NCBI GenBank assembly: GCA_011389745.1
Contig: JAABTQ010000024.1
Span: forward strand, 1-44,541
Length of the DNA: 44,541 nucleotides
Reading direction: 5' to 3'
DNA from: Desulfobacteraceae bacterium
GTDB taxonomy: Bacteria > Desulfobacterota > Desulfobacteria > Desulfobacterales > SKZT01
The translations under genes and the position numbers were made by a program. The notes beneath the pieces were generated by a model, which did not search any database, was not told where the DNA came from, and saw nothing but the letters and a program-made list of their open reading frames with translations. Shown here one piece after another: positions 1-44,541 of this stretch. How positions within the stretch are numbered: position 1 is the first letter of the stretch; every line of letters begins with the position of its first letter.

Positions 1-1
1 A

Positions 2-2197
2 TTTTACAGCTGGCTGATCAGGCATGGCGGTCAGTGGAGACAGCATGTCCGCCCAAATGAACTGATACTGGTTTGCGATGTGGGGGGCGGCACCACCGAC
101 TTTACCCTGATCATGCTTCAGGAGATCGAAGGAAGCCCCAGGTTCGAACGTATTGCAGTCGGGGATCATCTTATTCTCGGTGGCGACAATATGGACCTGG
201 CACTGGCCCGGCGAATCGAAATGCGTTTTAGCCACCGGAAAATGTCACTGAACACGGATCGGTGGAAAACCCTGTGTCATCAATGCAGACAAGCAAAAGA
301 GGCTATACTTGCCGGACATGAACAATCCCACAAAATTACACTGATGGGAGAGGGAAGCCAACTCATTGCCGGAACCATTGCCGCAAAACTGGACAAAAAA
401 GAGGTGGAAGACACCATTGTGGAAGGTTTTTTCCCCCTGGCCGATGCCGGTGAAACCCGAAAGAAAACGTCACGTGCGGGTATTGCCGAATTTGGTTTGC
501 CCTATGAACAGGAGCCGGCGATTACCCGTCACCTGGGCTGGTTTCTGGAACAACACAAAGAGGATGTTAAAAAATTTCTTGACCGGGACATCCCTGCGCC
601 CGATCATGTCCTTTTCAATGGCGGTGCTCTGAAACCATTAGTTGTTCAGGAAAGAATCCGGGCGGCAATTCGCCACTGGTTCGGCGAAACCAATACTGAT
701 ATTCCAAAAATCCTTGAAAATTCCAATCATGACCTGGCAGTTGCATTAGGGGCATCTTACTATGGTCTGGTCAAAATCGGAAAAGGTGTTCGGGTCGGTT
801 GCGGAAGTGCCCGTGCATATTTTCTCGGCATATCCACTCGTGATGAAAATACAGGAACTGTCAACACCGGCCAGGCTATGTGTTTAGTGGAGCGAGGTCT
901 GGATGAAGGTACCCACATCGAGCTTAAAGACTATAAATTTGAAGTTCTTGCCAATCAGCCGGTGACTTTCGATATTTACAGCTCAAGCTATCGCTCGGGA
1001 GATCGATGCAGAGACATTGTGGCAATCGATGACTCCATGACCGCTCTTTCACCGCTTCAAACCGTTGTGCAGTTTGGAAAAAAAGGGATTCGCAAACAGG
1101 TGCCCGTTCAAATCGAAGCCGAGTTTACCGAGATCGGGACATTGGCCATATGGTGCCGGTCACTGATCAGCAATCACCGATGGCAGCTTCAGTTTCAGTT
1201 GCGGGATGACCCACCGACTTCCGAGGTTTCTGATTTCGAGGTTTTTGATGAAGCAATTGTTGCGGAGGCATTGAAAAAAATTGAGAGCGCTTTTACCAAC
1301 AAAACTGATACAACACCATTAGAATCACTGACAAAAGAAATTATCGATATTGTGGAAAGACCCCGGGAAAAATGGCCGCTGGGGTTAATTCGAAAACTTG
1401 CCGATGGCCTTTTAAAGTATAGGTCTCTGAAAAATATTTCACCTGCCCATGAAAGTCGATGGTTGAATCTGACCGGGTTTTGCATGCGGCCGGGTTTTGC
1501 AGAAGGATTTGACCCACAGCGTATGGTCAGATTATGGAAAATTTATCCGGAAGGCATGCGCTTTCCGAAAAATGCCCAGGTAAGATCTGAATGGTGGATT
1601 CTTTGGCGAAGAGTTGCCGGAGGTTTAAAAGCCGGCCGGCAGCGACAGTTTAGCCAGGATTTGACTCCGTTGATGATTCGTAAAAAAGGCACCAAGGCTA
1701 AAATAAGTCCCCAGGAACGTATGGAAATCTGGATGGCGCTGGCCAATATGGAACTGTTGCATGGTAAAGATAAAATCAGATGGGGCCGACAATTGTTATC
1801 GGAAATATCGGCTCAAAATGCCAAACCGCAACATTTCTGGTCTATTTCAAGATTTGGCGCCCGTACTCTTCTTTATGGACCGGCGGACCGTGTTGTAGGA
1901 CCTGAAGAAGTTTCCCATTGGATCGATTCAATACTGAAAATTACCTGGGGAAATCCCAGACCTGTTGGAATTGCATTGGCCCAGATGGCCCGCAGGACCG
2001 GAGATCGAACACGGGATGTCGATGAACTGGTGGTCCGGCGAATTGTTCAATGGATGGGTCAGGATAAATACTTCAGTCCGCATCGGCGCTACCTTGAAAA
2101 AATCGTTCCCATAGATAGACAAGAGGAGAGCGCTATTTTCGGAGAATCCCTTCCCGCAGGCCTTGTGCTGGGCATTGGCTTGGATGGTGAAAAATAA
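2..2197 (+). CDS. Hsp70 family (DnaK-like) protein, 5' end outside window
   Basis: The reading frame is open from the window edge, so the true start lies upstream; the first in-frame GTG (position 80) falls inside the conserved phosphate-binding motif DVGGGTTDF and is not a start. That motif, the following segment GGDNMDLALA and a later FNGGALKP motif are typical of the Hsp70/actin ATPase fold. The region after about codon 270 is not a canonical DnaK substrate-binding domain and resembles the long C-terminal extension (DUF3731 type) of large bacterial Hsp70-like proteins; that assignment is from memory of the family. The role is probably ATP-dependent protein handling in the cytoplasm, with unknown client. 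It ends 106 bases before ispF, with a pair of AT-rich palindromes between them. Confident of the superfamily, less of the subfamily. Confidence 0.82.
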   Translation, partial: FYSWLIRHGGQWRQHVRPNELILVCDVGGGTTDFTLIMLQEIEGSPRFERIAVGDHLILGGDNMDLALARRIEMRFSHRKMSLNTDRWKTLCHQCRQAKEAILAGHEQSHKITLMGEGSQLIAGTIAAKLDKKEVEDTIVEGFFPLADAGETRKKTSRAGIAEFGLPYEQEPAITRHLGWFLEQHKEDVKKFLDRDIPAPDHVLFNGGALKPLVVQERIRAAIRHWFGETNTDIPKILENSNHDLAVALGASYYGLVKIGKGVRVGCGSARAYFLGISTRDENTGTVNTGQAMCLVERGLDEGTHIELKDYKFEVLANQPVTFDIYSSSYRSGDRCRDIVAIDDSMTALSPLQTVVQFGKKGIRKQVPVQIEAEFTEIGTLAIWCRSLISNHRWQLQFQLRDDPPTSEVSDFEVFDEAIVAEALKKIESAFTNKTDTTPLESLTKEIIDIVERPREKWPLGLIRKLADGLLKYRSLKNISPAHESRWLNLTGFCMRPGFAEGFDPQRMVRLWKIYPEGMRFPKNAQVRSEWWILWRRVAGGLKAGRQRQFSQDLTPLMIRKKGTKAKISPQERMEIWMALANMELLHGKDKIRWGRQLLSEISAQNAKPQHFWSISRFGARTLLYGPADRVVGPEEVSHWIDSILKITWGNPRPVGIALAQMARRTGDRTRDVDELVVRRIVQWMGQDKYFSPHRRYLEKIVPIDRQEESAIFGESLPAGLVLGIGLDGEK

Positions 2198-2207
2198 CTC
2201 CATTTAC

Positions 2208-2267
2208 GGAGTGCAAAATTCTTATTTTTGCATTTGGGTTTGGAGTGCAAAAATCTTATTTTTGCAA
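2208..2267. repeat. two tandem AT-rich palindromic repeats
   Basis: Two 26-base copies (2208-2233 and 2242-2267) start 34 bases apart and differ at only two positions. Each begins GGAGTGCAAAA and ends ATTTTTGCA. The second copy is a perfect 9-base inverted repeat, TGCAAAAAT and ATTTTTGCA, around a 3-base centre. They sit between the Hsp70-like gene and ispF. They could form weak hairpins in RNA or be a dispersed repeat; no T-tract typical of a terminator follows. Confidence 0.75.
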
Positions 2268-2303
2268 AATAAACTATCGGAAATTCGTTATGAAAGGAAA
2301 GTA

Positions 2304-2771
2304 ATGCGCATCGGAATAGGTTATGACATTCATCGCCTGGTACCGGGCAGAAAACTGGTTCTCGGTGGCATTGAAATCCCTTTTGAAAAAGGCCTTGATG
2401 GTCATTCGGACGCTGATGTTTTGGTACACGCGATTTGTGACGCATTGCTAGGAGCGGCCGGATTGAATGATATCGGTTTTTGGTTTCCGGATAGTGATCC
2501 AGCTTACAAAGGAATCGATAGTCTCATTTTGCTGAAAAGATGCCATGAAATGATCAAAAATAAAAATTTTTCCATAAAAAACTTCGATACCACGGTTTTT
2601 GCCGAGCAACCCAAAATATCATCCTACCGGGAAGCCATGACGGACAAGATTGCCCATTGCCTTGACTGTAAAGTTGGTATCGTCAATGTCAAAGCCACAA
2701 CTACCGAGGGGCTCGGCATGATCGGAAAAGGAGAGGGAATTGCGGCCATGTGTGTTGCTCTTATTGGTTGA
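2304..2771 (+). CDS. ispF: 2-C-methyl-D-erythritol 2,4-cyclodiphosphate synthase
   Basis: IspF converts CDP-methylerythritol 2-phosphate to the cyclic diphosphate in the non-mevalonate isoprenoid pathway, in the cytoplasm. The 155-residue product has the family's usual length. It opens RIGIGYDIHRL with the metal-binding Asp and His of the DxH motif, has HSDADVLVHAICDALLG (second metal-site His and substrate loop), and ends with the conserved TTTEGLGMIGKGEGIAA stretch. The ATG at 2304 is chosen because it follows AAAGGAAAG and gives the canonical N-terminus; a longer frame from 2163 would run into the upstream gene and the palindromes. cysS follows after 46 bases, so the two are probably co-transcribed. 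No ispD is visible here; it may lie elsewhere. Confidence 0.96.
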   Translation: MRIGIGYDIHRLVPGRKLVLGGIEIPFEKGLDGHSDADVLVHAICDALLGAAGLNDIGFWFPDSDPAYKGIDSLILLKRCHEMIKNKNFSIKNFDTTVFAEQPKISSYREAMTDKIAHCLDCKVGIVNVKATTTEGLGMIGKGEGIAAMCVALIG

Positions 2772-2817
2772 AAATTGCAGATCATCTCTCACGTTTATAT
2801 AAGAAGGAATTGCTTTA

Positions 2818-4257
2818 ATGAATATTCGCATATTTAATACCTTGACCAAAAAGAAGGAGTTTTTTGAAACTGTTGAACCCCGGAAAGTTCGTATGTACGT
2901 TTGTGGCCCTACGGTGTATGATTCATCCCACATGGGGCATGCAAGATCAGTGGTGGTATTCGATGTCATTGTTCGATATCTGCAAAACCAGGGCTATGAG
3001 GTGACCTATGTTCGTAATTTCACTGATATTGACGATAAAATTATCAATCGGGCAAAGGAACTCGGCATCGACACCAAAGAACTGGCCGAAAAATATATCA
3101 AAGAATTTTATGAGGACATGGACGCGCTGAATGTCCGGCGGGCAACCCTGGAACCCAGGGCTACGGAACATATCGGCGATATTATTCAAGTAGTTCAAAA
3201 GCTCATAGAGAAAAAGATGGCGTATCCTCTGGATGGTGATGTCTATTTCTCAGTTGAATCCTTTAAAGAGTACGGGAAACTTTCCGGAAGAAAACTTGAA
3301 GACATGGAAGCAGGGGCTCGGGTGGCCGTAAACGAAAGAAAACGAAATCCTTTTGATTTCGCATTATGGAAATCGGCCAAACCGGGTGAACCTGCATGGG
3401 AAAGCCCTTGGGGCAAAGGACGACCCGGATGGCATATCGAATGCACAGCCATGAGCAGCAGTCTCTTGGGGGAGACCATAGATATTCATGGCGGTGGGAA
3501 AGATCTTGTTTTTCCTCACCATGAAAATGAAATTGCCCAGTCAGAAGCGGCGTTTGGTAAAAATTTTGTAAGATACTGGATTCATAATGGGTTTGTTAAT
3601 ATAAACCAGGAAAAAATGTCCAAGTCCCTGGGCAATTTTCTTTTAATTAAGGATATTATTAAAATATACCTTCCTGAATCTATCCGACTTTTTCTGTTGT
3701 CAAATCATTACCGAAGCCCGATTGATTTTAATGAAAAAGCCATGGAAGAAGCTTCCGGAGCTTTGGAAAAAATATACACCTTTTTGGAAAGGGTAGAAGA
3801 TCAGCCTGGGATGCCCGGGAAAAGTGACAAGGAAACCGGTCATCTTTGGCAGCAATTTTGTGATGCTATGAATGATGATTTTAATACAGCCCAGGGTCTG
3901 GGGGTTTTATTTTCCGCTGTTCGAAACCTGAACCGCATTCTTGATGAATCGGGTGATCAATTGTCGCACGAAGATTGGGAGCAGATAAAAGCCGGCTACT
4001 CAGATGTGCTTGAAATCGGTGATATTCTGGGTATTTTCAAACAGTCTCCCAAGAGTTATTTTGAACAGAAAAGGCAAAAGGGTCTCAAAGATGAAGCCAT
4101 TGATCCGAAATTGATCGAAAAAATGGTAGATGAAAGAACAGAAGCCAGAAAAGCAAAAGCCTGGACCAAAGCCGACAAAATCCGGGATGAACTTTTAGAT
4201 ATGAACATCATTTTAGAAGATCGTGCCGATGGCACTGTATGGAAGTATAATGACTAA
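2818..4257 (+). CDS. cysS: cysteinyl-tRNA synthetase
   Basis: This class I aminoacyl-tRNA synthetase charges tRNA-Cys. The 479-residue product carries the N-terminal zinc-site cysteine in YVCGPTVYD, the HIGH-type ATP motif HMGHARS, later zinc ligands in [10 protein letters not shown] and [13 protein letters not shown], and the KMSKS loop as [15 protein letters not shown]-type helical anticodon-binding region follows, and the C-terminus has the usual [17 protein letters not shown] helix. An AAGAAGGA ribosome site precedes the ATG. The last codons overlap the start of uvrB, which suggests translational coupling. Length and motifs are all ordinary. Confidence 0.98.
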
Positions 4258-6259
4258 AGGATCTTCTTTTAAATTAGTTTCCGATTTCAATCCCACCGGA
4301 GATCAACCCGGGGCAATTGATAAACTCAGCGAAAACCTTATGGCGGGCAAACGTCACAACGTGCTCCTGGGAGTTACAGGATCCGGTAAAACATTTACAA
4401 TGGCGCATGTGATAGCCAATTTAAACAGACCCGCTCTTGTGATCGCTCCCAACAAAACTCTGGCTGCTCAACTTTTTAATGAATTTTATTCCTTTTTTCC
4501 TGAAAACGCTGTTGAATATTTTGTCTCGTATTATGATTATTATCAGCCCGAAGCTTATATTCCCTCGACAGATACTTATATTCAAAAAGATTCTTCCATA
4601 AACGACATGATTGACAAAATGCGGCATTCGGCTACACGCTCGGTGCTTTCCCGCAGAGATGTTATTGTTGTTGCCAGCGTTTCATGTATATTCGGGCTTG
4701 GGGCACCTGAAGATTATCTGTCCATGCGAATTCACCTGGAGGAAGGTATGCAATTGTCCAGGGACCGTCTGCTGTATAATCTGGTTTCAATTCAATATGA
4801 ACGAAACGATATGGATTTTCACCGCGGTGTGTTTCGTGTCAGGGGTGACCGGGTGGAAATCTACCCCGCCTATGAGGAAGACAAAGGCGTTCGCATCGAA
4901 TTTTTCGGAGATGACATTGAAAGCATTTCGGAATTTGATCCTTTGCGGGGCACGCTCAGGAAACATTTACAGGAAGTGGATATTTATCCCGCCAGCCACT
5001 ACGTGACCACAAAGCAGACAATCAACAAGGCCATTGAGTCCGTGAAAGAGGAATTGAAACAGCGGGTTGCTTATTTCAGGTCCGAAAATAAATTGATCGA
5101 GGCCCAACGTGTTGAAGAACGAACAAATTTTGATATTGAAATGATGCTGGAACTTGGTTATTGCAATGGAATAGAAAACTATTCCCGCCATTTAACGGGC
5201 AGGTCTGCGGGATCACCGCCTCCGACACTTTTAGATTATTTTCCCGATGATTATGTATTGTTTGCGGATGAAAGCCATATCGGAATTCCCCAAATACGGG
5301 GTATGTACCGTGGAGATCGTTCAAGAAAGGAAACTCTTGTCAATTTCGGCTTCAGACTTTCCTCGGCCCTGGACAATCGTCCTCTTAATTTTGAGGAATT
5401 CACCGAAAGGGTCCATCAAATTGTTTATGTTTCCGCCACACCTGCCGATTATGAATTGGAAAAAGGAGCCGATGCCCTCGTGGAACAGATTGTTCGTCCT
5501 ACCGGACTTTTGGATCCCCAGATTGAAATCCGCGGGGCAATGCATCAGGTTGACGATCTTTACGATGAAGTTTTGCAGCGTGTCAGGAAAAATGAAAGGG
5601 TGCTTGTAACCACATTGACCAAGCGCATGGCAGAAGATTTGACCGAGTACTATTCCGACATGGGAATTCGTGTAAGATATCTGCACTCGGATATCAGCAC
5701 CCTTGAGCGAATGGATATTATCCGGGAACTGAGAATGGGTGCCTTTGATGTTCTGGTGGGAATCAACCTTTTAAGAGAAGGCCTCGATATACCCGAGGTC
5801 TCTTTGGTGGCCATTCTGGATGCCGATAAAGAAGGTTTTTTAAGATCTGTAAGATCATTGATACAAACTTGCGGACGAGCGGCGAGAAATCTGGAAGGAA
5901 AGGTGATCATGTATGGGGATGTAGTGACAGGTTCTATGAAATTCGCCATGGATGAAACCCTCAGAAGACGAAAAATTCAGGAAACTTACAATATTAAACA
6001 TGGTATTACCCCTGAAAGTATCCATAAAGACATTAAACCCAATTTTGAGTATCAAACTGAGACGAGTACTGATTCAACGCACAAGGTGGCCGAATCTGTC
6101 CCGGAGTTTGGTAACTTTGATTTAACCGGTATTGAATCCGCAATTGTAAATCTGGAAAAAGAGATGGCCGGGGCTGCAAAATTGATGGAATTTGAAAAAG
6201 CAGCGGAACTTCGGGATCAGATCAAAGCACTGAAAAAAATGATGCTTTTTGAGTTTTAA
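4250..6259 (+). CDS. uvrB: excinuclease ABC subunit B
   Basis: UvrB is the damage-verifying helicase-like subunit of nucleotide excision repair; it receives DNA from UvrA and recruits UvrC. The 669-residue product has the Walker A motif GVTGSGKT at residues 41-48, the beta-hairpin region [12 protein letters not shown], a DESH box near residue 340, helicase motifs toward the end ([40 protein letters not shown]) and a C-terminal UVR domain ([15 protein letters not shown]) that contacts UvrC. The ATG at 4250 overlaps the cysS stop codon by 8 bases and gives the standard N-terminus; an upstream in-frame ATG at 4223 would add nine atypical residues. uvrC follows after 8 bases, so the two repair subunits are coupled. 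Confidence 0.98.
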
Positions 6260-6267
6260 TTTTTCTC

Positions 6268-8091
6268 ATGCCGGATGGATTGATTGATAAATATTCTAGA
6301 GTGCCGTCATTTCCCGGTGTTTATTTAATGAAAAACACCCATGGGCAAATTATTTATGTCGGCAAGGCCGGAAATCTCAAAAAGCGCCTGTCAGCCTATT
6401 TTAATCGCCCGGTACCTATGAACATGAAAACCGGGGTTTTGGTCAAACAAATTACCGATTTTGATATCATCATCACATCGACGGAAAAGGAAGCCCTGAT
6501 ATTAGAGTCGAACCTGATCAAACGCCATCGTCCCCGCTATAATGTCTTATTAAAGGATGACAAACGATATCCGGTCCTGAGGCTGGATATCAAACATCCA
6601 TATCCGAACCTCACCATTGCGCGAAAAATTCAAAATGACGGGGCGCTTTATTTCGGGCCTTATGCCTCTCCAAACGCTGTTCGGAAAACCCTTAAATTTA
6701 TACACAAAACCTTTAAGCTCAGAAAATGCCGGTCAAAAGATGTAAAACCCCGTACTCGACCATGCCTTCATTGTCAAATTGAGGGGTGTCTGGCACCTTG
6801 CTGCATGGATGTGAATCCACAAGATTATGGTCAAATCGTTAAAGAAGTCGTTCTTTTTTTAAAAGGAAAAACCCCTGAGTTGATCAAAGACATTAAAAAT
6901 GACATGTTAAAAGCATCGGATGAACAAGAGTTCGAGAAAGCATCAAAGCTCAGAGATAAAATGCTGGCACTGAAAACAACCCTTGAAAAGCAGGTGACGG
7001 TTACCACTGATTTTATTGATCGGGATGTTTTGGGAATTGCAGGTAAACACGGAAACTTTGTGATCACTCAACTGGTGATCCGTTCGGGATTTCTGGTAGG
7101 GTCCCATAGCTATGATTTTATCGACGACCTGGCAACCCGGGTGGAAATTTTGGATGCCTTTGTTAAGCAACATTATGAAACATCTCACTTTATCCCGAAA
7201 GAACTTCTGCTGCCTTTCGAAATCGAAGAAATCCCCTTGCTGGAGGAATGGCTGGCAGGTCATAAAAATCAAAAAGTGAGTATCCTATCTCCCCAAAGGG
7301 GTGAAAAGGCCCGTTTAATCGAAATGGCCACCCAAAATGCGGATAGTACCCTGGATGAATTGATCGCTTCGAAATTTTCAGAAGAGGATATTCTTTTACG
7401 GCTCGGAAAATGTCTTCAAATGGATAGGGTGCCTGAGCGTATAGAATGTTTTGACAACTCGAATCTTTCCGGCTCCGAACCTGTTTCTGCGATGGTTGTG
7501 TTTGAATATTTAAAACCCAAAAAATCGGCTTATAGAAAATTCAGAATTAAAACCGTGACCGAACCCAACGATTACGCCTATATGGAAGAGGTATTAAAAA
7601 GGCGTTTTGGTAGGAAAGAACAGTCTGATTCTCTTCCGGATCTGCTTATGGTAGACGGCGGAAAGGGCCAGCTTGGTATTGCCGTTTCAGTATTAAAGGA
7701 CCTGGATCTTGCGGGTCGGTTTTATTTAATCGGAATTTCCAAAAAAGATCAAAGTCGTGGAGAAACAAAAGATAAAATCTATATCCCCGGGCGTGTAAAC
7801 CCCATCAATACCCCGGCGGATCTTCTCTTATTTTTTCAGAGGATCAGAGATGAGGCCCATCGATTTGCCATCACATTTCATCGAAAACGCCGAAAAAAAG
7901 CGGCTCTTCACTCCATTTTAGACGAAATACCCGGAATCGGAAAAAAAAGAAAACAGGCTTTGGTGAAATATTTTGGAAGCATGTCCAAAATTATGGAGGC
8001 CTCACTGGAGCAACTCAATTTGGTTCCCGAGCTGAATAAAACGACTGCGGAGGCGGTTTATAAGGCACTTAGAATATCCAGGAAGAGTTAA
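6268..8091 (+). CDS. uvrC: excinuclease ABC subunit C
   Basis: UvrC makes the two incisions flanking the lesion in the UvrABC system. The 607-residue product has an N-terminal GIY-YIG nuclease domain (PGVYLM and IIYVGKAGNLKKRL, about residues 14-90), which cuts on the 3' side, a cysteine-rich segment (CRSKDVKPRTRPCLHC and APCC) that could hold an Fe-S cluster as proposed for other UvrC proteins, and a UVR domain (EQEFEKASKLRDKM). The RNase H-like 5' nuclease follows (IECFDNSNLSG and LLMVDGGKGQLG), and the protein ends in a helix-hairpin-helix (IPGIGKKRKQALVKYFGS). It begins 8 bases after uvrB and has no strong ribosome site of its own, consistent with coupling. The transcript probably ends at the hairpin just downstream. 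Confidence 0.98.
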   Translation: MPDGLIDKYSRVPSFPGVYLMKNTHGQIIYVGKAGNLKKRLSAYFNRPVPMNMKTGVLVKQITDFDIIITSTEKEALILESNLIKRHRPRYNVLLKDDKRYPVLRLDIKHPYPNLTIARKIQNDGALYFGPYASPNAVRKTLKFIHKTFKLRKCRSKDVKPRTRPCLHCQIEGCLAPCCMDVNPQDYGQIVKEVVLFLKGKTPELIKDIKNDMLKASDEQEFEKASKLRDKMLALKTTLEKQVTVTTDFIDRDVLGIAGKHGNFVITQLVIRSGFLVGSHSYDFIDDLATRVEILDAFVKQHYETSHFIPKELLLPFEIEEIPLLEEWLAGHKNQKVSILSPQRGEKARLIEMATQNADSTLDELIASKFSEEDILLRLGKCLQMDRVPERIECFDNSNLSGSEPVSAMVVFEYLKPKKSAYRKFRIKTVTEPNDYAYMEEVLKRRFGRKEQSDSLPDLLMVDGGKGQLGIAVSVLKDLDLAGRFYLIGISKKDQSRGETKDKIYIPGRVNPINTPADLLLFFQRIRDEAHRFAITFHRKRRKKAALHSILDEIPGIGKKRKQALVKYFGSMSKIMEASLEQLNLVPELNKTTAEAVYKALRISRKS

Positions 8092-8104
8092 TTGCTGCTA
8101 AATC

Positions 8105-8163
8105 ATGGCGATCGAAGAATCTCTGCTTCAAGCCGGCATGAGATTCTTCGTCGGCCATTTTTT
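8105..8163 (+). terminator. hairpin terminator after uvrC
   Basis: The arms at 8105-8123 and 8140-8158 pair over 19 bases with a 3-base internal mismatch. The inner 11 bases (CGAAGAATCTC with GAGATTCTTCG) are perfect around a 16-base loop. A run of six T follows immediately (8158-8163), as expected for intrinsic termination of the ispF-cysS-uvrB-uvrC transcript. Confidence 0.75.
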
Positions 8164-8251
8164 CCACGCTACCTGACCAGTTTCGGTGTCGGCCTCCACA
8201 GAATGAACTCAGGGGATCGTTCCAACAATGAAAAACGGTCCGAGAATTTTA

Positions 8252-9516
<1,265 letters not shown>

Positions 9517-10128
9517 ATGGCAAGTATCAATTTTAAAAAAAAGGAAATTGAATGCAAAATTGTATATTACGGACCCGGCAGAAGTGGTAAGACCACCAAT
9601 CTGGAATATATTTTCAAATCCTATAAAAATTACGTGGCCGGTGAGATGATCTCCATTAAAACAGAAGGTGATCGAACCCTGTTTTTTGATTTTCTTCCCA
9701 TCGGGATAGGTATGATCAAGGGATTTAATATTCGTGTACAACTATATACAGTCCCCGGACAGGTGCAGTACAAATCAACACGTAAACTAGTGTTAAAGCA
9801 AGCCGATGGAATTGTTTTTGTTGCCGACTCTGTTAAAGTTCGCCGGGAAAAAAACATATTATCCCTAAAGGATATGCAGGCCAACCTTAAAGAATATGGA
9901 ATCAGCATTTATAAGGTTCCGCTGGTTCTTCAATATAACAAAAGAGACCTGGCTGACCAGGGGATTCCTTTGATGCCTCTTGACCAGATGGAAAAAGAAC
10001 TCAACAGTCAATTGAAAGTGCCTTCATTTCCGGCTATTGCAGTTGCCGGGCAAGGTGTCGGAAAAACTTTAAAGGAATGCTTGAAGCTAACGATTGTATC
10101 CATCAGGAAACAATTAAATTTGGTTTAA
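9517..10128 (+). CDS. MglA-like small Ras-family GTPase
   Basis: The 203-residue product is a bacterial Ras-like GTPase of the MglA group, which in Myxococcus sets cell polarity and motility direction. It has a P-loop GPGRSGKT at residues 19-26 followed by TN, a switch II region with VPGQVQYKSTRKLVLK (MglA-type PGQ in place of the DxxG of eukaryotic Ras), and an NKRDL guanine-specificity motif near residue 141. A GGAG ribosome site lies about 11 bases before the ATG. The next gene starts 2 bases after its stop and encodes a PATAN/cyclic-nucleotide-fold protein; a PilZ protein follows. No MglB (roadblock) partner lies within the window. The motility or polarity role is inference; the GTPase assignment is firm. 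Confidence 0.92.
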   Translation: MASINFKKKEIECKIVYYGPGRSGKTTNLEYIFKSYKNYVAGEMISIKTEGDRTLFFDFLPIGIGMIKGFNIRVQLYTVPGQVQYKSTRKLVLKQADGIVFVADSVKVRREKNILSLKDMQANLKEYGISIYKVPLVLQYNKRDLADQGIPLMPLDQMEKELNSQLKVPSFPAIAVAGQGVGKTLKECLKLTIVSIRKQLNLV

Positions 10129-10130
10129 AA

Positions 10131-11303
10131 ATGAGTGCTAAAACTGATTTAAGCGGAAATCTCAGTTTTTTAAATTTAGCGGATCTAATCCAATTGATCG
10201 GGTCAAGCGGAGGCACAGGTATTTTACGTATTATCGGACATTATTCCCAGCATCCGGGACTGATTTATTTTGAAAATGGAAATCCAATTAACGCTGAAAA
10301 TGGAAAACTCACCGGAATTGATGCGCTAAATTCTCTTTTTGGCTGGATAACGGGAGAGTTTGAATTTATCAGGCAATCCGAGCTAGCCATTTCAAAAGAT
10401 ATAAAAAAAAGTCGAATGCAGGTCATCATGGATGGTACCCGCATGCTTGATGACGGTTTGATAGAAAAATTAGGACCCATAACCTTTGACGAAAAACCAA
10501 CTGCAGATTCACAAAAAGCCGCAGGCGGGCCTATAATCAAAGGGCCTTTGGTTGACTATCTTTATATTGTCGATGAAGAAGAGTTTGAGGATGGCGAAGA
10601 GGTTGTTGTACAGGGGAAACATGGCAACTGGATTTGGGTGATATTAGAAGGTTGTGTGCAAATTATCAAAGAAACCTCACAGGGGCCTCTAAACATCTCT
10701 ATACTTAGCCATGGGGCCTTTATCGGAAGTGTTGCCTCTTTTTTAATCGGTGGTAATATTCGAAGTGCAACCACAATTGCCATAGGTAAGGTCCAGCTTG
10801 GTGTTTTGGATTCCCAACGTCTTTTTGTGGAATTTGCCAGGCTATCACCGGAATTACGAGGTATTTTCATAAGTTTGGATAAAAGGCTAAAAAAAATAAC
10901 GGAAAAAGCGGTTTCCTATTACCTCAAAAGCGAATCGACCGATAAAATTTTTTATGAAAAACCACCCCTGATTCGACAGGGAGAATCAGAAGAACGTTTA
11001 TTTAAAATATTACGTGGTCATGCGTACATTGTCAGAAGAATCGAATCACAGGAGATAATTCTTGGGAGACTGGGGGAAGGAGATTTTATCGGTTCTGTGC
11101 CTTTTATCAAAATGGGGCTGGAGCCGGAAACTGCCTCCATATATCTGTCTGAAAATATTAAACTTAATCCTTTAAATCCAAAATTACTGCAAAGCGAATT
11201 CGAACAGTTGTCGACCACCTTTAAAAATATCATTGAAAATTTGGCAACTAACATTTCCGTCTCTTCATTGATTGTAGAAACATACAAAAAGGTTAATAAA
11301 TAA
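10131..11303 (+). CDS. PATAN (DUF4388) domain protein with two cyclic-nucleotide-fold domains
   Basis: The 390-residue product begins with a PATAN/DUF4388-like domain (about residues 1-95; DLSGNLSFLNLADLIQLIG and ALNSLFGWITGEFEFI), often found in signalling proteins linked to GTPases and two-component systems. Two cyclic-nucleotide-binding-like beta barrels follow, at about 130-260 and 275-385. In both, the glutamate of the usual FGE phosphate cassette is replaced (FIGSVASF and FIGSVPF), so canonical cAMP binding is doubtful. No DNA-binding domain or membrane segment is visible. The ATG at 10131 is chosen because it lies directly after the GTPase stop; an earlier in-frame start would overlap that gene by about 50 bases. 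It is probably an effector or scaffold working with the upstream GTPase. Confidence 0.82.
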   Translation: MSAKTDLSGNLSFLNLADLIQLIGSSGGTGILRIIGHYSQHPGLIYFENGNPINAENGKLTGIDALNSLFGWITGEFEFIRQSELAISKDIKKSRMQVIMDGTRMLDDGLIEKLGPITFDEKPTADSQKAAGGPIIKGPLVDYLYIVDEEEFEDGEEVVVQGKHGNWIWVILEGCVQIIKETSQGPLNISILSHGAFIGSVASFLIGGNIRSATTIAIGKVQLGVLDSQRLFVEFARLSPELRGIFISLDKRLKKITEKAVSYYLKSESTDKIFYEKPPLIRQGESEERLFKILRGHAYIVRRIESQEIILGRLGEGDFIGSVPFIKMGLEPETASIYLSENIKLNPLNPKLLQSEFEQLSTTFKNIIENLATNISVSSLIVETYKKVNK

Positions 11304-11353
11304 CCAATAATCAAAACAGCCAGGTTTAAATTAGATCAAACAAAGGAAAATCG

Positions 11354-11704
11354 ATGGCTAACATGGAAAAAAGACGACATCCCAGAATCGAATCCCTGAA
11401 CCTTATCGCTTATGCATACATGGATGAGAGCGGAAATGTGGTCAGTCAGGGTATGGGCAGAACACTCAATATATCGGAGATAGGGTTACTTTTGGAAACA
11501 GTTTATTCTTTGGACTGTGAAGATGTTATGCTCCTTGGTGTCGGGATTCAGGATGAATTGATCGATATCCGGGGGCAAGTCATCCACACCCGGGTAAATA
11601 ATGATGGAAAACATGAGACCGGCATTATATTCAGAGAGATAGGCAATCGTTCGATAAAAATACTCAAGCAATATATTGAAACGTTCCATAAACTCAAAGG
11701 TTAA
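11354..11704 (+). CDS. PilZ domain protein (probable c-di-GMP receptor)
   Basis: The single-domain 116-residue protein has both PilZ signature elements: RRHPR near the N-terminus (the RxxxR loop) and NISEIG near residue 36 (the D/NxSxxG motif). Both contact c-di-GMP in characterised members, so ligand binding is likely. AAAGGAAAA precedes the ATG. It lies 50 bases after the PATAN gene and 33 before purC, so it could be co-transcribed with both. The context with an MglA-like GTPase suggests a role in motility or surface behaviour, which is inference. Confidence 0.9.
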   Translation: MANMEKRRHPRIESLNLIAYAYMDESGNVVSQGMGRTLNISEIGLLLETVYSLDCEDVMLLGVGIQDELIDIRGQVIHTRVNNDGKHETGIIFREIGNRSIKILKQYIETFHKLKG

Positions 11705-11737
11705 ATTAATTTATTAACAATTACGGGTATTAACTTT

Positions 11738-12631
11738 ATGAACCAAACTGTGTTTAAGACTGAATTTGAAGACATCAAGCTTTTAAAGAGAGGCAAAGTC
11801 AGGGATGTTTATGATCTGGGAGACCGGATTTTGATGGTGGCGACGGACAGAATCTCAGCCTTTGATGTGGTCATGCCTGATACGATTCCTCAAAAAGGCA
11901 GGATATTGACTCAGATTTCCCTTTTCTGGTTCAAGGTCATGGAATCGATTTGTCCCAATCATGTGATAACAAGCAACGTAAAAGAATATCCCGAGGTTTG
12001 CAAGCCTTATGGTGAAATCCTTGACGGAAGAAGCATGTTGGTCAAAAAAACCAACCCTTTACCCATAGAATGTGTGGTAAGAGGCTACATTTCAGGGTCG
12101 GGTTGGAAGTCATATCAGAAATCAGGACAAGTTTGCGGCATTCAACTTCAGGAAGGGCTAAAAGAATCGGAAATGCTCCCGGAACCTATTTTTACTCCGT
12201 CCACCAAAGAAGAATTGGGTATGCACGATATCAATATTTCTTTTAATGAAGCGGTGGAGAAAATCGGTAAAACAATGGCTGAGCGTGTAAAAGCTCTGAG
12301 TATAGCCATCTATAGAAAAGGGGCTGAACTGGCCGATGAAAAAGGCATTATTATTGCCGATACCAAATTTGAGTTTGGAATAACAGATAATGAATTGATT
12401 TTGATCGATGAAGTTCTCACTCCGGACTCATCAAGATTCTGGCCTAAATCAGAATACAAACCCGGAGGATCGCAGAAAAGTTTCGACAAACAATATCTGC
12501 GCGATTACCTGGTTTCCATAAACTGGAATCAAAAACCCCCGGCACCTTCTCTTCCGGATAAAGTAATTGCAGGTACACGCGAAAAATATCTTGAAGCACT
12601 CAAAAGGCTCACTGGTAACAATGTGCTATGA
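11738..12631 (+). CDS. purC: phosphoribosylaminoimidazole-succinocarboxamide synthase
   Basis: SAICAR synthetase joins aspartate to CAIR in purine synthesis. The 297-residue product shows the family core: [33 protein letters not shown], the conserved [11 protein letters not shown] loop, [14 protein letters not shown], and the catalytic/ATP region ADTKFEFG and [14 protein letters not shown]. The length fits the longer bacterial/fungal-type enzyme. It is preceded only by a 33-base spacer after the PilZ gene and overlaps the following ParB-like gene by 11 bases. No purine riboswitch or other purine gene adjoins it; a PurD-like gene lies 27 kb away on the opposite strand. Confidence 0.97.
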
Positions 12632-13574
12632 CCAAAGAACCATAAAAATATCGCGCATAAGATTTGAAAATCAGAAGTTCCGCATCACCACACAAAAAAA
12701 TATCGACAGTCTTGCCCGATCTATAAAATACATCGGGATGATCAATGCGCCGGTCGTTTTACCCGAAGGCGATGAGTTCATTGTCCTGTGCGGCTTCAAA
12801 AGGCTTGAAGCCGCAATGAATTTAGGTTGGACAAAAATCCGGGCATCTGTTTTGCCGCCGGATACTCCACACACAACTTGTGTCCGACTATGCATTTCAG
12901 ATAATTCTTTCCAAAGACCATTAAATCTGATTGAAATTTCAAAAGCTCTGGCACTTCTTAAAGAGTCTTTTGTATATCCTCAAGAGATCGCAGAAGAGGC
13001 CGCGTGGCTGGGCCTGCCTGCGGGTATGAAATATCTGAAAAAAATTGAGTTTCTGTGCCAAATGCCGGAACTCTTACAGGAGGGTATTTTATGCGATTCT
13101 ATATCTCTTTCAACAGCATGGCAACTGTCACAAATGCCGGAAAACGAAGCCATTGCTTTGGCTGATATTTTTGCGGCGCTAAACTGCAGTTTAAATAAGC
13201 AACGAGAAATAATCACACTCGTAAAAGAGATCAGTATCCGCGAAAATAAATCCATTATTGAAATATTATCGGAAAATCGCATTAACAGTATTGTCTGTGA
13301 TATGAATTCAGATAAAAATCTAAAGACCCGGCACCTCAGGCTGGATCTTAGAAAGCGGCGATATCCGCATATTACGGAAGCCGAAAAAGCCTATTTCGCA
13401 CAAATTGAAAAATTTGGGTTAAATGAAAGATTCAGAATGATTCCGCCTCAGGACTTTGAAGGAGATACATATCGCTTAACACTCGATTTTAAAAGTCTTC
13501 AGGAACTGCAAGACCATCAAGCAAAGCTCACTGAAATTATCTCTCACCCTGCATTAAAAAAAATCCTTTCATAA
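12621..13574 (+). CDS. ParB-like protein without a ParA partner
   Basis: The 317-residue product has an N-terminal ParB/Srx fold: [14 protein letters not shown], then [16 protein letters not shown], a degenerate form of the GERRxRA box that binds CTP in chromosomal ParB, and [15 protein letters not shown], matching the ENxQRxxLNPIE box. A helical region (about residues 100-200) corresponds to the HTH part. The ATG at 12621 overlaps the purC stop by 11 bases; a longer frame from 12567 overlaps purC further and has no better ribosome site. No ParA ATPase or recognisable parS cluster is next to it, so it is more likely an orphan ParB-family regulator or nucleoid factor than the chromosome segregation protein. 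Family is secure, role unknown. Confidence 0.78.
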
Positions 13575-13624
13575 TATTTATCCTTATTTTCAAAACTTTT
13601 TTTAACAAATAAATATAATTTTAC

Positions 13625-13652
13625 TTGACAAATTTTTAATATTTATTAAAAG
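13625..13652 (+). promoter_or_regulatory. candidate sigma-70 promoter for the TetR gene
   Basis: TTGACA at 13625-13630 is a perfect -35 box. TAAAAG at 13647-13652 is a 4/6 match to the -10 box at a 16-base spacing, in an AT-rich stretch 35 bases before the start codon. It is the only good match in the 112-base spacer. Confidence 0.45.
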
Positions 13653-13686
13653 TGCAACACAAGAACTAAATGGGATTCAGAAAATT

Positions 13687-14328
13687 ATGGGAATACAGGA
13701 GAGAAAAGAACGAGAGCGGGAAAGAAGGCGACAGCAAATCATGGTTGCCGCCAAAAGGGTGTTTTCCGTAAAGGGCTTCAGCAAAGCGACTATGGAAGAC
13801 ATTGCCAAGGAAGCCGAACTAAGTCCCGGAACTCTTTATCTGTATTTTAAAAACAAGGATGAACTTTATGCGTCACTATCACTCAGGATTCTTCAGTATC
13901 TTTTGATCCGTCTGGAACATGTGAATGCCGAGCCTGATTTGACCCCTGACCAAATGATCGAATCGTTGAAAGAAACCATGTATGATGTTTATGAGTTTGA
14001 TCCTCTCATTCTTGTCAATATGTTTCACCTGCAATCCAGTGAAGCTCTGAAAAACTTAACGCCTGAACTTCTGTCTGAGATCAGGGATCTTTCCCAAAAT
14101 TCCTTAAATACCATGGCGAAAATATTCGAAAAAGGAATCAATAACGGGGCGTTTGTCGAAAAAAATCCATTGGTATTTTCAGATATCGTTTGGGCACTAT
14201 TTTCAGGAATTGTTTTGTGGGAGGAGAGCAAAAGGATATTCAATCAAGAAAGCAATTCATTAAAAGAAACCCTTGAAACTGCTTTTGAAATCTTTGCTCA
14301 AGGGATCAAAAAAATGGAAAGGAGGTGA
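13687..14328 (+). CDS. TetR/AcrR family transcriptional regulator
   Basis: The 213-residue product has an N-terminal TetR helix-turn-helix at about residues 15-62 (IMVAAKRVFSVKGFSKATMEDIAKEA then SPGTLYLYFKNKDELY), preceded by a very basic, arginine-rich leader. The C-terminal ligand-binding half is all-helical and not assignable to a ligand. It lies 145 bases upstream of acetyl-CoA synthetase in the same direction, so it may control acs and the symporter, perhaps in response to an acyl-CoA or acyl compound; this is inferred from position only. No strong ribosome site precedes the ATG, although the local start region is the only one giving a full HTH. No clear palindromic operator was found in the spacer. 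Confidence 0.92.
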   Translation: MGIQERKERERERRRQQIMVAAKRVFSVKGFSKATMEDIAKEAELSPGTLYLYFKNKDELYASLSLRILQYLLIRLEHVNAEPDLTPDQMIESLKETMYDVYEFDPLILVNMFHLQSSEALKNLTPELLSEIRDLSQNSLNTMAKIFEKGINNGAFVEKNPLVFSDIVWALFSGIVLWEESKRIFNQESNSLKETLETAFEIFAQGIKKMERR

Positions 14329-14473
14329 GGAAAAACATCTCAGCAGCGGTTCGGCCATGCTCTTGGTTTTAGTCAGGAAGGCAATTAAATCCCGAAAAAA
14401 TCTACAAAAAACAGGGGAAGGGATTTAAGTCAGTGTGTTTGAGGCAATTAATTATTTAAGGAGGGTGAAAGCA

Positions 14474-16507
14474 ATGGCGGAAAAAGAAATTACTGAAACC
14501 TCTGAGGCTCAAATAGCGGTACACTGGGGGGAAGAAGCCTATTATGCACCAAGTGTGAAATTTATTGCCCAGGCGAATATGACCGATGAAACTATATATG
14601 ATCGTTTCAGCCTGGACAATTTCCCGGATTGTTTTAAGGAGTATGCGGACCTTCTGGATTGGTACAAATATTGGGATGAAATTTTAGATACCAGCGATGC
14701 TCCATGCTTTAAGTGGTTCAAAGGCGGACTGATCAATGTAAGCTATAACTGTGTGGACAGGCATCTTGCCAAAAACAGCAATAAGACGGCGATCCATTTT
14801 GTACCCGAGTTGGAGGAAGAAAAGGTCGAGCATATCACTTATCGTGAACTCTGGGTGCGGGTAAACGAGATGGCCGCTGTATTGCGCGATTTTTGCGGAC
14901 TCAAAGCCGGAGATCGCGTAACACTTCATATGCCGATGGTGGCGGAGCTTCCCGTGACCATGCTGGCCTGCGCAAGGCTGGGAATTATTCACTCCCAGGT
15001 GTTTGGTGGATTCAGCGGAAGCGCATGTGCAGACAGAATTGTGGACTCCGCCAGCCACGTCCTGATTACCATGGATGCCTATTACCGTGGTGGGAAAATA
15101 CTTGATCACAAGGAAAAGGCGGATGAAGCTGTGAAAATCGCGGCAAAACAGAACCAGAAGGTCGATAAGGTTCTGGTATGGCAGCGCTATCCCGGCAAAT
15201 ATTCCGCACAGACTCCCATGGTTGACGGAAGAGACTACTTTGTCAACGATTTATTGAAAGATTACTATGGTGTTCGTGTAGATCCCGTCAAGATGCCGGC
15301 GGAAGCCCCGCTCTTTCTCATGTACACCAGCGGCACCACCGGAAAACCCAAAGGATGCCAGCATGGAACAGGCGGCTTTTTAGCTTATGTTGCCGGAACT
15401 TCCAAATATGTTCAGGACATTCATCCTGAAGATGTTTACTGGTGTATGGCGGATATAGGATGGATCACCGGCCACTCTTATATCGTATACGGGCCCCTGG
15501 CCATTTGCGCGTCATCGGTTATTTTTGAAGGAGTCCCAAACTACCCCGATGCCGGAAGGTGCTGGCGGATCGCCCAGGATCTGGGAGTCAACATTTTCCA
15601 TACCGCACCTACCGCAATCCGTGCCCTTAGAAAAATCGGTCCGGATGAACCCGCAAAATATGATTATGAATTCAAGCATATGACCACCGTAGGCGAGCCA
15701 ATCGAACCTGAAGTATGGAAATGGTATTACGAAAAGGTGGGCAAAGGAAAAGCCGCTATCGTGGATACCTGGTGGCAGACTGAAACCGGCGGATTTTTGT
15801 GCAGCACCATTCCGGCGATCAAACCGATGAAACCCGGCAGCGCGGGACCCGGCATGCCTGGGATTCATCCCATTATATACGATGATGATGGCCACGAAAT
15901 ACCTCCGGGTAAAGGAATCGCAGGCAACATCTGTATCCGGAATCCATGGCCGGGGATGTTCCAGACCATCTGGGGAGATCGGGACCGCTTTGTCACGAAT
16001 TATTTTGCGCGATACTGCAAAGATCCCGACAGCAAGGACTGGAGAGACTGGCCCTATCTGACCGGTGATGCCGCCGTGATGGCTGAAGACGGTTATGTCC
16101 GTATCCTGGGCCGTACCGATGACGTCATCAATGTTTCCGGACACCGTCTGGGAACCAAGGAACTTGAATCCGCAGCACTTGTCGTTGAAGAGGTCGCGGA
16201 AGCGGCAGTTGTGCCGATCAAACATGAAATCAAGGGGGTGGAACCGGATCTGTACGTGGCTCTCAAACCCGGATATCATGCCAGCGAAGAACTTGCTAAA
16301 AAAATCAACGATGCGCTGGTGAGGGAGATCGGTCCGATTGCCAAGGCACGTAAAGTCTGGATCGTTTCGGACATGCCCAAGACACGGTCCGGAAAGATCA
16401 TGCGGCGCGTGCTTGCATCCATTTCCAACAATCGGGATGTCGGCGACACCATGACATTGGCGAACCCTGAAATTGTCGAGGAAATCAAAAAGATGGTAAA
16501 GGGTTAA
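14474..16507 (+). CDS. acs: acetyl-CoA synthetase (AMP-forming)
   Basis: Acs activates acetate to acetyl-CoA through acetyl-AMP. The 677-residue product has the P-loop-like A3 motif YTSGTTGKPKG at about residue 284, the acetate/ATP motif DTWWQTETGG, the hinge region YLTGDAA..GYVRILGRTDDVINVSGHR, and the C-terminal catalytic lysine in KTRSGKIMRR (K641), the residue inactivated by acetylation in other Acs proteins. The ATG at 14474 is chosen because AAGGAGGGTGA lies 5 bases upstream; a GTG at 14435 has no such site. An SSS symporter, a DUF294 nucleotidyltransferase and a CrbS-like kinase follow, as in known acetate-scavenging loci. Propionate could be a side substrate, but the family match is to acetate enzymes. 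Confidence 0.97.
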   Translation: MAEKEITETSEAQIAVHWGEEAYYAPSVKFIAQANMTDETIYDRFSLDNFPDCFKEYADLLDWYKYWDEILDTSDAPCFKWFKGGLINVSYNCVDRHLAKNSNKTAIHFVPELEEEKVEHITYRELWVRVNEMAAVLRDFCGLKAGDRVTLHMPMVAELPVTMLACARLGIIHSQVFGGFSGSACADRIVDSASHVLITMDAYYRGGKILDHKEKADEAVKIAAKQNQKVDKVLVWQRYPGKYSAQTPMVDGRDYFVNDLLKDYYGVRVDPVKMPAEAPLFLMYTSGTTGKPKGCQHGTGGFLAYVAGTSKYVQDIHPEDVYWCMADIGWITGHSYIVYGPLAICASSVIFEGVPNYPDAGRCWRIAQDLGVNIFHTAPTAIRALRKIGPDEPAKYDYEFKHMTTVGEPIEPEVWKWYYEKVGKGKAAIVDTWWQTETGGFLCSTIPAIKPMKPGSAGPGMPGIHPIIYDDDGHEIPPGKGIAGNICIRNPWPGMFQTIWGDRDRFVTNYFARYCKDPDSKDWRDWPYLTGDAAVMAEDGYVRILGRTDDVINVSGHRLGTKELESAALVVEEVAEAAVVPIKHEIKGVEPDLYVALKPGYHASEELAKKINDALVREIGPIAKARKVWIVSDMPKTRSGKIMRRVLASISNNRDVGDTMTLANPEIVEEIKKMVKG

Positions 16508-16624
16508 AATCGCAAACATTGACACGGGAGACGTCTGAACTTCCCTGTCATAAACACGGCATCAAAAGGGAGGCAAGGGAAAATTATCCTGAATCGAGCG
16601 ATTCTAATCCGGGAAACTTATCAC

Positions 16625-16695
16625 GTCATACCGGCGAAGGCCGGTATCCAGGAAAGCAGATCCAGGTTATGGATTCCGGCTTTTGACGGAATGAC
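16625..16695. repeat. REP-like extragenic palindrome
   Basis: The left part GTCATACCGGCGAAGGCCGG and the right part, which ends GACGGAATGAC, are imperfect inverted copies around a short centre; each arm also contains a small hairpin built on CCGGC/GCCGG. This is the GTCATNCCGGCG type of dispersed palindrome seen in many proteobacterial intergenic regions. It may stabilise the acs mRNA 3' end. Confidence 0.8.
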
Positions 16696-16752
16696 CGATG
16701 GTTTCTCACTAAATCGCACATATGAGGATAATAAAAGTTTTGGTTTTGCTAG

Positions 16753-16761
16753 TGCTATATT
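16753..16761 (+). promoter_or_regulatory. candidate extended -10 promoter for the symporter
   Basis: TGCTATATT matches the extended -10 pattern TGnTATAAT with one mismatch. No good -35 box lies 16-18 bases upstream, which extended -10 promoters tolerate. It lies after the REP element and about 180 bases before the symporter start. Confidence 0.35.
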
Positions 16762-16939
16762 TAAGGGGGGAAGGAAGTTATCGTTCGGTTAGCGTTGGCA
16801 TTGTCATTTGCAGTTTACCTGAAACCCTAAAATCAAAAAGGAGGTGAAAAAAAAAACAAAACCTATTTTATTAACTGAGTTATTTATTTCCGGTTAGCCG
16901 GTCAACTGAAGTGACATAAGGCACAGGAGGAATAAAAAA

Positions 16940-18724
16940 ATGAGTGGAACCACTTGGGTTTATATCTTTCTTGGTATTTACATTATCTACTGTTTTTATT
17001 GGGGGTTGAAAGGGTATTTTACCGAAAAAACCTCTTCGGGTTATTCGATTGCAGGCCGATCTATCCCCTTTTTCGCATTTTTGATGGCGGCCACGGCTGC
17101 ATCCTTTTCCGGATGGACCTTTATCGGTCACCCCGGATTGATCTGGCGTGATGGATTGGCATATGCCTTTGCATCTTTTTACGTCTTAACCATTCCCATT
17201 ACCGGAACCTTTTTCGCCAAAAGAAACTGGTTGATGGGCAAGCGCTACGGGTTTATCACACCCGGCGATATGTATGCCTACTATTATAATTCAGAGGCAG
17301 CCCGATGGCTGACCGTAATCACCGCTGTTTTGTACTCCATTTTCTATTCTGCGGTGCAGTTGATGGCAGCGGGTGCTCTGTTTGAGGTTATCGCAGGTGT
17401 ACCGTTTACTTTCGGTGCCCTGTTCCTTTCGTTTATTGTGTGGTTCTATGTGTGTACCGGTGGTCTCAAGGCAAGCACATGGGTCGGCGTTATCCAGTTT
17501 ATTCTGCTGGTCGGTGGTATCATCCTTCTGGGTTTTTACGTCATTCATGCGGATGTATTCGGGGGATGGTCTGAATTCTCTAGAAACGTTTTTGCTTTGG
17601 AACCAAGATTGAGAACAGTTCCCCAGGTCATCAACTTCGGCCTGGGAGGGGGATGGACTGCGGTCATGATTCTGACCTACATGTTTGCTCTGATGGGGAT
17701 TCAATCTTCCCCGGCATTTACCATGTGGAACTTTGGAATCAAATCCCCTGCGCCTCTTGCCTGGCAGCAGACTTTTATGTCGACCTTCGTGGTTGGTTTT
17801 GCATTGTTTTTCTTCTCCTCTTTCCAGGGGATTGGAGCCAAAATTTTGCAGCTTCAAGGCATTGCGCCATTTAACGCCATGACCAGTGACCGGGAAGTTA
17901 TTCCGCTTCTCATGCAACAATTTCTTCCACCGTTCATGTTAGGACTGGTTTTTGTCGGCGCCATCGCCGCCATTCATTCAACCGCGGCTCCTTATCTGGG
18001 AACCGGCGGTTCGATCCTGCTTCGCGATGTTTACTGGCGTTACGTTAAAAAACAGGAAGCTTCCCATGCCGAGCAAATCTGGGTCAACCGTATCCTTGCA
18101 ACAGTATTGACAATTGCTGCGCTTGCGGTGGGTTTAACCTCCAAGGCCGCCCTGGTTATTCTGGGAGCTTTGGCAACAGCCTTTGGATTTGTAATGTATA
18201 TTTTTCAGCTGGGCGTCATATGGGGTTTCAGGTTCCCGTCCGTAGGAGCTGTAGCAGGTACCCTTGCAGGTATGATCGCGGTATATCTTACTTATTCGAT
18301 CTGGCCTAACCCGTTGTCCATGCATTCGGCATTCTGGGGCACCTTCACAGGCTTAGTGGTGGCATACATTTGCAGAGGTATTGGAATTAAAGATGATGAG
18401 GAAACCATCAAGCGTCAGCAGGAGGTCCGCAACTTCCTGGACGACATTGATGCGCCCTCGGAAAAAGGCCAGCAATGGCGCACTATCATGAAGCCCGTGG
18501 TCCTTATCTGGTATTTCTTTGCCATCGGGCCTGCCTGTATTCTCGGCAACAACGCATTTTCATTCGCAGGATTCGTTCCCCTATGGTCATGGCAAATTGC
18601 ATGGTGGATCCTGGGTATCATAATGATGTGGGGTTTAACCTTCAAGGCGGAAATGTCCACAACCAGTGCGACCCAGATTGAAAGGGCCGAAAAAGAAACC
18701 ATGATCGTTATTAGAGAAGCTTAG
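16940..18724 (+). CDS. sodium:solute symporter (SSS/SLC5 family), probable acetate or monocarboxylate uptake
   Basis: The 594-residue, strongly hydrophobic protein has about 13 membrane segments. SSS features include GYSIAGRSIPFFAFLMAA with the FSGWTFIGHPGL segment near residues 50-75, a GLKASTWVGVIQFILL region that matches the family's GG.rAv.wtD.iQ signature, and IAAIHSTAAPYLGTGGS in the core helix. AGGAGG precedes the ATG. The position between acs and the acetate-signalling genes suggests sodium-driven acetate or short-chain carboxylate uptake; substrate specificity cannot be read from sequence. Unlike many ActP-type loci there is no DUF485 or DUF4212 partner upstream, but a 28-residue membrane peptide gene follows directly and could fill that place. 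Confidence 0.93.
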   Translation: MSGTTWVYIFLGIYIIYCFYWGLKGYFTEKTSSGYSIAGRSIPFFAFLMAATAASFSGWTFIGHPGLIWRDGLAYAFASFYVLTIPITGTFFAKRNWLMGKRYGFITPGDMYAYYYNSEAARWLTVITAVLYSIFYSAVQLMAAGALFEVIAGVPFTFGALFLSFIVWFYVCTGGLKASTWVGVIQFILLVGGIILLGFYVIHADVFGGWSEFSRNVFALEPRLRTVPQVINFGLGGGWTAVMILTYMFALMGIQSSPAFTMWNFGIKSPAPLAWQQTFMSTFVVGFALFFFSSFQGIGAKILQLQGIAPFNAMTSDREVIPLLMQQFLPPFMLGLVFVGAIAAIHSTAAPYLGTGGSILLRDVYWRYVKKQEASHAEQIWVNRILATVLTIAALAVGLTSKAALVILGALATAFGFVMYIFQLGVIWGFRFPSVGAVAGTLAGMIAVYLTYSIWPNPLSMHSAFWGTFTGLVVAYICRGIGIKDDEETIKRQQEVRNFLDDIDAPSEKGQQWRTIMKPVVLIWYFFAIGPACILGNNAFSFAGFVPLWSWQIAWWILGIIMMWGLTFKAEMSTTSATQIERAEKETMIVIREA

Positions 18725-18753
18725 TTAACAAAAACTTCAAGGAGGTAAGGAAT

Positions 18754-18840
18754 ATGGCTAAAGAAGACTTTTACCTGATTGCAGTAGTGGCATTCGCAAT
18801 TTTATTTACCGCCTCTTTTGGCTGGGGGCTTTTCGGATAA
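18754..18840 (+). CDS. 28-residue single-span membrane peptide behind the symporter
   Basis: A near-perfect ribosome site (AAGGAGGTAAGG, from 18739) precedes an ATG and 28 codons, ending in TAA just before a strong terminator. The peptide starts MAKEDFYLIAV and ends FGWGLFG, with one hydrophobic segment of about 18 residues and a short charged N-terminus. The gene lies 29 bases after the symporter stop and is the last in that transcript. Small one-span peptides of this size often associate with transporters (KdpF and AcrZ are examples), so a symporter subunit is a reasonable inference. I do not recognise a named family. Confidence 0.75.
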   Translation: MAKEDFYLIAVVAFAILFTASFGWGLFG

Positions 18841-18858
18841 TTTAATCCCATGAGAAAG

Positions 18859-18892
18859 GCCGGAAGATATCAAGGTATCTTCCGGCTTTTTT
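18859..18892 (+). terminator. strong intrinsic terminator
   Basis: GCCGGAAGATA (18859-18869) and TATCTTCCGGC (18876-18886) form a perfect 11-base stem with a 6-base loop, followed by six T. It ends the symporter-small peptide transcript. Confidence 0.93.
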
Positions 18893-18985
18893 ATTTAAAA
18901 TGGGTTTGAAACCTTGACTTTTTTGTTGAAATAGCTGAAACTTTATGAGTGTTTTTAATTATTGAAGAGGCCAAAGTTGAAGGGG

Positions 18986-19211
18986 AAATCCCCCCTGGCC
19001 CCCCTTTTAAAAAGGGGGGAAAAGAAAGTCTCCCCTTTAAAACGGGAGAAAAGAAAGTCTCCCCCTTTAAAACGGGAGAAAAGAAAGTCTCCCCTTTAAA
19101 AAAAGGAGACAAGAAAGTCTCCCCTTTAAAAAAAGGAGAAAAGAAAGTCTCCCCTTTAAAAAAGGAGACAAGAAAGTCTCCCCCTTCTTAAAGGGGGATT
19201 AAGGGGGATTT
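18986..19211. repeat. MITE-like element: inverted C/G-rich arms enclosing a tandem repeat
   Basis: The left arm (18986-19019, starting AAATCCCCCC and ending GGGGGG) and the right arm (19180-19211, CCCCCTTCTT to GGGGGATTT) are related inverted copies, so the whole has AAATCCCCC / GGGGGATTT ends. Each arm is itself a hairpin. The same arm type recurs at 40924-41010 in the opposite arrangement. No transposase lies nearby, so it is a non-autonomous dispersed repeat if mobile at all. Confidence 0.65.
19022..19196. repeat. minisatellite, six 29-30 base units
   Basis: The phrase AAGAAAGTCT recurs at 19022, 19051, 19081, 19111, 19141 and 19170, giving unit lengths of 29, 30, 30, 30 and 29. Most units contain a small stem, CTCCCCTTT with AAAGGAG or ACGGGAG. 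The last unit merges into the right C/G-rich arm. The array is open in one frame because the 30-base period is a multiple of three, but there is no gene context, start or ribosome site. Confidence 0.92.
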
Positions 19212-19304
19212 TATTATCCAAAAGGAAAATACCTCCAAGGGTCTCATTAAAAAAGTGGCTGGAATTTGGTTATATTGATTATCTATCAACAGAGGAATTG
19301 TTAC

Positions 19305-19535
19305 ATGAAAAAACTAACACCCAAAGAAGTTCAATGTGACTGTGGTCATACCTTTACCATTGATCGAAGAAGATATTGGTGTGAAAAATGCGCCAGTCCG
19401 GTATATTATGATCTCAAGGAAAAAAAGCATCATAAAAACAATACTATTTATGTTTACGGGGTATTTCTCGGAGTGATTACCTTCCTGACATACATATTTG
19501 TAGAATTAATCGTAACCCCTTATATGAGCTTTTAA
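19305..19535 (+). CDS. small zinc-ribbon membrane protein
   Basis: The 76-residue product starts MKKLTPKEVQ. Residues about 9-35 form a zinc-ribbon-like pair of knuckles (CDCGHTF and CEKCASPVYY), followed by a basic stretch rich in His and Lys and one hydrophobic segment (about 51-72). The basic linker suggests that the ribbon stays in the cytoplasm. The ATG at 19305 follows AGAGGAA at ordinary spacing; an upstream in-frame start at 19266 lacks one. It lies 85 bases before the kinase-exonuclease fusion and may belong to the same transcript. Family not recognised; metal binding is inferred from the cysteines. Confidence 0.72.
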   Translation: MKKLTPKEVQCDCGHTFTIDRRRYWCEKCASPVYYDLKEKKHHKNNTIYVYGVFLGVITFLTYIFVELIVTPYMSF

Positions 19536-19620
19536 ATTTGAAAAATAGCAATATTTGGAAATGACTCGAATCGTTCCTCCACATCAATCAGAGGGTTAAG
19601 CCAATACCAGGGGGGAACCT

Positions 19621-21783
19621 GTGAATCCCAATAACAGATACTGGTGGTTTGTTGTTGTTTCATTTACCATTGCTTTTGCGTTGGTAATCAGCCTTGGTTT
19701 TTTTCTTTGGCAACAACTTTCGGCTGCGGAAACGCAGCTTATTCTTCAAATACTCAAAGACCGGTTTATCTATGTTTTCGGCTTGATATTCGTTCTGCTG
19801 GCCGGTTTGGGATTCATTCTGGACGCCATTTTTAACAATTATATTATCCCCATCAATAAACTTACCGAAGAAATTACCCTGATCAATTCCGTGAATCCTT
19901 CCCACCGAATAAAAGTGGAGGGCAGCAAAGAGATCATGCGCCTGGTTAATGCTATCAATGTAGGTGCAAACCGTGCGCAGGATCTAAGGGGAAATGTGGA
20001 ACAAAAAATCCAGATGGCCAAGGCTGATCTTGAAGAAGAAAAAAATCTTTTAGCGGCTTTTATGGCCGAGCTTCCTGAAGGGGTTTTGATTTGCAATGCA
20101 GAAGGTCGGATTCTTTTTTATAACAAACGTGCAAAAGAGTTTTTAGAAGGACAGAGTGAAAATGATTCGCCGTTGAACAAATCCGGCCGTTTCATAGGGC
20201 TTGGACGCTCAGTATTTGGAGTCATTGATAAAAGTGTCATTGTCCATGCGCTTGATGAGATTGCCGAAAAACTCAAACGTGAAGAGATGAATATTGCCGT
20301 ATACTTTGTCATTGTGGGCAAAGAAAGCAATTTGCTTCGTGTTGAGGCTGTTCCCATATTAAATCAGCAAAGGCAACTTACCGGCTTTATCATGATTTTT
20401 TATGATATTACCCAACAACTTCAGGTGGATAGTCGGGTCGACTTTCTGTTAAAAAATCTTTCAAGAGGTATCAGGGCATCGGTGGCAAGTATTCGGGCAG
20501 CGATCGAAGCCATTCTGGAATACCCTCATATGGGTCAGGAACAGCTCACAAAATTCAACAAGATCATACACAAAGAGTCACTTGCCCTGGGGGTTATATT
20601 AGATAACGCCGCAATAGATTATTCAAGCCATGTGAAAACCGAGTGGCCGCTGGTTAAAATGCCGGCGCAGGATCTGGTGGAAACCATTGCCAAAAGGGCG
20701 GATAATGTGCTTGGCATTCAAGTTTCCGTTGAGTCGAATGATTTGGAAGAATGGGTCAGGGTTGACAGCTACTCAATTATTATGGCCATTATTTATGTCC
20801 TGAATCAGCTTAAGAATGAGATGGGAGGCCGGAATTTTTCTTGTACGCTTGGGAGAAAAGGGAGATTTGTCAATATTGATCTTTTATGGGAGGGTAGTTC
20901 CATTAAAATGGAAACCCTAAAAAAATGGGATGAACAACCTTTGATGATTGAGGATGAAGGAATACCCCTCACACTCAAAGAAGTCGTCGGGCATCATGAG
21001 GCGGAAATCTGGTCCTATTCCTGCCGGGATGCGGAAAACCAGTCATATTTGCGAATTTGTCTTCCTGCGGTTGAAGTCGTTGAATCCGATAACATTCGAA
21101 CCATGACCATTGTTCCGGAAAGCCGCCCTGAGTTCTACGATTTTGATCTGTTCAATCAGCCCGATCAAACTCCTGAATTGGATAACCAGCCGCTGTCGTC
21201 ATTGACATATACGGTTTTTGACACCGAAACCACGGGTCTGGATACGCGGGGAGGGGATGAAATTATTGCCATAGGGGCTGTCAGAGTCGTCAATGGCCGT
21301 ATTCTTCATGAGGAAATTTTTGATCAACTCATCGATCCAAAACGTCACGTACCCATAGAATCGATTAAAATTCACGGGATTCAGCCGGAAATGCTTCAGG
21401 GGCAACCGCTCATCCAACAGGTACTTCCATTATTTAATCAATTTTCCGAAGAAACCATTCTTGTGGCCCATAATGCGGCATTTGATATGCGGATGCTTGA
21501 ATTAAAAGAAAATCAGACAGGGATAAAAATTACAAATCCCGTGCTTGATACGCTGCTTCTGGCTGCCGTGGTGCACCCCGCCCAGGAAAACCAAAACCTT
21601 GAGGCCATTGCCAAGCGCCTTGGAATCAGTATTGTGGGCAGGCATACTGCTTTGGGAGATGCTCTTGCCACGGCTGAAGTCTTTTTAAAATTTCTACCGC
21701 TCTTAGCGCAACAAGGTATCCATACGCTAAAAGAAGCGCGGTTGGCCTCTAAAAAAACCATGTATGCCAGATTGAAATATTAA
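19621..21783 (+). CDS. membrane sensor with degenerate histidine-kinase core fused to a DEDDh 3'-5' exonuclease
   Basis: The 720-residue product has two membrane segments (about 9-31 and 49-72), a HAMP-like linker, a PAS-like domain (about 145-265), a region shaped like a HisKA/HATPase pair (about 265-490) and a C-terminal DnaQ-type exonuclease (about 526-715). The kinase core looks dead: where SHELRTPL would stand the sequence reads SRGIRASV, with Arg at residue 282 replacing the phosphoacceptor His, and N-box and DxGxG motifs are absent. The nuclease looks intact: D534 and E536 in FDTETTG, D622 in HNAAFD, and H675 and D680 in GRHTALGDA. A stand-alone exonuclease of this family is common beside DUF294 and SSS genes in acetate loci; here it is tethered to a membrane sensor. 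The GTG start follows GGGGG. The in vivo substrate is unknown. Confidence 0.88.
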   Translation: MNPNNRYWWFVVVSFTIAFALVISLGFFLWQQLSAAETQLILQILKDRFIYVFGLIFVLLAGLGFILDAIFNNYIIPINKLTEEITLINSVNPSHRIKVEGSKEIMRLVNAINVGANRAQDLRGNVEQKIQMAKADLEEEKNLLAAFMAELPEGVLICNAEGRILFYNKRAKEFLEGQSENDSPLNKSGRFIGLGRSVFGVIDKSVIVHALDEIAEKLKREEMNIAVYFVIVGKESNLLRVEAVPILNQQRQLTGFIMIFYDITQQLQVDSRVDFLLKNLSRGIRASVASIRAAIEAILEYPHMGQEQLTKFNKIIHKESLALGVILDNAAIDYSSHVKTEWPLVKMPAQDLVETIAKRADNVLGIQVSVESNDLEEWVRVDSYSIIMAIIYVLNQLKNEMGGRNFSCTLGRKGRFVNIDLLWEGSSIKMETLKKWDEQPLMIEDEGIPLTLKEVVGHHEAEIWSYSCRDAENQSYLRICLPAVEVVESDNIRTMTIVPESRPEFYDFDLFNQPDQTPELDNQPLSSLTYTVFDTETTGLDTRGGDEIIAIGAVRVVNGRILHEEIFDQLIDPKRHVPIESIKIHGIQPEMLQGQPLIQQVLPLFNQFSEETILVAHNAAFDMRMLELKENQTGIKITNPVLDTLLLAAVVHPAQENQNLEAIAKRLGISIVGRHTALGDALATAEVFLKFLPLLAQQGIHTLKEARLASKKTMYARLKY

Positions 21784-21810
21784 AATTGCGAAACCCATAA
21801 AGGAGTTTCC

Positions 21811-24141
21811 ATGAGCGACCAGGCTTTTGAATTTTTATCAGAAGTTTCCCCTTTCTCAGACCTTCCCAAAGATGAGTTAATAAATTACGCCAGAAGGATC
21901 TGGATTGAAAAAAAATCAAAAGGTACATTGCTTTATTCACAGGGAAAAACCCCTGTGGAGCACCTGATCATTGTCAACAGCGGTTCGCTTGAAGCGTATC
22001 ATGAGATCGGAGGTAAAAAAAGCTTCAGTGTTTTTCTCCACAGGACCGATTTGTTTGGGGGAGTTTCCATATGGATGAATGCAGCCATCTCTTTTCGGAC
22101 GCTGGTCGTGGAAAAAGATGCCAGTTATTATGTCATGCCTAAGAAAACCTTCCTGGATATTTGCAATCGCCATGAGTCGATAAAAGATTTTTTTATTGAT
22201 ATTTACAGTACAAGAATGCTCGATGATTCTTACATCTCAACCCTGGCAACGGAACAGACTTTTCAGTTTCTATCAAGCGTGGTTCCTTTTTCATTTCTCC
22301 CTGATGATGAAATTGAAAGTGTTGCGGCAAAACTTTCCATTGTCCATTATCCCAAAGGTTCCATCACATGCATTCAGGGACAGACAAAACTGGATTATTT
22401 GTATATTATCCAAAGAGGTGCGGCTGAGCGTTACTATGAGGAAAACAACCAGAAAAGCCTCCGCGCGCTTTTGGGAGAAGGTGACATTTACGGAGGCATT
22501 ACACTTCTTGTTAATAATGGAATTGCCGTAAGAACATTAAAATGCACAGAAGATTGCTACTTTTACATTCTCCCCAAAAAAGATTTTTTATCCCTTTGCT
22601 CCAAATATGAATCATATTCCGAATATTTCACCGATACATTCGGAAAACGAATGCTGGACAGGTCTTACGCGTCTATCGTATCAAAGACTTTACATCCCGG
22701 GCATGATGAACAACAGTTTTTCAACCAGCCTGTTGATACCATTTACAATCAGGATCTGGTAAGTTGCGGTTCGTCGGTTTCCATCCGGGAAGCTGCCAAG
22801 GTTATGACCAGGCACCGGTGCAGTTCCATATTTGTGCGATCTTCGGAAAAGGGGTTCGTGGGTGTGATCACAGATTCGGATCTGAGAAAAAAAGTCATTG
22901 CGGAAGGATATGATATCAATTACCCGGTTGCCGAGATTATGTCGTCTCCGATCAGTTTAATTCCCAAAGAGGCGTTGATTTTTGAAGCCATGATGGTGAT
23001 GAGCCAGAAAGGCATCAAGCACCTGGCGGTGACGGATTCTGATGAAAAGGTCATCGGGGTTGTTACCGATCGCGACCTTCTCAATGCACAGGGTCAATCG
23101 CCTTTCTTTTTAATTCGGGAAATTTCCGAAACTTCCACCCTGGATGGAATAATCGATAAACATAACCAGCTTCCCGGTGTTATTAAATCACTCATTCATG
23201 GTGGTGCCAAAGCCAAAAACGTGACACGACTGATCACAACCATTTCAGACACCATTTTAAATAAATTTATCGCAATGGCCATCAAAGACCTTGGAGATCC
23301 TCCAGCCGAATTTGTGTTTATGATCATGGGAAGTGAAGGAAGGAAAGAGCAGACCCTGAAAACCGACCAGGACAATGCCATTGTGTATCGGGATGTGAAC
23401 AAAGATTCTGAAAGTCAGGTTCAGGAATATTTTTTACAACTTGGTGAAAAGGTTTGTTCCTGGCTGGATCAGGCAGGTTACGCATTCTGCGAAGGCGACA
23501 ATATGGCCAAAAATCCGAAATGGTGCCAACCTTTATCTGTCTGGAAAGAGTATTTTTCATCCTGGATTTATTCCGGAGGTCCTGAAGAGCTTCTAAAATC
23601 GAGTATTTTTTTCGATTTTAAAGGTGCATACGGAGATATGAAAATCATTGAAGAATTGCGTCAGTTTTTATTTGACTCTTTGAAAGGTTGGGCGGGTTTT
23701 TTTAGGAACATGGCTGAAAACGCATTATATTTCAAGCCTCCCATTGGCTTTTTCCGCAATTTCGTGGTGGAATCCCGAGGGGAGCATCGCGATGCCTTTG
23801 ATGTTAAAGCGGCCATGCAGCCTGTTGTGGATTTTGCGCGAATCTATGCCTTGAAAAACAAAATCGATGAAACTAACACCCAGGATCGGCTATTTCAGCT
23901 TTACCAAAAAAAAGCTCTTCCATGGCAGGACTATAATGAACTTGACCAGGCCTACGGGTTTTTGATGCAACTGAGGTTTGTCCGGCAAATTTCAGCCATC
24001 ATGGATGAAAAGGCTAAACCGGATAATTATATCAATCCAAAGAAACTTTCTCGTATCGAACAGACCATGCTGAAAGAAATTTTTAACCGGATTGAAAAAC
24101 TTCAGGCTAAGCTTGGCTTTGAATTTACGGGGATCGGGTAA
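21811..24141 (+). CDS. double cNMP-fold, CBS-pair, DUF294 nucleotidyltransferase-like protein
   Basis: The 776-residue protein has two consecutive cyclic-nucleotide-fold domains (about 5-140 and 148-290) that are clear internal duplicates: both have FLS.V.PFS.LP.DE, PKK.FL and RMLD.SY. A CBS pair follows (about 310-430), then the DUF294 nucleotidyltransferase-like domain with GSEGRKEQTLKTDQDNA (G507-S508, D519 and D521 as the metal pair) and the DUF294 C-terminal helices. GlnD/GlnE-like nucleotidylyl transfer to a protein is the usual proposal. The cNMP cassettes lack the canonical FGE glutamate (LFGGVS, IYGGIT), so ordinary cAMP may not be the ligand. It starts 27 bases after the exonuclease fusion with AAAGGAG upstream. 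Related genes with one cNMP domain sit in CrbS/ActP acetate loci. Confidence 0.92.
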   Translation: MSDQAFEFLSEVSPFSDLPKDELINYARRIWIEKKSKGTLLYSQGKTPVEHLIIVNSGSLEAYHEIGGKKSFSVFLHRTDLFGGVSIWMNAAISFRTLVVEKDASYYVMPKKTFLDICNRHESIKDFFIDIYSTRMLDDSYISTLATEQTFQFLSSVVPFSFLPDDEIESVAAKLSIVHYPKGSITCIQGQTKLDYLYIIQRGAAERYYEENNQKSLRALLGEGDIYGGITLLVNNGIAVRTLKCTEDCYFYILPKKDFLSLCSKYESYSEYFTDTFGKRMLDRSYASIVSKTLHPGHDEQQFFNQPVDTIYNQDLVSCGSSVSIREAAKVMTRHRCSSIFVRSSEKGFVGVITDSDLRKKVIAEGYDINYPVAEIMSSPISLIPKEALIFEAMMVMSQKGIKHLAVTDSDEKVIGVVTDRDLLNAQGQSPFFLIREISETSTLDGIIDKHNQLPGVIKSLIHGGAKAKNVTRLITTISDTILNKFIAMAIKDLGDPPAEFVFMIMGSEGRKEQTLKTDQDNAIVYRDVNKDSESQVQEYFLQLGEKVCSWLDQAGYAFCEGDNMAKNPKWCQPLSVWKEYFSSWIYSGGPEELLKSSIFFDFKGAYGDMKIIEELRQFLFDSLKGWAGFFRNMAENALYFKPPIGFFRNFVVESRGEHRDAFDVKAAMQPVVDFARIYALKNKIDETNTQDRLFQLYQKKALPWQDYNELDQAYGFLMQLRFVRQISAIMDEKAKPDNYINPKKLSRIEQTMLKEIFNRIEKLQAKLGFEFTGIG

Positions 24142-25236
24142 ATGACTATTAAAAAAATTTACATTGATCGCTCCGTTCAAAACATCTCTCAGGTGCATAG
24201 CATATGCGATCGCCTCAAATGCCCGGTTAATGTAGTTGACGACGTCAGGGAAATTTACGAGCACCTTGCCAATGAAAATGACCCGGTAGGCCGGGGCAAG
24301 GAAATACTTTATCTGACCCAAAATAAAGGCGCTTTTTTAAAAAACTGCCCGGGCACTCAGAATTATATTTGTTGCGGGTATCAGATTCTTCATATCGGCA
24401 CATTTTGTACCATGGACTGCTCCTATTGTATTTTACAGTCTTATTTTCATCCTCCGCTTTTGCAGTTTTTTGTTAATCATGATGCTTTGATGGAAGAACT
24501 CGACAGCGTTTTTGCCCAAAAAAAAAACTTACGAATCGGGACAGGGGAATTCACGGACAGTATGATTTGGGAATTCTGGACTGATCTGTCGCAACTGCTG
24601 ATTCCGGCTTTTTCCAGGCAAAACCATTCGGTGCTGGAATTAAAAACAAAAACCACCGCAATAGACAATATCAGGGACATACAGCACAACCGAAAGACAA
24701 TTCTGTCATGGTCGTTAAACACTGAAGAGGTAATCCGAACTCAGGAACGAAAAACATCTTCCTTGACATCCAGGCTGGAAGCCGCTGAAAGATGCCAAAA
24801 ATGGGGATACCCTTTATCTTTTCATTTTGACCCCATGGTGATTTATCCCGGTTGTGAAAAAGATTATGAAAACGTGGTTGAAAAACTTTTTTCCCACATT
24901 CGCCCGGAAAATATCGTATGGATCAGTTTGGGAACATTTCGCTTTATGCCATCATTAAAGCCGATTATTCAAAAGCGATTTCCGGATTCTAAAATCGTAT
25001 ATGGAGAATTCATTCGTGGAATGGACGGCAAAATGAGGTATTTTAAGCCCCTGAGAATCCAACTTTACAAGACAATAATCAGCCATATCAGAAAAATTGC
25101 TCCTGAGGTTCTCTTATATTTTTGCATGGAGGATGAAAATGTATGGAAAAAAACCTTTGGCTTTGTCCCGGCAGACCGTGGCGGATTGCCGGAAATGCTG
25201 GATAAGAGCGCGGAAAAGATATGCAACCTGGGATAG
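24142..25236 (+). CDS. spore-photoproduct-lyase-like radical SAM protein
   Basis: The 364-residue product has the radical SAM cluster motif CTMDCSYC (C89, C93, C96; CxxxCxxC), preceded by NYICCGYQILHIGTFC as in the SplB group, and downstream TGEFTDSM and LELKTKT segments of the same fold. Authentic spore photoproduct lyase repairs UV lesions in spores; this organism shows no sign of sporulating, and such homologues in non-spore formers have no settled function. Its ATG directly follows the stop of the DUF294 gene, so it is certainly in the same transcript. The following nuclease gene overlaps its 3' end. I am sure of the superfamily and reasonably sure of the SPL subgroup, not of the reaction. 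Confidence 0.85.
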   Translation: MTIKKIYIDRSVQNISQVHSICDRLKCPVNVVDDVREIYEHLANENDPVGRGKEILYLTQNKGAFLKNCPGTQNYICCGYQILHIGTFCTMDCSYCILQSYFHPPLLQFFVNHDALMEELDSVFAQKKNLRIGTGEFTDSMIWEFWTDLSQLLIPAFSRQNHSVLELKTKTTAIDNIRDIQHNRKTILSWSLNTEEVIRTQERKTSSLTSRLEAAERCQKWGYPLSFHFDPMVIYPGCEKDYENVVEKLFSHIRPENIVWISLGTFRFMPSLKPIIQKRFPDSKIVYGEFIRGMDGKMRYFKPLRIQLYKTIISHIRKIAPEVLLYFCMEDENVWKKTFGFVPADRGGLPEMLDKSAEKICNLG

Positions 25237-25891
25237 AGCTAATTCATTATTCTTTTTTTTAACATGGATTTTTCTGTGGTTTCTGTTTCTTCCGGTCAAC
25301 TCTTACGCAAAGGAGTGGGTTAAGGCCAAATGGGTTGCGGATGGTGACACGATTGTTCTGGAAAATGGAGATTTAATCAGATATATCGGAATTGATGCTC
25401 CTGAAATCGACCACAAGACAAATATGGCGGAACCCTATGGAATTATTGCCAGGGAATTGAACAAAAAACTGGTTTTATCTGAAAACCTGCACCTTGTATT
25501 TGATCAGCGGCAACAAGATCGGTATGGCAGAAGGCTCGCATACGTGTTCCTGGAAAGTGGTATATTTGTCAATCAAGTCCTCATTGAAAATGGTTATGCA
25601 ATTTACTTGTATCATAAAGCCAATCTGAAATATCAGGACGTGCTGCTGAAAAAGCAGCAAGAGGCTATGACGTCCAAAAGAGGTGTTTGGAAAAATTGGC
25701 GTGAGAAGGCGGAGCGTTATATTGGAAACATTAATTCAAAACGGTTCCACATTCCTGCATGTCCATATGGTAAAAAAACTGTGCCAAAGAACATTGTGTT
25801 ATTTGAAAGCGCCTGGGATGCTTTTTGGCAAGGGTATTCACCCTGCGGGCAATGTCTGAACATTGGAGAATTTACATCCCATGACCCCTGA
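25139..25891 (+). CDS. staphylococcal-nuclease-like (SNase) protein, probably exported
   Basis: The SNase-fold core is visible in KAKWVADGDTIVLENGDLIRYIGIDAPEID, VFDQRQQDRYGRRLAYVFL and VNQVLIENGYA, with Asp, Arg and Glu at the expected catalytic and calcium-binding places. A hydrophobic stretch (about residues 39-57, LFFFLTWIFLWFLFLP, then NSYA) looks like a signal or anchor. The start is uncertain. The ATG at 25139 has GGAGG 6 bases upstream but gives a long leader before the hydrophobic segment and overlaps the radical SAM gene by 98 bases. A C-terminal segment with HIPACPYGKK and SPCGQC resembles the Ada/SNase-associated metal-binding repeat. It probably degrades or nicks nucleic acid in the envelope; the link to acetate genes is positional only. 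Confidence 0.83.
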   Translation: MYGKKPLALSRQTVADCRKCWIRARKRYATWDRANSLFFFLTWIFLWFLFLPVNSYAKEWVKAKWVADGDTIVLENGDLIRYIGIDAPEIDHKTNMAEPYGIIARELNKKLVLSENLHLVFDQRQQDRYGRRLAYVFLESGIFVNQVLIENGYAIYLYHKANLKYQDVLLKKQQEAMTSKRGVWKNWREKAERYIGNINSKRFHIPACPYGKKTVPKNIVLFESAWDAFWQGYSPCGQCLNIGEFTSHDP

Positions 25892-26165
25892 AATGATAAA
25901 AAACAAACGGTTGTTTTGCCTTTTTTTACTGGGTTGTCTGATATTTAACCATCCCATCATCTCATTGTTCAACCATGAAATATTTATTTTCGGAGTTCCT
26001 CTTTTGTTCGTATTTTTATTTTGTGCATGGGCCTTGATCATCATTGCAATGGCGTTAATAACCCGAAAACCTCCAAAGATGCATCATAAACAAACCGATG
26101 CGCCAAAATCCCATGAAAAAGAATCTGGTTTACCGTATACTTCGAATCAAGGACCGTCATGCTAG
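25881..26165 (+). CDS. small membrane protein upstream of the sensor kinase
   Basis: The 94-residue product has two hydrophobic segments (about 11-28 and 34-60) and a polar, Lys/His-rich C-terminal tail. Its ATG overlaps the nuclease stop and its 3' end overlaps the start of the kinase gene by 7 bases, so it is co-translated with both. Small two-span proteins of this type (DUF3311-like) often precede SSS-family permeases and may be a subunit of the SLC5 domain of the kinase. No ribosome site stands at good spacing; GGAG is 12 bases upstream, which fits coupling. Not assigned to a family with confidence. Confidence 0.68.
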   Translation: MTPEMIKNKRLFCLFLLGCLIFNHPIISLFNHEIFIFGVPLLFVFLFCAWALIIIAMALITRKPPKMHHKQTDAPKSHEKESGLPYTSNQGPSC

Positions 26166-28903
26166 ACACCGGTATCATATTCTTTTTCTCTTTCGGATAT
26201 ATGGGACTGCTGTTCGCCATTGCCTATTATGGGGACAGAAGAGCGGATATAGGCAGAAGCATCATCAGCAATCCATATATTTATGCCCTCTCGCTCGCCG
26301 TGTACTGCACGGCATGGACATTTTACGGCAGTGTTGGAAGAGCGGTTCAGACCGGTCCAAGTTTTCTGACCATTTATCTGGGACCCACACTCATGGCTGC
26401 GCTGGGTTGGCTAGTATTGAAAAAAATCATTCGAATCAGCAAAGTCCATCATATTACCTCCATTGCTGATTTTATTGCATCGCGATATGGAAAAAGCGCA
26501 ACCTTAGGCGGGGTGGTAACGATCATAGCTGTTCTAGGTGTAGTTCCCTATATTGCTTTACAACTTAAAGCCATTTCCATCAGTTTTCAGATCATTCAGA
26601 ATTTCCCCGAGATAATAATGCCATCCATTCATTTTGATAAAATCCCAGTTCTTAAAGACACAACATTCCATGTTGCATTGCTTCTGGTGGTTTTTGCCAT
26701 TCTTTTCGGTACACGCCATCTGGAAGCAACCGAACGTCATGAGGGTTTGGTGGCGGCAGTTGCTTTTGAGTCCATTGTGAAACTGGTGGCATTTCTTACG
26801 GTCGGCATATTTGTCACATACTTTATTTATGAAGGATTCGGAGATATCATCAATAAAGCAAAAGAAACTCCTGAGTTAAACAAGCTGTTTACCGTCGGCA
26901 TTGAAAACGGCTCTTATGCCGATTGGGGAGTGAGTATATTTCTTTCCATGATGGCCATTATTTGTTTGCCAAGGCAGTTTCAGATCGGGGTGGTGGAAAA
27001 TGTCAATGAAGAGCATGTTAATAAAGCTATCTGGCTTTTTCCTTTATACCTTCTGGCTATCAATATTTTTGTTTTGCCGGTGGCGTTTGCAGGTTTACTT
27101 CACTTTCCCGCAGGAAATGTGGATGCAGATACTTTTGTGTTAAGCCTTCCAATGATTGAAAACGAACAGGGGCTGGCATTGTTCGTTTATATCGGGGGAA
27201 TGTCCGCTGCCACCAGCATGGTCATTGTCGAAACCATCGCACTTTCCACAATGATATGCAACGATCTGGTCATGCCGGTGCTGCTAAGGATGCCTTTCAC
27301 ACGGCTGTCTGAGCGAAGCGATTTGAGCAAGTTTTTGCTGTCCGTGCGTCGTGGAGGAATCGCTCTAATTCTACTCTTAGGTTACACTTATTTCCGATTT
27401 ATCGGTGAATTTTATCCACTGGTTTCTATTGGTCTGGTCTCATTCGCTGCCGTAGCACAGTTTGCACCAGCTATTTTCGGGGGGATTTTCTGGAAAGGTG
27501 GTAACCGGATGGGGGCCCTTTGCGGCCTCATTGCCGGCTTTTTGGTATGGATCTATACGCTTTTTCTTCCATCTCTGGTTCAGGCCGGATTTATCCACCA
27601 GGATTTTGTTTTTAACGGACCTTACGGTATTGCACTATTAAAACCTTTTCAATTGTTTGGGCTGGAAGGTTTCAACAGTATCACCCACGCGGTTTTCTGG
27701 AGCATGTTTTTCAACATCGGCGCCTATATCGGGGTGTCGGTTTTTTCTAGACCGTCGGCTTTGGAAGCCACACAGGCTGCGCTTTTTGTGGATGTATTCA
27801 GGTATTCCAGAGGGTCCGGCAAATCTTTTTTCTGGCGGGGAACCGCATCGGTTCCGGATTTAAGGTCACTTTTGAGCAGGTTTCTGGGAAGGCAAAGAGC
27901 GGATGAAGCATTGACCGGTTATATGGATAAACATCAGATGGATTGGCAAAAGTCAGCTACATCAGATGCAGGTCTTGTGAACTATGCGGAAAAACTTCTG
28001 GCTGGAGCCATCGGGTCGGCATCGGCTCGGGTGATGGTATCGTCGGTGGTCAAGGAAGAATCCCTGGGCATCGAAGAAGTCATGAACATTCTTGACGAAA
28101 CCCGTCAGGTCATTGAATACAGTAGAGAACTGGAAAAAACATCACTGGAACTTCAAGCCGCCAATGAAAGATTAAAAGAACTGGATAAGCTCAAAGACGA
28201 ATTTATTTCCACCGTAACCCATGAATTGCGCACACCTTTAACTTCAATCCGTGCTCTGGCTGAAATTCTTCATGATAATCCCAACATCGATGAAACTCAG
28301 AAAAAACAATTTACCCATATCATCATCAAGGAAACCGACCGTTTGACCCGTTTAATTTCCAAAGTATTGGATTTACAAAAAATCGAATCAGGCAAAATGG
28401 ATTTACATATCTCAGAAATTGACATGATAGACCTGATCGATGACGCGCTTGCCTGTGTGAGCCAATTGCTCAAAGATAAAGAGATCGCTTCGCAGGTAAA
28501 TACGCCGGAAAAAGCTCCATTTACAATCGGAGACCGTGACAGACTCATCCAGGTGATGGTCAATCTTATTTCAAATGCTGCCAAATTTTGTGAGCCCCAA
28601 AAAGGCACAATCACCATCAATTTAGGGGTAAAAGAAAATTATTTACAGGTGGATATCATCGACAATGGGATCGGTATCAGCAATGAAAATCAGGATATTA
28701 TTTTTGAAAAATTTCGCCAGGTCAAGGACTTTTCGCGTGGACGGCCTACCGGAAGCGGTCTTGGTCTCACCATCACCAAAAAAATTATCGAACATCACAG
28801 TGGTAAAATCTGGGTAGAAAGTGAGCCTGGTAGAGGTTCAGTTTTTTCATTTACCGTGCCCATAAAGGGCAGTCCCGAATGTAATCTGAAAGTAAGTAAT
28901 TAG
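26159..28903 (+). CDS. CrbS/CbrA-type sensor histidine kinase (SLC5-STAC-HisKA-HATPase)
   Basis: The 914-residue protein begins with an SSS/SLC5 transporter-like domain (about 1-520, 12-13 membrane segments), followed by a STAC-like connector (about 535-650; NYAEKLLAGAIGSASARVMV) and a coiled segment. The kinase core has the phosphoacceptor His at residue 688 in THELRTPLTSI, the N box NLISNAAKFC, DNGIGIS and GSGLGLTITKK, so it should be active. Proteins of this layout sense or transport small carboxylates or histidine (CbrA) or control acs (CrbS). AAGGA precedes the ATG by 5 bases. No response regulator follows; the gene ends exactly at a repeat whose first bases supply the TAG stop codon. 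A role in acetate sensing is inferred from layout and neighbours. Confidence 0.92.
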   Translation: MLDTGIIFFFSFGYMGLLFAIAYYGDRRADIGRSIISNPYIYALSLAVYCTAWTFYGSVGRAVQTGPSFLTIYLGPTLMAALGWLVLKKIIRISKVHHITSIADFIASRYGKSATLGGVVTIIAVLGVVPYIALQLKAISISFQIIQNFPEIIMPSIHFDKIPVLKDTTFHVALLLVVFAILFGTRHLEATERHEGLVAAVAFESIVKLVAFLTVGIFVTYFIYEGFGDIINKAKETPELNKLFTVGIENGSYADWGVSIFLSMMAIICLPRQFQIGVVENVNEEHVNKAIWLFPLYLLAINIFVLPVAFAGLLHFPAGNVDADTFVLSLPMIENEQGLALFVYIGGMSAATSMVIVETIALSTMICNDLVMPVLLRMPFTRLSERSDLSKFLLSVRRGGIALILLLGYTYFRFIGEFYPLVSIGLVSFAAVAQFAPAIFGGIFWKGGNRMGALCGLIAGFLVWIYTLFLPSLVQAGFIHQDFVFNGPYGIALLKPFQLFGLEGFNSITHAVFWSMFFNIGAYIGVSVFSRPSALEATQAALFVDVFRYSRGSGKSFFWRGTASVPDLRSLLSRFLGRQRADEALTGYMDKHQMDWQKSATSDAGLVNYAEKLLAGAIGSASARVMVSSVVKEESLGIEEVMNILDETRQVIEYSRELEKTSLELQAANERLKELDKLKDEFISTVTHELRTPLTSIRALAEILHDNPNIDETQKKQFTHIIIKETDRLTRLISKVLDLQKIESGKMDLHISEIDMIDLIDDALACVSQLLKDKEIASQVNTPEKAPFTIGDRDRLIQVMVNLISNAAKFCEPQKGTITINLGVKENYLQVDIIDNGIGISNENQDIIFEKFRQVKDFSRGRPTGSGLGLTITKKIIEHHSGKIWVESEPGRGSVFSFTVPIKGSPECNLKVSN

Positions 28904-28965
28904 TGCTTGAACGAAAAGTCCATAATTCTCTTTCCCAGCAGGGGAGGGTCAGGGTGGAGGTTTTT
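28902..28965. repeat. partial copy (left end) of the AGTGCTTGAACG element
   Basis: The copy begins AGTGCTTGAACGAAAAGTCC and closely matches the left half of the element at 32053-32184, in the same orientation, for about 60 bases. The right half with the second terminal repeat is missing. It overlaps the stop codon of the sensor kinase and lies 9 bases from the 3' end of the DUF3482 gene. Confidence 0.85.
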
Positions 28966-28973
28966 CATCCGGT

Positions 28974-30395
28974 TCACGCTGTCTGAAAACCTGAAATCTT
29001 TTTGAGAATAGAAATCGTCATCTTGCGGAATTCAGCGGAAGCATTTTTTATTAAGCTGCTGTCACCTTTTCGCAATGTTTTGAAAAAATGACGTATAATG
29101 CGCCTGTTTGCCTCCCCCCAGTTGGCGGTCAGGTGAGGGGTAATATCGATATCGCCGAAAGAACCTGCTTCGGGGGTATCCCGTCGACTATGGGCCCAGT
29201 TGATCACATGGGAAAAATAGACAAGGGAACGGTCTGTCAAAACATAAAGAAGCTGGTCGTTTTCCACCGGACCGACCTCAATTTTTGCGCCCCCCAATGG
29301 AATTCCTTTTATCTTTGTACCCGCAATTTTTCTTATACCAACTGCAGCCGACCCGGCCCCGAGGATTGATCCCATTGCGGTGAAGACCCCAAAAGTGATT
29401 CCTCCAAGCGCCAGATCGACCTGGGAACCGACGCCGGCGCCGATGCCGGCTCCCGCTATTGCCATTTGCCGGAGGGTCAGACCCAGAACCTGCCATGTTT
29501 TTTTGTTGAACAGATCATTTTTGAGAATCGAATGTGGGGGGAGTTCATAAGAAAAAATATTGTGCTTGAAACGCTTTTTAATTCCCCGGTGAGCCTGTTT
29601 TTCAAATTCAGCGATGCGATTTTGATAAGTTTGAGATAGTTGATCGCGGGTCGTTTCGATTGCGTGTTCGTCCCTGCAGATTTTTTCGGCTTTATATCCG
29701 ATAACCGTTTGGAGGAGCTGGTCAATAATTGACGCTGTTTCTTCCAGGCGCTGATGCCAGTCTGCCTTGAATGCATCAATTGTGTCTACAAGGGCGGGCT
29801 GCCACTCCGGGTCAATATGTTTCAGGCTTTCCAGAAGGTCGATGCGCTGTGCAAAACTGGCCTTATGAGCATCAAAGAGCCTGATGATGTTGAAATGTTT
29901 TCTGGCTTCACTTTTCCATATTTCGATGTTTTCCGCGGCCCCTTTTTCCTTGGCGTTGATGACGATCATCCGGGGAAGACCGGTTTTGCGAAGGATTTCC
30001 ATTTCTATGGAGTCGATTTTCCTGAATGGCCGGGCGCCATCGACCACAAAAATAATTCCCGCTCCCTCCGCAAGAGGTAAAAATAGTTCGCATTCATCGG
30101 TAAAATTTTCATCCTTTTGGTGGGTTCTGATGAATTCCGGGATCATTCGGTTACCCGGCCCCGTATACCCTTGGATCCACTCGAGGGTCCGGCGGGGATT
30201 TTGAAAACCAGGGGTATCAACGAAACGGATGACGATCCGGCCATCAATAATGACCGGATGCTCCCGACACGTGCGCGTTTCACCAGGCGTGGGACTTATT
30301 TTGACGCTGTCGTCTTCCGCAAGGGTGGACACAACTGAGGACTTTCCTTCGTTTGGATGGCCGAGAACCGCAAAAATCGGAGACTTGGTTTTCAC
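28974..30395 (-). CDS. DUF3482-family GTPase
   Basis: The 473-residue product has an N-terminal Era/EngA-like G domain: P-loop GHPNEGKSS (residues 12-20), switch II DTPGF, and VINAKEKG as a degenerate NKxD box. A long helical middle (about 215-300) and a glycine/alanine-rich hydrophobic stretch (about 310-355) that could insert into a membrane follow; then comes the conserved C-terminus of DUF3482 proteins. Its start overlaps the end of the DUF2868 gene by 4 bases (ATGA), so the two proteins are made together. The pair occurs in many proteobacteria without a settled function; a membrane-stress or ion-homeostasis role is only a guess. Flanking direct repeats suggest that the pair is a separable module. 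Confidence 0.85.
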   Translation of the reverse strand: MKTKSPIFAVLGHPNEGKSSVVSTLAEDDSVKISPTPGETRTCREHPVIIDGRIVIRFVDTPGFQNPRRTLEWIQGYTGPGNRMIPEFIRTHQKDENFTDECELFLPLAEGAGIIFVVDGARPFRKIDSIEMEILRKTGLPRMIVINAKEKGAAENIEIWKSEARKHFNIIRLFDAHKASFAQRIDLLESLKHIDPEWQPALVDTIDAFKADWHQRLEETASIIDQLLQTVIGYKAEKICRDEHAIETTRDQLSQTYQNRIAEFEKQAHRGIKKRFKHNIFSYELPPHSILKNDLFNKKTWQVLGLTLRQMAIAGAGIGAGVGSQVDLALGGITFGVFTAMGSILGAGSAAVGIRKIAGTKIKGIPLGGAKIEVGPVENDQLLYVLTDRSLVYFSHVINWAHSRRDTPEAGSFGDIDITPHLTANWGEANRRIIRHFFKTLRKGDSSLIKNASAEFRKMTISILKKISGFQTA

Positions 30396-31999
30396 TGTAT
30401 GGTTATTCCTCCAAGAGATTCGATTCGTATATATGGATCTCCCAGGCTGTTGATTGCCTGTTCCCAGATCATTCTGTCCATGTCTGAAGGTGGTGAAAAA
30501 GCGGTATTGTGACCAGGTTTTCCCACCAGCGCAATGACCATGCCGGCGTTACCTTTTGTTGCAGAGCGAAGACTTTTTATCCATGAGATGCTTTCCTTTA
30601 TGGGTGGCTGCCAGGCTTCCAGAATAATAACGGTTCGATAAGAAACATTTTTTCCCTGATGGTCTTGATTTTCCGAAAATGTCTGCCTGAGAAGATTGCT
30701 GTCGTTTGTTGCATCCATTTCCGCGGAAATGACGGCTGCTGCGTGGATTCCAAGTGAATCATGCAGTTTTTTTTCAAGTCTGGAATCCTTAAATTGATCG
30801 AAAATTTCCTCCGGCACCAGTACGATAGCCGGTGTTACCGTAGCATTCGTTTTTTCAACAGCAGTAGTGTGTGATACGGTTCTTTTTTCTTCGGTATCCC
30901 GGGCCTGGTAGGGTTGGCTGACCGTATCCACTTCGGGGGTTCTCATGCCCATAACCAGGCGGTCACATGCGCTGTGGTTAAAATCAATGGATTCAATCGC
31001 CCTGCGTTTCAAATAAAAGCCTGCGCCGGTAAGAATAATCCTGGGGACGAAGGCATAGAAAAATACGGCCAGAAAAATAAATGGCCACCAGGCAGCAAGA
31101 TCACCTGTGGACAAATGAAAAATGCCATCCTTTAAAACCATTTGGGACCCGGCAATCTGTGTAATTGTCGGATGGGCAATCGGTGGTGAAAACAGCCATG
31201 ACCATGGCAATGCCATCATTTCCACGAAACGGAGAACAGATTCCGGAGCCACCTGAAGGGTGGTCTGCCAGCCAAAAGCAAGGTCAGTGATGGCAACCTT
31301 TAAAAACATGACACCCAGAATTCCAAAATTGAAAAATATACCGAAAAGCTGTGACAGCAAAAAAATCGGCCAGAAAAAAACAGATCCGTATACGGTTTTG
31401 GTTTTTCCCAATAGCGCATATGTTCCCCTGATCCGGTTTGCCTTGTCGGCATCTATCCGTCTTTCCGCAAGTTGACCGATCTTTCTTAAGGTTCCCTGCA
31501 CCATTGTGGTAATCATCGGATATAACATCTTAAACGATTTTAATATTCGTATTTTATAAAGTACGACCGACAACAGCAGAAAAAATAAAAGCAGTACCTG
31601 TGGTGCAACAAGCACCCAAAGGCAGGTGAACACGTTTACCGGCTCCCTGCCCTGATAAGACAAAAGGCTCCAGGTCAACCCAGCACCGAAAAAAAGGGCG
31701 ATTAGAACAGTCAAGAATCTGATGATACCCATTGTCTCTGTGAATGCATCACCGGGCAGTACAACTTGAAACCGGCCGCCTTGTTTTTCCTGTGCACGCC
31801 GCTTTTCCAACCAGTGCCTTATAAGTCTTTTCCGATATGAGGGATCATCCGCCCGGTGGTTATGACCTGAAAATGACAGGTAGGCATTTCTATCGAAATT
31901 CCTGCTGTCAGCATCTTTATCTTCAATCGGTTCTCTGAATTTTCGCCCGAGAAAATATTCCAGATCGATCAGGTCCTTGATTTGCCATATATTTTTCAT
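30392..31999 (-). CDS. DUF2868-family membrane protein
   Basis: The 535-residue product has a charged N-terminal domain (IDLEYFLGRKFRE), two hydrophobic segments around residues 90-155, further ones around 205-240 and 310-340, and a soluble C-terminal domain of about 190 residues that ends with RIESLGG. This fits DUF2868, the usual partner of DUF3482 GTPases. The 4-base overlap with the GTPase gene downstream supports a two-component assembly. The C-terminal half has a Rossmann-like alternation (VVILEAWQPPIKE, GMVIALVGKPGH) but no P-loop. No ribosome site is evident before the ATG at 31999, so the start is less certain than the frame. Confidence 0.82.
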   Translation of the reverse strand: MKNIWQIKDLIDLEYFLGRKFREPIEDKDADSRNFDRNAYLSFSGHNHRADDPSYRKRLIRHWLEKRRAQEKQGGRFQVVLPGDAFTETMGIIRFLTVLIALFFGAGLTWSLLSYQGREPVNVFTCLWVLVAPQVLLLFFLLLSVVLYKIRILKSFKMLYPMITTMVQGTLRKIGQLAERRIDADKANRIRGTYALLGKTKTVYGSVFFWPIFLLSQLFGIFFNFGILGVMFLKVAITDLAFGWQTTLQVAPESVLRFVEMMALPWSWLFSPPIAHPTITQIAGSQMVLKDGIFHLSTGDLAAWWPFIFLAVFFYAFVPRIILTGAGFYLKRRAIESIDFNHSACDRLVMGMRTPEVDTVSQPYQARDTEEKRTVSHTTAVEKTNATVTPAIVLVPEEIFDQFKDSRLEKKLHDSLGIHAAAVISAEMDATNDSNLLRQTFSENQDHQGKNVSYRTVIILEAWQPPIKESISWIKSLRSATKGNAGMVIALVGKPGHNTAFSPPSDMDRMIWEQAINSLGDPYIRIESLGGITIQ

Positions 32000-32052
32000 T
32001 TTAGTAATATTTATTCCGTCTTAAACAAAAAGAAAATCCATCTTGATTATGT

Positions 32053-32184
32053 AGTGCTTGAACGAAAAGTCCATAATTCCCTCTCCCATCGGGGGAGAAT
32101 CAGGGTGGGGGTTAAGAATATCAGTAACTTATCTTTCCCTCCCCCCGCCCCTACCACCGGGAGGGGAGTTTTCATTCAAACACT
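32053..32184. mobile_element. MITE-like element with 16-base terminal inverted repeats
   Basis: The left end AGTGCTTGAACGAAAA (32053-32068) and the right end TTTTCATTCAAACACT (32169-32184) pair over 16 bases with two mismatches. Inside are C/G-rich hairpins (CTCTCCCATCGGGGGAGA; CCTCCCC with GGGAGGGG). The 132-base element has no coding capacity. Its left half recurs as a direct repeat at 28902-28965. It lies in the spacer between the DUF2868 and cobT genes, and no clear target duplication could be defined. Confidence 0.78.
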
Positions 32185-32214
32185 GTAGCAAAAAAGCATT
32201 TCTTTAAAAAGTAT

Positions 32215-33273
32215 TTATTGAGCATCTCTGATGGCTACTTCATCAAAGGTTTTGATCTCGAATAAAATTCTTGTGGCGGCATCGATAAGTTCAATGGCCA
32301 GTGCGGCTCCGGTACCCTCGCCAAGCCTGAACTTTAAATCCAGCAAAGGTTTAAGCTCCAGGTGATCCAGCATGTACCGATGACCGGTTTCAACTGAATT
32401 GTGGCCGGCAAAAAGGTATTGCCTTGCCGGCGGGGAAATTTCACAGGCCAGCAATGCTCCTGCGGTGGAAATGAGCCCGTCACAAATTACCGGAATGGAT
32501 CGAGCCGCTGCCCCGATCACAAGACCCGCCAGCCCGCCGATTTCAAAACCGCCGATTTTGGCAAGAACATCCAGAGGGTCTGATGGATCAGGACGGTTGA
32601 GTTCGATGCCCGTTTCAATGGCTTTGATTTTTCTCTCAAGTCCCAAATCATCCACACCGGTTCCTCTTCCCACTAATCTTGAAACCGGAAGCCTTGAATA
32701 AACAGCAATAATTGCCGTTGAGGGTGTTGTATTGCCGATCCCCATGTCGCCGGTTCCAAGGATATCCACAGCGCTATCCTGAAAAAGTTCTTCCACGATT
32801 TCAATTCCGGCCTCTACACTCCGGATCGCCTCATCCCGTGTCATGGCGGGTCCTTTTGCAAAATTGCGGGTGCTTTTTCCCACCTTTTTGTGAAATATTG
32901 GCAAATCCGGATCAAAATCATGATCGACTCCCAGGTCGGCCACACAAACTTTTGCACCGGCATGCCTGGCCAGCACGTTGATCGAGGCGCCGTCATTGAC
33001 AAAATTATAAACCATCTGCGGGGTCACTTCAGAGGGAAACAGGCTGACACCTTCTTCGCAAATCCCGTGATCTCCGGCACAGGTCACCACGATTTTATTT
33101 TTCAATCGTACATCCAAAGTGCTGAAAATTCCGGCCAGCCTGGCGCCGACTTCTTCAAGCAACCCAAGACTTCCCGCCGGTCGGGCTTGTTGCCGAAGTC
33201 GTTCTTTAGCAGCTTCATAAAATTTCAGGTCAGGTTCTTTAATCCGATTTATGGTTTTTTGCAGCAAATCCAT
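32215..33273 (-). CDS. cobT: nicotinate-nucleotide:dimethylbenzimidazole phosphoribosyltransferase
   Basis: CobT makes alpha-ribazole phosphate, the lower-ligand precursor of cobalamin. The 352-residue product has the family motifs RPAGSLGLLE, CAGDHGICEEGVS, ILGTGDMGIGNTTP, GGFEIGGLAGLV, and the catalytic glutamate (about E319) in RLGEGTGAALA. The start at 33273 is chosen because TTGGAGAC precedes it and it gives the normal N-terminus; a longer frame from 33345 would run back into the riboswitch terminator. It stands alone downstream of a cobalamin riboswitch, so it is expected to be shut off when B12 is plentiful. Corrinoid demand would fit an anaerobe with B12-dependent carbon metabolism. 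Confidence 0.97.
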   Translation of the reverse strand: MDLLQKTINRIKEPDLKFYEAAKERLRQQARPAGSLGLLEEVGARLAGIFSTLDVRLKNKIVVTCAGDHGICEEGVSLFPSEVTPQMVYNFVNDGASINVLARHAGAKVCVADLGVDHDFDPDLPIFHKKVGKSTRNFAKGPAMTRDEAIRSVEAGIEIVEELFQDSAVDILGTGDMGIGNTTPSTAIIAVYSRLPVSRLVGRGTGVDDLGLERKIKAIETGIELNRPDPSDPLDVLAKIGGFEIGGLAGLVIGAAARSIPVICDGLISTAGALLACEISPPARQYLFAGHNSVETGHRYMLDHLELKPLLDLKFRLGEGTGAALAIELIDAATRILFEIKTFDEVAIRDAQ

Positions 33274-33309
33274 GTTGATTGTCTCCAATAAAGTGCAAAT
33301 TTTTTGAGC

Positions 33310-33347
33310 AAAAAAAACCGTGTTACGATTATAATTCCGTAACACGG
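33310..33347 (-). terminator. riboswitch-controlled terminator before cobT
   Basis: On the - strand CCGTGTTACG (33347-33338) pairs perfectly with CGTAACACGG (33327-33318) across a 10-base loop, followed by eight T (33317-33310). It lies between the cobalamin aptamer and the cobT start and is the natural off-state of the switch. Confidence 0.9.
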
Positions 33348-33379
33348 AAACCAGTGGACAATAGATTCCATCATTTCTG

Positions 33380-33565
33380 CCCTGGCAGGTCTTCCGGCTT
33401 GCAGATCATCCCTTTGAAAGGCCGCGCCTTCCCATCCGCTGGTGGCGGACAGTGACATCATGCGGCCGGAAGGTCCCTGCTCACAGCGCCGGTCCAACGC
33501 TACGGATTTTCACCGTATTCCCTTTTCACCATGGGGAAAAGCACCCATGAAACCCAGGCAGCGTT
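33380..33565 (-). promoter_or_regulatory. cobalamin (B12) riboswitch
   Basis: Read on the - strand, the region contains the B12 box AAGCCGGAAGACCTGCCA (at 33383-33400) and, upstream, ACGGTGAAAATCCGTAGC (about 33498-33516), the conserved core segment that precedes it. The overall order and the roughly 185-base length fit a cobalamin riboswitch, and the adenosyl/methyl class cannot be told by eye. A perfect terminator hairpin and cobT lie downstream, so B12 binding should favour termination. Boundaries are approximate. Confidence 0.93.
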
Positions 33566-33763
33566 TTCAAAACAAATTTTTAACCATAACCAAGATCAAA
33601 TTGCAACGAAAAATCACGTATTTTGTGAGTGAATTTTATGCCCAATGAATGCAGGCAATTTAATTACCAGACGATCACCGATGTAATTATTAAATTGATA
33701 CTCCACTGACCAAAAATCTCGATGGGATTTTCGTGTCAATATGTCCACGTGATCATGTGCCGT

Positions 33764-35113
33764 TTAAATATCTTTTAAATGAAGATTGGCCGGAGATTTT
33801 TCGATGATTTGTTCAAGCTTTTCCAGTGAATTTTCCAGGGACTGAATTTCAGATGCCTTCTCAATAAAAGTGATGTTTTTTCCTTTTTTTTCCAGTGCGT
33901 TGATAATATAATTGACAGTGTATAACTGGATATCCTTTGCGGGTTGAAATGCACGGGTTTCATCTTGTTGGCTTTTGGCATCGGAAACGATTCCGGCTTC
34001 GATCATCTCACTGAGTGCGTGTTGAACAAACCGAACAGGGATACCAAGATGTTCGGAAATCTCTTTTGGGGACAGAGCAGCTTTTTCTTCCGCGAAATTT
34101 TTGGTCAAAAGATGCGCAATGGATAGATTAAGCAGCTTTTTCTGAGAATAACTGATATTTTTGATGTCCGGCTCAAACTCATATTGGTCAACGTTTTCAA
34201 CTGCATAAGATAACTCGGCTCCAAAAAGCACAATAAACCAGCTTACCTGCAACCAGATCAGAAACAGGGGAATGGCCGCGAAACTTCCGTAAATGGCATT
34301 ATATTGAGATACACCTACCTGAAAATAAAGATAGGCCCATTGGGCCAGTTGAAAAACGGTTCCGGCAAAAACACCTGCAACCACCGCGGATAACATTTTT
34401 ACATTAGTGAAGGGAATTGACTTGTAAATATACGTTAAAATGATCCAGATCAGCGCATACGGAAGTATTTTCAAAAGGGAAAAAATGACCGGGCTGAATA
34501 TTCCGATCAGTTCAACTTTTTCCATGATGATTTCAACCTGTACTGTGATAAATACCGACAGACTGCTGTGCAAAATGATGACACCAGGGCAGATGAGTAT
34601 GAAGGCGAAATAATCATTGAATTTTCTGCCCATGTTTCTCGATTTTTCCACTTTCCATATCTGGTTCAGAGACATTTCAATGTGGATCAGCACTTTGATT
34701 ACGGTCCAGAACAAAATCGTCACACCGACTCCGGCAATGACCCCACCTTTTGTTTTTTCCAGAATATCCTGTGCAAAAAAAATAATCCGGGTTAATGCAT
34801 CTTCATGAAAAAGAAATTGTTCCTTTAAAAAACGTTCTATGAGTGGTTCAAAACCAAAACCCTTGGAAATGCCGAATGCCAGGGCCAGAACCGGCACGAT
34901 GGAAAGAAAAGTGTAAAACGTCAGGGCCGATGCTCTCAGTGCGCAGTTGTCGTTTTGAAATCCTCTGAATGTTAACACGAATATTCTCAGCACATGCAGC
35001 AAGATACCTTTTGCACCGGAAAATTGTTTTCGGTGAATAGTCCATATGCCGGTTCGTAAAAAATCTCCGATTTCATGTTGTTTGGATTTGATTTTTTCTA
35101 TTTTGTCCTGCAT
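33764..35113 (-). CDS. YihY/BrkB (UPF0761) family membrane protein
   Basis: The 449-residue product has the YihY fold: an amphipathic lead-in, about six membrane segments between residues 55 and 315, and the signature stretches LRASALTFYTFLSIVPVLAL, YNAIYGSFAAIPLFLIWLQ and VLFGAELSY. The C-terminal 150 residues are soluble and include a winged-helix-like part (LSPKEISEHLGIPVRFVQHALSEMIEAGIV), a common extension in this family. Function is unresolved; it was once called RNase BN, which is wrong. The start at 35113 has GGAG upstream on the - strand. The long spacer to the cobT riboswitch and the lack of a terminator leave open whether any read-through reaches cobT. Confidence 0.92.
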   Translation of the reverse strand: MQDKIEKIKSKQHEIGDFLRTGIWTIHRKQFSGAKGILLHVLRIFVLTFRGFQNDNCALRASALTFYTFLSIVPVLALAFGISKGFGFEPLIERFLKEQFLFHEDALTRIIFFAQDILEKTKGGVIAGVGVTILFWTVIKVLIHIEMSLNQIWKVEKSRNMGRKFNDYFAFILICPGVIILHSSLSVFITVQVEIIMEKVELIGIFSPVIFSLLKILPYALIWIILTYIYKSIPFTNVKMLSAVVAGVFAGTVFQLAQWAYLYFQVGVSQYNAIYGSFAAIPLFLIWLQVSWFIVLFGAELSYAVENVDQYEFEPDIKNISYSQKKLLNLSIAHLLTKNFAEEKAALSPKEISEHLGIPVRFVQHALSEMIEAGIVSDAKSQQDETRAFQPAKDIQLYTVNYIINALEKKGKNITFIEKASEIQSLENSLEKLEQIIEKSPANLHLKDI

Positions 35114-35272
35114 ATGTATTCTCCATGTGAATCGATTATACTCATTTTCTGAAAAGCTATGGTTAAAAACAAAAAAATATTTATCCCTGACAGTTTACCT
35201 GAAATTGTGATCTGTGTTAATGAATGTTTCAAAAAAATATGACAATTTAAGGTGTTAATGAGGTGAAAGAAT

Positions 35273-36946
35273 ATGACTATTGAGCGTGAACAGATTGAAT
35301 TTGATGTACTTTTTGTTGGTGGGGGTCCTGCGTGCCTGGCAGGCGCCATTCAATTGATACAGCTTGCCCGGGAAAAAGGGATGGACCTTGAGGTTGCAAT
35401 TATCGAAAAAGGGTCGGAAATAGGTTCTCATGCACTTTCCGGAGCGGTAATGAACCCTATTGCCCTGGCGGAACTTATTCCGGACTATGTTCAAAAAGGC
35501 TGCCCCCTGGAAACCGATGTCAGGGATGATGAATTCTATTACCTGACAAAAGATAAGGCTCTGAAGATTCCCATCACCCCGAGATATATGCACAACAAGG
35601 GGTTTCATATCATTAGCCTGTCCAGACTGACCCGTTGGCTTGGACAGTTGGCCGAGGAAATGGGGGTCAATCTGTTTGCGGGATTTGCCGGCAAAGAAAC
35701 TCTTTTTGATTCATCCGGAAAAAAGATCATTGGTGTGCGAACTGATGACAAGGGCCTGGACAAGGAGGGCAATCCCAAGAGTAATTTTGAACCCGGTATT
35801 GATATCATGGCTAAAGTGACCGTATTTGGAGAGGGCGCACGGGGAAGTCTGATGAAGCAATTATCGGAAAAAATACAAATCTGGGAAGGAAAAATGCCCC
35901 AGGTGTTTGAAACCGGCATCAAAGAAGTCATACAACTTTCCGAAAACAACTATTTTACCACCAGCCGTGGAAATGACATTCACACGCTGGGATATCCTGT
36001 CGGCCTCGATACCGCCGGGGGTGGTTTTATCTATGAGATGAAAGACAACAGGGTGACTTTGGGTTACCTGGTGAGCCTGGCCTATGAAGATCCTCGTTTG
36101 GATCTTTACGATACGTTCATACAATTTAAACTGCACCCTTTTGTAGCCGATATTATCAAGGGGGGTAAAGTGATCGAGTCCGGGGCAAGGACCGTATCCA
36201 CCGGCGGATATTATACGATTCCCGAACTTGCGGTGGATGGGGCGGTGTTTGTGGGCGGCGCCGCGGGTATGCAGCATGTGCCGGGTCTCAAAGGCATTCA
36301 TACCTCCATGAAATCGGGCATGTTGGCTGCGGAAGCTATTCTGAGCGCTTTGGAAAAAGAAAATTTTGCTGAGGAAACCCTTGGATTATATCAAAAACTT
36401 TTTGATGAAAGCTGGCTTAAGCAAGAAATTTACGAAGGAAGAAATTTTTCCCAGGCATTGGCAAAAAAGATGCCTATTAAAATGATTTACCTGGGTGCTC
36501 AATATATTACCAAAGGTAAGGGGGTGCGTGATCCCATGCCGATTACCGATGATTATAAAACTTTGAAATCGGTGGAGAAACAAGCTGTGAAACCTTTGGA
36601 GACCATCGACAGAAAAATTTATGACGGACATCTTTATGTTGACAAGCTCACCGGTGTTTTTCTGTCCAAGACCATTCACCGCGAAGACCAGCCGTCACAT
36701 ATCATTGTGCATGACTTGGATGTTTGTATCCGAAAGTGCTATCCTGTGTATAAAAGTCCCTGCACCAGGTTTTGTCCGGGAAATGTCTACGAAATCGAGC
36801 ATGACAGCGACGATTCAAAACCCAGGCTTAAGCTTAACCCGGCTAACTGCCTGCATTGTAAAACCTGTGACATCAAAGATCCCTTTAAAAACATTACCTG
36901 GACATGTCCCGAGGGGGGGGAAGGCCCCGGGTATACGATTGTGTGA
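35273..36946 (+). CDS. electron-transfer flavoprotein:quinone oxidoreductase
   Basis: ETF-QO passes electrons from reduced ETF to the quinone pool. The 557-residue, full-length product has an N-terminal FAD Rossmann motif (VLFVGGGPACLAGA, residues 10-23), the conserved EKGSEIGSHALSGAVMNP segment, GGGFIYEM, a second FAD contact VGGAAGMQHVPGLKGIH, and a C-terminal ferredoxin domain with cysteines CIRKC.., CTRFCPGNVYE and NCLHCKTCDIKDP for one [4Fe-4S] cluster. GAGGTGA precedes the ATG. Oxidation of fatty or amino acids through ETF would need it; glutamate dehydrogenase follows after 33 bases. No etfAB genes lie in the window. Confidence 0.96.
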   Translation: MTIEREQIEFDVLFVGGGPACLAGAIQLIQLAREKGMDLEVAIIEKGSEIGSHALSGAVMNPIALAELIPDYVQKGCPLETDVRDDEFYYLTKDKALKIPITPRYMHNKGFHIISLSRLTRWLGQLAEEMGVNLFAGFAGKETLFDSSGKKIIGVRTDDKGLDKEGNPKSNFEPGIDIMAKVTVFGEGARGSLMKQLSEKIQIWEGKMPQVFETGIKEVIQLSENNYFTTSRGNDIHTLGYPVGLDTAGGGFIYEMKDNRVTLGYLVSLAYEDPRLDLYDTFIQFKLHPFVADIIKGGKVIESGARTVSTGGYYTIPELAVDGAVFVGGAAGMQHVPGLKGIHTSMKSGMLAAEAILSALEKENFAEETLGLYQKLFDESWLKQEIYEGRNFSQALAKKMPIKMIYLGAQYITKGKGVRDPMPITDDYKTLKSVEKQAVKPLETIDRKIYDGHLYVDKLTGVFLSKTIHREDQPSHIIVHDLDVCIRKCYPVYKSPCTRFCPGNVYEIEHDSDDSKPRLKLNPANCLHCKTCDIKDPFKNITWTCPEGGEGPGYTIV

Positions 36947-36979
36947 TTTTTTGAATCACCCCACAAGGAGGTGTTTATC

Positions 36980-38329
36980 ATGCCGGACATATTGCAGTTG
37001 GTGAAAAATAAAGACCCGCAGGAAAGGGAATTTCATCAGGCTATCGAGGAATTTTTAGAGTCCATCGAGCCTGTGCTGGAACAAAACCCCGAGTATCGAC
37101 AAGCAAAAATTCTGGAGCGTCTTGTCGAGCCGGAGCGTGTGATCATGTTTCGTGTACCATGGCTGGACGATCAAGGCCGGGTTCAAATCAACAGAGGATT
37201 TCGTGTCGAGATGAACAGTGCGATCGGTCCCTACAAAGGGGGACTTCGATTTCATCCTTCGGTAAACCTGGGAATTTTAAAATTTCTGGCTTTCGAACAG
37301 GTTTTTAAAAATTCTCTGACGACTCTTCCCATGGGCGGAGGCAAGGGCGGTTCCGACTTTGATCCCAAAGGAAAGTCAGACAATGAGGTGATGCGGTTTT
37401 GTCAAAGCTATATGTGTGAGCTGTTTCGTCATATTGGGTCCAATACTGATATTCCCGCTGGTGATATCGGAGTCGGGGCAAGAGAAATCGGTTATTTGTT
37501 CGGCATGTATAAAAGATTGGCCAATGAATTTACGGGAGTCCTGACCGGAAAGAGTCTCAACTGGGGGGGGAGCCTGATTCGCCCGGAAGCCACAGGGTAT
37601 GGAGTTGTCTATTTTGCAAGTGAAATGCTCTCCACACGTGCAAATAATCTGAAAGATTTAGTTTGTCTAATCTCAGGGTCGGGAAATGTGGCCCAGTTTA
37701 CCACCCAAAAACTGATTGAATTCGGTGCCAAAGTAGTGACTTTGTCGGATTCTTCCGGATATATTTACGATGAAAAAGGAATCGACCATGAAAAACTGGC
37801 TTGGCTAATGAAGCTCAAAAATGTCCGGAGAGGACGTATTAAAGAATACAAGGATAAATATTCCGATGCCGTCTATACACCGGTGGATCTATCCCTTGAC
37901 CACAATCCGTTGTGGGACCATCAGGCTGATTGTGCTTTTCCGTGTGCCACCCAAAACGAAATCAACAAAAAAGATGCTGAAAATCTGGTTAAAAACGGTG
38001 TAATTCTGGTTTCGGAAGGGGCTAACATGCCCACCAGTCTGGAAGGAATCGATGTATTCCTGGATTCGGGGATTCTTTATGGACCCGGTAAGGCCGCCAA
38101 TGCGGGGGGTGTTTCCGTCTCCGGCCTGGAAATGACTCAGAACAGCATGCGGCTTTCCTGGACCCGTCAGGAAGTTGATGATCGCTTGAAGATGATCATG
38201 CAAAGTATTCACAGAACCTGCATTGAAACCGCGGCCCAGTTCGGTATGCCGGGAAATTATGTGATCGGTGCCAATATTGCCGGATTTGTCAAAGTTGCGG
38301 AGGCGATGCTGGACCAGGGAGTGGTATAA
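36980..38329 (+). CDS. gdhA: glutamate dehydrogenase
   Basis: The enzyme interconverts glutamate with 2-oxoglutarate and ammonium. The 449-residue product is the hexameric small-subunit type (like GdhA of E. coli): GPYKGGLRFHPSVN, the catalytic-lysine loop PMGGGKGGSDFDPKGKSD, PAGDIGVGAREIGYL, GYGVVYFASEML and a dinucleotide fold with SGSGNVAQFTTQKL. The residues after the fold (LSDSSGY) resemble NADP-dependent enzymes, but coenzyme choice is uncertain. The ATG at 36980 is chosen because AAGGAGGTG ends 6 bases upstream; a GTG at 36971 overlaps that site. ETF-QO precedes it and a phosphodiesterase gene follows after 4 bases. Confidence 0.95.
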   Translation: MPDILQLVKNKDPQEREFHQAIEEFLESIEPVLEQNPEYRQAKILERLVEPERVIMFRVPWLDDQGRVQINRGFRVEMNSAIGPYKGGLRFHPSVNLGILKFLAFEQVFKNSLTTLPMGGGKGGSDFDPKGKSDNEVMRFCQSYMCELFRHIGSNTDIPAGDIGVGAREIGYLFGMYKRLANEFTGVLTGKSLNWGGSLIRPEATGYGVVYFASEMLSTRANNLKDLVCLISGSGNVAQFTTQKLIEFGAKVVTLSDSSGYIYDEKGIDHEKLAWLMKLKNVRRGRIKEYKDKYSDAVYTPVDLSLDHNPLWDHQADCAFPCATQNEINKKDAENLVKNGVILVSEGANMPTSLEGIDVFLDSGILYGPGKAANAGGVSVSGLEMTQNSMRLSWTRQEVDDRLKMIMQSIHRTCIETAAQFGMPGNYVIGANIAGFVKVAEAMLDQGVV

Positions 38330-38333
38330 ATTG

Positions 38334-39122
38334 ATGAACACAACATGGGTGGTTGCTCATCGGGGGGCAAACAAACAAGCCCCGGAAAATTCCCGGTCGG
38401 CTTTTGATATTGCTTTGACTTATCCCATCAACGGCCTGGAAACCGATATTCAAATGACCACAGATGGTATACCGGTTTTATATCATGATCCCACCCTGTT
38501 TAAAATTATGGGAACACCAAAGCGGGTTTCCGATTTGACCTATCAGCAACTCTGCGAACTGAAACCGGGGCGATGGTTTAGCCCTTCATTTGTACAGGAA
38601 CCCTGGCTCAGACTGGATGAGACCCTCAAAACATATGCCCACCGTACCCGACTGATGATTGAAATCAAGTCTTATAAACCGGATCAAATTTCGGGAAGAT
38701 CTTTGGAATTGACCTTAAAAGTTCTGGAAGAAATAAGAAAACCACAGTTTAAAAAATATATAGAAAACATATTTATTCTTTCTTTCGACCCGGATGTCTT
38801 AAAATTGGCGCATGATACTGCACCGGAACTCAAATATGTGCTGAATTTATCGGATAAGGCATATGACCCCACGGGGCATGTCTCGATCAGGAACACGAGT
38901 GCCTCGGAAATCGGTCATTTGTATGGACTGTGTGTGTCGGTGAAAAACCTTTCAGAAGACCTGACGGCTTTTGCACACGACCAACAAAAAAAAATGATGA
39001 CATATGTCTGCAACAATGCCGGGCAGGTCAAGAAGGCAATGGAGCTGAATGCGGATGTAATCATGACGGATCACCCGGGGTGGCTGACAAAATATCTATT
39101 TACATCCCGATCCCGGTCCTGA
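38334..39122 (+). CDS. glycerophosphodiester phosphodiesterase family protein
   Basis: The 262-residue product has the GDPD signature: VAHRGANKQAPENS (catalytic His-Arg and Glu), GLETDIQMTTDGIPVLYHDPTL (metal-binding Glu/Asp and second catalytic His), LMIEIKSY and a terminal NADVIMTDHPGWL. There is no signal peptide, so it probably acts in the cytoplasm on deacylated phospholipid heads. The ATG at 38334 lies 4 bases after the gdhA stop and gives the normal N-terminus; a longer frame from 38268 overlaps gdhA and is not supported. A TTG at 38331 is possible. Its 3' end overlaps that of the convergent PurD-like gene by 23 bases. Confidence 0.93.
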   Translation: MNTTWVVAHRGANKQAPENSRSAFDIALTYPINGLETDIQMTTDGIPVLYHDPTLFKIMGTPKRVSDLTYQQLCELKPGRWFSPSFVQEPWLRLDETLKTYAHRTRLMIEIKSYKPDQISGRSLELTLKVLEEIRKPQFKKYIENIFILSFDPDVLKLAHDTAPELKYVLNLSDKAYDPTGHVSIRNTSASEIGHLYGLCVSVKNLSEDLTAFAHDQQKKMMTYVCNNAGQVKKAMELNADVIMTDHPGWLTKYLFTSRSRS

Positions 39123-40470
39123 AGCGCATGCAGTTTGCGCCATCCATTTTGTGATCCACAAAGGTGATTTTCCGGATATTGTGATAGGCTTTCTCGCGTG
39201 CTTTTTCAAGGGTTTCATCTCCTGCGATCAGATGAAGTACTCTTCCGCCCCAGGTTACCAATCCTTTGTCTTCGGAAATATCAACACCTGCAAAATAAAT
39301 TGCAATGCCTTTATCCAGATCATCAAGTCCCAGAATTTGATGACCCTTGCCGTAGCGTTTGGGATATCCGGGATTCCATCCGCGACTGGCTTTGGATCTG
39401 CCTTCCATGGCAATAACATCCACATAATATTGCTGGTTCCAAACCTGTTTGATCTGATCGAGTTTTCCTTCCCAAACGGCCATGCCCAGTTCAAAAAAGT
39501 CCGTACTGAATTTGCGGGCCAGCACTTCAAATTCCGGGTCACCGTGGCGCACGTTAATTTCAAACACCTCCAGTTGATTGTCCGGATCCAGATTTAATCC
39601 AAAATAAACAACGCCTTTATAGTTCCATCCATAATCGTTGTAAATGACATTTACAGTAGGGTTAACAATTTCGCGAATGATCCTGTTGACAAGTGAATCA
39701 CTGACCAGTTTATGGGGGCAGTAACATCCTGTGCCGCCTGTGTTGAGATTGCCGCCGAAATTTTGAATACTTTCCTGGTCATGGTCATCAAAAGCTTGTT
39801 TATAATCCTGGCAGAACATTTTTAGGGGCAGGACATGTTTGCCATCCAGGTAGGCAAAAAATGAAATTTCCGTGCCGAATTTTCTTTCTTCGATGACAAC
39901 CCTGTCACCGGATTTTCCAAAGACTTTTTTAACCATAATATCTTCAATGGCACATAGAGCGTCCTCCACATCATTACAGACGATGGCGCCTTTGCCGGCG
40001 GCAAGGCCGTTTGCCTTAACCACTACCTGGTAACCGATGTTTTTTACATATTTTCTCGCATCCCCGGGATCAAAAAAGACCTTATGTTCGGGTTTCCCCA
40101 CACCAATGCTGCGAAGCAAAAAGTTGGTGAAGGAACGGTCACTTTCAAGTTTTGTATATTCCTGTCTGGGGCCGACCGTCGGGATGTCATGATGATTCAG
40201 CACATCAATGAGCCCTGAGGAAAGTGGGTTCTCAGAGCCCACATCCACCAGGTCAACTTTGTTTTCAAGACAAAAACCGGCCACCTGGTTAAAATCATTG
40301 GGGTCGGCTAGGTTTACCAGTTCGATAAGGCCTCGCTTGCCTTTTGGGGTATAAAGTACACCAGGATTTCCCGGCATAAAATAAACCTTATCCACATGCC
40401 GGCTGTCACCATATTTGTCCGCCAGGCAGTGATCACGCCCCCCGCTTCCATACACCAGAACCTTTGCCAT
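39100..40470 (-). CDS. purD: phosphoribosylamine-glycine ligase (PurD-like)
   Basis: GAR synthetase adds glycine to phosphoribosylamine in purine synthesis. The 456-residue product has the PurD N-terminus VLVYGSGGRDHCLA, the A-domain GNPG loop, the ATP-grasp core (VVVKANGLAAGKGA, NTGGTGCYCPH, LEVFEINVRHGDPE with the metal-binding Glu and Asn) and a C-terminal domain with GRVLHLIAGDETLEKAREKAYHNI. Several normally conserved positions differ (GGRDH for GGREH, TGCYCP for MGAYSP), so it belongs to a divergent branch, though ATP-grasp residues appear kept. The start at 40470 has TTGGGGG upstream on the - strand. It is separated from purC, and it ends inside the convergent phosphodiesterase gene. 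Confidence 0.88.
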   Translation of the reverse strand: MAKVLVYGSGGRDHCLADKYGDSRHVDKVYFMPGNPGVLYTPKGKRGLIELVNLADPNDFNQVAGFCLENKVDLVDVGSENPLSSGLIDVLNHHDIPTVGPRQEYTKLESDRSFTNFLLRSIGVGKPEHKVFFDPGDARKYVKNIGYQVVVKANGLAAGKGAIVCNDVEDALCAIEDIMVKKVFGKSGDRVVIEERKFGTEISFFAYLDGKHVLPLKMFCQDYKQAFDDHDQESIQNFGGNLNTGGTGCYCPHKLVSDSLVNRIIREIVNPTVNVIYNDYGWNYKGVVYFGLNLDPDNQLEVFEINVRHGDPEFEVLARKFSTDFFELGMAVWEGKLDQIKQVWNQQYYVDVIAMEGRSKASRGWNPGYPKRYGKGHQILGLDDLDKGIAIYFAGVDISEDKGLVTWGGRVLHLIAGDETLEKAREKAYHNIRKITFVDHKMDGANCMRFRTGIGM

Positions 40471-40538
40471 GTTTATCCCCCAATATTTTTTGGTGCTCAT
40501 TGTATTCTCGGGCACTAATTATTTTTTTAATGACAAGA

Positions 40539-40568
40539 CATATAGATAATATCAGGATCGAATGTCAA
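40539..40568 (-). promoter_or_regulatory. candidate sigma-70 promoter for purD
   Basis: On the - strand TTGACA (40568-40563) and TATATG (40544-40539) are separated by 18 bases, about 70 bases before the purD start. The -35 is perfect and the -10 matches four of six. Confidence 0.45.
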
Positions 40569-40923
40569 GAATATGAATTTTTATATAAAAAAATTCTTGC
40601 AATTTTTTTTCAATGCAGCCAAAACAACTTTAAAAAACAGGACTTAACATTGACAGAATTTGCTTTTCACCACAATCCATATTTGAAAGATGGTATTTGT
40701 AATAGTCCCAAAATTGAATCTTTAAAGCGCAAAAATCACCAAGGAATAAAAAAAATTGAATAATAACTGAATATTCATTTTCTATAGGCATAGGTGAACT
40801 TTGTCATCCGAACTTTTTACGAATAAAACAATCTCAAAGAAAGGAGGAACTCTTCAAAATTCTTCAGGCAAGCTTTAGCCTCAGAATAATCCAGGAAATG
40901 CTTACAAGTAACTTCCCACAAGT

Positions 40924-41010
40924 CCCCCTTTGAAAAAGGGGGATTTAGGGGGATTTTTAAAATGGCATCAGTTGTCAAATCCCCCCCGGCCCCCCTTTTT
41001 CAAAGGGGGG
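40924..41010. repeat. nested C/G-rich palindrome (REP-like)
   Basis: The left arm (40924-40956, CCCCCTTTGAAAAAGGGGG then ATTTAGGGGGATTT) and the right arm (40977-41010) are inverted copies with few mismatches over about 33 bases, separated by 20 bases; each arm folds into its own hairpin. The same arm type flanks the minisatellite at 18986-19211. It lies 67 bases before the porin start. Confidence 0.85.
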
Positions 41011-41077
41011 AGCAGTTATTTGAAGGTTTGGGCTCGGCACGCCGAGTGGGACGCTTCTAAAAAAAAGGAGAATAAAA

Positions 41078-42472
41078 ATGAAAAAAGCAGGTTTGGTTTT
41101 AGTTCTGTTTTTAGTCTTTGGATTGGTTACCCAGGCATCGGCTGTTGATTTTTCGTTACACGGAGATATGAACAATCGTTTCATGCTTTACACCAACCAT
41201 GCCGATTTTTTTAGACCGGAACAACAGGGTACACTGGATGACGGCACGGTTGAAGATAATTTTGGTGAAATCAAGTATCGGTTCTGGTTCGACGCGACTT
41301 CGGATGATGGTGCTGTAAAAGGGGTATTTGCCACCGAAATCGGTGGGCTAAGGTTTGGAGATGCGGACGGGATGCCATATTCCGGAGATAAAGTCAGAAT
41401 GGAAGTTCGCTGGGCATACCTGGATTTTCAGCTTCCTTTTGTTGACCAAAAATCCCGCCTCCTAATGGGACTTCAGCCGTTCACAGTTAATGAATATATC
41501 TGGCAGGAAACCGTTGGGGGAGTCAAGTTGTATGGAGATGTCGGCGATATGGATTACGAGGCTGCTTGGGCGAGAGGTTATGAAGTTAGAACGACAGGCA
41601 GTGATGATGACCGGGAAGATGTGGATGCCTTATTCGGGCGTTTCAATTTTAAACCCGCTGAAGGTCTTAAGTTAGGGGTATTTGCTCTCTATCAAATGAG
41701 TGATGCTGATGCGGATACTCCTGCTGAATTCGGCAGTATTTCTTCCCGGGACTGGCTCATTAAACGCTTTGAGGACAAAGTTGACCTGGATTTGTGGACA
41801 TTGGGTCTTGATGGCGGTTTTTCCCCGAATCCTTTCTTTATCAAATGGGACTTGATGTACCAGAATGGAAATATCGATAATATCAATTATACCGATTTTG
41901 CTTCGGGCCTGGGAAGAGCTGGTGATTTTACTGTAAACGCATATTTTGCTCACCTGGATGCCGGGATGAGTTTCGGAAACCATAAACTTACCTATACATT
42001 CTGGTATGCATCCGGCGATGATGATCCGCTTGACAGCACCTTTAATGGATTTCTGGCAACCGATCTGGACCGTTTCGACAGCGTTACGATCATGGAAGGC
42101 GGGTACACGGATGACACCTATTTTACGGAACGCCCATATATTCATGATAAGGGCTTTGTCATGAACAAAATCGCCCTTGACAGCAAGCTTACGGATAAGT
42201 TGACGGTTGGTGGAGCATTGATGTATATGATGACTGCTGAAGATCTCGAATATACCGATAATCTGGGAAGATCGCAAAACGATGACAAGATTGGAATTGA
42301 ACTCAACGGTTACCTGAAATACCTATTGTATCAAAATGTTGAGTTTGCCGTTAACGCAGGATATTTGTGGGCTGATGACGCCATGGACTTTTTTGAGGTC
42401 GAGGAGATCAGGGATGGCAGTTCCGATGAAGACATTTTTAGATCCACTGCTCGTGTCCGCTATATGTTTTAG
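41078..42472 (+). CDS. outer-membrane beta-barrel porin-like protein
   Basis: The 464-residue product has a clear signal peptide (MKKAGLVLVLFLVFGLVTQASA, cleavage before VDFSLHG) and alternating amphipathic strands rich in Tyr, Trp, Phe, Asp and Gly. It ends in a terminal aromatic strand, TARVRYMF, the classic outer-membrane C-terminus. The AAAAGGAG ribosome site is strong and a terminator follows, so it is probably a well-expressed single gene. Family not named with certainty; it resembles deltaproteobacterial porins that lack an SLH domain. No coiled-coil or anchoring domain is seen. Acidic loop segments suggest preference for cations, which is speculative. Confidence 0.85.
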   Translation: MKKAGLVLVLFLVFGLVTQASAVDFSLHGDMNNRFMLYTNHADFFRPEQQGTLDDGTVEDNFGEIKYRFWFDATSDDGAVKGVFATEIGGLRFGDADGMPYSGDKVRMEVRWAYLDFQLPFVDQKSRLLMGLQPFTVNEYIWQETVGGVKLYGDVGDMDYEAAWARGYEVRTTGSDDDREDVDALFGRFNFKPAEGLKLGVFALYQMSDADADTPAEFGSISSRDWLIKRFEDKVDLDLWTLGLDGGFSPNPFFIKWDLMYQNGNIDNINYTDFASGLGRAGDFTVNAYFAHLDAGMSFGNHKLTYTFWYASGDDDPLDSTFNGFLATDLDRFDSVTIMEGGYTDDTYFTERPYIHDKGFVMNKIALDSKLTDKLTVGGALMYMMTAEDLEYTDNLGRSQNDDKIGIELNGYLKYLLYQNVEFAVNAGYLWADDAMDFFEVEEIRDGSSDEDIFRSTARVRYMF

Positions 42473-42501
42473 AACAATCAGGTCGGTGATGGTATAACCG
42501 G

Positions 42502-42538
42502 GGAGGCCGGCTGAATGCCGACCTCCTTTATATTTTTA
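42502..42538 (+). terminator. intrinsic terminator after the porin
   Basis: GGAGGCCGGC and GCCGACCTCC form a 10-base stem with one mismatch and a 5-base loop (42502-42526), followed by TTTATATTTTT. It lies 30 bases past the porin stop and overlaps the unlikely early start (42515) of the next frame. Confidence 0.85.
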
Positions 42539-42568
42539 GAAAATCGCCCAGCCCGGAGGTTTAGTTCC

Positions 42569-44362
42569 ATGTCAAATTCCGTTTATGTGAAAATTTTACC
42601 AATAGTGGTTTTTCTGAGTATAATTTTTTCCGGATTTCTTTTGAGTATCAATGCAAATGCCGATATGCCGGAGGTGATCGCAAAGGATTTTTCCCCTTTG
42701 TCCGGGGTTGTGGTGATGGTTGAAAATGGTGAGATCATCGTGGATTTGGACGAATCCGGAGGACTTGCCAAAGGTGATCTTCTGAGTGTGATGTCTGCCG
42801 GAGAAAAATTGGTTCATCCGGTAACCGGCAAAGTTCTGGGAAATCTGGAAAAGGTTAAGGGGATTTTAAAAGTTACTCGTGTCAGGGACGGTTATTCATA
42901 CACCAGAGGTTTGCAGTTAAATGAAATCAACATTGGCGATACTGTCAGGCGCTATGAGAAAATGAGTGCCATATTCTGGGATTATACCGGTGAAGGCAAA
43001 GCACTGTTTTTCAGACTTAGGGATGATCTTTCTCATATGGTTTGGATGGAATTTGATACCGCCCAAAAATTGAAACCCAAAGATCCGGCAATGCTACCGG
43101 AAACCGAAACGGCCGTGGTTTTTATTTTAAAGGACGATACATTGCAGGTAAGAGATCCCGAGTTTTTGATTATCCGTGAATATACATTTTCAGAATCTAT
43201 CGTGCAGCAGGAATTTTCATCTTACAGTAAAGAGAAAAAAATGGTGCCTGCACCGGCAACCTTGCCGGTTTCTGAAAAAGAACCGGCAAAACAAGCGATT
43301 GAATCTGTTAAGCCGATGGTTTCCGTCTCTACCGTAACACCGCAGCAACCTGTGGCTGATGGAGTAAAACCAGTATTTCAGGATTCAATCTATATGGATC
43401 AACTTCCGGGTGGTCCTGTGATCATGGCTGATTTTTTGCCTGATGAAAATGGACTGCTTCTTGCCACAACGGATGGGCAAAAAATTCGCATCTTTCATGT
43501 TACTGATAAAATTTTGTTGTTGATGGAAAAAGATTCGCCTATCTTTGCTCCCATTTTGTCTTTGAGCTGGTGGAAACCGCAGCATTCATCATCACCGATG
43601 CTTGCTATCGTCAATTGGTTAGACCATATGCCGGCAAGCACCTTGTTTTCATGGGATAACAACCGGCTTCAATTGGTAAAAGATCGCATTCCCCGATTAA
43701 TTGTTGCCTTTGATACTGATGGCGACCGAATGCCTGAGACACTTCTGGGACAGGAATATGACCCACAGGAATTTTTCAGTTATCGAATTCAAGAACTTAA
43801 ATTGATCGGCAATGATGTTGAATATAAAAATCCATCGGTAAAACTCCCAAGGCAGTTTACGGTTTTCGGGGGGCTTTTATCGGACTTTACAGGAGATGGT
43901 GTTGCCGAAGCTGCTTTTATCCGAAATGAGATTTTGTACATCTATTCGGGAAAGGACCCTGTTTTTAAATCTTCCAAAAAGATGGGGGGAAGCTTATCCA
44001 AGTTAACTTATAAAATGAACCCCGAAGCAAAACATATTATGACCAATTCCGTTTCGATAGAAATTTCTCCGGTCGCTGTCGATCTGGATGGTAATGGTAT
44101 CAGCGAAATGATTGCTGTCGCCTCGGATAGAAACCTTTTGAGCAAAACCGGTATCTCGCCAGGCATCGAAAGTACCTGGTTGACCATTTTAAAATATGAA
44201 GACAAAACATTCAAAGAGGGAACCCTCGGAGAAAAGATGGGTACACCAATCCAGGGAATGACTGTATTTGAAGATAAACTGTTTCTTGTGGTATCTGAGA
44301 CAGGATCTGTTTTTTCAAAAGGAGGTCAAAGCCGATTGATGCAATTGCCTCTGGCTCGTTAG
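42569..44362 (+). CDS. secreted protein with FlgT-C-like domain and FG-GAP/VCBS-like repeats
   Basis: The 597-residue product has a signal peptide (KILPIVVFLSIIFSGFLLSI, then NANA). An N-terminal domain of about 80 residues (VVVMVENGEIIVDLDESGGLAKGDLLSV..HPVTGKVLGNLEKVKG) matches the pattern of the FlgT C-terminal domain. After a Pro/Ala-rich linker (about 230-270), the second half has blades with calcium-type motifs: DTDGDRMPE, DFTGDGVAE and DLDGNGISE, as in FG-GAP/VCBS propellers. The ATG at 42569 follows GGAGGT; an earlier frame start lies in the terminator. Function unknown; it is probably periplasmic or surface-associated. A DsrE-like gene follows, but no pathway link is evident. Confidence 0.78.
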   Translation: MSNSVYVKILPIVVFLSIIFSGFLLSINANADMPEVIAKDFSPLSGVVVMVENGEIIVDLDESGGLAKGDLLSVMSAGEKLVHPVTGKVLGNLEKVKGILKVTRVRDGYSYTRGLQLNEINIGDTVRRYEKMSAIFWDYTGEGKALFFRLRDDLSHMVWMEFDTAQKLKPKDPAMLPETETAVVFILKDDTLQVRDPEFLIIREYTFSESIVQQEFSSYSKEKKMVPAPATLPVSEKEPAKQAIESVKPMVSVSTVTPQQPVADGVKPVFQDSIYMDQLPGGPVIMADFLPDENGLLLATTDGQKIRIFHVTDKILLLMEKDSPIFAPILSLSWWKPQHSSSPMLAIVNWLDHMPASTLFSWDNNRLQLVKDRIPRLIVAFDTDGDRMPETLLGQEYDPQEFFSYRIQELKLIGNDVEYKNPSVKLPRQFTVFGGLLSDFTGDGVAEAAFIRNEILYIYSGKDPVFKSSKKMGGSLSKLTYKMNPEAKHIMTNSVSIEISPVAVDLDGNGISEMIAVASDRNLLSKTGISPGIESTWLTILKYEDKTFKEGTLGEKMGTPIQGMTVFEDKLFLVVSETGSVFSKGGQSRLMQLPLAR

Positions 44363-44413
44363 CTTATTTTTGGCTATAAGTTTTAACTATAACAAATTTA
44401 TGGAGGTTGAGAA

Positions 44414-44541
44414 ATGACCAACAATGTTGTGATCGCTCTTTCCTGCGGAACAGATAACCCAAACCGTACGACACGTGCGCTTCAGATGGCTACCATGGCT
44501 CATAAACTCGGGAAAAATACCACGGTATTTCTTCTCGATGA
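44414..44541 (+). CDS. DsrE-family-like protein, 3' end outside window
   Basis: The ATG at 44414 follows TGGAGG, and 42 codons remain in the window without a stop. The visible N-terminus (NNVVIALSCGTDNPNRTTRA, then LQMATMAHKLGKNTTVFLLD) has the beta-strand, GxxxPNR loop and helix of DsrE/DsrF-like proteins, used in sulfur transfer or as small regulatory folds. The cysteine at residue 10 is not the usual DsrE active site, and the rest cannot be judged. Confidence 0.72.
   Translation, partial: MTNNVVIALSCGTDNPNRTTRALQMATMAHKLGKNTTVFLLD

Follow-up and report, generated by a model that had tools for sequence, protein, structure and literature searches.

A membrane pseudo-histidine-kinase joined to a DEDDh exonuclease in bacterial acetate loci, and the receiver gene conserved beside it

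In the window (44,541 nucleotides of contig JAABTQ010000024.1 of a Desulfobacteraceae bacterium, which were analysed here), one gene encodes a membrane protein in which a histidine-kinase fold without kinase chemistry is joined to a DEDDh-type exonuclease. It has been conserved in at least seven lineages of bacteria, together with acetate-sensing genes and a stand-alone receiver gene. This receiver gene, often placed between the fusion and the gene of a CrbS-type symporter-kinase, is what is new here. The fusion itself couples a pseudokinase like DivL, a kind already known, to a nuclease as output. Our literature search, with subscription journals mostly outside its reach, found no paper on the kinase–exonuclease fusion, on its receiver, or on DUF294 proteins together with an exonuclease and acetate; most papers mentioning DUF294 seem, from their titles and abstracts, to have no bearing on it.

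Domain architecture of the fusion protein

The features of the gene and its neighbours are given in Table 1. The open reading frame starts with a GTG codon; this start is backed by a GGGGGG stretch immediately 5′ of it and by homologues with the same first residue. The two membrane spans and the PAS-like sensor proposed in the initial annotation are supported by hydropathy and by the Pfam PAS_9 match. The second transmembrane helix continues into a HAMP-like helical linker, and the periplasmic part found in WalK/VicK and PnpS is absent from the N-terminal membrane region. Pfam recognises RNase_T at residues 532-688 (E 2.4e-37) and returns no HisKA or HATPase_c match in the protein; NCBIfam PnpS matches it in part, from residue 77. 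The protein is distinct from the PP_0353-type stand-alone nuclease of ~200 residues, since its exonuclease is joined to ~520 residues of membrane pseudokinase. A degenerate or misread frame was considered and rejected, given the family-wide invariants and the 80 homologues without internal stops in the matched stretch.

Table 1. Features of the fusion gene and of the surrounding acetate locus (window positions)
Feature	Position	Strand	Details
Whole gene, membrane pseudo-histidine-kinase fused to DEDDh exonuclease	19621..21783	+	720 aa, GTG start
Transmembrane helix 1	19636..19716	+	residues 6-32 (hydrophobic to about 35); hydropathy, model helix
Transmembrane helix 2	19765..19845	+	residues 49-75 (hydrophobic about 40-76); hydropathy, model helix
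PAS domain	20074..20415	+	residues 152-265; Pfam PAS_9, E 3.3e-6
Pseudo-DHp helical hairpin	20410..20625	+	residues 264-335; R282 at the His position, R285 (H+3) kept
Pseudo-ATPase (CA) domain	20653..21066	+	residues 345-482; N-box Asn and G1/G2 glycine boxes lost
Linker motif RPEFYDFDLF	21124..21153	+	residues 502-511
DEDDh (RNase_T/PolC-like) exonuclease domain	21214..21684	+	D534, E536, D622, H675, D680
Acetyl-CoA synthetase (AcsA)	14435..16507	+	TIGR02188
Sodium:solute symporter of acetate locus	16940..18724	+	
cNMP-binding x2 / CBS x2 / DUF294 nucleotidyltransferase / DUF294_C	21811..24141	+	NTase motif GSEGR...DQD
Small membrane protein accompanying CrbS in relatives	25863..26165	+	
CrbS/CbrA-type symporter-histidine kinase	26159..28903	+	intact HELRTP, N and G boxes

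The core of the protein is a histidine-kinase fold, composed of a DHp hairpin and a Bergerat-type CA domain, but it is not an active histidine kinase. A profile of residues 255-492, built from 43 homologues and searched against the PDB, matches histidine kinases across both DHp and CA (4u7n, E 3.5e-11). The AlphaFold model of the kinase segment alone (mean pLDDT 84) matches histidine kinases in Foldseek with E about 3e-12 and DivL (4q20) with E 5e-10 and Z 12.4 (Foldseek/VIA). Furthermore, the CA domain on its own superposes on kinases with Z about 14 and an rmsd of 2.7 Å over 131 residues. Structure prediction and profile search, both suggested in the initial annotation, thus agree on a kinase-like fold. 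The full-length model matches WalK over 477 columns, with 9a5d and 4i5s as best structural matches; its domain arrangement is unreliable because of the low scores (mean pLDDT 76, pTM 0.43).

The loss of chemistry can be seen against the neighbouring CrbS-like protein, whose kinase domain is intact. The core profile can be aligned to that domain over its full length, and the His, the N-box Asn and the Gly boxes are all replaced in the fusion. The phospho-acceptor His is absent in 78 of the 81 family members, where the position holds E, R, K, Q, G or other residues. A His at the H-box position occurs only in L057, L063 and L070 (Desulfatitalea-like; 3/81), and the two of these that were inspected, L063 and L070, have no recognisable ATP boxes. 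None of the homologues examined combines an intact HELRTP box with ATP boxes. In the family alignment the N-box Asn column is mostly R, Q or K and the G2 box reads PLTL, while the G1 Asp is replaced by Trp in 78 of 81 members. R285 is kept in 77 of 81 (T or V in the other four) and, together with W342, D382, W423 and H459, is nearly fixed across many phyla. The remainder of the DHp/CA part drifts, with few invariant residues, and the PAS region is better conserved. The RPEFYDFDLF linker is nearly invariant; it belongs to the most conserved stretches of the protein and is still recognisable in a divergent subfamily (see below).

As judged from its sequence, the nuclease part is an intact DEDDh exonuclease with complete Exo I–III motifs. 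All 81 members have D534, E536 and D622, and all 79 sequences reaching that far have H675 and D680. The nearest solved relatives are the exonuclease domains of PolC, DnaQ and DinG (2p1j, 1j53, 8zef); the full-length model superposes on the PolC/DnaQ exonucleases mostly at 1.6-2.4 Å, with an rmsd of 1.6 Å for the PolC match. The invariance of all five nuclease residues in these sequences argues that catalysis is under selection. The initial description of a pseudo-histidine-kinase joined to an intact DEDDh exonuclease is therefore confirmed by profile, AlphaFold/Foldseek comparison and alignment, and R282, D534, E536, D622, H675 and D680 all lie where it had placed them.

The fusion is no product of chance, as 404 relatives were found in genome contigs, and the best 80 of these 404 are nearly all full length. 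Full-length homologues occur in Desulfobacterota, Chloroflexota, Calditrichota, Spirochaetota, Ignavibacteria and the Alpha-, Beta- and Gammaproteobacteria (including Competibacteraceae), and the fusion is also carried on Paracoccus and Cupriavidus plasmids. A sample of 150 genomes, taken from the order to which a betaproteobacterial relative belongs, included 15 with a match at E 1e-40 or better. In Desulfobacterota, a second, divergent subfamily likewise combines the dead core with the nuclease. Three of its members (L089, L090 and L091), which have a receiver gene upstream, carry a long extra, probably periplasmic region between the membrane helices. In a tree of exonuclease domains, one exonuclease of the separate form (L121) has a long branch and its placement is uncertain; for this reason, and since the tree was computed without an outgroup, we make no claim on the order of fusion or fission.

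The receiver gene and the acetate locus

In 55 of the 73 loci with enough upstream sequence to be evaluated, the gene immediately 5′ of the fusion encodes a stand-alone receiver. The encoded protein has ~121 residues, and the gap to the fusion is usually 8-54 bp among the loci measured; in Paracoccus denitrificans the two genes overlap. The gene order CrbS – receiver – fusion is found in Chloroflexota, Calditrichota, Spirochaetota, Alpha- and Betaproteobacteria, and an upstream receiver also occurs in the divergent Desulfobacterota subfamily and on the Paracoccus plasmids. In a separate Burkholderiales-type sample, 7 of 9 loci likewise have the receiver just upstream. As rough context, about two dozen receiver matches in the source genome look stand-alone by frame length, so that chance adjacency of receiver and fusion should be around one percent. 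As the loci are related to each other, we place weight on the spread over phyla and not on a p-value.

The phosphorylation residues of the receivers are canonical, with D53 in 52 of 58 proteins and Glu in six. The receivers with this Asp to Glu exchange (L020, L025, L028, L029, L060 and L056) are possibly permanently ‘on’ or dead. Receiver and pseudokinase were also compared by covariation on 55 pairs: interface positions ranked in the top 0.7% in one test, but the block of DHp helix and receiver helix did not rise above background. No gene fusion of receiver and pseudokinase was found among the homologues or in the betaproteobacterial sample. Apparent chimeras in the latter were discarded, as their long frames proved to be out-of-frame read-through of a separate receiver gene.

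The receiver gene is absent from the window and hence does not belong to the operon of the fusion there. Its usual interval holds instead a 30-bp tandem repeat (six copies, 19002-19183) and the gene of a 76-residue protein with a Zn-ribbon and a membrane helix (19305..19535, + strand), which is conserved beside the fusion in Desulfobacterales. In the source genome, the orthologue is located on another contig (C4:83217-83576) and stands out with E 8.8e-50 versus 6e-24 for the next receiver; it directly follows a second cNMP-CBS-DUF294 paralogue (L132:4795-7128) of the same genome. Of the other genomes tested that have no adjacent receiver, 13 out of 15 carry the orthologue elsewhere. In the cases examined, the neighbour of this receiver is a DUF294 gene, a divergently transcribed CrbS gene, a set of acs-symporter genes or another fusion gene, present as a second copy. 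In three further genomes without the orthologue the fusion is positioned at a contig edge.

The conserved neighbourhood comprises acs, a sodium:solute symporter, DUF294 and a CrbS/CbrA-type symporter-kinase. Several further genes accompany it. A membrane microprotein of 28 residues, MAKEDFYLIAVVAFAILFTASFGWGLFG, is encoded just 3′ of the symporter (18754-18840, + strand) and is too short for usual gene calling; it occurs at the same place in many Desulfobacterota loci. Downstream, a spore photoproduct lyase-like radical SAM gene (24142-25236, + strand) is a conserved member of the neighbourhood in Desulfobacterales, and so is the following open reading frame, which is putatively staphylococcal-nuclease-like. 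The N-terminal 560 residues of the CrbS-like protein match a solved histidine kinase (10ed_A, E 1.8e-71), which supports its assignment. Judging by its name together with a 2026 preprint (PMC13022988), 10ed would be the structure of the CbrA transceptor.

The DUF294 gene starts 27 bp downstream of the fusion, and the two genes are adjacent or nearby in many loci. In one case (L134:7528-9690) a DEDDh exonuclease and a CBS-DUF294 protein are naturally fused into one protein of 720 residues. A gammaproteobacterial locus (L133) contains acs, a symporter, a separate exonuclease of 203 residues, DUF294, an NtrC-type regulator and a CrbS-like kinase. In Pseudomonas putida, the genes of the CBS protein PP_0354 and the RNase_T exonuclease PP_0353 form an operon which is a target of MxtR/ErdR, the CrbS/R homologue, and whose promoter is bound by the CrbR homologue ErdR (PMC9927547). 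Natural fusion, gammaproteobacterial locus and P. putida operon together indicate that nuclease and DUF294 belong together, so the link drawn initially to the DUF294 protein stands. The accompanying statement that the exonuclease is usually separate in gammaproteobacterial acetate loci holds for L133 and P. putida, but fused forms exist in Gamma- and Betaproteobacteria as well.

A possible signalling route and its alternatives

The CrbS-type symporter-kinase controls acetate and pyruvate use in the bacteria studied. Because the receiver gene adjoins the fusion in most relatives, the signal probably arrives through CrbS and this receiver, and not solely via the PAS and membrane part of the fusion. 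We propose that the fusion is an exonuclease tethered to the membrane and regulated by a former sensor kinase of the WalK/PnpS type. Its kinase core would no longer make or transfer phosphate and would most likely serve as a docking platform for the stand-alone CheY-like receiver. The CrbS-type symporter-kinase would phosphorylate the receiver, and the phosphorylated receiver would bind the pseudo-DHp helices, as DivK~P does on DivL. Through the RPEFYDFDLF linker, the bound receiver may then turn the exonuclease on or off, and the DUF294 nucleotidyltransferase may act in the same pathway.

This route is proposed because a dead core and a phosphorylatable receiver make up the arrangement of DivL and DivK. 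DivL is a pseudo-histidine-kinase which reads DivK~P (PMC4211667), and the fusion shares with it, at the level of gene pairing, a dead kinase core and a stand-alone receiver. R285 is equivalent to DivL Arg553, for which a contact with DivK~P has been proposed (PMC4211667); its retention is suggestive only, since the same Arg belongs to the ordinary HELR box. For the chain from CrbS via receiver and pseudokinase to the exonuclease, in which we infer phosphorylation, docking and gating by this analogy, we judge the chances to be evenly balanced. More tentatively, and with somewhat less than even confidence, the whole may form a non-transcriptional branch of acetate/pyruvate control, in which the CrbS-phosphorylated receiver gates the tethered exonuclease via the retired kinase, so that nucleic acids or nucleotides would be processed under phosphorelay control with the participation of DUF294.

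Other roles of the regulatory part can be envisaged. As in the initial model, the membrane helices and the PAS domain might sense a signal of their own which the pseudokinase relays as a conformational change, with the receiver not being a direct partner. The better conserved PAS region would fit such an input, and the extra N-terminal region of L089-L091 makes it plausible. However, the near-universal co-occurrence and tight order with one receiver subfamily would then be left unexplained, and we regard this possibility as unlikely. Signalling might also run backwards, the fusion being a docking sink or scaffold which tunes CrbS–receiver signalling while its nuclease activity is separate or minor. 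Pseudokinases such as DivL do feed into kinase networks (PMC4211667), and receiver genes adjoin CrbS even where the fusion is elsewhere. The invariant nuclease residues nevertheless argue for selected catalysis, and an exonuclease without the kinase part also goes together with DUF294 and CrbS-type systems (also in PMC9927547), which renders a backwards role very improbable. Only slightly less improbable is a kinase part reduced to a membrane anchor and dimeriser without a signalling role. It would account for the drift of DHp/CA, with few invariants and the Asn and Gly boxes gone, and for those acetate loci served by a separate exonuclease without kinase part, but not for the residues R285, W342, D382, W423 and H459 that are nearly fixed across phyla, nor for the retained receiver partner.

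A further reading is about the substrate and does not conflict with the CrbS–receiver–pseudokinase–exonuclease route. Small nucleotides or RNA ends, as put forward initially, would be candidate substrates. The exonuclease might remove a nucleotide added by DUF294 to a protein or an RNA 3′ end, under the control of carbon supply. The genes are neighbours in many loci, naturally fused in L134 and organised as an operon in P. putida (PMC9927547), and DUF294_C has been assigned to a GlnD/GlnE-like group (PMC3710099). On the other hand, the nearest solved relatives of the nuclease are DNA-polymerase proofreading and DinG exonuclease domains. Furthermore, the single deletions in P. putida differ: loss of PP_0353 delays growth on pyruvate and not on acetate, while deletion of PP_0354 leaves growth on pyruvate unaffected (PMC9927547). 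A modification–demodification pair of this kind appears doubtful. For PP_0353, its authors speculate on mRNA degradation (PMC9927547). As a pseudokinase part has not been described for that protein, its phenotype can be transferred only to the nuclease domain of the fusion.

Typical outputs of two-component systems are DNA-binding regulators, enzymes of cyclic-nucleotide metabolism and the flagellar motor. The route from CrbS to the exonuclease suggests that a metabolic signal could switch a nuclease without transcription. If the dead kinase indeed reads the receiver, the DivL principle would no longer be confined to a single cell-cycle pathway but would also operate in a widespread metabolic module. 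A testable mechanism would then be at hand for the so far unexplained phenotype of the P. putida exonuclease and for DUF294 proteins, which are uncharacterised. Gene sets for such tests are found in Cupriavidus necator and in Paracoccus denitrificans PD1222, where PDEN_RS25405, PDEN_RS25410 and PDEN_RS25415 encode the CrbS-like kinase, the receiver and the fusion.

Comparison with known systems

The closest parallel is DivL of Caulobacter (PMC4211667, 4q20), likewise a pseudokinase of the membrane that has PAS, DHp and CA folds and lacks the autokinase His, in which the equivalent H+3 arginine is kept and which is paired with a stand-alone receiver. However, DivL carries Tyr where the His would be and works on the CckA pathway, whereas the output of the fusion is a covalently joined exonuclease. 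WalK/VicK and PnpS share the layout of transmembrane region, linker, PAS, DHp and CA, but they are active kinases with a periplasmic part and have no nuclease. PP_0353 of P. putida resembles the fusion in that the gene of a DEDDh-type exonuclease is tied both to a CBS-domain gene and to a CrbS-type system. It differs as neither a membrane part nor a pseudokinase part has been described for it, and as CrbR/ErdR is a DNA-binding regulator and not a stand-alone receiver. The PolC, DnaQ and DinG domains have the same fold and all five catalytic residues; in contrast to the fusion, they are neither membrane-bound nor fused to kinase-like domains. Lastly, the CrbS/CbrA symporter-kinases (10ed) are represented in the window by the neighbouring gene at 26159-28903, and it is this neighbour, not the fusion, which we propose as the upstream kinase.
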